From contig NZ_CANLZZ010000002.1 in assembly GCF_947495725.1 (NCBI RefSeq), forward strand, positions 372,001-436,000: 64,000 nucleotides of DNA, given 5' to 3'. The stretch's first letter is position 1; each line of letters begins with the position of its first letter. The translations under genes and the position numbers were made by a program. Under the pieces are notes generated by a model. The model was not told the DNA's origin and did no database searches. It saw only the letters and a program-made list of their open reading frames with translations. The DNA comes from an uncultured Lutibacter sp. (GTDB lineage: Bacteria > Bacteroidota > Bacteroidia > Flavobacteriales > Flavobacteriaceae). Below are positions 1 through 64,000 of the stretch, piece by piece.

Positions 1-62
1 GTAATAATCCAACATTAAAACCAAATGAAGTGTTTTTTGTTGAAATATCGAAGTTTAAATAA
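1..62 (+). CDS. 3' end of an upstream gene (truncated by window start)
   Basis: Reading from base 3, an open frame runs to a TAA at 60-62 and encodes about 19 residues ending in VFFVEISKFK. The next gene starts 2 bases later, as is usual inside these operons, so this is probably the C-terminus of the preceding PUL gene. Too little is present to assign a family. A chance open frame in AT-rich DNA is possible. Confidence 0.45.
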   Translation, partial: NNPTLKPNEVFFVEISKFK

Positions 63-64
63 TT

Positions 65-1606
65 ATGAAAATTAATCAATTAAAGTTATTTGCGTTAGTA
101 GTTATTTTAATGCAATTAATATCTTGTAAAAATTCGGAAATAACTTCCAAAGAGATAACTAAAAAACCAAATATTGTTTTTGTTTTAGTTGATGATTTAG
201 GCTATGCAGATGTTGGTTTTAATGGGTCAAAGTATTTTGAAACACCAAATTTAGATGCTTTAGCTAAAAAAAGTTTAGTGTTAAATAATGCATATATGTA
301 TCCAACTTGTTCTCCTTCTCGAACAGCAATTTTTACAGGAAAACAATCTTTTAGAACTGGAGTTTATACGGTTCCTGTTTTAGAAAAGGGAACTGATCAA
401 GAAAATATTTTCTCACGTTGGACAGTTGGTAAGGAACACCCAATTTATGCCGAGCCATTGGCCGAAGCTGGATACAAATCTATTCATTTAGGTAAATGGC
501 ATATTGTTGGTCCTTATCCAAAAGAGGAATTAAAAATGGAGTTTCCAATAAAGCAAAAATTAACACAACCAGATCCAGGCGTATATGAGTGGGCTAAGAT
601 TCATAAAACACCTGAAGTGCAGCAATATTATCCAGAAGGAAGAGGTTTCATAAAAAATGTAGGAGGAACTTATAGAGGAGATCCTGCATTGGAAGTTAAT
701 GGTTATAAAAGCGTAGGTGGTGGTTATTGGGCACCATTTAGCAATCCGTTTATAGAACAAAAATCAACAGATAAATGGTTAACGGATAGGTTAACGGATG
801 ATGCAATTGAATTTATAGGAGAACATAAAGACGAACCCTTTTTGATTAATTTAAATTATTATGCCGTACATCGCCCAATTAGAGCAAGAAGTGAAGAGCT
901 ACTTCAAAAGTACTTAACAAAACCTGTTGATTCAATTACAGGACAAGGAATTACTCCAAATCAGAACATAAAAGAAAAGGTTGCAGGTTATGCTTCTATG
1001 GTAGAATCTGTAGATGATAATATTGGTCGTGTAGTTGATTATTTAGAAGAAAATGGACTTAGAGAAAATACTATAATTATAGTTACTTCAGATAATGGTT
1101 ATAATGGAAATACTAGTGCCAATAAATTGCTAAGAGGTTCTAAAGGTTATATTTACGAAGGAGGAATAAAAGTGCCAATGTTAATTAACTGGCCTAATAA
1201 TATAACTCCAAGAAACAGTGATGCAGCTGTTACCTGCTTAGATATTTTTCCAACATTAATGGATGTTGCTGGGATTGAAGATTTTAAAGGTGTTTTAGAT
1301 GGGAATTCGGTAACAGAATTATTTAGAGAAGATTCTAAATTATTTCAAGAAAGACCATTGTTTTGGCAATTAAATAGCCAATGGAAACACGGTACATGTT
1401 CTGTAATTAGAAAAGGTGATTTTAAGTTAATTCAATTTTTAGCCGATGGAAAACTAGAATTGTATAATTTAAAAACAGATGTTGCAGAGAGTGATAATTT
1501 AGCTGAAAAAGAAGTAGAAATAACAAAAAATATGTTAACCGAATTGGTTGAATGGAGAAAGATAAATAAAGTGCCATTACCACCAAATTCGATATTAAAA
1601 TTTTAA
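65..1606 (+). CDS. Family S1 sulfatase, lipoprotein
   Basis: Formylglycine-dependent sulfatase of 513 residues that would hydrolyse sulfate esters on algal oligosaccharides. An SpII signal ends at Cys21 (LIS-C), so it is probably an outer-membrane or periplasm-facing lipoprotein. The N-terminal core has metal ligands D43-D44 and the canonical maturation motif C82-S-P-S-R86, where Cys is converted to formylglycine. A second metal pair D343-N344 follows, then a short C-terminal subdomain. It is six bases upstream of a propeller hydrolase and therefore co-transcribed with it. The sulfate position and sugar cannot be read from the sequence; the S1 family call is secure. Confidence 0.93.
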   Translation: MKINQLKLFALVVILMQLISCKNSEITSKEITKKPNIVFVLVDDLGYADVGFNGSKYFETPNLDALAKKSLVLNNAYMYPTCSPSRTAIFTGKQSFRTGVYTVPVLEKGTDQENIFSRWTVGKEHPIYAEPLAEAGYKSIHLGKWHIVGPYPKEELKMEFPIKQKLTQPDPGVYEWAKIHKTPEVQQYYPEGRGFIKNVGGTYRGDPALEVNGYKSVGGGYWAPFSNPFIEQKSTDKWLTDRLTDDAIEFIGEHKDEPFLINLNYYAVHRPIRARSEELLQKYLTKPVDSITGQGITPNQNIKEKVAGYASMVESVDDNIGRVVDYLEENGLRENTIIIVTSDNGYNGNTSANKLLRGSKGYIYEGGIKVPMLINWPNNITPRNSDAAVTCLDIFPTLMDVAGIEDFKGVLDGNSVTELFREDSKLFQERPLFWQLNSQWKHGTCSVIRKGDFKLIQFLADGKLELYNLKTDVAESDNLAEKEVEITKNMLTELVEWRKINKVPLPPNSILKF

Positions 1607-1611
1607 AAAAA

Positions 1612-2931
1612 ATGAGATTCACGAAACTATTTTTTTTATTTTCCTTGATGGTTTATTTGGGTTCAGCTCAAGAAGTTCGAAATGATTCTCTGGTTTATGG
1701 GGCATCTTTTATGGATCGTATAAAACCTGTAAAAGGTGATAATTTGGTTTCAAACGTATGGGGTGCTAAAAACGTTGTTCCAAGAGATGTTAAAAATGGA
1801 ATTGAAGATGTGGATTATTCCTATTGGGGAGGAAATATAATTCGTGGGGACGACAATAAGGAGCATCTTTTTGTTGCTCGTTGGCGAGAAGATATTTCAA
1901 GGCCAAATGGAAAAAGCGGACATAACTTATGGTGGGATTCCGAAGTGGCTCATGCCGTAAGTGATAATCCGATGGGGCCTTTTAAAGTAATTGAGGTTAT
2001 AGGTAAAGGACACAATCCTGAGATTTATAGATTAAAAGATGGTTCTTATATTATTGGAGTAATGGGAAATAAGGCTTATTCTGCTCCAAATCTAGAAGGA
2101 CCTTGGACTCAAATAGAAACCACTTTTAATTTTTTAGATAAAAAACAAAATCCAACAAATAGAACCTATATTGTAAGAGAAAACGGGAGCGTTTTGATGA
2201 TGAATAAGGAAGGTTATTTGTTTGTAAGTGAAAAAGCAAATGAGCATTTTAAAGAGTTAAATGTTAAGCCTGCTTTTAGAAGAACAAAAGACACCCATGA
2301 GGAAGATCCTGTAATTTGGAAAGATGAGGTTCAATACAACTTATTAATAAATGATGCTTTTGGTAGAAAAGCGTATCACTTAACTTCAAAAGATGGGATA
2401 CATAATTGGATCTATGAAGATGGTTTCGCTTATAATCCAAAAATTATTAATGAGCTAGCCAGTGATCTTGGCAACTGGTGGAAGTTGGAACGACCAAAAA
2501 TTAGGCAGGACATATACGGTAGAGCTACTCATATAAATTTTGCTGCTATTGATACTTTAAAAAATTATGATTTAGCAAATGATAATCATAGCTCAAAAAA
2601 CATAGTGCTTCCATTAGAAATTCCAAAAAGGATATTCGTTCTTAATAAAGAGAAAGTAGAAAGTTCAAAAAATATAGAAATAAAAGTCATTTCCGAAGAC
2701 GGATTTAATGCAATTACAGATATTGATTTAAATTCTTTGCGATTAGGTTCTTCTTTTGAAGTTAATAGAGGAAGAGGATCAAAAGTAATAAACACCAAAG
2801 TATCAGAAAAAGATTTAATAATTGTTTTTGAGGTAAGAAATTTAGGAATTACCGATGGAGACTATAAAATAAAACTATTAGGCAAAACAAATGCAAATAA
2901 TCTCTTGTTTGGCTATGCTAAATTACCTTAA
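1612..2931 (+). CDS. Five-bladed beta-propeller hydrolase, GH43/GH117-like
   Basis: Secreted protein of 439 residues with a signal peptide cleaved near AQ20. It shares a clear block order with the genes at 4435 and 26807: VPRD..NGIED, then YWGG followed by an Asp-rich strand, VAHAVS..MGPF, GHNPEIY, EEDPVIW (D232) and ERPKIR (E293). Repeated W/D strands and acidic residues on successive blades are what five-bladed propeller glycosidases (GH43, GH32, GH117) look like, with Asp base and Glu acid as plausible catalysts. I cannot place it in a named family. It sits between two sulfatases, so an exo-acting enzyme on desulfated oligosaccharides is a reasonable inference. The last ~100 residues form an extra beta-rich domain. 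Confidence 0.7.
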   Translation: MRFTKLFFLFSLMVYLGSAQEVRNDSLVYGASFMDRIKPVKGDNLVSNVWGAKNVVPRDVKNGIEDVDYSYWGGNIIRGDDNKEHLFVARWREDISRPNGKSGHNLWWDSEVAHAVSDNPMGPFKVIEVIGKGHNPEIYRLKDGSYIIGVMGNKAYSAPNLEGPWTQIETTFNFLDKKQNPTNRTYIVRENGSVLMMNKEGYLFVSEKANEHFKELNVKPAFRRTKDTHEEDPVIWKDEVQYNLLINDAFGRKAYHLTSKDGIHNWIYEDGFAYNPKIINELASDLGNWWKLERPKIRQDIYGRATHINFAAIDTLKNYDLANDNHSSKNIVLPLEIPKRIFVLNKEKVESSKNIEIKVISEDGFNAITDIDLNSLRLGSSFEVNRGRGSKVINTKVSEKDLIIVFEVRNLGITDGDYKIKLLGKTNANNLLFGYAKLP

Positions 2932-2953
2932 AACTAAATTTAATATTTAATAA

Positions 2954-4423
2954 ATGAAATCAAAAATATCATATCTAATAGCAATTACTTCCTTATTAAT
3001 TAGTTCAAGTTGTATAGCTCAAAAAAAGTCTAATAATAGAACAGATAAACCAAATCTAGTTATCATTCATACAGACGAGCATAACTTTAGAACACTAAGT
3101 TGTTATCAAAATATTATGGCTGAAGATCAGGCTTTTGTTTGGGGAAAAGGAAACAACGTAAACACACCAAATATTGATAAGATTGCAACTGAAGGAGCAA
3201 TTTGTACAAGTTATTATGCTTCGTCTCCAGTATGTACTCCATCAAGAGCATCATTGGTTACAGGATTGCATCCACAAGTAACTGGAGCGCCAAAAAATGG
3301 AATGCATATTCGTGAAGATATTCCAACATTCGCAACTATCTTAAGAGATGAGGGATATGCAACTTCTTATGTTGGTAAATGGCATTTAGCAGGTCACGAA
3401 AAATATACATTTGGAATTGAGTATAAAGCAGGATTTGAAGATAACCGTTATATGATGAGAGGTGGACACGCTCCTTATTTTCATATTAAAGACGGAAAAA
3501 TTAGAGGTATTGGAGATAGAGAAGCTTCAAAATTATCAAAAGAAGAAGTAATTCATTTAACAGATTATTTTACAGATAAAACTTTAGAAATTTTAGAGCG
3601 TGATAAAAACAAACCATTTGCGCTAATGCTTTCAATTCCAGATCCGCATACACCAGATTATGCAAAGCCACCATACAATACAATGTATAAGGATATGGAT
3701 GTAAAAGCGCCAATAACAATGGATCCAAAATTTACAGCAGTTAAGCCAAGTTGGGCAAAAGGAAATAAGAAAGATAAAAATGAAGGTTCTGGATTTGATG
3801 TTGGAGCTTTACGTCAATACTTTGGAATGGTAAAACATATTGATGATAGTGTTGGTAGAATCTTAACGTTTTTAGAAGAAAACAATTTGGTCGAAAACAC
3901 AATTATAATTTTTACATCAGATCACGGAGATATGTTTTTTGAGCATAATCGCAGAAACAAAGGAGTGCCTTATGAAGCTTCAGCAAAAATTCCATTTGTA
4001 ATTCGTTACCCAAATAAAATTAAAGCAGGAAAAGTTATAAATACAGCATATACAAATGTAGATTTCGCTCCAACAATTTTATCTTTAATGGGTGTTGATA
4101 ATAAGGCGAAATTTCATGGTTTAGACACTTCAGAAGATTTTTTAAATTCTAAAAAAGATATTACAAGTGATAGAATAACTTATTTTGCCAAAAATGGTGG
4201 ATGGTGGGTTTCTGCTGTAAGTGATAGGTATAAATTAGTTCTTGATAAAAATGAAAAACCTTATTTATTTGACTTAGAAAAAGACCCAAATGAGTTGATT
4301 AATTTTTATAATAATCCACAATACAAAGAAATTGCTTCAAAAATGCAAAAAGAACTATTTGTTCAAATGAAAAAATTTGAAGAGCCTGGTTTAAAAATGA
4401 ATAGACCTTATATTACAGAATAA
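2954..4423 (+). CDS. Family S1 sulfatase (DEH-type)
   Basis: Sulfatase of 489 residues. The N-terminus ends in SSSC-IAQ, so it could be an SpII lipoprotein (Cys20) or SpI-cleaved after AQ. The first metal pair is D41-E42 (TDEHN) instead of the usual DD, a variant seen in some arylsulfatase subfamilies. The maturation motif is C94-T-P-S-R98 and the second metal pair D323-H324. The substrate side contains several Trp and Lys near residues 265-275. It lies 22 bases after the propeller hydrolase and 11 bases before its paralogue, in one operon. Specificity unknown. Confidence 0.93.
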   Translation: MKSKISYLIAITSLLISSSCIAQKKSNNRTDKPNLVIIHTDEHNFRTLSCYQNIMAEDQAFVWGKGNNVNTPNIDKIATEGAICTSYYASSPVCTPSRASLVTGLHPQVTGAPKNGMHIREDIPTFATILRDEGYATSYVGKWHLAGHEKYTFGIEYKAGFEDNRYMMRGGHAPYFHIKDGKIRGIGDREASKLSKEEVIHLTDYFTDKTLEILERDKNKPFALMLSIPDPHTPDYAKPPYNTMYKDMDVKAPITMDPKFTAVKPSWAKGNKKDKNEGSGFDVGALRQYFGMVKHIDDSVGRILTFLEENNLVENTIIIFTSDHGDMFFEHNRRNKGVPYEASAKIPFVIRYPNKIKAGKVINTAYTNVDFAPTILSLMGVDNKAKFHGLDTSEDFLNSKKDITSDRITYFAKNGGWWVSAVSDRYKLVLDKNEKPYLFDLEKDPNELINFYNNPQYKEIASKMQKELFVQMKKFEEPGLKMNRPYITE

Positions 4424-4434
4424 TTTTTTTGAAT

Positions 4435-5580
4435 ATGCTACAAGAAAAATTAAAAGGTTATAAAAAAGTATTATTTGTTTTATTATTTATTTCACCAACG
4501 ATTTTTTCACAATCTAAAAAATCGTTGGTAGACTTTTTTTTGCCTATAACTCCGCAATCGAATTTGGTTTCAAAAGAAATTTGGGGCGATAAAGTAGTTA
4601 TTCCACGAGATACGGCAAATGGATTAGAAGACTCACAACTTAAAGAATTTTGCTATTGGGATGGTCGTATTGTAAAAAGTGATGATGGTAAATATCATAT
4701 GTACGCAAGTCGTTGGGATCAAAAAATGTCGCATAGCGAAGGTTGGCATTTAGGCTCAAAAGCAATGCACGCAGTTAGCAATAGTATTATGGGACCTTAT
4801 GTAGATAAAGGTTTAATATATCCTAACTGGAAAGAAGGTATGGGGCATAATGTTATTGGACTAAGAATGCACGATGGAAGATATGCAGTTGTTACCAGTG
4901 AAATAACAGAAGGAGAGGTTTTTGTGTCGGATTTACCTGATGGCCCTTTTAAATTATTAGGCAAAATTAAGGTTGATTTAAACGGTTTTAATGAAGGGTT
5001 AGCCAGGTATCAAAATAAGGATCAGAAATCCTATGGACATATGTCTAATGTAAAAATATTATTAAGACCAGATGGCGACTATATGATTATTGGTAGGTCT
5101 ACAGCTCCAATGTTAAGCAAAAATGGAATATTAGGCCCCTATAAAATAATGGGAGATCGCATTTACAAAAATTACCCCGAATTACCTCAAACAAAAAATG
5201 AAGACCCAACAATATGGTTTAGTGGAGGAATGTATCATATTGTTTATAATCATTGGCCAACCAAAACGTCTCATCATTTTTCTTCAATGGATGGAATCTC
5301 TGATTGGAAATATAGAGGAATTGCTTTTAAAAAAGAAGAATCTAAAATATTTAAATATACCAATGGCATTATTAACGATTGGCAGTTTATAGAAAGACCA
5401 ACTGCATATGTAGAAAATGGACATGTTACACATTTTATTTTTTCAGTAATTGATGTACATAAAGGAAAAGATAGAGGAAGCGATAATCATGCAAGTAAAA
5501 TTGTAGTTGTTCCATTTGATGGGAAAGCTTTCGATAAACATATGAAAAAAATTGTTAATGCAGAGCGTAAAAAAAACTAA
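4435..5580 (+). CDS. Five-bladed beta-propeller hydrolase, GH43/GH117-like (short form)
   Basis: Secreted protein of 381 residues. A TTG lies in frame at 4429, but the ATG at 4435 starts directly before the signal peptide (cleavage near FSQ) and is preferred. It is a paralogue of the proteins at 1612 and 26807, keeping IPRD..NGLED, CYWDGRI, SRWDQ, AMHAVS..MGPY, GHNVIGLR, NEDPTIW (D257) and ERPTAY (E320). It lacks the extra C-terminal beta domain of the other two, so it is close to the bare propeller. It is the last gene of the first operon; 254 bases of non-coding DNA follow. Activity unassigned; glycosidase by fold resemblance only. Confidence 0.68.
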   Translation: MLQEKLKGYKKVLFVLLFISPTIFSQSKKSLVDFFLPITPQSNLVSKEIWGDKVVIPRDTANGLEDSQLKEFCYWDGRIVKSDDGKYHMYASRWDQKMSHSEGWHLGSKAMHAVSNSIMGPYVDKGLIYPNWKEGMGHNVIGLRMHDGRYAVVTSEITEGEVFVSDLPDGPFKLLGKIKVDLNGFNEGLARYQNKDQKSYGHMSNVKILLRPDGDYMIIGRSTAPMLSKNGILGPYKIMGDRIYKNYPELPQTKNEDPTIWFSGGMYHIVYNHWPTKTSHHFSSMDGISDWKYRGIAFKKEESKIFKYTNGIINDWQFIERPTAYVENGHVTHFIFSVIDVHKGKDRGSDNHASKIVVVPFDGKAFDKHMKKIVNAERKKN

Positions 5581-5596
5581 CTGGCTAATATTTCAA

Positions 5597-5717
5597 TAGT
5601 TTTTAGCAAATTCCAGTCTATGGATTATATTTTATTTTAAGTAGTGTTCAATTGAAATAACACATAAAACAGAGGGTTTAGGCTATATTGTTAAGTTTTT
5701 GTAATGCTAGTTTTTAG
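5597..5717. repeat. 10-bp direct repeat in the 5581-5834 spacer
   Basis: TAGTTTTTAG occurs at 5597-5606 and 5708-5717 in the 254-base spacer between two operons. The spacer also holds GATATTTG at 5739-5746, one mismatch from the Bacteroidota -7 box TAnnTTTG and 88 bases before the oxidoreductase start. No gene or clear terminator was found in this spacer. The repeat may be chance in AT-rich DNA. Confidence 0.25.
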
Positions 5718-5834
5718 GTATTCACCCTTTAAATCTTCGATATTTGGACTGAGAAATACATTTATTTTACTTAAATACAACATTGTAATAAAATAATTGA
5801 TGATTTTTATAAAATCGAAATTTAAAACCTAAAA

Positions 5835-7763
5835 ATGAAACGTAGAAACTTTTTTAAAACAGGAGCAAAAGGAGCATTAGCAGCAGGATTATTTCCAATT
5901 ATGGGAGATATTACTGCACAAACTTCAAGTAGTTCAGATAAAAGATTATTTAATTGGAATGAAGGTGTAGAAGGAATTAAAGGAGATCCAATTAGAAGGA
6001 AAATATTAAATGTAGATGTTGCAGTTATTGGTGGTGGAATGTCTGGGATTTCGGCAGCTGTTTCTGCAGCTAGAAATGGAGCAAAAGTAGTTTTAGTGCA
6101 AGATAGACCAGTTTTAGGAGGTAATGCATCTAGTGAAATGAGGGTTACGGTTAATGGAGTTCAAAGTTTAAGTAATAAACACAAAGTTGAACGTGAAACA
6201 GGTATAGTTGAAGAACTTTTAATTGAAAATTGGCATTATAACCCACAAGAATCTTACCCAGTTTGGGATCACGTTTTGTATAATTATGTGGTTCGTGAAA
6301 AAAATTTAACCTTATTGTTAAATACGTCGGCAATAAGTGTCGAAATGAATGATGATAAAATAAAGTCTGTTGTTTGTAGACAATTAACAACTGAAACAGA
6401 TTTTACCATAAACGCAGCTATGTTTTGCGATTGTTCTGGAGACGGATTTATGGCAGCTTCAGCAGGAGCGGAATTTAGAATGGGGCGTGAAGGAAAAGCT
6501 GAATTTAACGAGAAATATGCTCCAGACGAACCAGATGGTTGGGTAATGGGAGATTGTTTTATGATGATAACCAAAGATATGGGTAAACCTGTACCTTTTT
6601 ATCCTCCAGAATATGCTATTCCGTTTGATGCTGAAACCGCTTTTAAAGACAAACACAGAAAAGTGAAGCAAGTAAAAGAAGGTTTTTGGTGGGTTGAATT
6701 AAGTAGCGATGTTGATATTATTGGTGAGAGAGATGAAATTCGTCATAGATTAATGGCTCATTTTTATGGAGTTTGGGATCATATTAAAAATTCAGGAAAT
6801 TTCCCTGAAGCAGAAAATATTGCGTTAGATTGGATTGGTTCTATTCCAGGACGTAGAGAGTCTCGCAGATTTATGGGAGATTATATTTTAAAAGAAGGCG
6901 ATTTATTGGGGAACACTCAATTTGATGATGCAATTGCCTTTGGTGGTTGGAGTTTAGATGAACATTGCCCAGGAGGTATTGAAAACCTAAAAGAACCAGC
7001 TAGTTATTTTCATTCAAGATTTAAAGAAGTATACCAAGTACCTTTTAGATGTTTATATTCTAAAAATATTTCAAACTTATTATTTGCCGGAAGAAATGTA
7101 AGTGTTACGCATATGGCGTTGTCTTCAACAAGAATTATTGGTACTTGCTCTATGATGGGACAAGCAGCAGGAACAGCCGCGGCAATGTGTGCTGAAAAAG
7201 GGGTAAATCCAAGAGGATTATATCAAAATAATATGAATGAATTGCAAGAGCAACTACTGCGTGATGATTCATATTTCCCAAACCGACCAGCAAATGATCC
7301 AAAAGACAAAGCTAAAAAAGCAGCTACTATTTTTGCCTCATCAACAGCATCTGGAGATGCTAAATTATTGTTAGACGGTGTGTCGCGTGATGAAATTGAG
7401 AAAATTCACCATTGGCAATCTGAAGGTTTAAATGAAGAGTTACAGTTAGAATGGAACAAGCCTCAAAAATTAACAAGCGTTGAAATGAAGTTTGATACAA
7501 ACTTACAGCGTAAAATGATGATGCATAAAAACCCTGAAAAAAACAAAGGGCAAATTATAGGAATTCCTCCTGAATTAATTAAAAATTTAAGTGTTGAAGC
7601 TAGAGTTAAAGGTGATTGGGTTGAAGTTGGAAAAGTAGATTATAATAAAACACGATTGGTTAAAGTTAATTTCAATGAAGTTAAAACTACCGCGGTGCGT
7701 GTTAAATTAAAAGAAACTCACGGAGCAGAAAGTATAAAAATGTTTGAAATACGTTGTTACTAA
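5835..7763 (+). CDS. FAD-dependent oxidoreductase (FAD_oxidored type), Tat-exported
   Basis: Protein of 642 residues. The N-terminus KRRNFFKTGAKG followed by an Ala/Leu stretch is a twin-arginine signal, implying folding with FAD in the cytoplasm and export. Residues 61-71 give the dinucleotide fingerprint DVAVIGGGMSG, followed by E/D-type FAD contacts and GGNASSEM near 95. LLFAGRNVSVTH and GTCSMMGQAAGTAAA in the C-terminal half are the typical closing FAD-binding blocks of this family. A ~140-residue beta-rich tail (from ~500) looks like a discoidin/carbohydrate-binding type domain. Members of this family are common near PULs but poorly characterised; the electron acceptor and substrate are unknown. 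It is followed after 7 bases by a putative flavoprotein, suggesting a redox pair. Confidence 0.85.
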   Translation: MKRRNFFKTGAKGALAAGLFPIMGDITAQTSSSSDKRLFNWNEGVEGIKGDPIRRKILNVDVAVIGGGMSGISAAVSAARNGAKVVLVQDRPVLGGNASSEMRVTVNGVQSLSNKHKVERETGIVEELLIENWHYNPQESYPVWDHVLYNYVVREKNLTLLLNTSAISVEMNDDKIKSVVCRQLTTETDFTINAAMFCDCSGDGFMAASAGAEFRMGREGKAEFNEKYAPDEPDGWVMGDCFMMITKDMGKPVPFYPPEYAIPFDAETAFKDKHRKVKQVKEGFWWVELSSDVDIIGERDEIRHRLMAHFYGVWDHIKNSGNFPEAENIALDWIGSIPGRRESRRFMGDYILKEGDLLGNTQFDDAIAFGGWSLDEHCPGGIENLKEPASYFHSRFKEVYQVPFRCLYSKNISNLLFAGRNVSVTHMALSSTRIIGTCSMMGQAAGTAAAMCAEKGVNPRGLYQNNMNELQEQLLRDDSYFPNRPANDPKDKAKKAATIFASSTASGDAKLLLDGVSRDEIEKIHHWQSEGLNEELQLEWNKPQKLTSVEMKFDTNLQRKMMMHKNPEKNKGQIIGIPPELIKNLSVEARVKGDWVEVGKVDYNKTRLVKVNFNEVKTTAVRVKLKETHGAESIKMFEIRCY

Positions 7764-7770
7764 TTAATAT

Positions 7771-8904
7771 ATGAATTTTAATAAAATTCTTATAGTGCTA
7801 TTCTTTCCAGTTTGGGTGTTTTTCCAAATTGGAGAGGATAGTTATTCTTCTGAATTTAGAAAAATAGAACACGAAATAACCGTTGGTCATCCAGGAAATG
7901 AGGATAACGGGTTGGAGCAATCTACACTTGTTGAGGTTAGAAATAAAAAAGGAATGGCCGTTGAATTCTATATGAATGTAGAGTCTGTTATTTGTGTAAA
8001 AAGTGTTTGTAAAGTTGTACCTGTTCGTATTTTTTGGAATAATCTTGGTGAATATCAAAAGTATGAGCTAGATAAGGGTGTAACCCTTGAAAAGTACGAA
8101 GCTGATCTTTTTGAAAAACAAGATTATGTAAAATTACAAAGCATACTTTCAGATTTAGATTCGCCATTTAAAAATGTAAGAATTGATGAAATTTTAACTG
8201 TTGCAGATGAAACGCATAACGATGTTGATGCTGTTTCTGGTGCCACAGCATTGGAGTTAGATGAAGAAGATACAGTGCCTGGAGCTGCTTTAACTTGTTT
8301 TACACTCTGGCATTGGGCACACGGTGATATTGAAATTATTATTAGAAATTTTACAGGCAAATCATTAAAAAAACAGGATTTTAAAAACTACATAACTTCA
8401 ACAAAAGAAAAAGAGCAATTGTTTGCAATTGAGCAATTGTTAGAAACAAAAAACTACAAAAAGATCCTTGTTGATGCGGTTATTAACGAAACTTCAAAAA
8501 ATGATAATTTATTAAGAAGTACTTTCAAGTATTTTAACAACGCTTCTGATAAAAAATACTTTCAAGCTATTGAAAAACTATTTTTAAAAGGAAATGAAAA
8601 ACAAAAAATAACGGCTTTAAATTCTCTTTTAAATAGCAAAAGAAGTGTTTCTTCAAAATATTTAGATGGTTTAAGTAAAGAGGTTTTATCATTAAAAACA
8701 TACCAAGAAATTTCTATTTTTTTGAGATTAATGAAAGCTAAAAATTCTAATTCTCAAGAAGTAATAAAACATACCATTCCATTATTAGGCAAAGATTTAT
8801 TAATTGCCAGAAGTGTTTATTGGTTTTTAAAAGATAAAAATTTGTCTGACGAACAGCAGCGAAAACTAGCCTTGTTTTATGCTGAAAACGAAGATCAACT
8901 ATAA
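7771..8904 (+). CDS. Putative FMN-binding (flavinylated) protein with HEAT-like tail
   Basis: Protein of 377 residues with an N-terminal hydrophobic segment (residues 5-19) acting as signal or anchor. Residues ~35-190 form a compact domain containing D153-A-V-S-G-A-T159. This matches the Dgx(s/t)GAT acceptor motif at which ApbE-type transferases attach FMN to the Thr in NqrC/RnfG and related FMN_bind domains. C75 and C80 and a C176..HW.H cluster are further possible redox features. Residues ~195-377 are helical with repeat-like spacing, resembling HEAT repeats. It sits between a Tat-exported flavoenzyme and a CstA carrier, so an electron-transfer partner role is inferred. The fold assignment rests on the motif and should be treated as provisional. 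Confidence 0.55.
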   Translation: MNFNKILIVLFFPVWVFFQIGEDSYSSEFRKIEHEITVGHPGNEDNGLEQSTLVEVRNKKGMAVEFYMNVESVICVKSVCKVVPVRIFWNNLGEYQKYELDKGVTLEKYEADLFEKQDYVKLQSILSDLDSPFKNVRIDEILTVADETHNDVDAVSGATALELDEEDTVPGAALTCFTLWHWAHGDIEIIIRNFTGKSLKKQDFKNYITSTKEKEQLFAIEQLLETKNYKKILVDAVINETSKNDNLLRSTFKYFNNASDKKYFQAIEKLFLKGNEKQKITALNSLLNSKRSVSSKYLDGLSKEVLSLKTYQEISIFLRLMKAKNSNSQEVIKHTIPLLGKDLLIARSVYWFLKDKNLSDEQQRKLALFYAENEDQL

Positions 8905-8921
8905 ACGAAACTAACTGAATT

Positions 8922-10361
8922 ATGATTACTTTTTTAATTTGTATAGGAGTGCTAATTGCAGGCTATTTTATATATGGAACCTATGTAGAACGTAAATTTG
9001 AAATAGATATAAACAGAAAAACTCCGGCAATTACTAAAGAAGATGGTGTAGATTATGTACCATTAAAACTTCGAAAAATATTTTTAATTCAATTTTTAAA
9101 TATTGCAGGACTAGGACCAATATTTGGAGCAATAGCTGGGGCACTTTGGGGACCAGTTGCTTTTATTTGGATCGTTTTTGGATGTATTTTTGCAGGTTCG
9201 GTGCACGATTATTTTTCAGGAATGTTGTCAATTAGACACGATGGTGAAAGTATTCCAGAAATTGTGGGGACATATTTAGGAAATGGAGTAAAGCATTTTA
9301 TGCGAGTTTTCGCAGTAGTATTACTAATTTTAGTTGGAGTAGTTTTTGTTAAAGGCCCAGCAACAATTTTACAAGAATTAACAGGTGTAAGTGTTACCAT
9401 TTTAATAGCAATAATTTTTGTTTACTATTTATTAGCTACTATGATACCTATTGATAAATTGATAGGTAAAATATATCCAATTTTTGGATTATCATTATTA
9501 ATAATGGCAGTTGGGTTATTTATTGCTGTAATGTTTCAAGGTTATACAATTCCAGAATTAACTCCAGAGAATTTAATTAATATGCATAGCAATCCAGATA
9601 AATATCCAATATTTCCAATGTTGTTTATTACTATTGCTTGTGGTGCAATTTCTGGGTTTCACGCAACACAATCCCCATTAATGGCGCGTTGTATTTCAAA
9701 CGAGGCTCACGGTAAAAAAATATTCTTTGGAGCAATGATTACAGAAGGTATTGTAGCTTTAATTTGGGCAGCTGTTGCAATGGCATTTTTTGGAGGCGTT
9801 AGAGAGTTAGGCGCAACAATGGCAGAAGAAGGTCATAATGCGGCTTGGGTTGTAAACATTATTTGTAACACAATGCTTGGTAAAATAGGTGGGATTTTAG
9901 CAATTTTTGGTGTGGTTGCAGCTCCAATTACTTCAGGAGATACAGCTTTTAGAAGTGCGCGTTTAACTATTGCAGATTCTTTTAATATCAATCAAAGTAG
10001 TTTAGTAAAAAGATTAATGGTTACCATTCCTATATTTTTAATAGGTTTAGCATTAACTCAAATCAACTTTGCTATTATTTGGAGATATTTTGGGTGGTCT
10101 AACCAAATGTTAGCAACCATTGTACTTTGGGCAGCAGCAGTTTATATGAAAAAACAAGGTAAAAAAGCTTGGTTTATTTTAATTCCTGCAGCTTTTATGA
10201 CCGCAGTTGTAACTACTTATATATTGGTTGCTCCAGAAGGATTTCAATTAAATTATGGACTTTCTTATTCAATAGGAATAACAGTTGCTGTATTATTAAC
10301 GATGTGGTTTATATTTTCTAAATCAATTTCTAAAATAAAAAAAGAGAACAAAAAAATATGA
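8922..10361 (+). CDS. cstA: CstA-family carbon-starvation carrier (short form)
   Basis: Integral membrane protein of 479 residues with about 12 hydrophobic helices. Family blocks visible are FLNIAGLGPIFGAIAGALWGP, GSVHDYFSGMLSIRHDGESIPEIVG, SGFHATQSPLMARC and the conserved C-terminal region TSGDTAFRSARL. E. coli CstA is about 700 residues; this is the short form common in other phyla. E. coli members (CstA, BtsT) import pyruvate, and peptide uptake has also been proposed. It lies 17 bases after the flavoprotein and overlaps the next gene by 4 bases (ATGA), so it is translationally coupled to a GH2. A CstA inside a sulfatase-rich PUL is unusual; pyruvate released from pyruvylated galactan is an attractive but unproven cargo. 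Confidence 0.85.
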   Translation: MITFLICIGVLIAGYFIYGTYVERKFEIDINRKTPAITKEDGVDYVPLKLRKIFLIQFLNIAGLGPIFGAIAGALWGPVAFIWIVFGCIFAGSVHDYFSGMLSIRHDGESIPEIVGTYLGNGVKHFMRVFAVVLLILVGVVFVKGPATILQELTGVSVTILIAIIFVYYLLATMIPIDKLIGKIYPIFGLSLLIMAVGLFIAVMFQGYTIPELTPENLINMHSNPDKYPIFPMLFITIACGAISGFHATQSPLMARCISNEAHGKKIFFGAMITEGIVALIWAAVAMAFFGGVRELGATMAEEGHNAAWVVNIICNTMLGKIGGILAIFGVVAAPITSGDTAFRSARLTIADSFNINQSSLVKRLMVTIPIFLIGLALTQINFAIIWRYFGWSNQMLATIVLWAAAVYMKKQGKKAWFILIPAAFMTAVVTTYILVAPEGFQLNYGLSYSIGITVAVLLTMWFIFSKSISKIKKENKKI

Positions 10362-12991
10362 AATTTTTAAAATTCGGATTATTTGTATTGTTATTTGCAA
10401 TAATTTCAAACAGAACAAATGCACAACAAAAATTTTCTACGGCAGGTTTTTACGAAGTAGAAAACAGTCCACGAAAGGTTTTTAATTTTAATATTGGTTG
10501 GCGTTTTTACAAAGGTGATGTTAAAGGTGCAGAAACAGTAGATTTTAACGATTCGAATTGGGAAGCAGCAAATTTACCTCACGGATTAGAAATTTTGCCA
10601 GAAAATGCAAGTGGAGGTAGAAATTATCAAGGTAAGGCTTGGTATAGAAAAGAATTTACCGTTAATGAAAATTCAACTTTTTCAAAAACATTTTTATATT
10701 TTGAAGCTGTAATGGGAGTTGCGAAAGTTTGGGTAAATGGAGAATTGGTTGCCGAACATTATGGAGGTTATTTACCTTTTGCTGCAGACGTTTCAAAAGT
10801 ATTGAAAAAAGGAAAGAATGTTGTAGCTGTAATGGCTGATAATAGCGATAGTAAATTGTACCCTCCAGGTAAACATCAAGGTGGATTAGATTTTAGTTAT
10901 TTAGGCGGAATTTACAGAGATACTTATTTAATTCAAACAAAGCCAATATATATTACACTTACAGAGCTTAGTAAAACCGTTGCTGGCGGTGGTGTTTTTG
11001 TTGGAACAAAAGAAATAAATGGCAACAATGCTAAAATAGGAATTAGAACAGAGATTGCTAATAATTCGAATAAAACACAAACTATAATAGTTAAATCTGT
11101 TTTAGAAAATTCAGAAATTAAAGAAATTAAATCAACACAACAATCGGTAAGATTGCAAGCAGGAAAATCTAAACAATTATCAAAAGATTTAAAAGTAGAA
11201 AATGTTCATTTATGGCATCCAGATGATCCATATTTGCATTTTATTAGAACAGATGTTATTGTAAACGGAAAAATTGTAGACCAAACAAGAACTCGTTTTG
11301 GAATTCGATTGTTTGAAATGAAAGGAGCTGAAGGATTGTTTGTAAACAATAAATATATAGGTAAAAAATTAGTTGGTGTAAATCGTCATCAAGATTATGC
11401 GTATGTTGGTAACGCCGTTCCAAATTCAAGTCATTATAGAGATGTAAAACTATTACGCGAAGGCGGTAGTCATATAATTAGAGTTGGTCATTACCCTCAA
11501 GACGATGCTTTTTATGATGCTTGTGATGAATTAGGAATGTTAACAACAACAGCAAATCCGGGTTGGCACTTTTTTAATTTTAAAGAAAAAATATTTGAAG
11601 AACGTTTATATGAAGATTCTCATAATTTAGTTCGAAAAGATAGAAACAGACCTTCAATTTTATTGTGGGAAACCGCTATTAACGAAACACCTTCGCAGCC
11701 AGATCACGCAATGAATAATATGCACAAGGCTGCACATTCTGAATATTCTTTTCCAGGAATGTACACAGTTACTGATTATGAAGAAGCTGAAAAAGGAGGG
11801 TTGGATGTGTATTATCATGGGAATTCTAAAACAGTGAATTCGTTTAACAGAGAATTTGGAGATGGTAATGAAGTGGACGATTGGTATTCGCAAAATTCAA
11901 TAGTACGTGTAAAACGTGAATGGGGAGAAAAAGCAATGCTCGATCAATCTTTAAGACAAGCACATCAATTATCGCAAAGATTTAAAACAGATAAAGTTCG
12001 TATTGGTGGCGCAATGTGGGCTGGTATTGACCATCAAAGAGGTTACCATCCAGATCCATTTTTAGGAGGACATTTAAATGTATTGAGATTGCCTCGTTAT
12101 ACGTACTATTTGTATAAAAGTCAAAATTCGGCAGATTATAAATTGAATGGTATTGAAACTGGTGCTATGATTTATAATACAAATGAATTAACCCAATTAT
12201 CAGGCAGCGATGTTATTATTTATAGCAATTGCGATGAAATAAAACTGACTTGGATGGGGAAAGATTATGGAATTCAGAAACCATCAACAGATTCAAAATA
12301 TGATGGTTTACCGCATCCTCCATTTGTTTTTAAAAATGTTTTTTACTTAGATAAAATTCGCCATAGAAAAGGAGATCAGAGAGGTGCAATTAGATATATG
12401 ATTTCTGAAGGATTTATTGATGGGAAATCAGTTGTAAAGGATGTAAAAACCTATGCTATGAGATCTGAAAAATTGCAATTAAGTATAGCCGATGAAGGGT
12501 TGAAGTTAATGGCAGATGGATCTGATTTTGTTCCTGTTAGAGCTACTATTGTTGACTTAAATGGAGCAAAAAAAGTACTTGCTGAAGAGTCTGTTTATTT
12601 TGAAGTAAAAGGTCCTGCAGAAGTTATTGGAGGAATTCAAAATATGAGTAATCCTGTTAAATCTTCTTTTGGTATTGCAACAGCTTTAATAAGAGCTACT
12701 AATAAACCAGGTGTTATTAAGGTTCGCGCTTATGTAAAAGGATTAAAATCAGATGAAATTACTTTAGAATCAAAACCTTCAAAACAGAAAATGCTTTTTG
12801 ATGAAAATTATGTTGCAAATTCTAAAAAAGTTGATAAAGATAAAGTAACAATAGAACAAGTTAAGGAAGAGAAATTACCTACAAATATTAAAAAACTTCA
12901 AGAAGAAATTAAAATGTTAAAGCTACAATTGGTTGGTAAAGATCAACAATTAATGGAATTAAGAAGTAACCCAGAAGGAGAAAAAAATTAA
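10358..12991 (+). CDS. GH2 beta-galactosidase-like enzyme with C-terminal coiled coil
   Basis: Secreted 877-residue GH2 with signal peptide cleaved near NAQ23. Domains: jelly-roll sugar-binding domain (~40-200), Ig-like domain (~205-320), TIM barrel (~325-620) and beta-rich C-terminal domains. Putative acid/base E443 follows N442 (TAINET) and the putative nucleophile is E499 (NREFG). The subgroup signature GxHIIRVGHYPQD..FYDACDELG is shared with GH2s at 48474 and 58402. The last ~40 residues form a heptad-rich coiled coil (IKKLQEEIKMLKLQL), unusual for GH2. The start overlaps the CstA stop by 4 bases. Substrate is probably a beta-galactoside, but GH2 also includes glucuronidases and mannosidases. 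Confidence 0.88.
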   Translation: MKFLKFGLFVLLFAIISNRTNAQQKFSTAGFYEVENSPRKVFNFNIGWRFYKGDVKGAETVDFNDSNWEAANLPHGLEILPENASGGRNYQGKAWYRKEFTVNENSTFSKTFLYFEAVMGVAKVWVNGELVAEHYGGYLPFAADVSKVLKKGKNVVAVMADNSDSKLYPPGKHQGGLDFSYLGGIYRDTYLIQTKPIYITLTELSKTVAGGGVFVGTKEINGNNAKIGIRTEIANNSNKTQTIIVKSVLENSEIKEIKSTQQSVRLQAGKSKQLSKDLKVENVHLWHPDDPYLHFIRTDVIVNGKIVDQTRTRFGIRLFEMKGAEGLFVNNKYIGKKLVGVNRHQDYAYVGNAVPNSSHYRDVKLLREGGSHIIRVGHYPQDDAFYDACDELGMLTTTANPGWHFFNFKEKIFEERLYEDSHNLVRKDRNRPSILLWETAINETPSQPDHAMNNMHKAAHSEYSFPGMYTVTDYEEAEKGGLDVYYHGNSKTVNSFNREFGDGNEVDDWYSQNSIVRVKREWGEKAMLDQSLRQAHQLSQRFKTDKVRIGGAMWAGIDHQRGYHPDPFLGGHLNVLRLPRYTYYLYKSQNSADYKLNGIETGAMIYNTNELTQLSGSDVIIYSNCDEIKLTWMGKDYGIQKPSTDSKYDGLPHPPFVFKNVFYLDKIRHRKGDQRGAIRYMISEGFIDGKSVVKDVKTYAMRSEKLQLSIADEGLKLMADGSDFVPVRATIVDLNGAKKVLAEESVYFEVKGPAEVIGGIQNMSNPVKSSFGIATALIRATNKPGVIKVRAYVKGLKSDEITLESKPSKQKMLFDENYVANSKKVDKDKVTIEQVKEEKLPTNIKKLQEEIKMLKLQLVGKDQQLMELRSNPEGEKN

Positions 12992-13102
12992 ATTTATCTA
13001 TTAACAAATGAAGAGGTGAAATTCAATAAGGATAATGCTACAATTGCCGTGCCTTGTGGTTTGTTTGTGTTTTTAAATATTGAATTAAAAGAAGCACTTT
13101 AA
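12992..13102 (+). pseudogene. Remnant of a gene 3' end (possibly GH29-like)
   Basis: Directly after the GH2 stop, the same frame stays open for 36 codons to a TAA at 13100-13102 with no usable start. The encoded text (LLTNEEVKFNKDNATIAVP and on to a final KEAL) reads like the last beta strands of a GH29 enzyme. It aligns loosely with the C-terminal end of the GH29 at 45364 (ISGNNKIDWNQTDKGLQIKV). The stretch is more protein-like than its surroundings. It could be a scar of a gene lost by deletion; read-through extension of the GH2 or chance are alternatives. Confidence 0.4.
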
Positions 13103-13121
13103 AGTAATTTAAACATAAATT

Positions 13122-15677
13122 ATGTTGGTTTTTATAAGAAAAACAATCTTTATTCTAGTTGTATTATTTTTAACTACTGAATTATTTTCACAATCTTCCA
13201 CTTTTGTTGATAATGATGGAATAATGCGTTGGAAAAATTCAAATGAAGAAGTTTGTGTTTTTGGAACCAATTATGCTGTGCCATTTGCATACTGGGATGC
13301 TCGTGCTCCGTTAATTGGCAATAATCATAAAAAAGCTATTGATGAAGATGTTTATCATATGGCTCGCTTAGGAATTGATGGGTTTAGGATTCATATTATG
13401 GAATCTTATATTGCTGATGAGCAAGGTAATTTAAAATACAACCTACATTTTGAATTGTTTGATTATTTACTTTTTAAATTGAAAGAAAGAGGTATTAAAA
13501 TGTACATTACTCCAATGTATTTAGGCACTTCCATAGATGGGAGTTTTACTAAAAAATACGGAATGGGAGTTGGTTGTCTTTCAAATGAAAAAGCATTTTC
13601 GGCTCAAGAAAATTATTTAAAACAATTTGTTTCACATGTAAATCCGCTAACAGGAGTTGCTTATAAAGATGATCCAGATATTATTGCTTTTGAAATTGTA
13701 AATGAGCCTAAGCATTGGAAAGGAGCTAAGTTGGTTAAAAAGTACATTAATAAAATGTACAGGGCTATTAGAAGTACAGGTTGCGACAAGCCTCTTATGT
13801 ACAATATGACAACTTGTGTTGATTTTATAGATGATGTTTTAGAAACAAAAGTTGATGGTGGAAGTTTTCAATGGTATCCAACAGGTTTAACCTCAAATCA
13901 CGAACAAAAAGGAAATTTATTACCAAACGTAGATCAATATGTTGTTCCTTTTCAGAATGAATTAACAAAATCTAAAAGACCAAAATTTGTATATGAATGG
14001 AGTCCGTCAGATACAAAAGGAGCATATATGTATCCGGCAATGGCACGAAGTTTTAGAGAAGCAGGCTTTCAATTTGCAGCACATTTTTCTTATGATCCAT
14101 TACACCAAGCACACGCAAATGTTGAATACAAAACACACTTTTTAAATTTGGTTTATACACCTAAAAAAGCAATTGGGTTAATGATTGCTTCTGAGGTTTT
14201 TCATTCAGTGCCATTAAACAAAAGTTATGGGCGATTTCCTAAAAATAACAAGTTCGAGTCGTTTAAATTAAGTTATGAAGATAATTTGGCAGAAATGCTA
14301 ACCAACAAAAAGTTTTTATACAGTAATTCAACAAAAACAACACCTAAAAACCCTAGTGCGTTAGAAAAAATTGCAGGAACAGGAAATTCATCAATTGTTC
14401 AATATTCAGGAACGGGCGCTTATTTTTTAGATAAAATAGATACCGGTTTGTGGAGATTAGAAATTCTACCCGATGCACATTGGGTAAAAGATCCATTCTT
14501 TGTTCCGTATACACACGGTGAAGTTGCCGTAGTTCTTTCAAAAGAACAAGAAATTGATATTAAACTTCCAGATTTAGCAAATGGTTTTTCTGTTGAAGGT
14601 ATTAATAAGGGTAATTCAATAAAACTAAATGCTGACGGGACTTATTTTCGTATAAAACCTGGTGTTTATATGTTAAGTAAGCAAGGTGAACATAAAGCTT
14701 GGAAAGCAACAGATTCATTCCAGAATATGAAGTTGAATGAATTTTATATGCCAACTATAAAACCAAAACAGGCTTATTTGTTACATAAACCTATTGAGGA
14801 AATTTCAACAAAAACAGCATTAAAACTGTCTGCTAAAATAATTTCGGAAAAAAATATAGAACAAGTTGAGGTTATTCTGTTGAAAAAAGGAGGAGGAACA
14901 GTATTTCCTATGAAAAAAATAGATTCTTATAATTATGAAGCTATTATTCCTGACAAATATACTAGCAAATCTGCAATGCTGAGATATCACATTAGTTATA
15001 GAATTGGCGATGACTTTTTTAGTTATCCGGTTGGTAAAAAAGACGCTTATTTGTTAGATAGAAGAATTTATAGTGACGATATGAGTTTGAGTGAAACTAA
15101 ACCATATAGAACCAGAGTAGTTGAAGCTAGTAATCCAATTTATTTGTTTGATGCGTCTTTAGATTGGGAAGAAACTGTAAAAATGAATAGAAAAGATGAT
15201 TTAAATATTTTTCCAAGTACAATTCCAAATAAAACAGTTTTAAGAATTCCATTATTAAAAGCGAATAAATTTAATGATGAGTATTCTTTTCGATTTTATT
15301 GTAATGATAAAATTAAATTCAGACAACCAGATTTTTCTAGTAAAACAAAACTCTCAATTTTTGGAAAAACAAGCTTCCCTAAAGAATCCATTATAAAAGT
15401 TCAATTATTAATGAAAAATGGAGATGTTTTTGGTAAGGAAATTAAACAGAGTAAAGAGCTTAGTGTTGCTTCAGTATTGTTAGCTGATTTTAAAAAAGAA
15501 AAAAGTATTTTATTACCAAGACCATATCCAAAATTTCAAGTATATGAGATTGAATCTAAAACTAAAAATAAATTTGATATCAATCAGGTAGAAGCGGTTC
15601 AGTTAACTATAAATAAAGGTGAAACTATCCAAAAAGAAGATTTGCAAGTTGAAATTGGTTGGATATATTTAGAATAA
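13122..15677 (+). CDS. Clan GH-A (GH5-like) glycoside hydrolase with long C-terminal extension
   Basis: Secreted 851-residue protein, signal peptide cleaved near FSQ24. Residues ~30-400 look like a (beta/alpha)8 barrel: GTNYAVPF, GIDGFRIHIME, an acid/base at E195 in EIVNEP and a nucleophile candidate E292 in FVYEWSPSD, as in GH5 and relatives. The remaining ~450 residues are beta-rich domains of unknown type, ending in a jelly-roll-like region. Cellulase-type annotation would be misleading; in this context a sulfated galactan or side-chain substrate is likelier. It lies 130 bases after the GH2, separated by a gene remnant. Family number uncertain. Confidence 0.75.
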   Translation: MLVFIRKTIFILVVLFLTTELFSQSSTFVDNDGIMRWKNSNEEVCVFGTNYAVPFAYWDARAPLIGNNHKKAIDEDVYHMARLGIDGFRIHIMESYIADEQGNLKYNLHFELFDYLLFKLKERGIKMYITPMYLGTSIDGSFTKKYGMGVGCLSNEKAFSAQENYLKQFVSHVNPLTGVAYKDDPDIIAFEIVNEPKHWKGAKLVKKYINKMYRAIRSTGCDKPLMYNMTTCVDFIDDVLETKVDGGSFQWYPTGLTSNHEQKGNLLPNVDQYVVPFQNELTKSKRPKFVYEWSPSDTKGAYMYPAMARSFREAGFQFAAHFSYDPLHQAHANVEYKTHFLNLVYTPKKAIGLMIASEVFHSVPLNKSYGRFPKNNKFESFKLSYEDNLAEMLTNKKFLYSNSTKTTPKNPSALEKIAGTGNSSIVQYSGTGAYFLDKIDTGLWRLEILPDAHWVKDPFFVPYTHGEVAVVLSKEQEIDIKLPDLANGFSVEGINKGNSIKLNADGTYFRIKPGVYMLSKQGEHKAWKATDSFQNMKLNEFYMPTIKPKQAYLLHKPIEEISTKTALKLSAKIISEKNIEQVEVILLKKGGGTVFPMKKIDSYNYEAIIPDKYTSKSAMLRYHISYRIGDDFFSYPVGKKDAYLLDRRIYSDDMSLSETKPYRTRVVEASNPIYLFDASLDWEETVKMNRKDDLNIFPSTIPNKTVLRIPLLKANKFNDEYSFRFYCNDKIKFRQPDFSSKTKLSIFGKTSFPKESIIKVQLLMKNGDVFGKEIKQSKELSVASVLLADFKKEKSILLPRPYPKFQVYEIESKTKNKFDINQVEAVQLTINKGETIQKEDLQVEIGWIYLE

Positions 15678-15874
15678 AATTGCCGAACCTAAATTAAAAT
15701 ATACAGATCTTCAATTAAAATTATTACATATTTTTTATGAATTTTTTGTGTTAGTTAAAGAATAAAATGATTAGTTCTATAAATAAAATCGGTTGTAAAT
15801 TGCCATAAAAAATAATTTTAAACCAAAAAAGACAAGTTTTTTACCTATAACAACATTTCGAGTTGTAGGAGTGG

Positions 15875-15882
15875 TAATTTTG
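15875..15882 (+). promoter_or_regulatory. Candidate -7 box TAATTTTG
   Basis: Exact match to the Bacteroidota -7 consensus TAnnTTTG in the 227-base spacer 15678-15904, 23 bases before the next sulfatase start. No well-spaced -33 TTG is present, so this is weak evidence for a separate promoter. I see nothing else convincing in the spacer. Confidence 0.3.
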
Positions 15883-15904
15883 TTGGTATATTAATAAATT
15901 CAAG

Positions 15905-17428
15905 ATGTATAAAAAATTCTATATTGTTATTGTAAGTTGTTTACTGCTGTCGTGTGGAAGTAGTAATGCAAAAAAAGAAACTATTGAAAAAAAACCAAAT
16001 ATTTTATGGGTAATTGCCGAAGATCTTTCACCTTTTATGGGGTGTTATGGAGATTCAATAAATATAGGTCACACTCCTGTATTTGATCAATTTGCAAATG
16101 AAGGTGTTCTTTTTAAAAGAGCGTATTCAACAGCACCTGTTTGTTCTGCAGCACGATCAGCTTTTATTACAGGTAAAATGCAAACTACTACGGGAACACA
16201 TAACCATAGATCAAGCAGGTTTACAGACGGAGAAGTTGTTCCTGAAGAATTACATATTAATTTGCCAAAAGGAATGAAAACCATTCCAGAGTTAATGAAA
16301 GATGCGGGTTATTTTACTTTTAACAGCGGAAAAGATGATTATAACTTTAATTATGATAGAAAAGCATTGTACGATGTAGGTGCAAAAGAAGATTATGTTG
16401 CAGGTATGAATGGCTGGCAAGGTAATATGGCTATAGATTATATGACTGTTAAAGATTATGTTTGGAATTCGAGACCAGATAAAAATCAACCTTGGTTTGG
16501 ACAAGTTCAAATTATGGGAGGTAAAAAAGATGCTAAATATGTGCGTGAAGGAGAAAAATTAGCAGTTAATGATGTTCCTTTACCACCGTATTTTCCAAAT
16601 ATTCCATCGCAACGAAAAGCTTGGACAGAGCATTACAATGCAAACAGAGGTTCTGATGTTACTTTTGAACATATTTTAGACCAATTGAAGGCAGATGGAG
16701 AATTAGAAAACACCATTATATTTTTCTTTTCAGATCACGGAAGCCCATCATCTTTGCGTCATAAACAATTTTGTTATGAAGGAGGAATGTTAGTTCCATT
16801 AATGATAAAAGGAAACAGTAAAGCTTTGAAAGCAGGAACCGTAAGAAATGATTTAGTTTCTTTATTAGATGTTTCTGCTACAACTTTAGCGATGGGTGGA
16901 GCAAAAATGCCTGAATATTTAGATGGACAAGATTTATTTGCTGAAGATTATAAAGAATCAAAGTATGTAGTTGGAGCAAGAGATCGATGTGATTATACTA
17001 TTGATAGAATTAGAACAGTTGTTTCTGAAGATTACAGATACATAAGAAATTTTTTCCCAGAAAGACCAATGATGCAAGCTGGTTATAGAGATTTAAAACC
17101 TATAGTAACAGATTTAAAGAAATTGCATAAAGAAGGGAAATTAACACCTTATCAGGATAAGCATTGGTTTGGAATTAGACCTACTGAAGAATTTTACGAT
17201 TTAAAAGCTGATCCACATCAAATGAATAATTTGGCAAATAATCCAAAATATGTTACTGTTCTAAAAGAACACAGAGAATTTTTAGAAAATTGGATAAAAG
17301 AAACAGATGATAAAGGTCAATATCCTGAAGCTTCAGCACAATTAAAAGCTACATACGATATGTGGAAAGACAGACCACGTTTTAAAAACGCAAAAATAAA
17401 CCCTGAATACGACCAGTTTAAAAAGTAG
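15905..17428 (+). CDS. Family S1 sulfatase with atypical CSAAR motif, lipoprotein
   Basis: Sulfatase of 507 residues with lipobox Cys17. The first metal site is E39-D40 (AED), and the maturation motif is C80-S-A-A-R84, with Ala in place of both Pro and Ser of the CxPSR consensus. C/S-x-A-x-R is tolerated by anaerobic-type maturases and rarely by FGE. A second metal pair is D277-H278. The AED/GCYG N-terminus and RDRCDYTIDRIRTV block group it with the sulfatases at 46897 and 56907, resembling sulfamidase-type enzymes. It is a single-gene unit closed by a strong terminator at 17451-17487. Probably active, but formylglycine formation depends on the host maturase. Confidence 0.9.
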   Translation: MYKKFYIVIVSCLLLSCGSSNAKKETIEKKPNILWVIAEDLSPFMGCYGDSINIGHTPVFDQFANEGVLFKRAYSTAPVCSAARSAFITGKMQTTTGTHNHRSSRFTDGEVVPEELHINLPKGMKTIPELMKDAGYFTFNSGKDDYNFNYDRKALYDVGAKEDYVAGMNGWQGNMAIDYMTVKDYVWNSRPDKNQPWFGQVQIMGGKKDAKYVREGEKLAVNDVPLPPYFPNIPSQRKAWTEHYNANRGSDVTFEHILDQLKADGELENTIIFFFSDHGSPSSLRHKQFCYEGGMLVPLMIKGNSKALKAGTVRNDLVSLLDVSATTLAMGGAKMPEYLDGQDLFAEDYKESKYVVGARDRCDYTIDRIRTVVSEDYRYIRNFFPERPMMQAGYRDLKPIVTDLKKLHKEGKLTPYQDKHWFGIRPTEEFYDLKADPHQMNNLANNPKYVTVLKEHREFLENWIKETDDKGQYPEASAQLKATYDMWKDRPRFKNAKINPEYDQFKK

Positions 17429-17450
17429 TATTTAACGAATAATATTTAAT

Positions 17451-17487
17451 AAAAAAAGGAGAAACCAATTTGGCTTCTCCTTTTTTT
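17451..17487 (+). terminator. Rho-independent terminator
   Basis: A-rich arm followed by GGAGAA-x-CCA, a short loop, TGG-x-TTCTCC and seven T. The stem is about 12 bp, closing 23 bases after the sulfatase stop. A- and T-runs on both sides could make it bidirectional. This separates the single sulfatase from the downstream lambda-carrageenase-like operon. Confidence 0.85.
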
Positions 17488-17583
17488 ATTGCTGTATCCC
17501 TTTAAAAACGTGCGTTTTAAAGAATTGTATCTTTCCGTAAATGGAATAAATATACCAGTAGCAACATTTTATGTACGCACACG

Positions 17584-17598
17584 CATAGCTAATATTTG
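17584..17598 (+). promoter_or_regulatory. Candidate promoter region (CATAGCTA, AATATTTG)
   Basis: AATATTTG at 17591-17598 is one base off TAnnTTTG and lies 45 bases before the preferred start at 17644, downstream of a terminator, so a promoter is expected here. The 8-mer CATAGCTA at 17584-17591 recurs at 25323-25330 before another operon. Functional meaning is a guess. Confidence 0.3.
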
Positions 17599-17643
17599 TA
17601 AAAACAGGAATTTTAAATGTGTAAACATGAAATTAAATATAAA

Positions 17644-20286
17644 ATGAAAAACAAATTATTAATTATTACAATAATATTATTTTCAGTTAGCTGTTATTCT
17701 CAAAATTTTTCAACAGATGGAAATGGAATTAGAAATAGTATAATCGCTCAAATAAAAGGAGAAAACACACTTTATTTATCAGAATTAGACGGGAGAATTT
17801 CGTCGTATACTTTAAATGGTGAAAAGTTGTGGTCTAGGGAAACAGCATCACCCGCCGTGTTGTTTGAAATTAATGCTGTTGATGTTAATAACGATGGTAA
17901 TGAAGATGTAATCGCTGCAAGTGGAGATGGAAATATTTATTGCTGGGACAGTAAAGGAACTCTACTATGGAAGTTTAATCCAGGACATAAAGTACGTTTT
18001 AGTGAAGTTGCAATTGTAAATAATGGTAAAATTCAAATTTTTGCTGGAGGAAACAATTATAAATTGTATGAATTAGATAGTAAAGGAAAACTTGTTTCAA
18101 CAACTCCTATTGATGGTGTTGTTAGAAAAATTGAAGCAGGAAACTTTCTGGATGCAAACAAGCAATCATTGTTTTTGTATACGTATAATCACGATAAATT
18201 TCGTTGGGAATTTATGGGCTTTTTAAATGCTGAAACTAAAGAAGTAATTAAAAGTGTTACTATTAATGATAAAAGATTAGATGAACTTAGAAAAGCAATG
18301 GTTACTGATGTTTCAATTGCAGATATAAATGGAGATAATAAAGATGATGTCTTATTTTTTGGGGATATATCTTGGGTACCATTGGTTTTAGCTGTTGATG
18401 GAGATTTTAATGTTATTACAAAGTTTAAAGGGTCGAGAAAAGAAGTGCAACGTTATGCACATGCTAAAGGAACATTTTTAGCAAAAAAATACGAAATAAT
18501 GTTGCAATATGGCGGAATTTTATTTGTGTTAAATTCTAAAGGTGAATTAATAGGTAAGTCAGGAGAAAGATATGGTAAAATGGTTTACAGCGATTTTGTG
18601 TTAGAGCCTAAATCCAATCAATTAATTGCTGCAGGGGAAGTTGACGGTGGAAATAGTGTTTATTTTTACAATTTAAATAAAAAAGATTGGTGGAAAAAAG
18701 CACAAAAAAGACAAGGTAGAATGCAAGAGGTTGCTGAAAATTTAGATAAATTATATGAGCAAACCTTGAATTTTAAATTACCAAGTTATCAGAAAAAATC
18801 TGATAAAGAATGGGTAATGATCACTTCAAAAAAAATTGATAGCAAAGTTGAAAGGTTAAAAGGAGGTGATATAAAATTTGTTATTCAAAAAGCACCAAAA
18901 GAAGGAACAGATAGATCGCATTTAGTAGCAAAAATTGGAAAATCTGCATTAAAAAAAGATAAACGAGGAAAATATAAAAGTACTAGAGAGGAAATTGTTC
19001 AAATGGCAAGAGATTATGAAGCACAAGGACAGCCTTTTACATTTTGGGCAGGTCACGGAAACGATCCTTTTTATATTCAAATTGAAACCTTAGAAAAAAT
19101 ATTGGAAGTTGCTCCAAAAACTTGTTATGGCTTTGTGTATGCTGAAATGGATAAAGTAGACGATCCAAGAGTTATTCATTTTGTAAAAGAATATATGCCT
19201 CGTTTGGCAAAAGCAATTCGTAAAAATAATAGAGCCAAATTATATTTTAGATATAAAAATATGTTTTGGGCAGCAACATCGCATTTACCATTGTGGAAAG
19301 AGATGTTTTTTTCTGGGAAATATAACGATATTTTAGCTCCAGCTTCAGAAGATACCAGTAATAGAATTCAAGATTTAAATTTAGCAGGAAGAGTAGGAAT
19401 GTTTTCTGGTGGTTATGTAAATGATTTTACAATGCGTTTAATAGACGACAATCCTACAAGTTGGAGACCGTTATCTCCAGGAGGGCAAAATTCTATTTCA
19501 CCGTATTTAAGACAAGGTGTAATTATGGCAGCTTATGGTGCTCGTTATGGAGTTGTTGCAAATAATAATTTTACCGAAAATCCAGGGCTAAATGTACTAT
19601 TTGCACTTATGAAATCTGGTGTGTTGCCAGTGGTTGAAAAAGAAGATATTCAATCTATTGGTTCGTGGCATTTAATTAAAAATGTTGATGAGCATTTAAT
19701 TCACTCGGTAGATACGCATCATAATTTGAAACAATACAAACAGGATGATGAAAATGCTGTTTTTTCGGTAGGACAAATGCATTGGGCGGGAACAAATGTA
19801 CCTGAACACGATTTTTCAAATGCTGCTTTAGGAGTTAAATATCGTTGGTTAAATTATATGCCAGAGATGCCTTATGGAATGGTTCCAGTTGCACCTATTG
19901 AGAGTAGTGAGTTTGTTACAAAACAGAACAAACCGTATTTTGTATCAAATGCAAAAGTTGGGTTTGTTAATGGTAAAAAGGTTGAAGCAAATCAGTTTGG
20001 TTCAACAATAACAAAAACGGTAAAAGAAGGAGCAGAAAAGTTGCCAATTTTAGTTGAAGGAGCATCTTGGAGTGCTATAATAATTGATAAAAACCATACA
20101 AGAATAATTTTGGTTGATCCTGGTTATATAAATCCTGAAAAAAGAGAAGTAGTTGTTAAATTTCAACATAGAAAACCAAAATCTGCTATAGATATTTTAA
20201 GTAATGAAGCTGTAGAAATTAAAAGTAATACATCTAAAATTGTGGTACCTGCAGGTTCAATTAGATTTATTGATGTTGTATATTAA
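17644..20286 (+). CDS. Propeller-fused lambda-carrageenase-like (GH150-type) enzyme
   Basis: Secreted 880-residue protein. An ATG at 17617 is in frame, but 17644 starts right at the signal peptide (cleaved near SVSCYSQ) and is preferred. Residues ~25-365 form an FG-GAP/PQQ-like beta-propeller with calcium-loop strands DVNNDGNED (80-88) and DINGDNKDD. A linker (~365-400) leads to a ~480-residue C-terminal catalytic-type domain with blocks TFWAGHGNDPFYIQ, YGFVYAEMDK, YFRYKNMFWAA and AAYGARYGVVANN. This architecture (propeller, linker, large C-terminal domain, ~900 residues) is that described for GH150 lambda-carrageenases. The assignment is from remembered architecture and neighbours (GH110, sulfatases), not alignment. 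It heads an operon with two sulfatases. Confidence 0.5.
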   Translation: MKNKLLIITIILFSVSCYSQNFSTDGNGIRNSIIAQIKGENTLYLSELDGRISSYTLNGEKLWSRETASPAVLFEINAVDVNNDGNEDVIAASGDGNIYCWDSKGTLLWKFNPGHKVRFSEVAIVNNGKIQIFAGGNNYKLYELDSKGKLVSTTPIDGVVRKIEAGNFLDANKQSLFLYTYNHDKFRWEFMGFLNAETKEVIKSVTINDKRLDELRKAMVTDVSIADINGDNKDDVLFFGDISWVPLVLAVDGDFNVITKFKGSRKEVQRYAHAKGTFLAKKYEIMLQYGGILFVLNSKGELIGKSGERYGKMVYSDFVLEPKSNQLIAAGEVDGGNSVYFYNLNKKDWWKKAQKRQGRMQEVAENLDKLYEQTLNFKLPSYQKKSDKEWVMITSKKIDSKVERLKGGDIKFVIQKAPKEGTDRSHLVAKIGKSALKKDKRGKYKSTREEIVQMARDYEAQGQPFTFWAGHGNDPFYIQIETLEKILEVAPKTCYGFVYAEMDKVDDPRVIHFVKEYMPRLAKAIRKNNRAKLYFRYKNMFWAATSHLPLWKEMFFSGKYNDILAPASEDTSNRIQDLNLAGRVGMFSGGYVNDFTMRLIDDNPTSWRPLSPGGQNSISPYLRQGVIMAAYGARYGVVANNNFTENPGLNVLFALMKSGVLPVVEKEDIQSIGSWHLIKNVDEHLIHSVDTHHNLKQYKQDDENAVFSVGQMHWAGTNVPEHDFSNAALGVKYRWLNYMPEMPYGMVPVAPIESSEFVTKQNKPYFVSNAKVGFVNGKKVEANQFGSTITKTVKEGAEKLPILVEGASWSAIIIDKNHTRIILVDPGYINPEKREVVVKFQHRKPKSAIDILSNEAVEIKSNTSKIVVPAGSIRFIDVVY

Positions 20287-20296
20287 ATTAAAACAA

Positions 20297-21895
20297 ATGA
20301 AAGTATTAAAAACAATAACCTTAAGTCTGTTTTTTGCATTATATTTAGTTGGTTATGCTCAAAAAACTCAACAACCAAACATTATTTTAATTTATGCAGA
20401 TGATTTGGGACGTGGAATGTTAAGTACTTATGGTCAAGAACATTTTACCACACCTCATATTGATAAGTTAGCTAATGAAGGGATAACTTTTCATAATACC
20501 TATGGAAGTCAGTTTTGTGCCCCAGCTCGCGCCAGTTTAATTACAGGAATGCACGATTGCCATACAAAAAACAAAAATTATGTGTTAACGCGTCCGGGAT
20601 TGTATTTAGAGAGTGCTAAAAATATTGATATAAAAGAGATTTCTAATAAAATACATGCTGTTGCACCTCCAAAAGAAAATGAAGTGTATTTGGGTACGGT
20701 AGCAAAAAATGCAGGTTACAACACCGCTGAATTTGGGAAATTAGAATGGGGGTTTGCTTCAACTCCAGAGCGCGTAAAAAGTCACGGTTGGGATTACCAT
20801 TTTGGATATTATGATCACCGTCGATGTCACGGTTTTTATCCTCCTTTTTTATTCGAAAACGGAAATATTATTGAAATTGAAGGAAATACACACATAAATT
20901 GCGCAAAAACTGGAGAAAAAGAAACACCAGATTATTATAAAGAGCGTTGGGATTTTACAGGAAAAAAACAATATTCGGAATATGTAATTGTTGATAAAAT
21001 GCTTGAATATTTAGATGAGAATAATCCAAATAAAACGGAGAAACCATTTTTTATTTATTTTCCATCTCAATTACCTCACGGTCCAATTCAAGTGCCTGAA
21101 ATTGACCCTGAATTAATTTCGAATCCTAATTTAACTTCATTAGAAAAAGAATATGCAACTATGGTGAAGATTTTAGACAACAGTGTTGGAAAAATCTATA
21201 ATAAATTAGAAGAGTTGGATATATTAGACAATACTATAATAATTTTTACTGGAGATAATGGTCACGAAGTTTATGCGGTTGAAGATGGTAGAACTGCTAA
21301 CAGTAAGAAAAAGTTAGATGGAACTAAATATGACAATATAAATAGTAAATTTTATAGTGAAATAGGAAATGATGTTTTTGACGGAAATGATGGAATGGCA
21401 GGATTAAAACGTGATAATTGGGAAGGTGGAGTACGAGTTCCTTTATTTTGGTATTGGAAAGGGAAAATTCAGGCAGGACAAGAATCAAATCAGTTAGTAA
21501 ATAATTACGATATTTTAAACACAATTGCCGAATTAATTGGAACAGAGCAACAATTAAACAAAGACAGTTATTCTTATGCTCAAACATTATTAACAGGAAA
21601 AGGTAAAGAGAAAGAATATACGGTGTTTTCATCAAAATTGGGACCTGCAATAGTTACTAATGAAGGTTGGAAATTACGTTACCAAATGAAAGAAGATATT
21701 TTTCAATTATATAATTTAAAAAACGATTATCGCGAAGAAAAAGTATTAAATACTCAATACCCAGAGAAAGTAGAAAATCTAAAATCAATACTTTTAAAAG
21801 AATGTGATGGTGATTTTAAAAATGGTGGATATCCAGATTTTGTCGAGCCAGATCCAATACTTCGAGCTAAAAAAAAGAAAAAAATTAAGAATTAA
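20297..21895 (+). CDS. Family S1 sulfatase (CAPAR motif)
   Basis: Sulfatase of 532 residues. The open frame extends upstream to 20240 inside the preceding gene, but the ATG at 20297, 10 bases after that stop, begins a normal signal peptide (cleaved near YAQ22). The first metal pair is D35-D36, the maturation motif C74-A-P-A-R78 (Ala for Ser at the fourth position, tolerated) and the second metal pair D320-N321. An insert near residues 100-135 and a C-terminal Lys-rich tail (KKKKKIKN) are distinctive. Second gene of the lambda-carrageenase-like operon, so it probably acts on products of that enzyme. Confidence 0.92.
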   Translation: MKVLKTITLSLFFALYLVGYAQKTQQPNIILIYADDLGRGMLSTYGQEHFTTPHIDKLANEGITFHNTYGSQFCAPARASLITGMHDCHTKNKNYVLTRPGLYLESAKNIDIKEISNKIHAVAPPKENEVYLGTVAKNAGYNTAEFGKLEWGFASTPERVKSHGWDYHFGYYDHRRCHGFYPPFLFENGNIIEIEGNTHINCAKTGEKETPDYYKERWDFTGKKQYSEYVIVDKMLEYLDENNPNKTEKPFFIYFPSQLPHGPIQVPEIDPELISNPNLTSLEKEYATMVKILDNSVGKIYNKLEELDILDNTIIIFTGDNGHEVYAVEDGRTANSKKKLDGTKYDNINSKFYSEIGNDVFDGNDGMAGLKRDNWEGGVRVPLFWYWKGKIQAGQESNQLVNNYDILNTIAELIGTEQQLNKDSYSYAQTLLTGKGKEKEYTVFSSKLGPAIVTNEGWKLRYQMKEDIFQLYNLKNDYREEKVLNTQYPEKVENLKSILLKECDGDFKNGGYPDFVEPDPILRAKKKKKIKN

Positions 21896-21907
21896 AATGT
21901 GTCAAAA

Positions 21908-23395
21908 ATGAAATTAAATATAAAGTTAGTTTTAACAAGTCTATTGCTAATAGTTTTAGTTGCTCCATTTCAAGCTCAAAAATTACCTAATGTTGTGGTT
22001 ATAATGGCTGATGATATTGGTTTGGGAGATATCAATTTTTATCACAAGCAAAGAACAGGAAATAATGGAGTAGTACCAACACCAAATTTAGATGAATTAG
22101 CACAGTCTGGAATGCGATTTTCAGATGCGCATTCACCAGCATCATTATGTGCGCCCACTCGTTTTTCAATGTTAACGGGTAATTATTCATACAGAAATCA
22201 ACGTCCATATGGTGTTTGGTCGCCAAATGCAGATGCTTTAATTGATTCAAATAACTTTACAACAATTGCTCGCATTGCTAAAAAAGGAGGATATACTACT
22301 GCCTTTTTTGGAAAATGGGGAATGGGAGGTTCTTGGAAACCAAAAACAAAAGTAAATTGGGAGAAGGAAAATGCGGGTGCATTAACATATGGTTTTGATT
22401 ATGCAGTTGAATTACCAGAAGGTATTCAGAATAAGCCTTACGCTTTTTACGAAAATCAAGTTTGGATGAAATTAAAAGAAGATTCGGTTTTAAAAGAATT
22501 AGATGCAAATCAAACTGGATATTCAACTTCAAAAAAACATAAAACAAGAGGAGGTATTGGAGATTCAAACTGGGATCCAAAACAAGCAGGTCCAATTTTA
22601 GTAGGTAAGGCTGTAGATTATATTAAAAATCAGGCAAAAACAAAAAAGCCTTTTTATATGTATTACTGTAGTCAAGCTGTACATATTCCACACGAACCAC
22701 CAGCAGAATTCAACGGTAAGAAAATAAAAGGAGCTACACCTGGTAAACATGGTGATATGATTTATGAACTCGATATTCAAGTTGGTTTAATTGTAAAAAC
22801 TTTAAAGAATGCTGGTTTGTATGATAATACGTTGTTAGTATTTACATCAGATAATGGAGGACTTTCTTTTGATAAGGATATGAAAGCAGCTGGACACGAA
22901 ACTAGTAATGGATTAAACGGTAGTAAAGGTTCAATTTACGAAGGTGGACATCGAGTTCCTTTCTTTGCTGTTTGGCCGGGTAAAATTAAACAGAATATGG
23001 TTTCAAATGTGCCAATTGTTGGGCAAGATATGGTTGCTACAATTGCAGCTTTGTCTAATCAGAAATTAGATAAAACCAAAGTTTTTGATTCAGCTAATTT
23101 ATTGCCAGTATTTACCGGTAAAACAAATAAACCAGTTCATAAATATTTAATGCATCAATCTAAAGGAGGGCCAACATATGCAATAAGAGATGGAAAATGG
23201 AAACTGATAATTAAAGGTGAAAAACCAGGTGTATTAGAAAATTTAAAACCTATAGCATTATTCAATTTAGATGAAAATGTAGTAGAAGATGAGAAAGGAA
23301 ATTTAATAAATAACCCTAAATATGATGAAAGAATAACGCAAATGTATGAAGCGTATGTTAGTGTGCGCATTAGTAGAAAAACTACTGTTTTTTAA
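21908..23395 (+). CDS. Family S1 sulfatase (CAPTR motif)
   Basis: Sulfatase of 495 residues. A GTG at 21899 is in frame, but the ATG at 21908 opens directly into the signal peptide (cleaved near FQAQ). Metal pair D35-D36, maturation motif C81-A-P-T-R85 and second metal pair D315-N316. A short insert with HKQRTGNNG after the first strand and CAPTR-FSMLTG-Y resemble the sulfatase at 39173, so the two may be of the same subfamily. It is the third gene of its operon, 12 bases after the previous stop. An inverted repeat lies just downstream. Confidence 0.92.
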   Translation: MKLNIKLVLTSLLLIVLVAPFQAQKLPNVVVIMADDIGLGDINFYHKQRTGNNGVVPTPNLDELAQSGMRFSDAHSPASLCAPTRFSMLTGNYSYRNQRPYGVWSPNADALIDSNNFTTIARIAKKGGYTTAFFGKWGMGGSWKPKTKVNWEKENAGALTYGFDYAVELPEGIQNKPYAFYENQVWMKLKEDSVLKELDANQTGYSTSKKHKTRGGIGDSNWDPKQAGPILVGKAVDYIKNQAKTKKPFYMYYCSQAVHIPHEPPAEFNGKKIKGATPGKHGDMIYELDIQVGLIVKTLKNAGLYDNTLLVFTSDNGGLSFDKDMKAAGHETSNGLNGSKGSIYEGGHRVPFFAVWPGKIKQNMVSNVPIVGQDMVATIAALSNQKLDKTKVFDSANLLPVFTGKTNKPVHKYLMHQSKGGPTYAIRDGKWKLIIKGEKPGVLENLKPIALFNLDENVVEDEKGNLINNPKYDERITQMYEAYVSVRISRKTTVF

Positions 23396-23408
23396 GTTAT
23401 GGACTGAG

Positions 23409-23447
23409 ACAAACATCATAAAAAATTTAAACAACTTTTATGTTTGT
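23409..23447. promoter_or_regulatory. Inverted repeat ACAAACAT/ATGTTTGT overlapping a -7 box
   Basis: Perfect 8-bp arms at 23409-23416 and 23440-23447; allowing a 3-base bulge the pairing extends to 12 bp. The right arm overlaps TATGTTTG (23439-23446), an exact TAnnTTTG match. It lies between two sulfatase genes (155-base spacer). It could be an operator over a promoter or a weak terminator; no T-run follows, which favours the former slightly. Confidence 0.4.
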
Positions 23448-23550
23448 TATTAAGCTTTAATTTGAAGCGTGAATAGTTTAGGGGGAATTGAAAATAAATT
23501 AAATGCAAATTTAGTTTACAATAAAATATGAGAATAATAAATAGAATTAA

Positions 23551-25218
23551 ATGAAATATAGTAAAGTAATATGCATTGCTCTTTTAACAGTAATTAGTTT
23601 ACATGCACAAAAGAAAAAACCGAACATTTTATTTGTAATGTCGGATGATCATACATCACAGGCCATTGGAGCTTATGGCAGTAGGTTGGCAAAATTAAAC
23701 CCGACTCCAACTATTGATGCTATTGCTGCTGAAGGAGTGGTTATGACAAATGCGTCTTGCCAAAATGCAATTTGTACGCCAAGTAGAGCTTCTATTATGA
23801 CAGGGCAAAGTAGTGCCGTAAATGGTTGTCCAACGTTGGCAGGTCAACTTCCAAAGGATAAACAATATTTAGCCTTAGAAATGAAAAAAGCAGGCTATCA
23901 AACGGCAGTAATTGGGAAATGGCATTTACATGAACTTCCTGAATCGTTTGATTATTACAAAGTGCTGCCAGGACAAGGAGCTTATTTTAATCCTGTGTTT
24001 TATGATATTGATGGTAAAGAACGTATTAAATGGAGAAAATATACAATTGAAAAAGGTTCTAGAATGAAAGGACATTCTTCAGATTGTATAGCGGATTCTG
24101 CACTTGAATGGTTTCAAGAAAAAAGAAATCCAAACGAGCCTTTCTTTTTGAAGCTTCATTTTAAGGCGCCACACGATTTATTTGATTATGCTCCTCGTTA
24201 TGAAACTTATTTAGCAGATATTGATATTCCAGAACCTGCAAATATGCGAGATAGAAAAAAGAATGGTTCTATTGCAACAAGAGGTTATAATAATGAATTA
24301 GAACAATATATTGGAACTTCAATAGGAAAAAGAAACCCTAGAAGAAACTATACAAATTCTGGAGCTTGGTCTAAAGAGTTAGATTTTACTAAAAGCGATT
24401 CCGAAATTCATGGAGATGCTTACCAAGGTTATATGAAAGCTTATTTACGTTGTGTAAAAGGAGTTGATGATAATTTGAAAAGAGTAATTGATTATTTAAA
24501 AGAAAATGATCTTTATGATAATACTGTAATTATTTATACTGGTGATCAAGGATTTTATTTAGGAGAACATGATTATATGGATAAAAGGTGGGCTTATGAA
24601 GAGTCTATGAAAATGCCATTTATTGTTCGTTATCCAAAAACTATTAAACCGGGTGAAATTGATGCAATAGTTGAAAATATAGATTATGCACCTACAATGC
24701 TAGATTTTGCTGGAGTTGCAACACCTAAATATATGCATGGTAAAAGTTTTAAGTCAATTTTAGAAACAGGAAAAGAATCTGAAAATTCAAAAAAAGCAGC
24801 TTATTACCATTATTGGATGCATATGGCCAGTCATGACAATCCAGGGCATATTGCCATTAGAACTAAACAATATAAGCTAATTCAGTTCTATGGTACTAAA
24901 ATGAACGAAGACAAACCACAAACACCTCCAGGTTGGGAATTTTATGATTTAAAAAATGACCCTTCTGAAGATAATAATATATATGATAATCCGGCTTACA
25001 AGACTGTAATTTCAGATTTAAAACAGCAGTTGAAACAACTTAGAAAAGAGTATGGAGAGGACAACCCTAAATTTCCCTTTAATAAGGTAATTGATGAATA
25101 TTGGGATTATGATGATGCTGCAAAACAAAAAGCTATAAAAATATCACATGAATATTTAAAAACAGTGCAGTCTAATATATATGTGAATAATCCAGAAAAA
25201 AAGAATAGAAAACATTAA
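23551..25218 (+). CDS. Family S1 sulfatase
   Basis: Sulfatase of 555 residues with signal peptide cleaved near HAQ20. Metal pair D32-D33 (SDDHTSQAIGAYG), maturation motif C75-T-P-S-R79 and second metal pair D332-Q333. The opening and the YLGEHDYMDKRWAYEESMKMPF block are typical of the group containing GlcNAc-6-sulfatase-like enzymes, though this does not fix the substrate. A Lys-rich ~50-residue tail follows the usual domain end. It is flanked by its own putative promoter region and a terminator, so it is monocistronic. Confidence 0.93.
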   Translation: MKYSKVICIALLTVISLHAQKKKPNILFVMSDDHTSQAIGAYGSRLAKLNPTPTIDAIAAEGVVMTNASCQNAICTPSRASIMTGQSSAVNGCPTLAGQLPKDKQYLALEMKKAGYQTAVIGKWHLHELPESFDYYKVLPGQGAYFNPVFYDIDGKERIKWRKYTIEKGSRMKGHSSDCIADSALEWFQEKRNPNEPFFLKLHFKAPHDLFDYAPRYETYLADIDIPEPANMRDRKKNGSIATRGYNNELEQYIGTSIGKRNPRRNYTNSGAWSKELDFTKSDSEIHGDAYQGYMKAYLRCVKGVDDNLKRVIDYLKENDLYDNTVIIYTGDQGFYLGEHDYMDKRWAYEESMKMPFIVRYPKTIKPGEIDAIVENIDYAPTMLDFAGVATPKYMHGKSFKSILETGKESENSKKAAYYHYWMHMASHDNPGHIAIRTKQYKLIQFYGTKMNEDKPQTPPGWEFYDLKNDPSEDNNIYDNPAYKTVISDLKQQLKQLRKEYGEDNPKFPFNKVIDEYWDYDDAAKQKAIKISHEYLKTVQSNIYVNNPEKKNRKH

Positions 25219-25253
25219 TTAAATATTGAGTTTTTATTTTGATTGATTGTGAA

Positions 25254-25291
25254 GAGGCCTTGTTTGTAAATAGATAAGGCCTCCTCTTTTA
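25254..25291 (+). terminator. Rho-independent terminator
   Basis: Perfect 8-bp stem GAGGCCTT (25254-25261) and AAGGCCTC (25276-25283) with a 14-base loop, followed by CTCTTTTAT. It is 36 bases after the sulfatase stop and upstream of the next operon. Confidence 0.8.
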
Positions 25292-25322
25292 TGTCTTTCA
25301 GAGTAAATCAGTTTAATATACA

Positions 25323-25380
25323 CATAGCTACAATTCATTTACCAATTCATACACGTTTTTATGTTGATTGTAGATATTTG
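25323..25380 (+). promoter_or_regulatory. Candidate promoter region of the ten-gene operon
   Basis: Between a terminator and the start at 25406 lie CATAGCTA (25323-25330, also before 17644) and GATATTTG (25373-25380), one mismatch from TAnnTTTG. The latter is only 25 bases from the ATG. No clear -33 TTG is present. Confidence 0.28.
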
Positions 25381-25405
25381 TTAGGTAAACTAAAAATAGT
25401 TAAAA

Positions 25406-26800
25406 ATGATTAAAAGTATTATAACAGCATTAGTATTGTTAAATGGAATATTTATGTATGCTCAGGAGCAACCAAATGTTTTGTTAATTATGGTTGATGA
25501 TATGAATGATTGGGTTGGTGCATTTGGTGGACATCCGCAAGCAATTACTCCAAACATGGATAAATTGGCTCAAAAAAGTACGGTATTTAAAAATGCGTAT
25601 TGTTCAGCAGCGTTATGTAATCCTTCTAGAACAAGTATGCTAACTGGTTATCAGCCTTTTAAAACAGGAGTTTATGGTAATAAAGAAGTTTTTAGAGAAA
25701 TGAAAGGCTTTGAAAATACAGTTACATTACCTCAGTACTTTGCACAAAACGGTTATAAAACAGCTGCTTCGGGAAAAATATTTCATAGTCCAAGAGGTAC
25801 AGCAAAAGAGCCAAAAGAAGGAAGTGATCCAGGATCTTTTCAAATAGAAAATAAAGTAGGATTAGGAACTCCATATCCAGAAAAAAGATTTACGCACGGA
25901 ATAGATTTTAAAAGAGCCGGAGTAAAAGGGAGTAAAACAAGGTCGTTTGATTGGGGAGCAGTTGATATTGCTGATGAAAAAACAAACGATTGGAAAACGG
26001 CAGATTATACTGTGAAATTTCTTGAAAAAGAACACGATAAACCATTCTTTTTAGCCTGCGGAATTTTTAGACCACATTTACCTTTATATGCTCCTAAAAA
26101 ATATTTCGATTTATTTAATGAGGAAGAAATTCAGCTTCCAAAAGTGTTGGAAAACGATTTAAAAGATGTTGGAAGAGTTGGAAAAAATTGGGCAGGAGAA
26201 AGATTACATGCTGAAATTTTAAGAAACAATAAATGGAAATCAGCCGTAAAAGGTTATTTGGCGAGTTTGGCTTTTGCAGATGCTTGTGTTGGTCATGTAT
26301 TAGATAATTTAGAAAAAAGCAATTACAAAGAAAATACAATTGTTGTTTTAATGGGAGATCACGGTTGGCATTTGGGCGAAAAAGAACATTGGTCTAAGCA
26401 AACATTATGGGAAGAATCTGCAAAAACACCATTAATTATTTTCGATCCAAGAAATGGTAAAAGTGGAGTAAGTTTAAGAACAATTTCATTAATAGATGTG
26501 TACCCAACATTAATTGATTTATGCGATTTACCAAAGAAAAATGATTTAGATGGAAACAGTTTTGAACATTTAGTTGAAAACCCAAAAGGTAAGTGGAATC
26601 ATTCAGCGTTAACAACAAAAGGCTTAGGAAATCATACATTAAGAGACGAAAACTATAGATACATTGTTTATACCGATGGTTTTGAGGAATTATACAATGA
26701 AAAAAAGGATCCAATGGAATGGAATAATATAGCCAAGGACCCAAAAAATAAAGAGATTCTAAAAAAGTTTAGAAAAGAATTGAAAGAACTAGTTAATTAA
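25406..26800 (+). CDS. Family S1 sulfatase, iduronate-2-sulfatase-like
   Basis: Sulfatase of 464 residues, signal peptide cleaved near YAQ20. DDMNDWVGAFGGHPQAITPNMD with metal pair D31-D32, maturation motif C71-N-P-S-R75, FRPHLPLYAPKKYF and GDHGWHLGEKEHWSKQTLWEES (D318-H319) are hallmarks of the iduronate-2-sulfatase/S1_7-type group, which in marine bacteria includes carrageenan-active members. It is closely related to the sulfatase at 30308. It heads a ten-gene operon. The name reflects fold only; iduronate is not an expected substrate here. Confidence 0.92.
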   Translation: MIKSIITALVLLNGIFMYAQEQPNVLLIMVDDMNDWVGAFGGHPQAITPNMDKLAQKSTVFKNAYCSAALCNPSRTSMLTGYQPFKTGVYGNKEVFREMKGFENTVTLPQYFAQNGYKTAASGKIFHSPRGTAKEPKEGSDPGSFQIENKVGLGTPYPEKRFTHGIDFKRAGVKGSKTRSFDWGAVDIADEKTNDWKTADYTVKFLEKEHDKPFFLACGIFRPHLPLYAPKKYFDLFNEEEIQLPKVLENDLKDVGRVGKNWAGERLHAEILRNNKWKSAVKGYLASLAFADACVGHVLDNLEKSNYKENTIVVLMGDHGWHLGEKEHWSKQTLWEESAKTPLIIFDPRNGKSGVSLRTISLIDVYPTLIDLCDLPKKNDLDGNSFEHLVENPKGKWNHSALTTKGLGNHTLRDENYRYIVYTDGFEELYNEKKDPMEWNNIAKDPKNKEILKKFRKELKELVN

Positions 26801-26806
26801 ATTCAA

Positions 26807-28576
26807 ATGAAAAAAATAAGTTGTTTTTTATTGTTATTTAGTTTCGTTGTTCTACAAGTTTTTGCTCAAGAAAAAGGAGAGGTTAAAAACAAAGCTGAAG
26901 AGGTTAATTCTATCCATGTTTTTAAAGGAGAAGTTCAAAAGAGGGAAAAGAAAAAGAAGCCTATGGTTGTGAATCGTGAACGACCGGCCGAATGGAATAA
27001 TTTAGTGTTTGGAGGACGTTTTATGGATTTGTTTTTGCCTATGCCAGATTTAGGAGGTTTGACTTCCAATACTTGGGGTTCTTCAGGTGTTGTTCCAAGA
27101 GATTTGAATAATGGAATTGAAGATCCAAATTGGTCCTTCTGGGGAGGAAACACAAGATTATTAGAAGACGGGAACTACCATTTATTTGTTGCTCGTTGGC
27201 CTGAAAGTGCAGAAGGTGGTCATATGGCTTGGCCTTTATCTGAAGTTGTTCATGCGGTTTCAAAAAATCCATTTGGACCTTTTAAAGTTAAAGGTGAAAA
27301 AATTGGAGAGGGACATAATCCGGAATGGTTTGTTACTAAAGAAGGGAAATACTTAATTTACGTAATTAATTGCGATTACATAGCTGATAATATTAACGGA
27401 CCATGGAAAAAAATTAAACATAAGTATAATAGCCGCGATCGAGTTCAAAAAAAAGTAGCGCATCATTATTTGCATAACAATACGTTTGCACAACGTGAAG
27501 ATGGTTCTTTTATGATGGTTAACAGGCACGGACAAGTTTGGTTTAGTGAAAATGGAGAAAGTGAATGGGGAAGGATTACACAAGGGAAAATTTATCCACC
27601 AGTTGAAGGGAAATACGAAGATCCTGTAATTTGGAGAGACAATGTTCAATATCATTTACTTATAAACGATTGGTTAGGAAGAATTGCTTGGCATTTACGC
27701 TCAAAAAATGGAGTGAAATGGAAAGTTGATGCTGGAGAAGCATATGTTCCTGGCATAACATACCATAAAAATGGAGTTAAAGAAGATTGGCATAAGTATG
27801 AACGTCCGAAGGTAGTTCAAGATAAATATGGAAGAGCTTTTGCAATAAATTTAGCTGTGTTAGATACCTTGAAATATGAAGATCTAGCGAATGATAATCA
27901 TAGTTCTAAATTAATTACAGTTCCGTTGGTGAAAAACAAACTGATAAAAGTTTTAAACAATAAAGCACCCTCTAAATCAACCAAAAATATTGAAGTTGTG
28001 ATTCAATCAGAAGAAGATTTTAATCCGTTAACAGACATAGATTTTTCTACATTAAGATTTGGAGCACCAGAGGAAGTTGATTTTGGGAGAGGTTGTAAGT
28101 TTATTAGTTCTAAAAAGTTAGGAAGCAATTTAATGCTAACTTTTAATGTTGAAGGAAATGGATTTGATAACAACAATTTCACAGGGAAATTATTAGGTAA
28201 AACAGCAAAAGGAGAATTGTTAATAGCATACAGTAGATTGCCTTGGGTTAATTATTCAGAGCCTATTTTATCAACTTTATTGCCAACATTCGAAAAAACT
28301 TCTGAAGGAGCTATAATTAATGTTGAGGTTGAAAACTTTGGAGAATATGCTTCAAAAAAATCACTTTTAAAGGTTGTGGTTAGTTTAAACAAAACTGAAG
28401 TTTTGAATTTAGAGGGAGAAATCAAACCGTTGAAGCCATTTGAAAAAACAATTGTTCAATTTAAAACAAATGATAGTGTAAAGCAGAATACAAAGTATAA
28501 TGTTAAGACAATTATTATTTCAAAAGGAATTGACCCTGTTGAATTTGAAGTTGAAAAAATATTGATTAAAGAATAG
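26807..28576 (+). CDS. Five-bladed beta-propeller hydrolase, GH43/GH117-like, with CARDB-like tail
   Basis: Secreted 589-residue paralogue of the proteins at 1612 and 4435. After the signal peptide (FAQ21) there is a charged Lys/Glu-rich linker (~22-62). The propeller follows with VPRDLNNGIED, FWGGN, VVHAVS..FGPF, GHNPEWF, YEDPVIW (D272) and YERPKVV (E332), then an extra beta domain as in the 1612 protein. A C-terminal ~110-residue Ig/CARDB-like domain (~478-589) is unique to this member. It is 6 bases after a sulfatase and 6 bases before an SGNH esterase. Glycosidase activity is inferred from the fold; the family is not one I can name. Confidence 0.7.
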   Translation: MKKISCFLLLFSFVVLQVFAQEKGEVKNKAEEVNSIHVFKGEVQKREKKKKPMVVNRERPAEWNNLVFGGRFMDLFLPMPDLGGLTSNTWGSSGVVPRDLNNGIEDPNWSFWGGNTRLLEDGNYHLFVARWPESAEGGHMAWPLSEVVHAVSKNPFGPFKVKGEKIGEGHNPEWFVTKEGKYLIYVINCDYIADNINGPWKKIKHKYNSRDRVQKKVAHHYLHNNTFAQREDGSFMMVNRHGQVWFSENGESEWGRITQGKIYPPVEGKYEDPVIWRDNVQYHLLINDWLGRIAWHLRSKNGVKWKVDAGEAYVPGITYHKNGVKEDWHKYERPKVVQDKYGRAFAINLAVLDTLKYEDLANDNHSSKLITVPLVKNKLIKVLNNKAPSKSTKNIEVVIQSEEDFNPLTDIDFSTLRFGAPEEVDFGRGCKFISSKKLGSNLMLTFNVEGNGFDNNNFTGKLLGKTAKGELLIAYSRLPWVNYSEPILSTLLPTFEKTSEGAIINVEVENFGEYASKKSLLKVVVSLNKTEVLNLEGEIKPLKPFEKTIVQFKTNDSVKQNTKYNVKTIIISKGIDPVEFEVEKILIKE

Positions 28577-28582
28577 TGTTTT

Positions 28583-29416
28583 ATGATTAAAAAAATAGTT
28601 TTCGTTCTATCCATTGTAGTACTTGTTGCATTTACAACAGGTAGCGATAATGAAAAAAAAGTTAAAATTTTATTAGTTGGTGATAGCACTACAATTGGTG
28701 GTATGCCAAGGGAAGTTAATCCCGAAGGTCCTCATTTAGAACAAATGATTGAGCAATTGGCAATTATTGAAGGATTACCGGCAATGGAAGTTGTAAATGC
28801 AGGTAAAGGAGGCGAAACCGCCAAACGTTTATTAGGTAGTAAACATTATAATGAAAAAATAAAGCCTGTTGAAAATGTAGATTATATTTTTTTAAGAATG
28901 GGAATTAATGATTGGTTTAAATGTAAAGATTTAAAAAAGGAATTTCCCATTCAAATGAAAGCTTTAATTGCTCAACTAAAAAAAGATCATCCAAAAGCGG
29001 TTGTTTATTTGTGTACAATTACAAGTTTTATGAAACCAGAAGAATGTAAACAAGTAAATGATTTAATTAATGAAATTGGTAAGAAAGAACAGTTAAAAGT
29101 ATTAGATATTTTTACACCTTATAATCAATATTTAATTGAAAACGGAAGAAACAGTTTAAATGTTCGCCAGTGTTATTTAAATGATATTCCAAAAAAGTAT
29201 CATCAATGGTTAAAGCCATATACTTATTATAGAAAAGGTTGGGGAAACAAACCATCTGGAAATGTAATAAAGGTGAATGATATGTCCTTAGACCCTATCT
29301 TTGGAAATATTGTTAAGCAGTGGTACTACGATCGTCATCCTAATTCAACGGGTTATAATTTAATTGCGAATGAAACTGTAAAGTTTTTAGCTGAGGAATT
29401 ATCAATTCAAAATTAA
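28583..29416 (+). CDS. SGNH/GDSL-type carbohydrate esterase
   Basis: Protein of 277 residues with an N-terminal hydrophobic signal segment (3-18). SGNH blocks are all visible: block I GDST with nucleophile S35, block II NAGKGG, block III GIND and block V D250-R-H252. This resembles rhamnogalacturonan acetylesterase-type (CE12-like) enzymes that remove O-acetyl groups from polysaccharides. It is followed after 4 bases by a second esterase of a different family, suggesting acyl groups on the target glycan. Confidence 0.85.
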   Translation: MIKKIVFVLSIVVLVAFTTGSDNEKKVKILLVGDSTTIGGMPREVNPEGPHLEQMIEQLAIIEGLPAMEVVNAGKGGETAKRLLGSKHYNEKIKPVENVDYIFLRMGINDWFKCKDLKKEFPIQMKALIAQLKKDHPKAVVYLCTITSFMKPEECKQVNDLINEIGKKEQLKVLDIFTPYNQYLIENGRNSLNVRQCYLNDIPKKYHQWLKPYTYYRKGWGNKPSGNVIKVNDMSLDPIFGNIVKQWYYDRHPNSTGYNLIANETVKFLAEELSIQN

Positions 29417-29420
29417 TTGT

Positions 29421-30308
29421 ATGAAGAATTTAATTAATCTTGTTTTTTTTCTGCTTCTTTTCAATATTACAAGTTGCGCTCAAAAAAAGGACGTACATAT
29501 TATTTTGTTAGCAGGGCAAAGTAATATGGCTGGTCACGGAGATTACGAAATCTTAGATGCATCTTTAAAAAAACGATTAGAAAAAGTTGCTGATAGAGTT
29601 TTGTTAAGCACTTCCGATAATCCAAAAATAGCACCTAGACCATTATCATATTATACAACTGAAATTGAAAAATATGATTTCAATAAACATTTTGGGCCTG
29701 AATTATTTATTGGTCTAACATTAGCTGAAGCAAATCCAAAGCAAGAATATTTATTGATAAAAAAGGCAGTTGGAGGAACTTCATTGTATGGAGCGTGGAG
29801 CACAGATTGGTCTGCCGAAAAAAATGAATTAGCAGAACGAGGTGTTCGTAAAAAACTAAAATTATATAAAGCGCATCTTCAAAATATTAATGCCAATTTA
29901 ACACGGTTAAAAAAGGAAGGTAAAACTTATAAAATAATTGGTTTAGCTTGGATGCAAGGCGAAAGCGATACCAACAAAGAAATTACAGCTTCAAGCTACC
30001 AAAAAAATCTTCAGCAATTAATAAATGGGTATAGAAAACAGTTAAAAATTGAAAGTTTACCATTTGTTATAGGTCAAGTAAATCCGTTACCAAGAAAGTT
30101 TAAAAAAGGACCTGGTTTGGTAAGAAATGGAATGGAAGAAGTAGCAAGGTTGGATAACAAGATTGAAATTGTAAAAACCGAACTTTCTTTAACTAAAAAA
30201 TGGAATGATTTTCCTAAGCATTCCGATAATTTACATTACAACACAGAAGGACAAAAACGATTAGGAACAGCTTTTGCAAATAAACTAATAGCACTAAATA
30301 AAAAATAA
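29421..30308 (+). CDS. SASA/CE6-like carbohydrate acetylesterase, lipoprotein
   Basis: Protein of 295 residues with lipobox Cys19 (NITSC). AGQSNMAG carries the nucleophile S34; GLAWMQGESDTN is the typical mid-protein block; HSDNLHYN near the C-terminus gives D269 and H272. This is the sialate O-acetylesterase-type domain (PF03629 group) also used by CE6 xylan acetylesterases. It overlaps the next sulfatase by one base (TAATG), indicating translational coupling. It probably removes acetyl esters from the algal glycan; exact position unknown. Confidence 0.87.
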   Translation: MKNLINLVFFLLLFNITSCAQKKDVHIILLAGQSNMAGHGDYEILDASLKKRLEKVADRVLLSTSDNPKIAPRPLSYYTTEIEKYDFNKHFGPELFIGLTLAEANPKQEYLLIKKAVGGTSLYGAWSTDWSAEKNELAERGVRKKLKLYKAHLQNINANLTRLKKEGKTYKIIGLAWMQGESDTNKEITASSYQKNLQQLINGYRKQLKIESLPFVIGQVNPLPRKFKKGPGLVRNGMEEVARLDNKIEIVKTELSLTKKWNDFPKHSDNLHYNTEGQKRLGTAFANKLIALNKK

Positions 30309-31813
30309 TGAAGAAATTAATTCTTTTAGCAATGCTAACACTTGGAATATTTCAAGTTTCAGCACAAAAACAACCAAATGTAGTTTTTATAGCAATTGAT
30401 GATATAAATGATTGGGTTGGACCTTTAGATGGAAACAAACAAGCTATTACTCCCAATATGGATAAGTTTACCAATGAAGGAGCAATGGTGTTTAAAAATG
30501 CAGTTTGTGCAGCACCTATTTGTGGACCATCACGTTCTGCAATTCTTTCTGGTTTTATGCCAAATAGAAGCGGTGTTTACGGAAATGCTCAAAATATGAT
30601 TTATTCCGAATTGGTTAAAAAGAATGCAACGCTTCCAGAATACTTTTCAAAAAACGGTTACCATACAATGGCTAACGGGAAAATTTTTCATAAACACGGA
30701 GCTGAATTTGGAACCGATTTTGGTCATTGGGCTTGGGATGAATTTGCACGTGCTCGTAGATATGAAAAAGATCCTGTGAACAAAAAAAAGTACACAGCTT
30801 CAAAAGCAGGAATTATTAATGGAGTTAAAAAATCAGAATTTATAGGGAAGAAAAGTAAATTAAGTTGGGGGCCAACTACCGATTCTTTTGAAGAAACTGT
30901 AGATTATAAAGTTGCCGATTGGGCAACAAAACAATTACAAAAAGATTTTGAAAAGCCATTTTTTATGGGAGTTGGTTTTATAAAACCACACTTACCTTGG
31001 GTTGTTCCTCAAGAATTTTTTGATATGTACGATGTTGATAAAATTGAAGCTCCAATTATTCCTGAAAATGATTTGGATGATATTTTAAAACCAAATGGAC
31101 AAAAGGCATTTCAACCTTCAGGTGAATATAAGTGGATTAAAAAACATGGTTTAGAAAAAGAAGCAACAAGAGCCTATTTGGCAAATATTTCATATGTAGA
31201 TGCTTGTTTAGGTGTTGTAATGGATGCATTAGAAAAAAGCGGACATGCAGACAATACCATTGTTGTTATTTGGGGAGATCACGGTTGGCATTTGGGTGAA
31301 AAACAACGATATCTTAAAAATACAACTTGGTTAGAAGCTGTTAAAACGCCGTTGTTTGTACGACTTCCTGGTATGAAAAAAGCTGAGGTTGTTGATCAAA
31401 ATGTTAGTTTAATAGATTTATATCCAACATTGGTTTCATTATGTGGATTGCCAGAAAAAAATAACTTAGACGGACACGATTTTTCTAAAATATTGAAAAA
31501 ATCAAATTCAAAATGGGAGCATCCAGGAGTTACCATCACAGCTAGTGGAACTTCAGTATTAAAAGGAAAATGGCATTATTTGTTAGATTTGAATGGTACA
31601 GAACAATTGTACAATATTGAAAAAGACCCAATGGAGTGGGAAAATTTAATTTCAAATTCTAAATACAGACCTATTTTAGATGAATTAAAAAAATCAGTAC
31701 CTAAAAAGCGTCAAACTCCAAGTAAAATTCATTTCGATAAAATGAAAAACTATGTTGATGTTGATGCAGATCCTTCAATTAAAAAAACAAGAAACTTAGA
31801 TAAATTAAACTAA
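30308..31813 (+). CDS. Family S1 sulfatase, iduronate-2-sulfatase-like
   Basis: Sulfatase of 501 residues, signal peptide cleaved near SAQ20. DDINDWVGPLDGNKQAITPNMD (metal pair D31-D32), maturation motif C72-G-P-S-R76, FIKPHLPWVVPQEFF and GDHGWHLGEKQRYLKNTTW (D324-H325) pair it with the sulfatase at 25406. It has an extra C-terminal ~35 residues. The two may be ancient duplicates specialised for different sulfate positions. Start overlaps the esterase stop by one base. Confidence 0.92.
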   Translation: MKKLILLAMLTLGIFQVSAQKQPNVVFIAIDDINDWVGPLDGNKQAITPNMDKFTNEGAMVFKNAVCAAPICGPSRSAILSGFMPNRSGVYGNAQNMIYSELVKKNATLPEYFSKNGYHTMANGKIFHKHGAEFGTDFGHWAWDEFARARRYEKDPVNKKKYTASKAGIINGVKKSEFIGKKSKLSWGPTTDSFEETVDYKVADWATKQLQKDFEKPFFMGVGFIKPHLPWVVPQEFFDMYDVDKIEAPIIPENDLDDILKPNGQKAFQPSGEYKWIKKHGLEKEATRAYLANISYVDACLGVVMDALEKSGHADNTIVVIWGDHGWHLGEKQRYLKNTTWLEAVKTPLFVRLPGMKKAEVVDQNVSLIDLYPTLVSLCGLPEKNNLDGHDFSKILKKSNSKWEHPGVTITASGTSVLKGKWHYLLDLNGTEQLYNIEKDPMEWENLISNSKYRPILDELKKSVPKKRQTPSKIHFDKMKNYVDVDADPSIKKTRNLDKLN

Positions 31814-31823
31814 CAACATAATT

Positions 31824-33290
31824 ATGAGTAATAGAAGAAGTTTTATAAAAAAAGCAGGATTAGGAATTGCGGGTGTTGGATTAATAGGTTGTGGAAATCC
31901 ACAAATAAATGTTGAAAAATCTGAAGATGGTTATACTTCTGGTGCTGTAGTAAAAGGAGGGAGAACTATTGAAAAGGTTACATTAAAAGTAACAACTCCA
32001 TTGTTTTTGCCTTATCACAGTTTATCAACTGCAGCAGAAAAAGGTGGCGGAGCACATTATTATAAAAGTGAATCGTTTGAGCATAATCCATTTACAATAC
32101 CAGCTTCAGGAATGTCGGGTTCTCCGGTAATTGTTGATGCTAAAGGTAAGTTTGTAGGGTTTATGACTTCTTTTGGGTTTGAAAATTCAACCTTTAGTTT
32201 TGATGGTGTTGAAACATTAACAATTTCTGTTCCTCAAGGTCAAGAATTATTTATTGATGAAAATGAAAACGGAGACGAAGCTTGGATGCAATACAATTCA
32301 ATAATGATGCAACGTTTAAATTTTAAACCGTACACTTCAACTCCAAAATTTTGGGGAGATGTTGAATATTGTACTTGGGTTGAGCAAAAAATACAATCTA
32401 AAGTTAGAGGAGGACATTTTCATTTATTAACTCATGATTTTGTTAAGACTTATTTAGATAAAATTATTGATTACGGTTATCCGAAAGGGAAAATGACATT
32501 AGATCACGGATGGGGACAATTTCCTGATGGTAGTTTAAACTCAGGGTTTGGAACTTGGCATGCAGATCCTAAAAAGTTTCCGGATTTTAGAAAAACAATG
32601 GATATGATTCAAGATAAAGGATTTACTCCTGGTTTATGGATTGCATTTCCTAAAATTCACCATGCAAGTTCAATTGCTCAAAAATATCCTGATATGTTAG
32701 GTGATTGGAGAGTAAATAAAAAGATAGATGAAGAAAAAGACGAACGTTGGTTAAATCCAAAAGCAGATATTTTTGAGTATGCTTCAGAAGTAATTCATAG
32801 ATTTTACTCAATTGGTGTAAGAAAATTCAAAATAGACATGTCATACAATACTAAATCTGATATGTTGCACATTCATAAAGAGTTATACCGAGCAGCTAAA
32901 TTGATGGATCAAACAATTGAAATGGAGTTTCATGTACCTGATATTTTCTTTACAAAATATACCGATGTAACTAGAACAAATGATGTTTGGTTAAATGATA
33001 AATATGATTGGCCAGCACGTGTAAAAACTCATTATGAAGTTGCTTTTAGATCTTCACCTGGTAGAGCAATTAATTTAGATCATATTGGAGGGAATGATAC
33101 TTCTGAAAAGGCATTAACTGAAAAGAATTATTTAAAACATTTAGAGATGTATAAGGGTAAAACAGGTTATCCTTTGGTTTCTGTGTTGCCACATCATATA
33201 AGTCAAAAATGTGTTGATGAAACTGGAGATTACTTGTGGGATTACTCAAAAGGAGAACGAAAAATAATTTCAGAATTTTATAAAAAATAA
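31824..33290 (+). CDS. Clan GH-D/GH36-like glycoside hydrolase, Tat lipoprotein
   Basis: Protein of 488 residues. NRRSFIKKAG is a strong twin-arginine motif, followed by lipobox Cys23 (LIGC), so it is predicted to be a Tat-exported lipoprotein. Residues ~45-165 form a beta domain; from ~175 a (beta/alpha)8 barrel carries MTLDHGWGQFPD, FTPGLWIAFP, KFKIDMSY with nucleophile candidate D338 and RTNDVW with acid/base candidate D387. This is the pattern of GH31/GH36-type retaining alpha-glycosidases (alpha-galactosidase-like). It lies 10 bases after a sulfatase. An alpha-galactosidase acting on alpha-linked galactose is plausible; the family number is uncertain. Confidence 0.7.
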   Translation: MSNRRSFIKKAGLGIAGVGLIGCGNPQINVEKSEDGYTSGAVVKGGRTIEKVTLKVTTPLFLPYHSLSTAAEKGGGAHYYKSESFEHNPFTIPASGMSGSPVIVDAKGKFVGFMTSFGFENSTFSFDGVETLTISVPQGQELFIDENENGDEAWMQYNSIMMQRLNFKPYTSTPKFWGDVEYCTWVEQKIQSKVRGGHFHLLTHDFVKTYLDKIIDYGYPKGKMTLDHGWGQFPDGSLNSGFGTWHADPKKFPDFRKTMDMIQDKGFTPGLWIAFPKIHHASSIAQKYPDMLGDWRVNKKIDEEKDERWLNPKADIFEYASEVIHRFYSIGVRKFKIDMSYNTKSDMLHIHKELYRAAKLMDQTIEMEFHVPDIFFTKYTDVTRTNDVWLNDKYDWPARVKTHYEVAFRSSPGRAINLDHIGGNDTSEKALTEKNYLKHLEMYKGKTGYPLVSVLPHHISQKCVDETGDYLWDYSKGERKIISEFYKK

Positions 33291-33292
33291 TT

Positions 33293-34633
33293 ATGAAAAA
33301 TTTAAAGAAACAGCTATTAAGTTTAGTGTGTTTACTTGGTTTATTTTCAACAATAAATGCACAGTATACCGAAGTAATAAATTCAAAAGGGTTAACTAAA
33401 AACCTGAAGAAAGATTATGGTTTGGTTGATGATAACGCCAAAACAAATCAGAGTGAAAAGATTCAAAAAGCAATAGATGAAGTTTCTGAAGCAGGCGGAG
33501 GTCAAATTATACTTCCTAAAGGAACTTATAAATTTGGAGGCGTATATTTTAAATCGAATGTACATTTATTGGTAGAAGCAAATACAGTAATAAAACCTCA
33601 TTGGCCAAAAGGAGAAAAAGCGGTGGTTTTTATTATGGATGTTGAACCTCTAAAAGGTAAAAACAAAAGCAACGCAAATGATAGAGATTTTATAGAAAAC
33701 GTGAGTATAAGAGGAATTGAAGGAAGCTATATTATAGATTACTCTGATAGAATTCCTATGAAAGGCGAAGGATGTAGAGGTATTTTAACTAAAATGGTGA
33801 AAAACTTCTTGATTGCAGATTTAGATGTAAAAGATAATTTCACAACCTATTGTGGAATTACTTTAACTCCAACACGTTCAAAAACTAAAGACGTAGGTAA
33901 TTGGGAAGTTTCAAGATCTACAAACGGAACAATTAAAAATTGTAGAATTTTTAATGGAAGTCCAGGATATGGATTGGTGCAATTGCACGGAGCTCAAAAT
34001 GTGTATTTCGAGAATTTATATGCAAATGGAGGAGTAACTTTAAGATTGGAAACTGGTGCAGTTGGCGAACACACGGGTGTTTTTAATATTACCGCCAAAA
34101 ACATAGTTAATGAAAACGGAAGATGTGCGGTTATGTTAGGCCCTCATAGTGCTCAAAATGGTGTGGTGAAAATTGATGGTGTAAAATCTATAGGTAGTAC
34201 GTTTGCTGTTCAAATAGGTATGGGTGGCGTTAAAAAGAAAGAATTACAAAGAAATCCAGATGCTAAACCAGGTAGTTTTGCTAAAGGGACTTCAATAAAA
34301 AATATTCATGCAATTTTTGGTATGAAAGCTCAAGTTAAAAAACATGCTTTATTAGCGGTTCCTGAAGCATATTATGCTGATTTAAAATTATGGAATGATA
34401 ATAAGTTTTTTGATGGTCCTTCAATTGCTCCAGTAGTAAACGAACTAAATGGAGAGTATTCAGTAGTCATAGAAAATGTTACTTCAGAAGGATTTAAATA
34501 TTATGGAGGTAAAAAGATAGTTTCTAAAAAGGATTTTAGAAAAGGAAAATGGCCAGTTGAATTTCAAAAGTGGAAGAAGAGTCAAGAATCAAAAAATTGG
34601 AGAGTAAACAAAGGTCCAGTAGTTAAAGAATAA
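33293..34633 (+). CDS. Right-handed parallel beta-helix protein (GH28/pectate-lyase fold)
   Basis: Secreted 446-residue protein, signal peptide cleaved near NAQ24. KTNQSEKIQKAIDEVSEAGGGQIILPKGTYKFGGVYFKSNVHL is the classic opening of pectate-lyase-superfamily helices (key residues at ~52-95). Multiple N/G/V-rich coils follow to ~330. The GH28 catalytic set (NTD, DD, GHG, RIK) is not evident, so it is either another beta-helix GH or a lyase. Iota-carrageenase (GH82) and GH110 share this fold. It lies 3 bases after the clan-D enzyme. Function is unassigned. Confidence 0.65.
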   Translation: MKNLKKQLLSLVCLLGLFSTINAQYTEVINSKGLTKNLKKDYGLVDDNAKTNQSEKIQKAIDEVSEAGGGQIILPKGTYKFGGVYFKSNVHLLVEANTVIKPHWPKGEKAVVFIMDVEPLKGKNKSNANDRDFIENVSIRGIEGSYIIDYSDRIPMKGEGCRGILTKMVKNFLIADLDVKDNFTTYCGITLTPTRSKTKDVGNWEVSRSTNGTIKNCRIFNGSPGYGLVQLHGAQNVYFENLYANGGVTLRLETGAVGEHTGVFNITAKNIVNENGRCAVMLGPHSAQNGVVKIDGVKSIGSTFAVQIGMGGVKKKELQRNPDAKPGSFAKGTSIKNIHAIFGMKAQVKKHALLAVPEAYYADLKLWNDNKFFDGPSIAPVVNELNGEYSVVIENVTSEGFKYYGGKKIVSKKDFRKGKWPVEFQKWKKSQESKNWRVNKGPVVKE

Positions 34634-34655
34634 TTTAGAAGTAAAATTGAATAAT

Positions 34656-36113
34656 ATGCATTTCAGAAATCAAGCTCAAATAGTTTTAATTGTTTTAATA
34701 GCTGTATTAGCTTCTTGTAATTCAACAAAAAATAGCAAAAAAGAAATAGTTCAAAAACCAAATATCATTTACATTTTAGCTGATGATTTAGGCTATGGAG
34801 ATTTAAGTTGTTATGGACAAGTAAATTTTCAAACACCAAATATTGATAAGTTGGCTGATAACGGTATGAAATTTACACAACATTACAGTGGTTCTACTGT
34901 TTGTGCACCATCTCGCTCATCACTAATGACAGGGCAACATACTGGGCACACACCAATTAGAGGAAATAAAGAGTTGAAAAATAGAGAAGGGCAAACACCA
35001 ATGCCTGCTAGTTCTTATACCATTGCTGAAATGTTAAAAGAAGCAGGTTATACAACAGGTGCTTTTGGAAAATGGGGATTAGGTTTTATAGGTTCTGAAG
35101 GCGATGCTATAAATCAAGGTTTTGACGAGTTTTATGGCTACAATTGCCAAAGAATGGCACATAGATATTATCCACCTTACTTATGGAAAAATGATGAAAA
35201 AGTTATTTTAGAAGGAAACGATTGGACAAACACAGTAACCTATGCTCCAGATAAAATTCAAGATGCAACGTTAGAATTTATTGAAGAAAATAAAGACAAA
35301 CCGTTTTTTGCTTATGTGCCAATTGTTTTACCACACGCAGAATTAATATCTCCACAAGATTCAATTTTAAAAAAGTATCAAGGTAAATTTAAAGAGATTC
35401 CATACACACAACCTTATGCTTCAGATTATGGTCCAGATATTGAAAAAAATAAGTATTGTACACAAAAAGAACCAAAAGCAGTTTTTGCTTCTATGATTGA
35501 TAGAACCGATGTATACGTTGGTCAAATTATGGATAAAGTGAAAGAATTAGGTATTGAAGATAATACAATTATAATTTTTACAAGTGATAATGGTCCACAC
35601 GCTGCAGGTGGGGCAAATCCGGAATATTTTAATAGTGCTGGTGGTTTAAAAGGAATGAAAAGAGATTTATATGAAGGTGGAGTTAGAGCTCCTTTTATTG
35701 TTTCTTGGCCAAATAAAGTAAAAGCGGGTACAGTTTCAAATCACGTTTCAGCATTTTGGGATATGATGCCAACTTTTGCTGAAATAGTAGGTGTAGAAAA
35801 GCCTTCAACTACCGATGGAATTTCATTGTTGTCAAGTTTATTGCAAAAACCAAATCAGAAACAACACGATTATTTGTATTGGGAGTTTAACCATAAAGGT
35901 GGAAAACAAGCAGTAAGAAAAGGAGATTGGAAAGGAGTTATTTATAACGTACTTAAAGATAAAAAAGCGAGAATTGAATTGTACAATTTAGCTGAAGATC
36001 CTTCAGAAAGTAATAATATAGCTGATAAACATCCAGAAATTGTAGCTGAAATTGCTCAAATTATGAAAACAGCTCACGTAGAATCTGAATTGTTTCCTTT
36101 CAAACAAAAGTAA
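34656..36113 (+). CDS. Family S1 sulfatase, arylsulfatase A-like, lipoprotein
   Basis: Sulfatase of 485 residues. A TTG at 34647 is in frame, but the ATG at 34656 is preferred. SpII lipobox at Cys21 (LASC). Metal pair D43-D44 (DDLGYGDLSCYGQ), maturation motif C83-A-P-S-R87, then TGQHTGHTPIRGNKE, a block shared with the sulfatase at 55470. Second metal pair D311-N312. Eighth of ten genes in its operon, immediately ahead of a GH2. Position specificity unknown. Confidence 0.93.
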   Translation: MHFRNQAQIVLIVLIAVLASCNSTKNSKKEIVQKPNIIYILADDLGYGDLSCYGQVNFQTPNIDKLADNGMKFTQHYSGSTVCAPSRSSLMTGQHTGHTPIRGNKELKNREGQTPMPASSYTIAEMLKEAGYTTGAFGKWGLGFIGSEGDAINQGFDEFYGYNCQRMAHRYYPPYLWKNDEKVILEGNDWTNTVTYAPDKIQDATLEFIEENKDKPFFAYVPIVLPHAELISPQDSILKKYQGKFKEIPYTQPYASDYGPDIEKNKYCTQKEPKAVFASMIDRTDVYVGQIMDKVKELGIEDNTIIIFTSDNGPHAAGGANPEYFNSAGGLKGMKRDLYEGGVRAPFIVSWPNKVKAGTVSNHVSAFWDMMPTFAEIVGVEKPSTTDGISLLSSLLQKPNQKQHDYLYWEFNHKGGKQAVRKGDWKGVIYNVLKDKKARIELYNLAEDPSESNNIADKHPEIVAEIAQIMKTAHVESELFPFKQK

Positions 36114-36120
36114 AAGTAGT

Positions 36121-39100
36121 ATGAAAATTAAAATAAGTGTTTTTCTAGTGCTGTTTTCAATTTCGATGGCTGCACAACAGCGGTTAAATTTTGATAAAGA
36201 TTGGAAATTTATTCAACAAGATGTAAAAGGAGCTGAACAAGTAAATTGGAATGATAGTTCTTGGAGAACTTTAGATGTACCTCACGATTGGAGTATTGAA
36301 GGTGAGTACAGTGAAGAAAACCCAATGGGTGGACAATGTGGTTATTTACCTGCCGGATTTGGTTGGTACCGTAAAACCATTGAAGTGCCTAAAGAGTGGA
36401 AAGGGAAACACGTAGAAATTTCGTTTGATGGGGTTTTTATGAATAGCACCATTTGGGCAAATGGTAGAGAATTAGGAACGCGACCTTATGGTTGGATTTC
36501 TTTTAATTATGATATTACTGAAGAAGTAACTAATTCAAACAAAATAACAATTGCAGTTCGTGTAGATAATAACAAACAGCCAGCGGCTCGTTGGTATACA
36601 GGTAGCGGAATTTATGCACATACTTGGATTGAAATTAAAAACAATATCCACATTCCAAAAGATGGAATTTTTATTAAAACAAAGGGTAATAAAGTTACTA
36701 TTGAAACCGAATTAAATAGTAAGCTTTCAAAGGCTAAAAAGGTGCAATTAAGTACTTCAATTATAGATAAAGAAGGAAAAGTAATTGCAAATACTTCAGA
36801 AAAAATAAAACTTCAAAATAAAGATGTTTTAACGCAAGAATTAGAAATTGAGAATCCAAAGTTATGGTCTGTTGAAACACCTAATTTGTATACGGTTTTA
36901 AGTGAAGTTAAAGTTGGAAAAACGATTCTTCATACTGAAAAAACAAAATTTGGAGTTCGAGATATTGAGTGGAAAGCTGAAACAGGAATGTGGCTAAACG
37001 GTAAAAATGTAAAGTTACAAGGTGTTTGTAATCACCAAGACGCAGGTGCTTTGGGAGCTGCGGTTCCAGATAAAATTCTTCGTTTTAGAATTCAGCAATT
37101 AAAAGATATGGGTGTGAATGCCATAAGAACTTCTCACAATCCACAAACACCAATTTTTTACGACTTATGTGATGAATTGGGAATGATGGTAATGGACGAA
37201 ATTTTTGATGGCTGGTTAAAAAAAGCAGCCAACGATTATGGAGCACATAGCTTTGATGAATGGTGGAAACGTGATGTTACCGATTGGATTAAAAGAGATA
37301 GAAATCACCCTTCAATTGTAATTTACAGCGTTGGTAACGAAACACACGGAGAAATTGGGAAGGATTTAGTTGAAACTTGTCATAAATTAGACAATACACG
37401 TTTGGTAACTTCTGGACATTCTAGCTCTGAATATATGGATGTTTATGGAGTAAACGGCCACAGTGAAAAAATGGGCTTTTTTGATGAATTAAATGAGAAA
37501 GGTGAGTTTTTTATTGGTACAGAGAACACACATACTTGGCAAGTCCGAGGTTTTTACAGAACAAAAACGTGGTTTAGAGATGGATATCCAAGTAAAAAAC
37601 AAAGACCATACCCACTGCCAGATTTAACTGAAAAAGAAGTGTTTTCACACGATTGGACTTCAAATTTAAATAGACAAAATCCGAAGCAAATATTTAATTC
37701 TAGTTATGATAATGCAATGGTTAGGGTTTCATCAAGATTAAATATTGAGCAGTTAAGAGACATTCCAAAATATGCAGGTTCTTTTCGTTGGACTGGTTAC
37801 GATTATATTGGTGAAGCAAGTTATGTACACGGTGGTTGGCCATTTAAATCGTTTATGGGTGGAGCAATTGATATGGCAAATTTTGAAAAAGATTTGTACT
37901 ATTTATACCAAAGTCAGTGGACAAAAAAACCAATGGTGCATATTTTACCGCATTGGACACATCCAAAAGTTGAGTTGGGAACCAATATTCCGGTTTGGGT
38001 ATATTCAAATTGCGATAAAGTTGAATTATTTTTTAATAGAACTTCGTTAGGGAAACAAAAACCAGGTTTAGCTTGGGATAAAATGCAATGCCAATGGATG
38101 GTACCGTGGAAACCAGGAGAATTAAAAGCTGTTGGTTATAAAAACGGAAAAGCTGTTTCTGAAAAAATTATAAGAACTGCCAATGCTCCTTCAAAAATAA
38201 AATTAACTGTAGATGGTGAGCCTTTAAATTCAAAAGGAAAAGATATTGTTCAGGTTAGAGTTACAACTACAGATAAGGATGGAGAAATGTATCCTTATGG
38301 CGAAAATAGAACATATTTTAAAGTACTAGGAGCAGGTAAAATTAAAGCCTTAGATAATGGAAGTCCGATTGATGTTGAAAAACATTTTGAAGCTGAAAAT
38401 CGAATTGCTTTTTATGGATTAACTCGTGCTTATGTAGAATCTTTTGAAGGAAATGAGCCAGTAACTTTATTGGCAAGTTGTATTTTGGGTGAAAAGAAAC
38501 AAATAACATCGAATAAAGTAAGTATAGATACACAATTACTGGCTTTAAGAGGAGAACTTCCAAATACTAAAATTGAAGTTTTTTATACTGTTGATGGCTC
38601 AATTCCAACAATAAATTCAAAAAAATATAGTCAATCGTTTTCAGTTGAATTAGGAACTACAGTAAAAGCGTTGATTGTTTTAAACGGAAAAGAAGTTCAG
38701 CAATTGGAAGAAAAGTTTGCTAAAAACGAAGGTTTTGTTTGGAATGAAATTCAGGATGAATATATAATTGCAGGAGAACAAGCCGAAGATGCAAAATTAA
38801 TGGATGCTCAAATTTCAATAAAAGGAGCAAAATTCAATGGAAAAGGATTTGTGAAATTTGACAAAAAAATAGGAGCTTCTATTGAATGGTATCAAGAAAA
38901 TGATGGTGGTGCTGGTGAGGCGGATTTGTACATTCGTTATAGCAGCAAAGTTGATGGTAAAGGAGGAACCTACATTAAAGTAATTGTTAACGACGAAGTT
39001 GTAAATGATAAATTGTTTTTAAGAAATACAAGAAATCAAGGAGGACGATGGAATAAGGCAAAACAGTCTATTCAATTAAAAAGAGGAGCAAATACAGTAA

Positions 39101-39156
39101 AGCTAATTTCTGTTGATAATTCAGGTGTTTATATTGATGAGATTTTAATAAATTAA
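36121..39156 (+). CDS. GH2 beta-galactosidase-like enzyme with C-terminal binding domains
   Basis: Secreted 1011-residue GH2, signal peptide cleaved near AAQ19. N-terminal jelly roll (~20-190), Ig-like (~190-285) and TIM barrel (~290-600) with acid/base E407 (VGNETHG) and nucleophile E468 (GTENTH). Downstream are DUF4982/Ig-like modules, an FN3-associated/chitobiase-C-like segment (YTVDGSIPTINSKKYS, ~820-860) and a terminal CBM6/35-like jelly roll (~885-1011; NQGGRWNKAKQSIQLKRG). The added binding domains suggest it works on polymer or long oligosaccharides. It follows a sulfatase by 7 bases. Beta-galactosidase is the likely activity. Confidence 0.9.
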   Translation: MKIKISVFLVLFSISMAAQQRLNFDKDWKFIQQDVKGAEQVNWNDSSWRTLDVPHDWSIEGEYSEENPMGGQCGYLPAGFGWYRKTIEVPKEWKGKHVEISFDGVFMNSTIWANGRELGTRPYGWISFNYDITEEVTNSNKITIAVRVDNNKQPAARWYTGSGIYAHTWIEIKNNIHIPKDGIFIKTKGNKVTIETELNSKLSKAKKVQLSTSIIDKEGKVIANTSEKIKLQNKDVLTQELEIENPKLWSVETPNLYTVLSEVKVGKTILHTEKTKFGVRDIEWKAETGMWLNGKNVKLQGVCNHQDAGALGAAVPDKILRFRIQQLKDMGVNAIRTSHNPQTPIFYDLCDELGMMVMDEIFDGWLKKAANDYGAHSFDEWWKRDVTDWIKRDRNHPSIVIYSVGNETHGEIGKDLVETCHKLDNTRLVTSGHSSSEYMDVYGVNGHSEKMGFFDELNEKGEFFIGTENTHTWQVRGFYRTKTWFRDGYPSKKQRPYPLPDLTEKEVFSHDWTSNLNRQNPKQIFNSSYDNAMVRVSSRLNIEQLRDIPKYAGSFRWTGYDYIGEASYVHGGWPFKSFMGGAIDMANFEKDLYYLYQSQWTKKPMVHILPHWTHPKVELGTNIPVWVYSNCDKVELFFNRTSLGKQKPGLAWDKMQCQWMVPWKPGELKAVGYKNGKAVSEKIIRTANAPSKIKLTVDGEPLNSKGKDIVQVRVTTTDKDGEMYPYGENRTYFKVLGAGKIKALDNGSPIDVEKHFEAENRIAFYGLTRAYVESFEGNEPVTLLASCILGEKKQITSNKVSIDTQLLALRGELPNTKIEVFYTVDGSIPTINSKKYSQSFSVELGTTVKALIVLNGKEVQQLEEKFAKNEGFVWNEIQDEYIIAGEQAEDAKLMDAQISIKGAKFNGKGFVKFDKKIGASIEWYQENDGGAGEADLYIRYSSKVDGKGGTYIKVIVNDEVVNDKLFLRNTRNQGGRWNKAKQSIQLKRGANTVKLISVDNSGVYIDEILIN

Positions 39157-39172
39157 ACTTAATTTTTATCAA

Positions 39173-40735
39173 ATGAAAAATAATATAGTTTTATTAGGGG
39201 TTTTTATGTTTTGTGTATTTTTTATGAAAGCTCAGCAAAACACAGAGAAGCCAAATATAATTTACATTTTAGCAGACGATATGGGACCTGGAGATGTAAA
39301 AGCATATAATAAAGATTCTAAAATACTTACTCCAAATATAGATAAGTTGGCTAGAGAAGGTGTTAAGTTTATGGATGCACACACAAGTTCTGGTGTTTGC
39401 ACTCCTACTCGTTATGGAATTTTAACTGGGCGGTATTCTTGGAGAACCTCAACCTTAAAGAAAGGTGTGTTAGGAGGTCATAGTGAGCATTTAATTGATG
39501 TTGAAAGAGAAACAGTAGCAAGTATGCTAAAAAAGCAAGGTTATAAAACTGCTTGTATTGGTAAATGGCATTTAGGAATGGATTGGAAACAGCTTAAACC
39601 AACAACTTCGGTAAGAAAAAAAGCTAATAATGTAGATATAAGTTCGCCGATTAAAAATGGGACTAATGTAAATGGATTTGATTATTATTTTGGAATTTCG
39701 GCATCATTAAATATGAATCCTCATGTGTTTATCGAAAATGATAAAGCACAAGGTACTTTTGAATATTTAAAAGATCAAGAAGCGTTAAAAAAGAGAGGAT
39801 ATATTGGTGCAAAACCTGGTTGGTCAGCTAAAGAATTTGAACAAGACGAGGTATTATCAACATTTACTGAAAAAACATGTGATTGGATTCGTAAAAATTC
39901 GGATAATCCATTTTTTGTATATATGCCTTTAAACGCGCCGCATTCACCAATTGTGCCAAGTGAAAAATTTATTGGAAAAAGTGGTTTAAACGATCACGGA
40001 GATTTCTGCATGGAAACTGATTGGGCAGTTGGAGAAGTGCTTAAAACTTTAGATGAATTAGGAATAGCAGATAATACAATTGTTGTTTTTACAGCAGATA
40101 ATGGAACTTCGCCTAAAGCAGGTTTTCCTGTGATGGCAAAAAAAGGACATCATTCAAGTTGGATTTATAGAGGAATGAAAGGAACAAATTGGGAAGGTGG
40201 ACATAGAGTTCCATTTATAGTTCGTTGGCCAAATAAGGTTGAAAAAAATCAAGTTTCTAACCAACTTATTTGCACAACAGATTTAATGGCTACTTGTGCT
40301 GAAGTTTTAAATATTAGTATAAATGAGAATGAAGGTGAAGATAGTGTTAGTTTTTTGCCAGCTCTAAAAAATAAAAATATACCAGAGTTGAAAGTTAGAG
40401 CTGTTGTTCATCATTCAGATGTTGGTATTTTTTCTGTTCGTTATGGAAAATGGAAGTTAATGTTTGATAATTACGGAGGTTCAAAAAGAGGAGATCCAAG
40501 AGAACTAGAACCAATAAAAGACAATGGAAGTATTTTATTATTCAATATGGAGAATGATGCTGTTGAGAATGTAAATTTAGCAGGTAAGTATCCTGAAATA
40601 GTTGAACAATTAAAAAAGAAATTAGCTCAAGTAATAAAACAAGGAAGAAGTTCTTCAGGAAAAAACCAACCAACAGATATAAATGACCATTCGGTTCAAT
40701 GGCCACAAGTAAAAGTAGTTAAAGAGTATTTGTAA
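39173..40735 (+). CDS. Family S1 sulfatase (CTPTR motif)
   Basis: Sulfatase of 520 residues, signal peptide cleaved near KAQ21. Metal pair D35-D36 (DDMGPGDVKAYN), maturation motif C76-T-P-T-R80 with Thr at the fourth position (tolerated), YGILTGRYSWRT, and second metal pair D309-N310. Related to the CAPTR sulfatase at 21908. GKWHLG near residue 125 provides the usual Lys/His pair. Last gene of the ten-gene operon; a 115-base spacer follows with no clear terminator. Confidence 0.93.
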   Translation: MKNNIVLLGVFMFCVFFMKAQQNTEKPNIIYILADDMGPGDVKAYNKDSKILTPNIDKLAREGVKFMDAHTSSGVCTPTRYGILTGRYSWRTSTLKKGVLGGHSEHLIDVERETVASMLKKQGYKTACIGKWHLGMDWKQLKPTTSVRKKANNVDISSPIKNGTNVNGFDYYFGISASLNMNPHVFIENDKAQGTFEYLKDQEALKKRGYIGAKPGWSAKEFEQDEVLSTFTEKTCDWIRKNSDNPFFVYMPLNAPHSPIVPSEKFIGKSGLNDHGDFCMETDWAVGEVLKTLDELGIADNTIVVFTADNGTSPKAGFPVMAKKGHHSSWIYRGMKGTNWEGGHRVPFIVRWPNKVEKNQVSNQLICTTDLMATCAEVLNISINENEGEDSVSFLPALKNKNIPELKVRAVVHHSDVGIFSVRYGKWKLMFDNYGGSKRGDPRELEPIKDNGSILLFNMENDAVENVNLAGKYPEIVEQLKKKLAQVIKQGRSSSGKNQPTDINDHSVQWPQVKVVKEYL

Positions 40736-40850
40736 CCAATTTTTAACTGATTGTAGCACTATTGTTTACACATACATACGTATTTTGAATTAAGGAATAC
40801 ATTTAGTTGAAATAAGTTAGCGAAATTGCAAGGGTATTTAAAAAAACTAA

Positions 40851-43463
40851 ATGAAATTATTGAAAATTGTATTGGTCATTTTTTTGAGTGTTGCGTTTAC
40901 ATCCAATGCTCAGAAGAATAATGTTGCAGATAATGGGAGTTTGATACCATTAGGAACTAAAATTTTTAAAAACCTACCATATGTAAAAGATGGACATTCT
41001 CTTCAAAAACTTGATTTGTATTTACCTGAAATTTCAAGTAAAGAATCTTTACCGTTAATAGTTTGGATACATGGTGGAAGTTGGAAAAAAGGGTCTAAAA
41101 ATATGATTGAGAGAAATGCATTTGTCTTAAAACATGGTTTTGCATTAGCTTCTATAAATTATCGTCTCGTACCTGAACATATATATCCAGCTCAAATTCA
41201 TGATTGTAAAGCTGCAATTCGCTATTTAAGAAAAAATGCAAGAAGTTTCGGAATTGACCCTGATAAAATTGGAGTTTGGGGCTCCTCTGCGGGTGGACAT
41301 TTAGCAGCTCTTTTGGGGACAACAAATGGAGTTGAAGAATTAGAAGGATCTATTGGTATAACAAATGTATCTAGTAATGTACAAGCAGCATGTAATTGGT
41401 TTGGGCCTTCAGATATGATTGAAATGGGTGCGTATAACATAAAAAAGTTGAAACCTGAGGTTGACCCAGTTGTACAGCTTATTGGAGGAGTAATTCAAAA
41501 AAATATTTCTAAGGCTAAAATGGCTAGTTCAATTAATTATGTTAGTGAAGATGATGTGCCTTTTTTATTGATGCATGGTGAACAAGATTCGAATGTTCCT
41601 TGTACAGAAAGTGAAAATTTACATAAACGACTGCAAGTGGCAAATGTGGATACAAAGTTGATTCTTGTTCAAGATGCAGGTCATGGGTTTTTCAAAGAAA
41701 AAAAATTGCATCAGAATGTAGTGGATTTTTTTGAAAAGAATTTAATAAATAGTAATCAAGTAGCAACAATTCAAAATGAATCAGAGTGGATTCAACTTTT
41801 TAATGGAAAAGACCTTACAGGTTGGATTCCAAAAATTAGAGGTCATAAGCTCGGGGTTAATTATGCTGATACCTTTAGAGTTAAAGATGGTTTGTTAACT
41901 GTGTCTTATGATAAATATAAAGAAACAGATTTAGTGAATTTGGATGGTAAAGGGAAGAGTACTTTTGACAAATTTGGACACCTTTTCTATAAAGAACCTT
42001 TATCTCATTATATACTGCGAGTGGAATACCGTTTTATAGGTGATCAAATAAAAAATGGACCAGAATGGGCATTTCGTAATAGCGGTATTATGATTCATGG
42101 TCAAGATCCATCCCAGATGAAAAAGATGCAAAAATTTCCTATTTCATTAGAAGCTCAATTACTTGGTGGAAATGGTAAAGATGATCGTTCAAATTTAAAT
42201 CTATGTACCCCAGGAACTAATGTTGAAATTGGAGGAGAATTAATTAAAAAACCGATAACTAAAAGTAATTCAGAAACTTTTCATGGAGATCAATGGGTTG
42301 AGGTAGAAATAGAGGTACACGGTAATGATATTATTCGGTATAAAATTGGTGGGAAAACTGTTATAGAATATTTTAAACCACAGTTTGATAAACGTTTACC
42401 TGAAGTATTACCATTTATTGAAAACAATAACATTTTAATAGATAAAGGAACGATTTCATTACAATCTGAGAGTCACCCAATTCAATTTCGAAAAATTGAA
42501 TTAAAAAAACTAAATCCGAAGAATAAAGCTTATCGTTTTATCGGTAACTGGGCATTGTCTATGCCATATGGTTCTGCTGGATGGCTGTCTATTACCGAGA
42601 AAGATGAGAATTTAAAAGGAGAGCTATGGATGGTAGGAGCGCCTAAACCTTTGTCAGATATTTCAGTTGAAAATAATAAACTCTATTTTACGCATAACCG
42701 TTCAATTGGTGAGCGGAAATATAAAGACGGTCCTGCCTCTGGTCCAAAAATAGCCCTTAAACATTCAGCAACAATTATAGGTGATAAATTAAATATAGAA
42801 GTTGAAGTGCCAAAAAATGATGGAACTTTCAAAAAAGTGAAATTTAACGGTGTGCGTATTGCACCAACACCTCCTAAACCAGATTTAAGTCAAGTTGAAT
42901 ATGGAGAGCCAATAGAGTTATTTAATGGAAAAGATTTGAACGGGTGGAAGCTAACAAACCCAAATCAAATAAATAAATGGAAAGCTGTTGATGGTGTTTT
43001 GTTTAATGATACACCTAAAAAAACCTTCAACCCTTTTGCCCATTATGGTAATCTAAGAACTGAAAGAGAATTTACTGATTTTAATTTAGATCTAGAATTT
43101 AATGTCCCAAAAGGAGGTAATAGCGGAATATATTTAAGAGGACTTTATGAGGTGCAGGTTGTAGACCATGATAGTAGAATGCAAGGTATGCACGGAGTAG
43201 GATCTATTTTTAATCGAATTATACCAAAAGGAAATTTCGGTAAAGCTGGAGGTGAATGGCAGCATTATAATATCACACTAATTGACCGTCATGTAACCGT
43301 TATTTTAAATGGTGAAAAAGTAATTGATAATGAGCCTATTCTTGGATGTACAAATGGTGCTTTACATGCAGATGTAATAAAACAAGGTCCAATCTATTTG
43401 CAAGGAGATCATACCAAAGTTAGATATCGAAATATTATTATTAAAGAAATTATTAAAAAATAA
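40851..43463 (+). CDS. Alpha/beta-hydrolase esterase fused to two DUF1080 (3-keto-glycoside hydrolase-type) domains
   Basis: Secreted 870-residue fusion, signal peptide cleaved near NAQ21. Residues ~35-300: BD-FAE/lipase-type esterase with oxyanion HGG (74-76), nucleophile S146 in GSSAG, and MHGEQDSNVP and AGHGF supplying Asp and His. Residues ~310-545: a concanavalin-like DUF1080 domain (LFNGKDLTGW). A linker beta domain covers ~555-680, and a second DUF1080 domain ~690-870 (LFNGKDLNGW, GNSGIYLRG). DUF1080 proteins include 3-keto-disaccharide hydrolases that cut oxidised glycosides by elimination; others may merely bind sugars. The three-part fusion is unusual. It heads a sub-operon with GH110 and GH29. 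Confidence 0.85.
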   Translation: MKLLKIVLVIFLSVAFTSNAQKNNVADNGSLIPLGTKIFKNLPYVKDGHSLQKLDLYLPEISSKESLPLIVWIHGGSWKKGSKNMIERNAFVLKHGFALASINYRLVPEHIYPAQIHDCKAAIRYLRKNARSFGIDPDKIGVWGSSAGGHLAALLGTTNGVEELEGSIGITNVSSNVQAACNWFGPSDMIEMGAYNIKKLKPEVDPVVQLIGGVIQKNISKAKMASSINYVSEDDVPFLLMHGEQDSNVPCTESENLHKRLQVANVDTKLILVQDAGHGFFKEKKLHQNVVDFFEKNLINSNQVATIQNESEWIQLFNGKDLTGWIPKIRGHKLGVNYADTFRVKDGLLTVSYDKYKETDLVNLDGKGKSTFDKFGHLFYKEPLSHYILRVEYRFIGDQIKNGPEWAFRNSGIMIHGQDPSQMKKMQKFPISLEAQLLGGNGKDDRSNLNLCTPGTNVEIGGELIKKPITKSNSETFHGDQWVEVEIEVHGNDIIRYKIGGKTVIEYFKPQFDKRLPEVLPFIENNNILIDKGTISLQSESHPIQFRKIELKKLNPKNKAYRFIGNWALSMPYGSAGWLSITEKDENLKGELWMVGAPKPLSDISVENNKLYFTHNRSIGERKYKDGPASGPKIALKHSATIIGDKLNIEVEVPKNDGTFKKVKFNGVRIAPTPPKPDLSQVEYGEPIELFNGKDLNGWKLTNPNQINKWKAVDGVLFNDTPKKTFNPFAHYGNLRTEREFTDFNLDLEFNVPKGGNSGIYLRGLYEVQVVDHDSRMQGMHGVGSIFNRIIPKGNFGKAGGEWQHYNITLIDRHVTVILNGEKVIDNEPILGCTNGALHADVIKQGPIYLQGDHTKVRYRNIIIKEIIKK

Positions 43464-43487
43464 ACTATACACTTGAAATAATCAAAA

Positions 43488-43535
43488 ATGAATATAACTA
43501 TTCAATTAGTAAAAAATATAAAAACAATCGAATGA
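43488..43535 (+). other. 15-codon mini-ORF overlapping the GH110 start
   Basis: ATG at 43488 opens a 15-codon frame (MNITIQLVKNIKTIE) whose TGA overlaps the GH110 ATG as ATGA. It is the only ATG in the 68-base leader and could couple translation; chance is quite possible. Confidence 0.25.
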
Positions 43536-45349
43536 AAAGAATACAAATCTTATTTTTAATGCTTTTGGCATTTGCTTTAAATACAAACGCTCAAAAAATT
43601 AATGTTGCAGATTATGGCATTGAACCGGGAAAAGACGTAACCCTAGAAGTAAATCAATTAATAGAATCTTTGAAAGGAAAAAAAGATGTTACCTTATTTT
43701 TTCCAAAAGGACAATATGAGTTTTATCCTGAAAATGCTGTTGAAATGTATCGTGCAGTTACAAACCATGATAACAGTTTAAAACGATTGGCAATTCCAAT
43801 TTTTAACTTTGAAAATTTTACCTTAGATGGAAATGGATCAATGTTTATGTTTCACGGTAAAATTTGTCCTATTACTGTTAAAGGATCTACAAATACGGTG
43901 TTGAAAAACTTTACTATAGATTGGGAACATTCTTTTGTAAATGAAATGAAGGTTATAGAGAACAATGTTGAAGAAAACTCTTTTGTTGCCGAAATTAATT
44001 CAGGAAAATTTGATTTTAGAGTTGAAGACAATCAAATTTTATTTCAACATTACGATTGGGAAGATGTAATAGGACAAAATATAGCATTTGATCCAAAAAC
44101 AAAAGCTCCAATTTGGCATACAAGAAATTATAGTTTAAACGGAAAAGGAAAAGCAAAGGTAGAAAAGCTTGACGATGCGAGAGCTAAATTTACAAATATC
44201 ACTAAGGTTACTCCACCAGTTGGTACCGTGTTTGCAACTTATGGGCCAAGTCCAGGTGGAAACAGATTTGCACAAGCGATTCATTTAGATCAATCTAAAG
44301 ATAATTTTATCGAAAATGTTACGGTATTTGCAGCAGGAGGTATGGGTGTTATTGGTGAGCGTTGTGAAAACATTACCTTAAATAAATTTGTAGTCACTTC
44401 AAGAAGCGATAGAAACTTTGCAACAAGAGCAGATGCAACTCATTTTTTAGGATGTAAAGGTTTAATTAAAGTAGAAAATTGCTTGTTAGAACATATGATG
44501 GATGATGGAATTAATGTTCACGGAGCGTATATTAAAGTAGAAAAATATTTAGGGGAAAATCAGTTTTTATGTGAAATAAGTCATAGCCAACAATGGGGCT
44601 TAGTTTTTGCTGAGCCAGGAGACAAAATAATGTTAACTTCAAGAGAAACGGTATTGCCAATTTTTGAAACTACGGTAACAAAGGCAAAAATCTTAAATGA
44701 AAAAAGAGTTTTAATTACGGTGAATGAAGTTCCAGAGAAAATGCCAAAAGGACCACTTTCATTTGAAAATATTACTTGGAATCCAGATTTAATTATAAGA
44801 AATAATACCATAAGAGATAATAGAGCAAGAGGCGCTTTAATTACAACTAAAGGAAATGTATTGGTAGAAAATAATTTCTTTTCATCTCAAATGCACGGTA
44901 TTTTAATTGAAGGAGATAACAAAGCTTGGTACGAGTCTGGTGGAGTTAGAGATATTACAATAATAAACAATACGTTTGATAATATTGGTTATGGTTCAGG
45001 TGAGCATTACCCATTATATGCGGCGCCATTATTTTTACCAAACCAACATATTGGGGCAGAAAAATACCACCATAATATTACTTTTTCAAACAATAAAATT
45101 AAGAGTTATAATGGATTGCTAGTGCACGCCTTTAATGTAATAGGGCTTAAGGTTGAGGGTAATGAAGTTGAACTAAGTACTAAATACCCAACAGGTTCAA
45201 AATTGCCAACAGTTTCTTTAGATTATTGTGAAAACGTTTCAATACAAAAGAATAAGTTTAGTGATTTTTCATGGCCTTTAAAGGTTGAGAAGTCAGAGAA
45301 TTCAACAAGTGTTGTTGTTAAAAAGAACAAAGGGCTTTCAAAAAAGTAA
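43532..45349 (+). CDS. GH110 alpha-1,3-galactosidase
   Basis: Secreted 605-residue parallel beta-helix enzyme, signal peptide cleaved near NAQ21. The family blocks are clear: FNFENFTLDGNGSMFMFHG, NRFAQAIHLDQSKDNFIENVTVFAAGGMGVIGERC, TRADATHFLGCKG (D301) and MMDDGINVHG (D324-D325), the acidic residues being catalytic candidates for this inverting family. GH110 removes alpha-1,3-linked galactose; characterised members act on blood group B/linear alpha-Gal, and a marine one on lambda-carrageenan-derived oligosaccharides. It sits between the esterase/DUF1080 fusion and a GH29. It is the strongest clue that the locus targets an alpha-1,3/beta-1,4 galactan. Confidence 0.88.
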   Translation: MKRIQILFLMLLAFALNTNAQKINVADYGIEPGKDVTLEVNQLIESLKGKKDVTLFFPKGQYEFYPENAVEMYRAVTNHDNSLKRLAIPIFNFENFTLDGNGSMFMFHGKICPITVKGSTNTVLKNFTIDWEHSFVNEMKVIENNVEENSFVAEINSGKFDFRVEDNQILFQHYDWEDVIGQNIAFDPKTKAPIWHTRNYSLNGKGKAKVEKLDDARAKFTNITKVTPPVGTVFATYGPSPGGNRFAQAIHLDQSKDNFIENVTVFAAGGMGVIGERCENITLNKFVVTSRSDRNFATRADATHFLGCKGLIKVENCLLEHMMDDGINVHGAYIKVEKYLGENQFLCEISHSQQWGLVFAEPGDKIMLTSRETVLPIFETTVTKAKILNEKRVLITVNEVPEKMPKGPLSFENITWNPDLIIRNNTIRDNRARGALITTKGNVLVENNFFSSQMHGILIEGDNKAWYESGGVRDITIINNTFDNIGYGSGEHYPLYAAPLFLPNQHIGAEKYHHNITFSNNKIKSYNGLLVHAFNVIGLKVEGNEVELSTKYPTGSKLPTVSLDYCENVSIQKNKFSDFSWPLKVEKSENSTSVVVKKNKGLSKK

Positions 45350-45363
45350 ACCACATTTAAAAA

Positions 45364-46872
45364 ATGAAAAAGTTTTTAGCATTGGCAATTATTGCTGTTG
45401 TAGGATTTAGTTCTTGCTCAGAAAAAAAGGAACAAAAAAAAGAAGTAGAAACAGCATTTAGGTATCAAGAAGATTGGGAATCTATACGAAGTGGATACAA
45501 AGTTCCTGAATGGTTTAAAGATGCTAAATTCGGAATATTTTTACATTGGGGTCCATATGCTGTGCCTGCTTACAGTAGTGAAAAATACCCAAAAGGGATT
45601 TATCAAAAAAGTTGGAACAAAGGAGGAATGAATCCTTGGTCGCATCACAGAGAACATCACGGAGATCCTTCAGTATTTGGGTATAAAGATTTAATTCCAA
45701 AGTTTAAAGCAGAAAATTTCAACGCTAAAGAATGGGCTTCTTTATTTAAAAAATCTGGAGCGCGTTATGTTGTTCCTGTTGCTGAACATCATGATGGGTT
45801 TGCTATGTATAATTCTAACGTAACACGTTGGAATGTTGTAAATATGGGGCCTAAAAAAGATGTAATGCAAATGTTGTCTGATGCTTGTAAAACGGAAGGG
45901 ATGAAATTTGGAGTTTCTTCACATTTTGCTTTAAACCGTCAGTATTACAATCACGCTGATCCAAGTTGGGATGTAAATGATCCTCAATATCAAGATTTAT
46001 ATTGGAAAAAAATTGAAAGAAATTCATTGCCATCTAAAGAGTTTTTAGATTTATGGTGGAACAGAACAACGGATATTATAGATAATTATAAACCAGATTT
46101 ATTATGGTTTGATTTTGGGTTGGACAAACCAGGTTTTGAACCAATGCATAAAAAAATACTTGCATACTATTATAACAAAGGGTTAGATTGGGATAAAGGT
46201 GTTGTTTTTCAAGATAAAAATATGAAGGGTAAATCTTTTCCTGAAGATTTAATTACGTTAGATATTGAACGTGGTAGAATGGATGGAATTTATAAATATC
46301 CTTGGCAAACAGATACTTCAATTGGAAAAATTTCTTGGGGATATATTAAAGATGAAGAATACAAAACATCTAATTATTTGTTAGATGAATTGATTGATAT
46401 TGTTAGTAAAAACGGATGTCTATTATTAAATATTGGGCCAAAAGCTGACGGAACAATACCTGATGAAGCTAAAAATATTTTAGAAGAAATGGGTAGTTGG
46501 TTAACTGTTAATGATGAAGCTATTTTTAACACACGACCTTGGAAAATATTTGGTGAAGGACCAACAAAAGTGAGTAAAGGTCATCATTCAGAAAAAAACA
46601 ATAAAGAGTCTGGTTTTGAAGATATCCGATTTACTACTAAAAATGATGTTTTATATGCAACTTCTTTAGGTTGGCCAAAAGATGGTGTGTTTACTGTTAA
46701 ATCTTTAGCAAAAGGAAATGAATATGAAACTAGAGAAATAGCTTCAATAAAATTGATCAGCGGAAACAATAAAATAGATTGGAATCAAACGGATAAAGGT
46801 CTTCAAATAAAAGTTGAAGGAGAAAAACCTTGTGAGGCTGCTTTTGCTTTTAAAATTGAATTTAAAAAATAG
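45364..46872 (+). CDS. GH29 alpha-L-fucosidase family enzyme, lipoprotein
   Basis: Protein of 502 residues with lipobox Cys18 (FSSC). Typical GH29 order: WFKDAKFGIFLHWGPYAVPAY (51-70), AEHHDGFAMYNS (140-151), KFGVSSHFALNR, and nucleophile D250 in LLWFDFG, followed by the C-terminal beta sandwich. GH29 also contains alpha-L-galactosidases, which would fit a galactan PUL as well as fucosylated side chains. It lies 14 bases after GH110. A possible degraded relative is at 12992-13102. Confidence 0.92.
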   Translation: MKKFLALAIIAVVGFSSCSEKKEQKKEVETAFRYQEDWESIRSGYKVPEWFKDAKFGIFLHWGPYAVPAYSSEKYPKGIYQKSWNKGGMNPWSHHREHHGDPSVFGYKDLIPKFKAENFNAKEWASLFKKSGARYVVPVAEHHDGFAMYNSNVTRWNVVNMGPKKDVMQMLSDACKTEGMKFGVSSHFALNRQYYNHADPSWDVNDPQYQDLYWKKIERNSLPSKEFLDLWWNRTTDIIDNYKPDLLWFDFGLDKPGFEPMHKKILAYYYNKGLDWDKGVVFQDKNMKGKSFPEDLITLDIERGRMDGIYKYPWQTDTSIGKISWGYIKDEEYKTSNYLLDELIDIVSKNGCLLLNIGPKADGTIPDEAKNILEEMGSWLTVNDEAIFNTRPWKIFGEGPTKVSKGHHSEKNNKESGFEDIRFTTKNDVLYATSLGWPKDGVFTVKSLAKGNEYETREIASIKLISGNNKIDWNQTDKGLQIKVEGEKPCEAAFAFKIEFKK

Positions 46873-46896
46873 TTTTTCATTTAAATTGTTAAAAAT

Positions 46897-48459
46897 ATGA
46901 TGCAAAATAAGTTTTCAAAACTAATTGTAATTGCGTGTTTATTTGCTTTTGTAACTTCTAAAGCACAAGACAAAAGACCAAATATTTTATGGATAACAAT
47001 AGAAGATTGGTCACCAGATTTATCTTGCTACGGAACCAAAGGAATTTCAACTCCAAATGTTGATAAATTAGCTTCCGAAGGAATTTTGTACAAAAAAGCA
47101 TTTACAACTTCTCCAGTTTGTTCAACATCTCGTTCAGCAATGATGACGGGATTTTATCAAAACTATATTGGTGCAAATCAACATAGAGAACACAACAAAC
47201 AACCCTTGCCTTATGGAATAAAACCAATTCCTCATATTATGAAAGAGGCTGGTTATTTTACAGCTTTAATGAGTTGGAAAACAGACTGTAATTTTATTCC
47301 AAATAAAAGACAAGAGTTGTTTGAAGGTGAAGATTGGAAAGAACGCAAACCTGGGCAACCATTTTTTGCAAGAATTACTTTTGGAGGAACACATCGTTCT
47401 TGGAATCGTGATCCTCAAAACCCTATTGCCACTTCAGACATTGAGTTACCGCCATATTATGCCAATACTGAGTTTAACCGAAGAGATTGGGCAAATGGTT
47501 TAGAGCAAATGCAATTGGTAGATCGTGAAATTGGCGCCTTATTAAAACGTTTAGAAGATGAGGGTTTAGCCGAAAATACCATTGTGTTTTTTATTGGAGA
47601 TCACGGACGTTGTCACATACGTGGAAAGCAATTTTTGTATGATGGTGGAATTCAAATACCAATGGTTATGCGTTGGCCAGGTAAAGTAAAGCCAAATACT
47701 GTAAGCGATAATATGGTAATGTCTATTGATATTTGTGCAACAATTTTAGAAGCTGCAGGAGTCAAAGAACCAGTTGCTTTACACGGTAAAAGTTTATTTA
47801 GCAATGCTGTTAAAAGCAGAAAATATGTGTTTGCAGCGCGTGATAAAATGGATGAAACCCACGATGCAATGCGTGCAATTAGATCAAAAGATTATAAGTT
47901 AATTTTAAATTTAATGCCCGAGCGTCCATACTTGCAATACAATAATTACAAAGAAGGTGCTTACCCAATGTTGGCGGAAATGAATATTTTAAATATGAAA
48001 GGAAAACTAACGCCTGCACAAGCAGCTTTATTTGCTTCAACAAAACCAGAAATTGAATTGTTTGATTTGCAAAAAGATCCTTTTGAAATTAATAATGTAG
48101 CTGATAACCCAAAATACGCTTCAGTTAAAAAAGAATTATTGGCTGAATTGGAAAATTGGAGAACTAATGTAATTAAAGATAAAGGTGTTACTGAAGAATT
48201 TAGAGCAACAACTGTTTTTCCTGAAGAATGTCCAAATACTACGGTAGATGAATGGGTGAAAAATAATGGTAAAAACTACGACTTTAATACAATTGGTTGG
48301 CCAAAATGGTTTCCAACAAGAAATTTAGAAGCTTGGGAAGTTGCGCGTAAAAAATGGGAGCCGTATGTAATGCGTAAGGCAGATGAGAAAGTGCTAAGAC
48401 CTTTTATTACCATTCCTTCAGAAAAAGAATTAAGAAAAAGAGCATCCAAAAAACATTGA
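46897..48459 (+). CDS. Family S1 sulfatase with non-canonical CSTSR motif
   Basis: Sulfatase of 520 residues, signal peptide cleaved near KAQ24. The maturation motif reads C75-S-T-S-R79: Thr replaces the Pro/Ala that is nearly invariant at the third position. The rest is intact: E36-D37, GDHGRCHIRGKQFLYDGG (D235-H236) and the sulfamidase-like arrangement shared with the genes at 15905 and 56907. It carries a C-terminal ~70-residue extension rich in Trp. Either the maturase tolerates Thr, or the enzyme is unmodified and inactive as a sulfatase. Confidence 0.9.
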   Translation: MMQNKFSKLIVIACLFAFVTSKAQDKRPNILWITIEDWSPDLSCYGTKGISTPNVDKLASEGILYKKAFTTSPVCSTSRSAMMTGFYQNYIGANQHREHNKQPLPYGIKPIPHIMKEAGYFTALMSWKTDCNFIPNKRQELFEGEDWKERKPGQPFFARITFGGTHRSWNRDPQNPIATSDIELPPYYANTEFNRRDWANGLEQMQLVDREIGALLKRLEDEGLAENTIVFFIGDHGRCHIRGKQFLYDGGIQIPMVMRWPGKVKPNTVSDNMVMSIDICATILEAAGVKEPVALHGKSLFSNAVKSRKYVFAARDKMDETHDAMRAIRSKDYKLILNLMPERPYLQYNNYKEGAYPMLAEMNILNMKGKLTPAQAALFASTKPEIELFDLQKDPFEINNVADNPKYASVKKELLAELENWRTNVIKDKGVTEEFRATTVFPEECPNTTVDEWVKNNGKNYDFNTIGWPKWFPTRNLEAWEVARKKWEPYVMRKADEKVLRPFITIPSEKELRKRASKKH

Positions 48460-48473
48460 TAAAACCCAGTCAA

Positions 48474-51179
48474 ATGAACTTTAATTTATTTAAATATTTT
48501 TGTTGTCTAGCAGTAGTATTAGTTTCATTTCAAATAGGTTTTTCACAAGAAAGTCCTAAATTCTCAAAAGCTGGTTTTTGGGAAGTAGAAAATAATGGAA
48601 GAACCGTTTACAATTTTAATATTGGTTGGCGCTTTTTTTTAGGTGAAAATGAGCAAGCTTTTCAGCAAAATTTTGATGATTCTACTTGGGATATTGTAAA
48701 CTGCCCAAACGGATTGGAATACAATTCCAGTGAAGTTAGCGGAAGTGCAAATTACCAAGGTGTTGCTTGGTATAGAAAACATTTTACACCTTCTTCAACT
48801 TCAAAAAATAAAGTTGTTAAGCTTCATTTTGAAGCTGTAATGGGAAAATGCAAAGTTTGGTTGAATGGCGAATTATTAGGCGAGCATTATGGAGGTTATT
48901 TACCTTTTGAATTTGACTTAACGAACAAGCTAAATTTTGAAAAAGACAATGTAGTGGTTGTTATGGCTGATAATAGCGATGATCCATTATATCCACCAGG
49001 AAAACCACAAACAAGATTAGATTTCTCTTATTTCGGCGGAATTTACCGAGATGTTTGGATGGTTGAAACTGGAGAGATTTATGTTACCAACCCAAATGCA
49101 GTTGATAAAGTTGCAGGAGGTGGAATTTTTACACATATTGAATCTATTTCAGAAAGTGAAGCAGTAGTTTCTGCAAGTGTTGATATTCAAAATGATGCTG
49201 ATAAGAGTAAGAGAATAAATGCTGAATTGGTGTTGCTTAATCCTAATGGAAAAGAAGTTTTAAAATTCAATAAAAAAGTAACAATTAAAGCCAATAAATC
49301 AACAAAAATAAAACACACTTTTTCTGTTGAAAATCCTAAACTGTGGTCGCCTTGGTCACCAGATCTTTATAGATTAGAAGTTGTTTTAAAAGATGAAAAA
49401 AGCACTAGATTAGATGGAGTTGCTTCAAGAATTGGAATTAGAAAAATAGAATTTAAAGGTAAAGAAGGTTTTTATTTAAATAATAAACCATATCCTGGTA
49501 AATTAATTGGAGTAAACCGCCATCAAGATCACGGATATGTTGGAAATGCTATTCCTAACAACGGACAATGGCGCGATGCTAAAATATTTAAAGAAGGTGG
49601 TTCAGACATAATTAGAGCCGCACATTATCCTGCAGATCCTGCTTTTATGGATGCTTGTGATGAATTAGGGTTATTTTATATTGAAGCAACTCCAGGTTGG
49701 CAATTTTGGAACGAGGAAAATCCAATTTTTGAAAAACGAGTGTATCAAGATATTCGAAATATGGTGCGTAGAGATAGAAATTATGCTTCTGTAATAATGT
49801 GGGAGCCAATTTTAAACGAATCTCGTTATCCTTCATATTTTGCAAAAAGAGCGCACGAAGTTGTTCACGAAGAATATCCAATGCAAGGAGCTTATACAGT
49901 TTGTGATAAAAAAGCAGACGGACAAGAACATTTTGATGTAGTATATGCTCACGATTATAATGTAGATTTTTTAACAGAAAAACGTTGTACGTTTACACGT
50001 GAATTTGGTGATAATGTAGATGATTTTAACTCTCAAAATTCACCGAGTAGAGTAGCGAGAGCTTGGGGAGAACAACCACAAATTGTACAAGCACAATATT
50101 ATGCCGATGTAGATTATGTACATACAACATTAGAATCTTTACATGCAATGCCACCACAACATGTTGGTGGTACGCTTTGGGCTGGTTTTGATCATCAAAG
50201 AGGGTATCATTGCGATCCGTTTTATGGTGGTTTAGCAGATGTTTTTCGTCAGCCAAAGTATTCGTATCAACTGTTTAAAAGTCAGCGAGATATTTCAGAA
50301 AACAATGAACCATTTATTTTTGTAGCGCACGAAATGACTCCGTTTTCTGGAGCAGATGTTAACGTGTATACAAATTGTGATGAAGTAAGATTGACCTTGC
50401 ACGAAGGATTGGCGGTGTTTCAAAAAAAGGCTCATAAAACTGAAACAGAGTTAAAACTGATTAGAAGAGGGCAACCTAAATTAAGGATTATAAAACCCAT
50501 CAAAAAAATTCCGCATCCAATTGTGACATTTAAAAATGTGTTCGATTTTATGGATACAAAATACTTGCATAGAGGTGGAAATAAAAAGAAATCTAGTTTA
50601 CTGGTTGAAGGTTTAATGGATGGGAAAGTAGTAGTTTCACAGCGAAAAGTTGCTGCTAAAAAACCAACAAGATTACAATTAAAAGTTCAAAATAGTGGAT
50701 TACCTTTAACTGCGAATGGATCGGATTTTGTGTTAGTTGTAGTTTCTATGGTTGATCAAGATGGTGTTGTAAAACATTTGAATGAAAATACCGTGAAATT
50801 TGAAGTAGAAGGAGAAGGTGCAATTATTGGTGATGCATCAATTTCAGCAAACCCAAAAAGGTTAGATTGGGGAACTGCTCCATTGTTGGTGAGGTCAACT
50901 AATAAATCGGGAAAAATTAAAATTAAGGCTTCATTATTAAATGAAGGAAAAAGTACGCCGTTATCTGGTGAGTTGATTATAGAAAGTGTTCCTTCAGAAA
51001 ACAAATTCTTATTTACAGAAGTTGGTTCAGAAAAAACTAAATCTACTATTTCGAAATCTGATAAAGAACAATCGATTGAAAGTTTAATGAAACAGAATAA
51101 AGAACTTCAAAAAAAACTAATCGATTTAAAATTAAAACAAGAAGAAAAAGAACAAATTGAGTTTGATGAGAATCATTAA
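48474..51179 (+). CDS. GH2 beta-galactosidase-like enzyme with C-terminal coiled coil
   Basis: Secreted 901-residue GH2. A TTG at 48456 is in frame but overlaps the previous gene; the ATG at 48474 opens into the signal peptide (cleaved near FSQ) and is preferred. Jelly roll (~35-200), Ig (~205-320) and barrel (~325-640) with acid/base E449 (ILNES) and nucleophile E510 (TREFGD). GSDIIRAAHYPADPAFMDACDELG marks the same subgroup as the 10358 and 58402 proteins. The tail (~860-901) is a Lys/Glu/Leu coiled coil like that of the 10358 protein, suggesting a common oligomerisation or docking role. Confidence 0.9.
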   Translation: MNFNLFKYFCCLAVVLVSFQIGFSQESPKFSKAGFWEVENNGRTVYNFNIGWRFFLGENEQAFQQNFDDSTWDIVNCPNGLEYNSSEVSGSANYQGVAWYRKHFTPSSTSKNKVVKLHFEAVMGKCKVWLNGELLGEHYGGYLPFEFDLTNKLNFEKDNVVVVMADNSDDPLYPPGKPQTRLDFSYFGGIYRDVWMVETGEIYVTNPNAVDKVAGGGIFTHIESISESEAVVSASVDIQNDADKSKRINAELVLLNPNGKEVLKFNKKVTIKANKSTKIKHTFSVENPKLWSPWSPDLYRLEVVLKDEKSTRLDGVASRIGIRKIEFKGKEGFYLNNKPYPGKLIGVNRHQDHGYVGNAIPNNGQWRDAKIFKEGGSDIIRAAHYPADPAFMDACDELGLFYIEATPGWQFWNEENPIFEKRVYQDIRNMVRRDRNYASVIMWEPILNESRYPSYFAKRAHEVVHEEYPMQGAYTVCDKKADGQEHFDVVYAHDYNVDFLTEKRCTFTREFGDNVDDFNSQNSPSRVARAWGEQPQIVQAQYYADVDYVHTTLESLHAMPPQHVGGTLWAGFDHQRGYHCDPFYGGLADVFRQPKYSYQLFKSQRDISENNEPFIFVAHEMTPFSGADVNVYTNCDEVRLTLHEGLAVFQKKAHKTETELKLIRRGQPKLRIIKPIKKIPHPIVTFKNVFDFMDTKYLHRGGNKKKSSLLVEGLMDGKVVVSQRKVAAKKPTRLQLKVQNSGLPLTANGSDFVLVVVSMVDQDGVVKHLNENTVKFEVEGEGAIIGDASISANPKRLDWGTAPLLVRSTNKSGKIKIKASLLNEGKSTPLSGELIIESVPSENKFLFTEVGSEKTKSTISKSDKEQSIESLMKQNKELQKKLIDLKLKQEEKEQIEFDENH

Positions 51180-51198
51180 AGTTAATCTAACGATAAAG

Positions 51199-51230
51199 AT
51201 TATCCTCAAAATTGGATAATTAATTCTTTT
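51199..51230 (+). terminator. Possible weak terminator
   Basis: Seven-base inverted repeat ATTATCC (51199-51205) / GGATAAT (51214-51220) with an 8-base loop, followed by TAATTCTTTT, 19 bases after the GH2 stop. The stem is AT-rich, so termination would be partial. Confidence 0.4.
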
Positions 51231-51271
51231 AGAAGGGTAAAATTTGAGCCTAAAAGTATTCTTATTGTAAT

Positions 51272-51279
51272 TACTTTTG
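51272..51279 (+). promoter_or_regulatory. Candidate -7 box TACTTTTG
   Basis: Exact TAnnTTTG match followed by C, as in the extended consensus, 65 bases before the preferred GH2 start at 51345 and just after a weak terminator. A TTTG at 51243-51246 is a possible -33 element but spaced long (25 bases). Confidence 0.38.
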
Positions 51280-51344
51280 CAAATGAAAAATTATACCATA
51301 AGTCGAAAAATCACTACTAATTTATGAATATTAAAAAAAGAAAA

Positions 51345-53804
51345 ATGTTAAAAAAACAACTTTTAGGATTAATGTGTTTTTTATGTGTTGCAAGTATTTT
51401 TGCTCAAAGAGACATAGAATCATTTAATGAAAATTGGAAATTTGCACGTTTTGGATCAATGCCAGATGGTTCTACTTTAGAAGAACCAGAAAATATGGAT
51501 GAGGTGGATTTCAATGATGCCGATTGGAGAGTGTTAAATGTGCCTCATGATTGGGGAATAGAAGGACCTTTTAGAGCAGATTTGCCAAACCAAACAGGAA
51601 AGCTGCCTTGGGCGGGTATCGGTTGGTATAGAAAAACATACGAATCTTTGGAAAATGATAGAAGTAAAAAAGTTTTTATTGAGTTTGATGGCGCAATGTC
51701 TGGTACAAAACTTTGGGTAAATGGTGGTTTTGTTGGTGAATGGCCTTATGGTTATTCGTCTTTTAGTTTTGAAATTTCTCGATATTTAAAAACTGGTGAA
51801 AATACGATAGCTGTTCGATTGAATAATAAAGAAGCATCTTCGCGTTGGTATCCAGGTGGTGGAATTTATAGAAATGTTCGATTGGTAAAGGTAAATCCAA
51901 CACACATTGCACAGTGGGGTACATTTGTAACCACTCCAAAGGTTTCAGAAACGGAAGCAACGATAAATATTACAACAGAAATATCAGGAGAAAAGAAAGG
52001 TGTTCAAGTTTTACATGAAATTTTTACAACTGGCGCTAACCCTGAAAAAGTAGGAGAGCAAAAAGTTCCATATTTTAAACCTAGTACAATTAAAATTGAA
52101 AATCCAAATTTATGGAATTTAGATACGCCAAATTTATACACGGTTAAAACTACACTTTCTAAAAAAGGTAAAGTGTTAGATGTATATAATTCAACCTTTG
52201 GAATTAGAACTATTAAATATACTAAAGATGGATTTTTCTTAAATGGAAAAATGGTCCGAATGAATGGAGTTTGTCAGCATCATGATTTGGGTCCAATGGG
52301 TGCGGCAATAAATGTTCGAGCAATGGAACGTCAAATAGAAATTTTAAAATCATTTGGTGTAAATGCTATTAGAACGGCCCACAATCCACCAGCTCCAGAG
52401 TTTTTAGAATTGTGCGATAAAATGGGTGTTTTAGTGCAAGTTGAAGCCTTTGATGTATGGGGAAAGAAAAAGGTTGACAATGATTATTCAACACTTTATG
52501 GAGCTTGGCATAAAAAAGATATAATTGCTATGGTTACCAGAGATAGAAATCATCCAAGTGTTGTAATGTGGAGTACTGGAAATGAAATGATTGAATTAAG
52601 AGAAGGTAATGATGCTCCAATTGCAGAAATGTTAGCTGATATTATTCGTTCTGTAGATACAACACGTCCTACAACTTTTGGAAATAGTAGACCAGAAGGA
52701 GCAACAAACGGATTCCAAAAAACTGCTGATGTATTTGGTTTTAATTATAAACCACATTTGTATGAAGAATTTAGAAAAGCGAACCCAGATATGCCTTTGT
52801 ATGGAAGTGAAACTGCATCAACAGTTAGTAGCCGAGGAGAGTATTTCTTTCCTTTTTCAGAAAATAAAAAAGAAGGTTCAGGAGGAAATTTTCAGGTAAG
52901 CAGTTATGATTATTCTGCACCTAATTGGGCATATCGTCCGGATATTGAATTTGAAGCTCAAGATAAATATCCTTGGGTTATTGGAGAGTTTGTTTGGACC
53001 GGATTTGACTATTTAGGTGAACCTACACCATACAATAAAGACAAAACTAATTTATTAAACTTTACAGATCCAGCTGAAAAAGCTAGAATGAAAGCTGAAT
53101 TGAAAAAAATGGGAGGACAAATTCCTCCTCGTAGTTCATATTTTGGAATTGTAGATTTATGTGGTTTCCCAAAAGACAGGTATTATTTGTATCAAGCTAA
53201 GTGGATGCCTGAATTACCAATGGCTCATATTTTACCACATTGGAATTGGCCAGAAAGAGTTGGAAAAGTAACTCCTGTTTTTGTGTATACCTCTGGAGAT
53301 GAAGCAGAATTATTTTTGAATGGAAAATCATTGGGTAAAAAGAAAAAAGGACAATTTGAATATAGATTGCGATGGGATGATGTTGTTTATAAACCAGGAA
53401 CTTTAAAAGTCGTGGCCTATAAAAATGGAATAAAGTGGGCTCAAAAAACGGTGAAAACAACAGGTAATTCAAAAAAAATAGGTTTAGAAGCGGATAGAGC
53501 TGAAATAGCTGCCGATGGTCAGGATGTTTCTTTTGTTACAGTAAGTATTCAGGATAGAAAGGGAGCCGTAGTACCTCGAACGCATAACTCTGTGAAATAT
53601 ACAATTGAAGGGCCGGGTGAAATAATAGCTGTTGGAAATGGAGATGCTACAAGTCATGAATCATTTCAGGCTACAAACAGAAAAGTATTTAATGGTTTGG
53701 CTTTAGTTGTAGTTCGGTCAATTAAAAATAAGCCAGGAGAGATAACTTTAATTGCAGAGTCTGAGGGATTAAAAACAAATACAATTATTTTAAATTCAAA
53801 ATAA
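51345..53804 (+). CDS. GH2 beta-galactosidase-like enzyme
   Basis: Secreted 819-residue GH2. An upstream in-frame ATG at 51324 would add seven charged residues; the ATG at 51345 gives a standard signal peptide (cleaved near FAQ). N-terminal jelly roll (~22-190) with WRVLNVPHDWGIEGPF and RWYPGGGIYRNV, Ig (~195-280) and TIM barrel with acid/base E414 (TGNEM) and nucleophile E489 (GSETA). The C-terminal part has a DUF4982-like domain and an Ig-like module (~690-819). It belongs to the same subgroup as the 62084 GH2 and differs from the coiled-coil GH2s. It is a likely single-gene unit between a weak and a strong terminator. Confidence 0.92.
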   Translation: MLKKQLLGLMCFLCVASIFAQRDIESFNENWKFARFGSMPDGSTLEEPENMDEVDFNDADWRVLNVPHDWGIEGPFRADLPNQTGKLPWAGIGWYRKTYESLENDRSKKVFIEFDGAMSGTKLWVNGGFVGEWPYGYSSFSFEISRYLKTGENTIAVRLNNKEASSRWYPGGGIYRNVRLVKVNPTHIAQWGTFVTTPKVSETEATINITTEISGEKKGVQVLHEIFTTGANPEKVGEQKVPYFKPSTIKIENPNLWNLDTPNLYTVKTTLSKKGKVLDVYNSTFGIRTIKYTKDGFFLNGKMVRMNGVCQHHDLGPMGAAINVRAMERQIEILKSFGVNAIRTAHNPPAPEFLELCDKMGVLVQVEAFDVWGKKKVDNDYSTLYGAWHKKDIIAMVTRDRNHPSVVMWSTGNEMIELREGNDAPIAEMLADIIRSVDTTRPTTFGNSRPEGATNGFQKTADVFGFNYKPHLYEEFRKANPDMPLYGSETASTVSSRGEYFFPFSENKKEGSGGNFQVSSYDYSAPNWAYRPDIEFEAQDKYPWVIGEFVWTGFDYLGEPTPYNKDKTNLLNFTDPAEKARMKAELKKMGGQIPPRSSYFGIVDLCGFPKDRYYLYQAKWMPELPMAHILPHWNWPERVGKVTPVFVYTSGDEAELFLNGKSLGKKKKGQFEYRLRWDDVVYKPGTLKVVAYKNGIKWAQKTVKTTGNSKKIGLEADRAEIAADGQDVSFVTVSIQDRKGAVVPRTHNSVKYTIEGPGEIIAVGNGDATSHESFQATNRKVFNGLALVVVRSIKNKPGEITLIAESEGLKTNTIILNSK

Positions 53805-53840
53805 CTTTTGGTATAAATAAAAATATCAAGTACAACTTTT

Positions 53841-53887
53841 AAATACCTAGTTACAGATAATTTCAATTTGTAATTAGGTATTTTTTT
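53841..53887 (+). terminator. Rho-independent terminator
   Basis: AAATACCTA-x-TTAC pairs with GTAA-x-TAGGTATTT across a ~16-base loop and runs into seven T. The long A/T flanks make it possibly bidirectional. The rest of the 275-base spacer 53805-54079 shows nothing gene-like; GTTATTTG at 54016-54023 is a poor -7 candidate. Confidence 0.82.
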
Positions 53888-54079
53888 GCTATTAGATGAA
53901 TGTATTATGGAATAAATTTACTTGAAAATACATTTTCTAAACCTAAAACAACAAAAGTTTTGAAATATAGAGGCACTTTTACAGTAATAAATGTTTTAGA
54001 TAACACCTGTATAGAGTTATTTGAACATTAAGTTTAGAAATGGTATTGTAAAAATATATATGAACATAATATTTAACTA

Positions 54080-55459
54080 ATGACAACAAAAAACCCGGTA
54101 CTAATTTTATTAATTTCATTATTTTTCGTTCCTTTTATAAGTTGTAAAAGCCAACAAAAAGAGGAAGCAAAACAAGAGAAAAATGTAACAAAACCAAATA
54201 TTGTATTGTTGTTTGTTGATGATTGGGGATGGTCTGATATTGGATACAGAAATAATACTTTTCAAACTCCAAATTTAAATCAGTTTAAACAAGAAAGTTT
54301 AGAATTTACACGAGCTTACATTCCAACGCCAACTTGCAGCCCAAGTAGACTCTCGCTATTAACAGGAAAAGAGGCAATTAGATTGGGTATGCCAAGACAT
54401 ATTTCAATTGATAAAAATGATCCAGATGCAGAGTATAATCTTTGGCCAACAGATCCAGTTCAAAGACCTTCTCGAAATTATTTGCCATTGGAAGAAATTA
54501 CTTATGCAGAAAGATTAAAAGAGCTTGGATATTACAATTATTTTATTGGAAAATGGCATTTGGGACATGTAGGACGTTATCCAATTGATCAAGGTTTTGA
54601 TGCCGAATTTGGAACCACAGATCACGGACACCCAAAAAGCTACTACTTTCCATTTTTTAAAGATGGAGATCCGAGAGAATTTCAAAAAAACTATAAAAAA
54701 GGAGATTATTTAACCGATGTTTTAACCGATGGAGCGGTTGATTTTATTGAAAAATATGATAAAAAAGATCCATTTATGCTTTCATTTTGGTACTATTCTG
54801 TTCATGGTCCATCAATTGGAAGAAAGGATTTATTGAAAAAATATCAAGATGCAGGTTTGGAGGGTAAATATGCACATCATGCTGCAATGGTTGAAGCGAT
54901 GGATGAATCTATTGGGCGTGTTAGAAAAGCTTTGGAAGAAAAAGGAATTGCAGATAACACTGTTGTTATTGTGTTGTCAGATCAAGGAGGGGCATATTCA
55001 AATGCGCCACTAAGTGGAGGTAAAAAAGGTGGAAATACTTTAGGTGAAGGAGGAGCTAGAGTACCGTTTATAATAAATTATCCGGGTGTTACAAAATCTA
55101 ATACTGAAACATCGGTACCTGTTCAATCTATTGATTTATATCCAACCATAATTGAAATTGCTTCAGGTAAAAAATGTGAAGAAAAACAATTGAATGGAGT
55201 TAGCTTAATGCCACTTTTAAAAGGTGAAACAATTGCAAAACGTAATTTATATTTTTTTAGAAGTTACGAAGATCAATATGCCGCAATTATTTCAGGCGAT
55301 TGGAAATTGGTGAAATATCATAGTGGAAAATTTCAGTTATTTAATGTTACTGAAGATATTAGTGAGCAGAATGATTTAATAGGGACTAATTTAGAAATAG
55401 AAAATGTTTTAAAAAATGAAATTGCTGCTTGGGAAAAAGAGGCAGTTCCAACATATTAA
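54080..55459 (+). CDS. Family S1 sulfatase, lipoprotein
   Basis: Sulfatase of 459 residues with lipobox Cys22 (FISC). Metal pair D47-D48 (VDDWGWSDIGYRNN), maturation motif C86-S-P-S-R90, GKWHLGHVGRYP, and second metal pair D301-Q302. The VDDWGW opening and short length resemble the lipoprotein sulfatase at 65. First gene of the last operon after a strong terminator. Specificity unknown. Confidence 0.93.
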   Translation: MTTKNPVLILLISLFFVPFISCKSQQKEEAKQEKNVTKPNIVLLFVDDWGWSDIGYRNNTFQTPNLNQFKQESLEFTRAYIPTPTCSPSRLSLLTGKEAIRLGMPRHISIDKNDPDAEYNLWPTDPVQRPSRNYLPLEEITYAERLKELGYYNYFIGKWHLGHVGRYPIDQGFDAEFGTTDHGHPKSYYFPFFKDGDPREFQKNYKKGDYLTDVLTDGAVDFIEKYDKKDPFMLSFWYYSVHGPSIGRKDLLKKYQDAGLEGKYAHHAAMVEAMDESIGRVRKALEEKGIADNTVVIVLSDQGGAYSNAPLSGGKKGGNTLGEGGARVPFIINYPGVTKSNTETSVPVQSIDLYPTIIEIASGKKCEEKQLNGVSLMPLLKGETIAKRNLYFFRSYEDQYAAIISGDWKLVKYHSGKFQLFNVTEDISEQNDLIGTNLEIENVLKNEIAAWEKEAVPTY

Positions 55460-55469
55460 ATTCTAAAAA

Positions 55470-56891
55470 ATGAAAATATTTAAGATTGTAGTTATTGCAT
55501 TAATAGGTGTTTTTGCCCTAAACTCTTGCAATGAGGTTAAAAAAGAAACAGTTGAAAGTAAAATTTCAAAAAAGGCAAAAAAATTAGATAAGCCAAATAT
55601 CATTTTTTTATTAGCAGATGATATGGGGTATGGCGAATTAGGTTCTTACGGACAAAAAATTATAAAAACACCTTTTTTGGATTCAATTGCTTCACAAGGA
55701 TTACGATTTACCGATTTTTATGCAGGAACATCTGTTTGTTCTCCATCAAGAGCGGTATTAATGACAGGTAAACATACTGGACATTTGAGTATTCGTGGTA
55801 ACAAAGGAAAATTGCCAAATAAATGGGATAGAATTCCATTAAAAAAATCTGAAATAACTATTGGTGAAATGCTTCAAAAGGCTGGTTACCAAACAGCAAT
55901 GATTGGGAAATGGCATTTAGGAGTTCCGGAAGATATGAGTACTTGGGCAAAAGGTAGAGGTTTTGATTACGCAGTGCAGGAACAATGGGGAGTTTCAGAA
56001 AAAGGTTTAGAAATTGATGAAAGAGTTCATTGGGTAAATAATAATCAAGATTCTGTTTTTTACAATTATAACAATTACAAATGTTTAGACGAGTTTAGAA
56101 CTAATTTTGCATTGGATTATTTAGATGATAAATCTGAAGATAAACCTTTCTTTTTATACATGTCATACCGAATTCCACATGCGCATGAATTCTTTTTAAG
56201 TAAAAATGATTTGTATGAAGATAAAATTGAAGATTGGCCAGAAATTGAGCGTCGTCATGCTGCTCGTATAACAATGCTAGATGCACAAATTAAGCGATTA
56301 TTTAACAAGCTTAAGGAAAATGGTGAGTTAGAAAATACACTTATTATTTATTCAAGTGACAATGGTCCAACAAACGAAAATCATCATAGTTATAAGTTTT
56401 TCAATAGTTCAGGAAGTTTAAAAGGATATAAAAGAGACGTTTATGAAGGTGGAATTAGAGTGCCTATGATTGCTTATTGGCAAGGTAAAATAAGGGCTGG
56501 AGAAACTACCAATCATCAAGCAACTTTTTATGATATTATGCCAACTTTTGCGGAGGTTGCTAATATTGAGGCTCCAAAAAATATTGATGGAATTTCAATT
56601 TTACCAGAACTTTTGGGGAAAGAACAAAAAAAGCATGACCATTTATATTGGGAAATTCAAGAAGGTGCAAGTGTTAAAGGTTTTCGACAAGCCACTCGTT
56701 TTGGAAAGTGGAAAGCAGTTAGATATGCAAATAACTACCATACAGAAATTTATGATTTAGAAAATGATTTATATGAACAAAATGATATCTCCTCTTCTCA
56801 TCCAGATATAGTAAAAAAGGCAGAAGAAATTTTAAAGCAAGAAAGCATAAAAGATCCTCACTTTCCATTTTCGGGAGGAGTATTTAAATAA
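55470..56891 (+). CDS. Family S1 sulfatase, arylsulfatase A-like, lipoprotein
   Basis: Sulfatase of 473 residues with lipobox Cys20 (LNSC) followed by a Lys-rich spacer. Metal pair D50-D51 (DDMGYGELGSYGQ), maturation motif C90-S-P-S-R94, TGKHTGHLSIRGNKG and second metal pair D297-N298. It is a close relative of the sulfatase at 34656; both share the HTGH..IRGN block and GSLKGYKRDVYEGG-type turn. 10 bases after the previous gene. Confidence 0.93.
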   Translation: MKIFKIVVIALIGVFALNSCNEVKKETVESKISKKAKKLDKPNIIFLLADDMGYGELGSYGQKIIKTPFLDSIASQGLRFTDFYAGTSVCSPSRAVLMTGKHTGHLSIRGNKGKLPNKWDRIPLKKSEITIGEMLQKAGYQTAMIGKWHLGVPEDMSTWAKGRGFDYAVQEQWGVSEKGLEIDERVHWVNNNQDSVFYNYNNYKCLDEFRTNFALDYLDDKSEDKPFFLYMSYRIPHAHEFFLSKNDLYEDKIEDWPEIERRHAARITMLDAQIKRLFNKLKENGELENTLIIYSSDNGPTNENHHSYKFFNSSGSLKGYKRDVYEGGIRVPMIAYWQGKIRAGETTNHQATFYDIMPTFAEVANIEAPKNIDGISILPELLGKEQKKHDHLYWEIQEGASVKGFRQATRFGKWKAVRYANNYHTEIYDLENDLYEQNDISSSHPDIVKKAEEILKQESIKDPHFPFSGGVFK

Positions 56892-56906
56892 TATAAATAA
56901 AAAACA

Positions 56907-58397
56907 ATGAAAAAAATTAATTTACTTATCATACTATTCTTATCACTTAGCAGCTTAGTTGCTCAAGATAAACCAAATATAATTTGGATTATGGCAGAAG
57001 ATATGAGTACGGATTTGGAATGTTATGGAATGCCAAACGTAAAAACACCATATTTAAACAAAATGGCAAATGAAGGTATTCGATTTAACAATTGCTTTGT
57101 AACTAATTCAATTTGTTCTCCTAGCCGTTCATCAATGATGCTTGGTACACATCAGGTTAAAACAAATACGCATAACCATAGAAGTAACAGAAATGTTCCT
57201 TTAGATTCTCAATTTACCCCTTTTACTCAATTACTAAGGGAGGTTGGTTATACTACAATTTTAGGAAACCATTCTGTAATGCGACAAGGTAGAAAAATTG
57301 ATGTGAATTTTAAACATGAATCTATAGGTGAATGGGATGGTAAGACAAAGTTTGGCTTATTCGATAAATATGATCATTTTGAAAAAGCAGACCAACCATT
57401 TTTTGCTCAAATACAATTAGTAGTTACTCATAGAGGCGAATGGTGGAATGAAATTAGGGAAAAATCTAATCATCCAGTGAATCCAGATACTGTAACACTT
57501 CCAAAATATATGGCCGACCATCCTGCAATTAGATTGGATTGGGCTAAGTATTTAGACCAAATTGAATATATGGATAATGAGGTGGGAATGATTTTTAAAG
57601 AATTGGAATCTAAAGGAATGGCCGATAACACAATTGTTATTTTTATTGGAGATAATGGACGTTGTAATATTAGAGGGAAAGGGTATTTACAAGATCCAGG
57701 TTTAAGAATTCCTTTTATAATTCATTATCCTAAAAAACTAAATGGAGGTCAGGTTAACAATAAGGTTGTTTCTTCAACAGATATTACAGCTACTATATTA
57801 GACTTTGCAGGTGCAAAAGTTCCAAAATTCATGACAGGTAAACCAATTTTTGATAATAATTTTAACAGAAAATTTGTGTATGGTGCCCGTGATTTATGGG
57901 ATGAAATTCAAGAAAAATCGAGAGCTGTAACTTCAGCTGAATGGGCTTATATTAGAAATGATAAACCAGAAATTCCTTACGATGCACACCAAGCATATTT
58001 AGAGTTTTATCGACCAGCAGTTCATATAATGAGAAAAATGTATAAAGAAGGAAAATTAAATGATTTCCAAAAACCTTTTTTCGAATCTTCAAAACCAACG
58101 GAAGAACTATATAACTTAAAAGAAGATCCTCAACAATTAAATAATTTAGCATTTAATCCAAAGTATGCTAAAATATTAAAAAAACTGCGCAAAGAAACAA
58201 CATGTTTTGATAAAGAAATGGAGCCCGTTAGCTCTGTTTTTGAACCGATAATGATGACAGGTCCGGCTGTTGTGGAATGGTTAAAGAAAGAATTACCAGA
58301 AGATTATGAGCAAATGCAAAATGGTGTTGAAATTGGGTACAAAAGAATTACAAGAGCATATAAAGATGCGCATAAAAAAACCAAGATAAAAAAATAA
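56907..58397 (+). CDS. Family S1 sulfatase, sulfamidase-like
   Basis: Sulfatase of 496 residues, signal peptide cleaved near VAQ20. E31-D32 (AEDMSTDLECYG), canonical maturation motif C70-S-P-S-R74, and second metal pair D249-N250 in GDNGRCNIRGKGYLQDPG. It is of the same subgroup as the sulfatases at 15905 and 46897, but alone among them keeps the CSPSR motif. Third sulfatase in a row in this operon, just ahead of a GH2. Confidence 0.93.
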   Translation: MKKINLLIILFLSLSSLVAQDKPNIIWIMAEDMSTDLECYGMPNVKTPYLNKMANEGIRFNNCFVTNSICSPSRSSMMLGTHQVKTNTHNHRSNRNVPLDSQFTPFTQLLREVGYTTILGNHSVMRQGRKIDVNFKHESIGEWDGKTKFGLFDKYDHFEKADQPFFAQIQLVVTHRGEWWNEIREKSNHPVNPDTVTLPKYMADHPAIRLDWAKYLDQIEYMDNEVGMIFKELESKGMADNTIVIFIGDNGRCNIRGKGYLQDPGLRIPFIIHYPKKLNGGQVNNKVVSSTDITATILDFAGAKVPKFMTGKPIFDNNFNRKFVYGARDLWDEIQEKSRAVTSAEWAYIRNDKPEIPYDAHQAYLEFYRPAVHIMRKMYKEGKLNDFQKPFFESSKPTEELYNLKEDPQQLNNLAFNPKYAKILKKLRKETTCFDKEMEPVSSVFEPIMMTGPAVVEWLKKELPEDYEQMQNGVEIGYKRITRAYKDAHKKTKIKK

Positions 58398-58401
58398 TGA
58401 T

Positions 58402-60762
58402 ATGAGTTTGCGAAGGTTTACAGCTATTAAAAATGCAGGTATTTTAGGTTTATTATTTGTTACTATGTTATTTTTTCAATCTTGTAATGACGCAAAGATT
58501 GGGAAAGTAAAAATAAATTCTGACTGGAAATTTAAGTTAATTGAAGGGGACTCGAATATTGAAGAAAGATTTCATGAAGCAGACTTTGATGATTCTATTT
58601 GGACACTGGTTAGTTTACCACATACAGCAAATATTGAACCTTTAATTGTTAATAATCAATGGCAGGGAATTTGTTGGTATCGTAAATCATTCAATGTTCC
58701 AAATTCAAATTCTAACAAAAAAGTTTTTTTAGAATTAGAAGCGGCAATGAATTATTCTAAAATGTGGATAAACGGAATGGAAGTAACTTCGCATCAAGGA
58801 GGCTACCTTCCTGTTGTTGTGGATATTACAAGTTATGTAAAAGTTGGAACAGATAATACTATAGCCATTAGATTAGATAATACCGATAATTTAGTAACAG
58901 GTCCAAAACCACTTGCACGTTTAGATTTTAATATGTTTGGAGGATTGTATAGAAATGCTTGGATTACGATAAAAGACAAGGTCTATATTTCGCATCCTGT
59001 TTTGGCTAATAAAGTTGCCGGAGGAGGGATATTTATAACCTACCCGAAAGTTTCTAAAAAAGAATCAATTGTTCAAGTTAAAACTCATATTGTAAATGAA
59101 GAAAAAGAAGATAGAGAAATTGAAGTTCTTCAAAGAGTATATTTTAAAGATCAATTAATTAAAGAAATTAAATCTTCTAAAGTAACTGTTGAAGCAGGAA
59201 AGGGAATTAATGTAAACGAAAAAATTGCGTTACCTTCAGCTGAATTATGGTCACCAAAAAACCCGAATTTATACCAGCTAGAAACTGTTGTCTTTTTAAA
59301 CGGAGAGCAAATAGATAAAGAGATCAATCGTTTCGGAATTAGAAAGTTTTATTTCAAAAATAATAATTTATATATTAATGATGAAAAAACTTTTTTAAGA
59401 GGTGTAAATCGGCATCAAGAGTATCCTTATATAGGATATGCACTTTCTGATAATGCACAATACCGTGATGCAAAAAAAATTAAGGATGGAGGTTTTGATT
59501 ATATTCGACTTTCTCACTATCCGCAGTCACCGGCATTTATGGATGCGTGTGACGAGCTTGGAATTGTTGTAATTGATGCCATTTTAGGATGGCAATTTTA
59601 TGCAGATACAGATTCTTTTAGAGATTATTGTTATCGCTCAGCTAAGGATTTGATAAGAAGAGATCGTAACCATCCTTGTGTTTTAGCTTGGGAAGTTTCG
59701 TTAAATGAAACTAAAATGCCAATCTTTTTTATGGAAGAGTTAAACAAAATTGTACACGAAGAATATCCAGGGAAAAACGTGTATTCATGTGGTTGGATGG
59801 ACGATGTATATGATATTTATTTACAAGCACGCCAACACAGAATTATGCATCCTCACGAATTAAAAAATAAACCTTATTCGGTTTCTGAATATGGAGATTG
59901 GGAGTATTACTCTAAAAATGCAGGACTCAATCAGGATAAATTGCCAAATGAATTACGAGATGAGCTTAGTAGTAGACAGGCAAGGGCATTTGGAGAAGAA
60001 AGAATGTTAAGGCAAGCTTATAATGTACAAGAATCTCATAATGATAATTTAAGTATACCGGCATATTCTGATAGCTATTGGGTTATGTATGATTATAACC
60101 GAGGGTATCATGATGATATTGAACGATCGGGATTAATGGATATTTTTAGATTACCAAAATTTGGTTATTATTTTTATCAAAGTCAACGTGATTCTAACGA
60201 AGAAGTAGTATTAAAAATAGCTTCTTATTGGAATAAAAAATCACCCACAAATGTGAAAGTTTACTCTAATTGTGATGAGGTAAAACTATTTTTAAATGAT
60301 AAACTTATTGCAACTCAAAAACCTGATTCTGATAAAAATACAACTAAGTTAAACCATCCACCATTTACATTTAATATGGGTGCTTTTAAATCAGGTACAT
60401 TAAAAGCTATTGGAGTAATTAACGGTAAAGAAGTTGTAGAAGATATTGTAAAAACACCAAAGCAAGCAACCAAATTAAAAATTTGGTTAGATGAAAGTGG
60501 AAAGCCAGCTGAAGCTGGAGTAAACGATGTAATGTTCTTATATATTGCAGCAATTGATGATAATGGAACAATAATTCCAGATTTTTCTGATGAAATTGAG
60601 TTGAATATTGGAGGAGATATTGAAGTTGTAAATGTTGAAAAAATAAAAGCAGAAGCTGGTATAGCTACAGCATTAATTAGGGTTGGAGATAAATCGGGTG
60701 AAATTAAAGTGTCTGCAGAATCAAAAGAATTAAATGGAAATTTTAACTTTAACGTTCGTTAG
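58402..60762 (+). CDS. GH2 beta-galactosidase-like enzyme, lipoprotein
   Basis: GH2 of 786 residues with an SpII signal and Cys28 (FFQSC). Jelly roll (~38-205), Ig (~210-325) and barrel (~330-610) with acid/base E436 (SLNET) and nucleophile E496 (VSEYGD). GFDYIRLSHYPQSPAFMDACDELG puts it with the 10358 and 48474 GH2s, but it lacks their coiled-coil tail and is lipid-anchored instead. Start is 4 bases after the sulfatase stop. Probably an exo-beta-galactosidase on desulfated oligosaccharides. Confidence 0.9.
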   Translation: MSLRRFTAIKNAGILGLLFVTMLFFQSCNDAKIGKVKINSDWKFKLIEGDSNIEERFHEADFDDSIWTLVSLPHTANIEPLIVNNQWQGICWYRKSFNVPNSNSNKKVFLELEAAMNYSKMWINGMEVTSHQGGYLPVVVDITSYVKVGTDNTIAIRLDNTDNLVTGPKPLARLDFNMFGGLYRNAWITIKDKVYISHPVLANKVAGGGIFITYPKVSKKESIVQVKTHIVNEEKEDREIEVLQRVYFKDQLIKEIKSSKVTVEAGKGINVNEKIALPSAELWSPKNPNLYQLETVVFLNGEQIDKEINRFGIRKFYFKNNNLYINDEKTFLRGVNRHQEYPYIGYALSDNAQYRDAKKIKDGGFDYIRLSHYPQSPAFMDACDELGIVVIDAILGWQFYADTDSFRDYCYRSAKDLIRRDRNHPCVLAWEVSLNETKMPIFFMEELNKIVHEEYPGKNVYSCGWMDDVYDIYLQARQHRIMHPHELKNKPYSVSEYGDWEYYSKNAGLNQDKLPNELRDELSSRQARAFGEERMLRQAYNVQESHNDNLSIPAYSDSYWVMYDYNRGYHDDIERSGLMDIFRLPKFGYYFYQSQRDSNEEVVLKIASYWNKKSPTNVKVYSNCDEVKLFLNDKLIATQKPDSDKNTTKLNHPPFTFNMGAFKSGTLKAIGVINGKEVVEDIVKTPKQATKLKIWLDESGKPAEAGVNDVMFLYIAAIDDNGTIIPDFSDEIELNIGGDIEVVNVEKIKAEAGIATALIRVGDKSGEIKVSAESKELNGNFNFNVR

Positions 60763-60777
60763 AATAAAGTTTAAATT

Positions 60778-62058
60778 TTGAAAAAATACTTTTTAATATT
60801 AATCTCATTAGTTTGTTTGAATACTATTCATTCGCAATCTAATGAGATTAATTTATTACAAACAATCCGTTCTATTTCAAACATAGAAAATGTTAAAGGT
60901 TTAGCTGTTGAAGTAGATGTTAATACTATTACAGCATCTAAAGAAAAAGATGAAGAAAAACTAAAATATGCTTGGTTTTCAATTCCCGTTTCTTCAGTAA
61001 ATAAACAATTAGAAACTTCAAAAAATATTGAAGCTAACGTTAAAAATACAAGTAAAGAAGTATTAAAAATAATGCTTTGGATTGTTGCTGATAAAGGTTG
61101 GAATGCTGTAGGTAATTCAGTTGAAATTAAACCAAATGAAACAAAAACAGTTTCTTGTAATGTAAGAGCTACTTTTCCAGACGGTACGCCAAGATTAAAT
61201 CCAACTAACATTCAACAAATTCAATTAATGTTGATGAAAGGTCAGAAAGGTTCATCCTTTGAACTTCAAAATTTGATTGCTAACGGAAATACTTCAAAAT
61301 TTAAAGAAAACAAAAATAGGTTAGTAGTTCCAAATATGGAATTTTGCAACCCTAAAGCAGGTAAAAGAGTTGCATATAAATTGGATAATTATTCAAATTT
61401 ATATTCGGTTTTGTATTTACCTAAAAACTACAAATCCAATAAAAAGTATCCTGTGATTGTTGAATTTCCAGGGAATATTTATTACACAGATAAAGTGTAT
61501 TCTACAGGGAAACCAGAGCAATGTGTAATTGGTTATGGAATGTCTAAAGGTAAAGATGCAATTTGGGTGAGTGTGCCATTTGTAGATTATAAAAAAGATA
61601 AAATTGCTGTAAGTGGTTGGGGAAACCCTGATAATACGGCCGATTATACGATGAAAGTTGTAACCGAAATTATTGAAAAATATGGAGGAGATAAAGACAA
61701 TGTGGTTTTAACCGGATTTTCTAGAGGTGCAATTGCTTGTGGATATATTGGGTTAAGAAATGATACCATTGCTAATTTGTGGAAAGGAATTCATGCTTGT
61801 CAACATTATGATGGTGATGGTTGGGGTGGATCAAAATTGGATGAGGCTATTGAACGCTTAAAAAGATTTAAAGGAAAATCATTTTTTCAAACAGATAATA
61901 TTAGTGGTACAGAACCTAAAAACATGCTTTCAAAAGCAGCTGTAAAAACTACGTTTGTAAATTCAGGTTTAGGTGCGCACGCTTGCGATATGTTTTTAGA
62001 TAATAGACCGTCAACCTTGGAGTTGAGAAAGTGGTTTAATAATTTAATTTCCAACTAA
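60778..62058 (+). CDS. Secreted alpha/beta-hydrolase (esterase-like), TTG start
   Basis: Protein of 426 residues starting at TTG: the signal peptide KKYFLILISLVCLNTIHSQ follows directly, and the next in-frame Met is ~100 residues in, so TTG is the true start. Residues ~25-175 form a beta-sandwich resembling a carbohydrate-binding domain. Residues ~185-426 are an alpha/beta hydrolase with nucleophile S315 in GFSRGA and a C-terminal His in GAHACDMF, similar to feruloyl-esterase/PHB-depolymerase-type enzymes. Together with two SGNH esterases and the fusion at 40851, it suggests acylated substrate. Activity not certain. Confidence 0.75.
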   Translation: MKKYFLILISLVCLNTIHSQSNEINLLQTIRSISNIENVKGLAVEVDVNTITASKEKDEEKLKYAWFSIPVSSVNKQLETSKNIEANVKNTSKEVLKIMLWIVADKGWNAVGNSVEIKPNETKTVSCNVRATFPDGTPRLNPTNIQQIQLMLMKGQKGSSFELQNLIANGNTSKFKENKNRLVVPNMEFCNPKAGKRVAYKLDNYSNLYSVLYLPKNYKSNKKYPVIVEFPGNIYYTDKVYSTGKPEQCVIGYGMSKGKDAIWVSVPFVDYKKDKIAVSGWGNPDNTADYTMKVVTEIIEKYGGDKDNVVLTGFSRGAIACGYIGLRNDTIANLWKGIHACQHYDGDGWGGSKLDEAIERLKRFKGKSFFQTDNISGTEPKNMLSKAAVKTTFVNSGLGAHACDMFLDNRPSTLELRKWFNNLISN

Positions 62059-62083
62059 AATATTCTTATTAAAAGATAAAATA

Positions 62084-64000
62084 ATGAAAAATATAAAACT
62101 AATTCAATTTGTAATAATTGCTTTTTTTAGCATCAATTTAATTGGGCAAAACACTATTGATGTTCAAACTAGAAAAAAAGAAAATTTCAATAAAAATTGG
62201 AAATTTAAATTAGATGAAAAAGCAACGTATAGTGCTTCTGATTTTGATGATACCAATTGGAGAGAACTAAATTTACCGCACGATTGGAGTGTTGAAGCTG
62301 AATTTAGCGAGAATAATTCAGGTAGAAATGCTTGGCTTCCTGGAGGAATTGGATGGTATAGAAAGAGTTTTTCATTAGCAGAAATTGATAAAAATAAGCA
62401 TATTGAAATTCAGTTTGATGGTGTTTACAGACATTCTCAAATATGGGTAAATGGTAAACATGTTGGAATTCAGTATGATGGTTACACAAGTTTTTATTTT
62501 GATATTACACCGTTTGTGCATTTTGATAAAGAGAATGTAATTGTGGTGAAAGTAGATAACTCGGTACAACCAAATTGCCGTTGGTATTCAGGTTCTGGAA
62601 TTTACAGAAATGTGTGGTTAACTGTTACTGATCCTCTTCACGTAAAAAATTGGGGAACGTATATCACAACACCTCAAGTATTAAAAGAAAAAGCAGTTGT
62701 AAATATTAAGACAACTCTAGAAAACTTTAGAAAGTTGCCAAGTAATGCAATAATAAGTACCGAGATATTTAATTCTGAAGGAAAAAAAATCACTTCGAAT
62801 TCAACGGAGATTAAAGCTGATTTATTAAAAGATTATGAAATAAATCAAAATTTAGAAATTAATGCTCCTAAGCTATGGAGTGTTGCTAGCCCAACTATGT
62901 ATACGGCTATTACAAATGTGGTTGTTGATGGAAACGTTGTAGATGATTACAAAAGTACATTTGGAATAAGAACTATTCAATTTGATGCTGAAAAAGGATT
63001 TTTCTTAAATGGAGAAAATATGAAAATGAAAGGTGTCTGTTTGCATCACGATGCTGGTGTTTTAGGCGCTGCTGTACCAATTGAAGTATGGCAACGTCGT
63101 TTAAAAACGTTAAAAGAAATGGGTTGTAATGCTATAAGAACGGCACACAATCCAACGGCTCCAGAATTTATGGATTTATGTGATGAAATGGGATTTTTAG
63201 TAATGGATGAGTTTGTTGATAAATGGACCAATCACGGTGATTCTTATATGAAAAAGAATGATCCAAACAATTTCTTTAACCCACAAGGCTTTGCAGATCC
63301 TTATTTTGAAATGGAATGGGAAAAGAACTATAGCGAAACTGTTAAACGTGATAGAAACCACCCAAGTGTTATTATTTGGAGCGTTGGAAACGAAAATCAT
63401 AGTCCGGGCTCAATTCAGCAAAATGTAGGATTAAAAAAATATACATCGTTTGTCCGTTCATTAGATCCAACACGTCCAGTAATTTCTGGAATGGAAAGAG
63501 GAAAAGATGATAATCCACATGAAAAAGTTTCAGATATTATTGAATCTTGTTTGTATATGGATTTAATAGCTTTGAACTATGGAGAGCAATGGTGTAAAGA
63601 AATTGGAAAACGTAAACCTGGTAAACCATATGTAAGCACAGAAAGTTACGTGTATTTTAATAGTTCACCTGAAAAAAGATTCCCAAATATTGAGCGGTCT
63701 CCTTGGTTAGATGTTTTGGATAGCGAACATAATATGGGATTGTTTTTATGGGCAGGAATTGATTATTTAGGGGAATCTAAAAACTTTCCTAGATTAGGAA
63801 CCGATTGTGCTTTAATGGATATGGCTGGTTTTAGAAAAGAACGTTCGTATTTATATGAAGCTTTTTGGAGTGACAAACCAATGGTTAGAATAGCTGTTTA
63901 TGAAGGTGATGCAGATGATTTTTCAACCTCTGGAAGATGGGGAACACCACCAATGAATGAGAACTGGAATTTAGAAAAAGGAAAAACTTACGACTTAGTA
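62084..64000 (+). CDS. GH2 beta-galactosidase-like enzyme (3' truncated by window)
   Basis: Open frame from the ATG at 62084 to the window end: 639 codons with no stop. Signal peptide cleaved near IGQ22. LNLPHDWSVEAEF, RWYSGSGIYRNVWL, FGIRTIQFD and GVCLHHDAGVLGAAVP mark GH2. Acid/base E437 (VGNEN) and nucleophile E520 (VSTESY) are both present, so the catalytic barrel is complete and only C-terminal domains are missing. It resembles the GH2s at 36121 and 51345 in its N-terminal domains. Final gene of the window, in the operon starting at 54080. Confidence 0.9.
   Translation, partial: MKNIKLIQFVIIAFFSINLIGQNTIDVQTRKKENFNKNWKFKLDEKATYSASDFDDTNWRELNLPHDWSVEAEFSENNSGRNAWLPGGIGWYRKSFSLAEIDKNKHIEIQFDGVYRHSQIWVNGKHVGIQYDGYTSFYFDITPFVHFDKENVIVVKVDNSVQPNCRWYSGSGIYRNVWLTVTDPLHVKNWGTYITTPQVLKEKAVVNIKTTLENFRKLPSNAIISTEIFNSEGKKITSNSTEIKADLLKDYEINQNLEINAPKLWSVASPTMYTAITNVVVDGNVVDDYKSTFGIRTIQFDAEKGFFLNGENMKMKGVCLHHDAGVLGAAVPIEVWQRRLKTLKEMGCNAIRTAHNPTAPEFMDLCDEMGFLVMDEFVDKWTNHGDSYMKKNDPNNFFNPQGFADPYFEMEWEKNYSETVKRDRNHPSVIIWSVGNENHSPGSIQQNVGLKKYTSFVRSLDPTRPVISGMERGKDDNPHEKVSDIIESCLYMDLIALNYGEQWCKEIGKRKPGKPYVSTESYVYFNSSPEKRFPNIERSPWLDVLDSEHNMGLFLWAGIDYLGESKNFPRLGTDCALMDMAGFRKERSYLYEAFWSDKPMVRIAVYEGDADDFSTSGRWGTPPMNENWNLEKGKTYDLV

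Follow-up and report, generated by a model that had tools for sequence, protein, structure and literature searches.

The genes for an FAD-dependent oxidoreductase with a predicted Tat signal and for a 377 amino acid protein that likely carries covalent FMN form a well supported, conserved gene pair. In the window (the whole 64,000-nucleotide stretch of an uncultured Lutibacter sp. genome analyzed here), this pair is encoded next to a CstA-family carrier and a GH2 glycoside hydrolase. The interpretation we favor, with a probability of roughly 0.6, is that the two proteins constitute a periplasmic redox pair serving glycan breakdown, in which the FAD enzyme would pass electrons to the flavinylated carrier and thence to the respiratory chain, with the product imported by CstA.

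Gene order and sulfated-galactan setting

5835..7763, forward strand: FAD-dependent oxidoreductase, predicted to be exported by Tat, 642 aa (PF12831 FAD_oxidored, E = 2e-91)
7771..8904, forward strand: FMN_bind-like carrier protein, 377 aa, with predicted flavinylation by ApbE (motif, fold model, relatives)
7774..7830, forward strand: N-terminal hydrophobic helix of the carrier, residues 2-20 (AlphaFold helix)
7849..8367, forward strand: FMN_bind-like domain, residues 27-199 (domain modeled alone)
7993..8010, forward strand: C75-x4-C80 pair across a beta hairpin (strands 63-76 and 79-89 in the AlphaFold model)
8227..8247, forward strand: putative ApbE flavinylation motif D153-A-V-S-G-A-T159
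8353..8901, forward strand: C-terminal ARM/HEAT-like helical repeats, residues 195-377 (fold searches)
8922..10361, forward strand: CstA-family carrier, 479 aa (PF02554, E = 2.4e-59)
10358..12991, forward strand: GH2 glycoside hydrolase, 877 aa (GH2 domains in Pfam)
17617..20286, forward strand: lambda-carrageenase (CGLA), context (PF25290, E = 1.3e-61)
43532..45349, forward strand: GLAA-B-type enzyme, context (PF23763, E = 5.5e-19)

The first four genes follow one another with 7 bases between the FAD enzyme and carrier genes, 17 bases between the carrier and CstA genes, and a 4-base overlap between the CstA and GH2 genes. This arrangement agrees with the tight packing reported in the first-pass annotation, which had also recognized a Tat-exported FAD oxidoreductase, a covalent-flavin acceptor motif in the second protein and a CstA carrier, all assignments that are upheld by the profile matches and motifs listed above. 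The sulfated-galactan setting is likewise apparent: altogether, the window encodes six GH2 enzymes, 14 sulfatases, the lambda-carrageenase and one GLAA-B-type (GH110) protein. With this combination of lambda-carrageenase, GH110, GH2 and sulfatases, the window is classified, by gene content, as a lambda-carrageenan-type utilization locus. No SusC/SusD pair was found among the scanned window genes, and none is labeled in the 20 kb upstream (locus L071). The window also contains a 3-keto-disaccharide hydrolase domain.

Conservation of the FAD enzyme-carrier pair

Of 80 carrier loci from named genomes, 71 have a PF12831-like gene directly next to the carrier gene and in the same orientation: 70 of the 74 loci from Bacteroidota and one of the six from Planctomycetes, Kiritimatiellae, Pontiellaceae and Verrucomicrobia. 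Three of these adjacent FAD ORFs are fragments of 129 to 270 aa (L131, L135, L136). As for the non-adjacent loci, L117, L122 and L147 are located at or close to contig ends, a short opposite-strand ORF separates the FAD gene from the carrier gene in L144, and no FAD gene adjoins the carrier gene in L121, L127, L132, L138 and L150. Because this level of adjacency compares with four full-length PF12831 proteins (12 matches in total) in the window's own genome, the pairing exceeds chance. Conservation of the neighborhood, which had been set beforehand as a check capable of refuting the original proposal, is therefore evident from the PF12831-like neighbors, and so is the proposed pairing of an exported FAD enzyme with an apparently flavinylated carrier.

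In Flavobacteriaceae, the carrier family was found in 32 of the 299 genomes, one of which (G213) has just a C-terminal remnant containing two stops, the respective stretch (L052) containing no carrier ORF. Of the 37 carrier-containing Flavobacteriaceae loci, a set that has genomes in common with the 80-locus set, 36 include a PF12831-like gene. The distances between carriers correlate with those between their FAD partners (r of 0.87 for 68 pairs and 0.73 for 50 close pairs), and a correlation as high was obtained in 0 of 2000 permutations. At least one labeled glycan gene was detected in 63 of the 80 carrier loci.

The FAD enzyme from the window matches the PF12831 profile end to end (positions 1-416 of 416), and a weak similarity to DUF7402, below the threshold, is seen near its C-terminus. 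By its twin-arginine start, MKRRNFFKTGAKGALAAG (KRRNFF), it qualifies as a predicted Tat substrate; among the adjacent FAD proteins, 49 of the 54 that are at least 615 aa long and 0 of the 14 shorter ones have an RRx[FLM] motif within their N-terminal 50 aa. The positions that are invariant in an alignment with 59 relatives include G66, G68, G71, R341, E342, R345, D375 and H377.

A predicted covalent-FMN carrier

The named members of the carrier family in our listing are labeled hypothetical or uncharacterized, and the 377 aa protein itself has no FMN_bind (PF04205) match in Pfam and nothing informative in NCBIfam. Its DAVSGAT segment (residues 153-159) fits, with D153 and T159, the flavinylation motif D-x-x-[S/T]-G-A-[S/T] as stated in PMC12052999, and T159 is the expected site of FMN attachment. 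In two carrier alignments, D153 and T159 are invariant (72 of 72 and 74 of 74 rows), and 58 of the 72 rows and 59 of the 74 rows, respectively, show the strict form D-x-x-[ST]-G-A-[ST].

Full-length fold searches yielded only ARM/HEAT-type repeats among the matches listed, and therefore the N-terminal domain was modeled alone. The seven entries closest to this model are all Rnf/Nqr FMN subunits, followed by a gap, so that the structure prediction that had been suggested as a check yields an FMN_bind-like fold, nearest to the covalent-FMN subunits RnfG and NqrC. At the sequence level, the respective domains of the relatives match FMN_bind more often than any other Pfam family (16 of 74, weak matches, best E = 6e-4), and the top chain in PDB profile searches with the carrier is an FMN-binding domain, 8p2b, at non-significant E values of 0.079 and 0.056. 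Comparison of the carrier family with 23 RnfG/NqrC-type FMN_bind proteins using hhalign gave P = 2e-5 and a probability of 77, the confident part of the match being the motif alone, compared to P values of 0.4 and 0.9 for two control families; when the three carrier subgroups were taken separately, the probability was no higher than 16 to 37 (P from 3.6e-4 to 1.6e-3). Probably, the 377 aa protein is a remote relative of FMN_bind. Given that the motif and the fold are present but the Pfam cut-off is missed, we consider the carrier to function like FMN_bind without assigning it to PF04205, which suggests that this family may have escaped flavinylation surveys that rely on FMN_bind for detection.

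An apbE-like gene is located immediately 3' of the FAD gene in 10 of the 80 loci, from five genera (one of these genes is confirmed by Pfam, PF02424, E = 1e-75), and four of the 10 operons encode carriers with the DAKAGAT motif; furthermore, ApbE is present in all 32 genomes bearing the carrier family. Covalent attachment of FMN to the 377 aa protein by ApbE, in this case one that would be encoded elsewhere in the genome, is a likely and well supported prediction. The N-terminal helix, a predicted signal peptide or membrane anchor, has hydrophobic counterparts in 72 of 74 relatives (ORFs of at least 330 aa). C75 and C80 are retained in 72 of 72 and 72 of 74 rows of the two alignments and probably form a structural disulfide. 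Thus, the carrier resembles RnfG and NqrC in the modeled domain fold, the ApbE-type motif, extracytoplasmic placement and the N-terminal hydrophobic helix, but differs from them in that its gene has no Rnf or Nqr partners alongside and mostly resides in glycan loci next to a PF12831 enzyme, in the presence of ARM/HEAT repeats and the CX4C pair, and in that the Pfam FMN_bind model misses the window protein.

Proposed electron flow and possible role of CstA

We propose that the FAD enzyme, exported in the folded state by Tat, would oxidize a sugar or a sugar end released from the sulfated galactan, and that electrons would pass from FAD to the FMN on Thr159 of the 377 aa protein, which would be held at the membrane, or else exported, by its N-terminal helix. 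From there, electrons would flow toward the respiratory chain through a putative membrane acceptor or next carrier; the ARM/HEAT repeats are a possible docking site for the FAD enzyme or this next partner. The oxidized product would be imported by CstA or, in other loci, by an SSF symporter.

The trio described in the first-pass annotation holds for the FAD enzyme and the FMN protein, whereas CstA is not constant, being encoded in 11 of the 80 carrier loci (an SSF carrier is found in 16), and is an optional third member of the conserved pair. Among the 299 Flavobacteriaceae genomes, CstA is present in 28, the FMN protein in 32, and both in 20, compared to 3.0 expected; 13 of the 33 CstA ORFs in the Flavobacteriaceae sample adjoin the FMN protein gene or are at most three genes away. 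As for the other 20 CstA loci, nine have an FAD-profile match no more than two ORFs away, and in 10 the stretch covered contains no PF12831-like gene; CstA genes can thus neighbor other PF12831-like enzyme genes where the FMN protein is absent. Alternatively, CstA could be a bystander in the locus or import an ordinary nutrient independently of the redox pair, which is compatible with any reading of the pair and agrees with the 69 loci that lack CstA and the 10 CstA loci without a PF12831-like gene. The proximity of many CstA genes to the FMN protein or FAD-profile genes argues against this possibility, as does the fact that this is the sole CstA ORF found in the genome (three matched stretches, all within one frame), and we consider it somewhat unlikely. 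The E. coli-type CstA pyruvate carrier (NF011590) belongs to the same PF02554 family, but the window protein, at 479 aa, scores 112 bits against a cut-off of 1188 and is linked to a glycan locus. Pyruvate from pyruvylated galactan was considered as the CstA cargo and dropped for lack of evidence.

Electrons could also flow in the reverse direction, from the quinone pool via the flavinylated protein to an FAD enzyme that reduces a sugar-derived or algal compound, similarly to urocanate and fumarate reductases. Indeed, in the respiratory systems of FrdA (Listeria) and UrdA (Shewanella), which have PF00890 and FMN_bind, a flavoenzyme works together with extracytosolic FMN that is attached by ApbE (PMC8238504). 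Flavocytochrome c fumarate reductases are also the top hits of the FAD enzyme among PDB sequences (E = 2.6e-7), although these matches cover only residues 59-100, the nucleotide-binding start. However, the enzyme belongs to PF12831 over the entire profile, with only a 38-residue local match to PF00890, and is placed among hydrolases, sulfatases and importers of growth loci. Many such loci come from aerobic genera, such as Dyadobacter and Lutibacter. Reverse flow appears unlikely. The FAD/FMN pair also differs from the FrdA and UrdA systems in its glycan-locus setting and its separate carrier gene, and is probably oxidative. Another related system is the exaA alcohol oxidase cluster, where extracytosolic oxidation is proposed to feed a flavinylated NapH-like protein (PMC8238504); the enzyme and the membrane partner differ, and no NapH-like partner was found here.

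The FAD enzyme might also cleave glycosides in a redox-neutral manner, by oxidation, elimination and re-reduction, with the FMN protein merely re-setting the redox state. GH4 and GH109 cleave glycosides in this way with NAD, and GH109- or Gfo/Idh-type genes lie close to a few relatives, consistent with this scheme, as is the 3-keto-disaccharide hydrolase domain in the window. Nevertheless, a 3-keto-disaccharide-hydrolase-like ORF is labeled in none of the 80 loci (one query used), so that a link to the 3-keto pathway was dropped, and the dedicated, co-varying carrier suggests stoichiometric electron flow, making such a mechanism very unlikely. It is highly improbable that the 377 aa protein is an unflavinylated scaffold or chaperone of the FAD enzyme: the lack of an FMN_bind match in the window protein, the ARM/HEAT repeats, suggestive of protein binding, and the DAVAGET or DAMSGET variants in some relatives are countered by the invariant Asp and Thr, the apbE-like genes in 10 operons, four with DAKAGAT carriers, and the RnfG/NqrC-like fold.

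More broadly, it is conceivable, if still tentative, that the polysaccharide loci of numerous Bacteroidota, and of one planctomycete or more, include a hitherto unrecognized respiratory branch, in which exported PF12831 enzymes would oxidize glycan fragments and pass electrons to a dedicated flavinylated ARM/HEAT carrier, so that some of the energy in seaweed and other polysaccharides would be gained outside the cytoplasm before sugar uptake. If so, a function would be assigned to the carrier family, the exported PF12831 flavoenzymes of such loci would become directly testable via the carrier, and a redox step would be added to a breakdown route whose description in the carrageenan papers centers on hydrolases and sulfatases. 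Our literature search, with preprints and most subscription papers outside its reach, returned nothing on the pairing of the FAD enzyme and the carrier, and a term search for FAD or flavin in the carrageenan-PUL papers PMC12549532, PMC5698469 and PMC13168452 gave no hits. As described in print, the Zobellia and Pseudoalteromonas carrageenan PULs share sulfatases and GH2 with the window, the Pseudoalteromonas locus additionally encodes a lambda-carrageenase and GH110, and an unspecified 'FR/SR' gene is named for Zobellia in a figure legend (PMC5698469).

Genomic context of the predicted flavin carrier

The 377-aa FMN_bind-like carrier belongs to a cluster of four closely packed genes on the plus strand which, according to ORF calling, are separated by 7 bases, then 17 bases, and finally overlap by 4 bases:

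5835-7763, plus strand, FAD oxidoreductase of the PF12831 family (Pfam E-value 2e-91)
7771-8904, plus strand, 377-aa carrier, no Pfam family above the cut-off
8922-10361, plus strand, CstA carrier (Pfam E-value 2.4e-59)
10358-12991, plus strand, GH2 enzyme (Pfam)

The FAD enzyme contains a twin-arginine motif at the N-terminus, and the closest named relative of the carrier is a Lutibacter oricola protein (94% identity). The cluster is embedded in a sulfated-galactan locus, which takes up the rest of the window and, by Pfam, encodes a lambda-carrageenase, a GLAA-B-type enzyme (presumably GH110), six GH2 enzymes (including the last one, truncated at the window end) and 14 sulfatases. This carrageenan locus also encodes a single protein that combines a BD-FAE esterase domain with a C-terminal 3-keto-disaccharide hydrolase domain (PF06439; 40851-43463), as well as three proteins of 426-589 aa without a Pfam match (1612-2931, 26807-28576 and 60778-62058); relatives of the latter two are present in other carrier loci.

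The carrier family is uncommon, being represented in 32 of 299 Flavobacteriaceae genomes and in 8 of 395 genomes of a phylum-wide sample, the source genome included. Contig C6 of that genome encodes another member, shorter at 281 aa and with the motif DGVSGAT, next to its own PF12831 gene (L053:9890-10732 and 10742-12541). On contig C1, a close PF12831 paralogue (L227:6919-8841) adjoins sulfatase genes; the stretch read there contains no carrier gene, and this paralogue may share the carrier encoded in the window.

Genomic association of the carrier with FAD enzymes and ApbE

A search of one genome per species (84,980 species) yielded 237 stretches encoding a carrier relative, of which the best 80 were analyzed. 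The modelled domain of the window carrier resembles FMN_bind in fold, and the Asp and Thr of the predicted flavinylation motif are conserved in its aligned relatives. In 71 of these 80 loci, the immediate same-strand neighbour of the carrier gene is PF12831-like, located upstream (55), downstream (13) or on both sides (3); this label is based on BLAST against ten references, with Pfam run on two of the genes, those of the window and of locus L065. The pair is found in 70 of the 74 loci from Bacteroidota and in one of the six others, the planctomycete locus L110. At least one labelled glycan gene is present in 63 of the 80 loci and none in the other 17, several of which are on short contigs. 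In a second sample, 36 of the 38 stretches retrieved contain a carrier ORF; with the window added, 36 of these 37 loci, some from genomes also in the set of 80, include a PF12831-like gene (the exception is L070). The distances between carriers correlate with those between their FAD partners (r = 0.87 for 68 pairs; 0.73 within 50 close pairs), and none of 2000 permutations gave an equal or higher value, although shared genome ancestry alone would also produce some correlation.

Apart from the two closest relatives of the window enzyme, at least four divergent types can be distinguished among the FAD partners, with 55-65%, 40-42%, 31-34% and 25-27% identity to it; therefore, a single carrier family is associated with several exported PF12831 enzymes. 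Tat signals were detected in 49 of the 54 long-type partners compared to none of the 14 short-type ones.

An ApbE-like gene is located directly 3' of the FAD gene in 10 of the 80 loci, six of them in Dyadobacter and the rest in Spirosoma, Rudanella, Arsenicibacter and Chitinophaga. The Rudanella gene matches PF02424 (1e-75), and the remaining nine were identified by similarity to it. Judging from the DAKAGAT carriers encoded in four of these operons (L141, L149, L155 and L160), a Ser-to-Ala change in the flavinylation motif seems to be tolerated. The source genome has three ApbE genes, none of them inside the window, and among Flavobacteriaceae, where the count covers the carrier-bearing genomes, ApbE is present in all 32.

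CstA as an optional transporter

Apart from the CstA gene of the cluster, no CstA ORF was found in the source genome. CstA is uncommon in Flavobacteriaceae (28 of 299 genomes) and, in stretches L207-L226, often lies beside FAD-profile enzymes or sulfatase and GH genes even without the carrier. CstA and the carrier co-occur in 20 genomes against 3.0 expected (hypergeometric 7e-17, relatedness ignored), a hand count over two lists treated as the same 299-genome sample given that their handles and tallies agree. Among 33 CstA ORFs, 13 are close to a carrier gene (11 adjoining, 2 within three genes). Of the other 20, nine are within two ORFs of a match to the FAD profile (one of them weak, E = 3e-7) and one is three ORFs away, all by profile search only; the stretches read around the remaining ten contain no FAD-profile gene, and seven of these include genes for sulfatases, GH2, carrageenase-like enzymes or SusCD. 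Of the 80 carrier loci, 11 encode CstA and 16 encode an SSF symporter. Thus, CstA is an optional, mostly glycan-linked transporter rather than a fixed third part of the system.

Proposed electron flow

The most likely function of the system is sugar oxidation in the periplasm. Electrons from a sugar substrate would pass to the FAD of the exported PF12831 enzyme, then to FMN predicted to be covalently bound to a threonine of the carrier (Thr159 in the window protein), and on to the respiratory chain; the oxidized product would be imported via CstA or SSF. The analysis demonstrates the gene pairing, the conserved motif, the similarity in fold and, in related loci, the linkage to apbE, whereas covalent FMN on the window protein, the direction of flow, the substrate, the electron acceptor and the transported cargo are inferred. 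The reverse direction of electron flow is a serious rival because the characterized FMN-containing PF00890 enzymes named in PMC8238504 are respiratory reductases.

Flavinylated carriers for extracytosolic flavoenzymes have already been described (PMC8238504, PMC11334425), in articles whose main texts, by term search, contain neither 'polysaccharide' nor 'carbohydrate'. A search for the terms flavin, FAD and oxidoreductase gave no match in the lambda-carrageenan pathway paper (PMC12549532) or in PMC13168452. A figure legend of a Zobellia paper (PMC5698469) includes an unspecified FR/SR gene that may or may not correspond to the window FAD oxidoreductase.

In L127, a Pontiellaceae locus with no FAD gene, the gene directly 3' of the carrier (11048-12067) encodes a planctomycete cytochrome c domain (E = 3.4e-13) with a weak DUF2231 match, and its product is a candidate for the next electron acceptor; relatives of this gene in L119 and L137 are at least six ORFs away from the carrier. 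An XdhC-type gene, a type involved in molybdenum hydroxylase maturation, is located near the carrier in L093 (16782-17813; Pfam on this copy only), and its cluster is represented in 5 of the 80 loci, hinting at a further redox enzyme.
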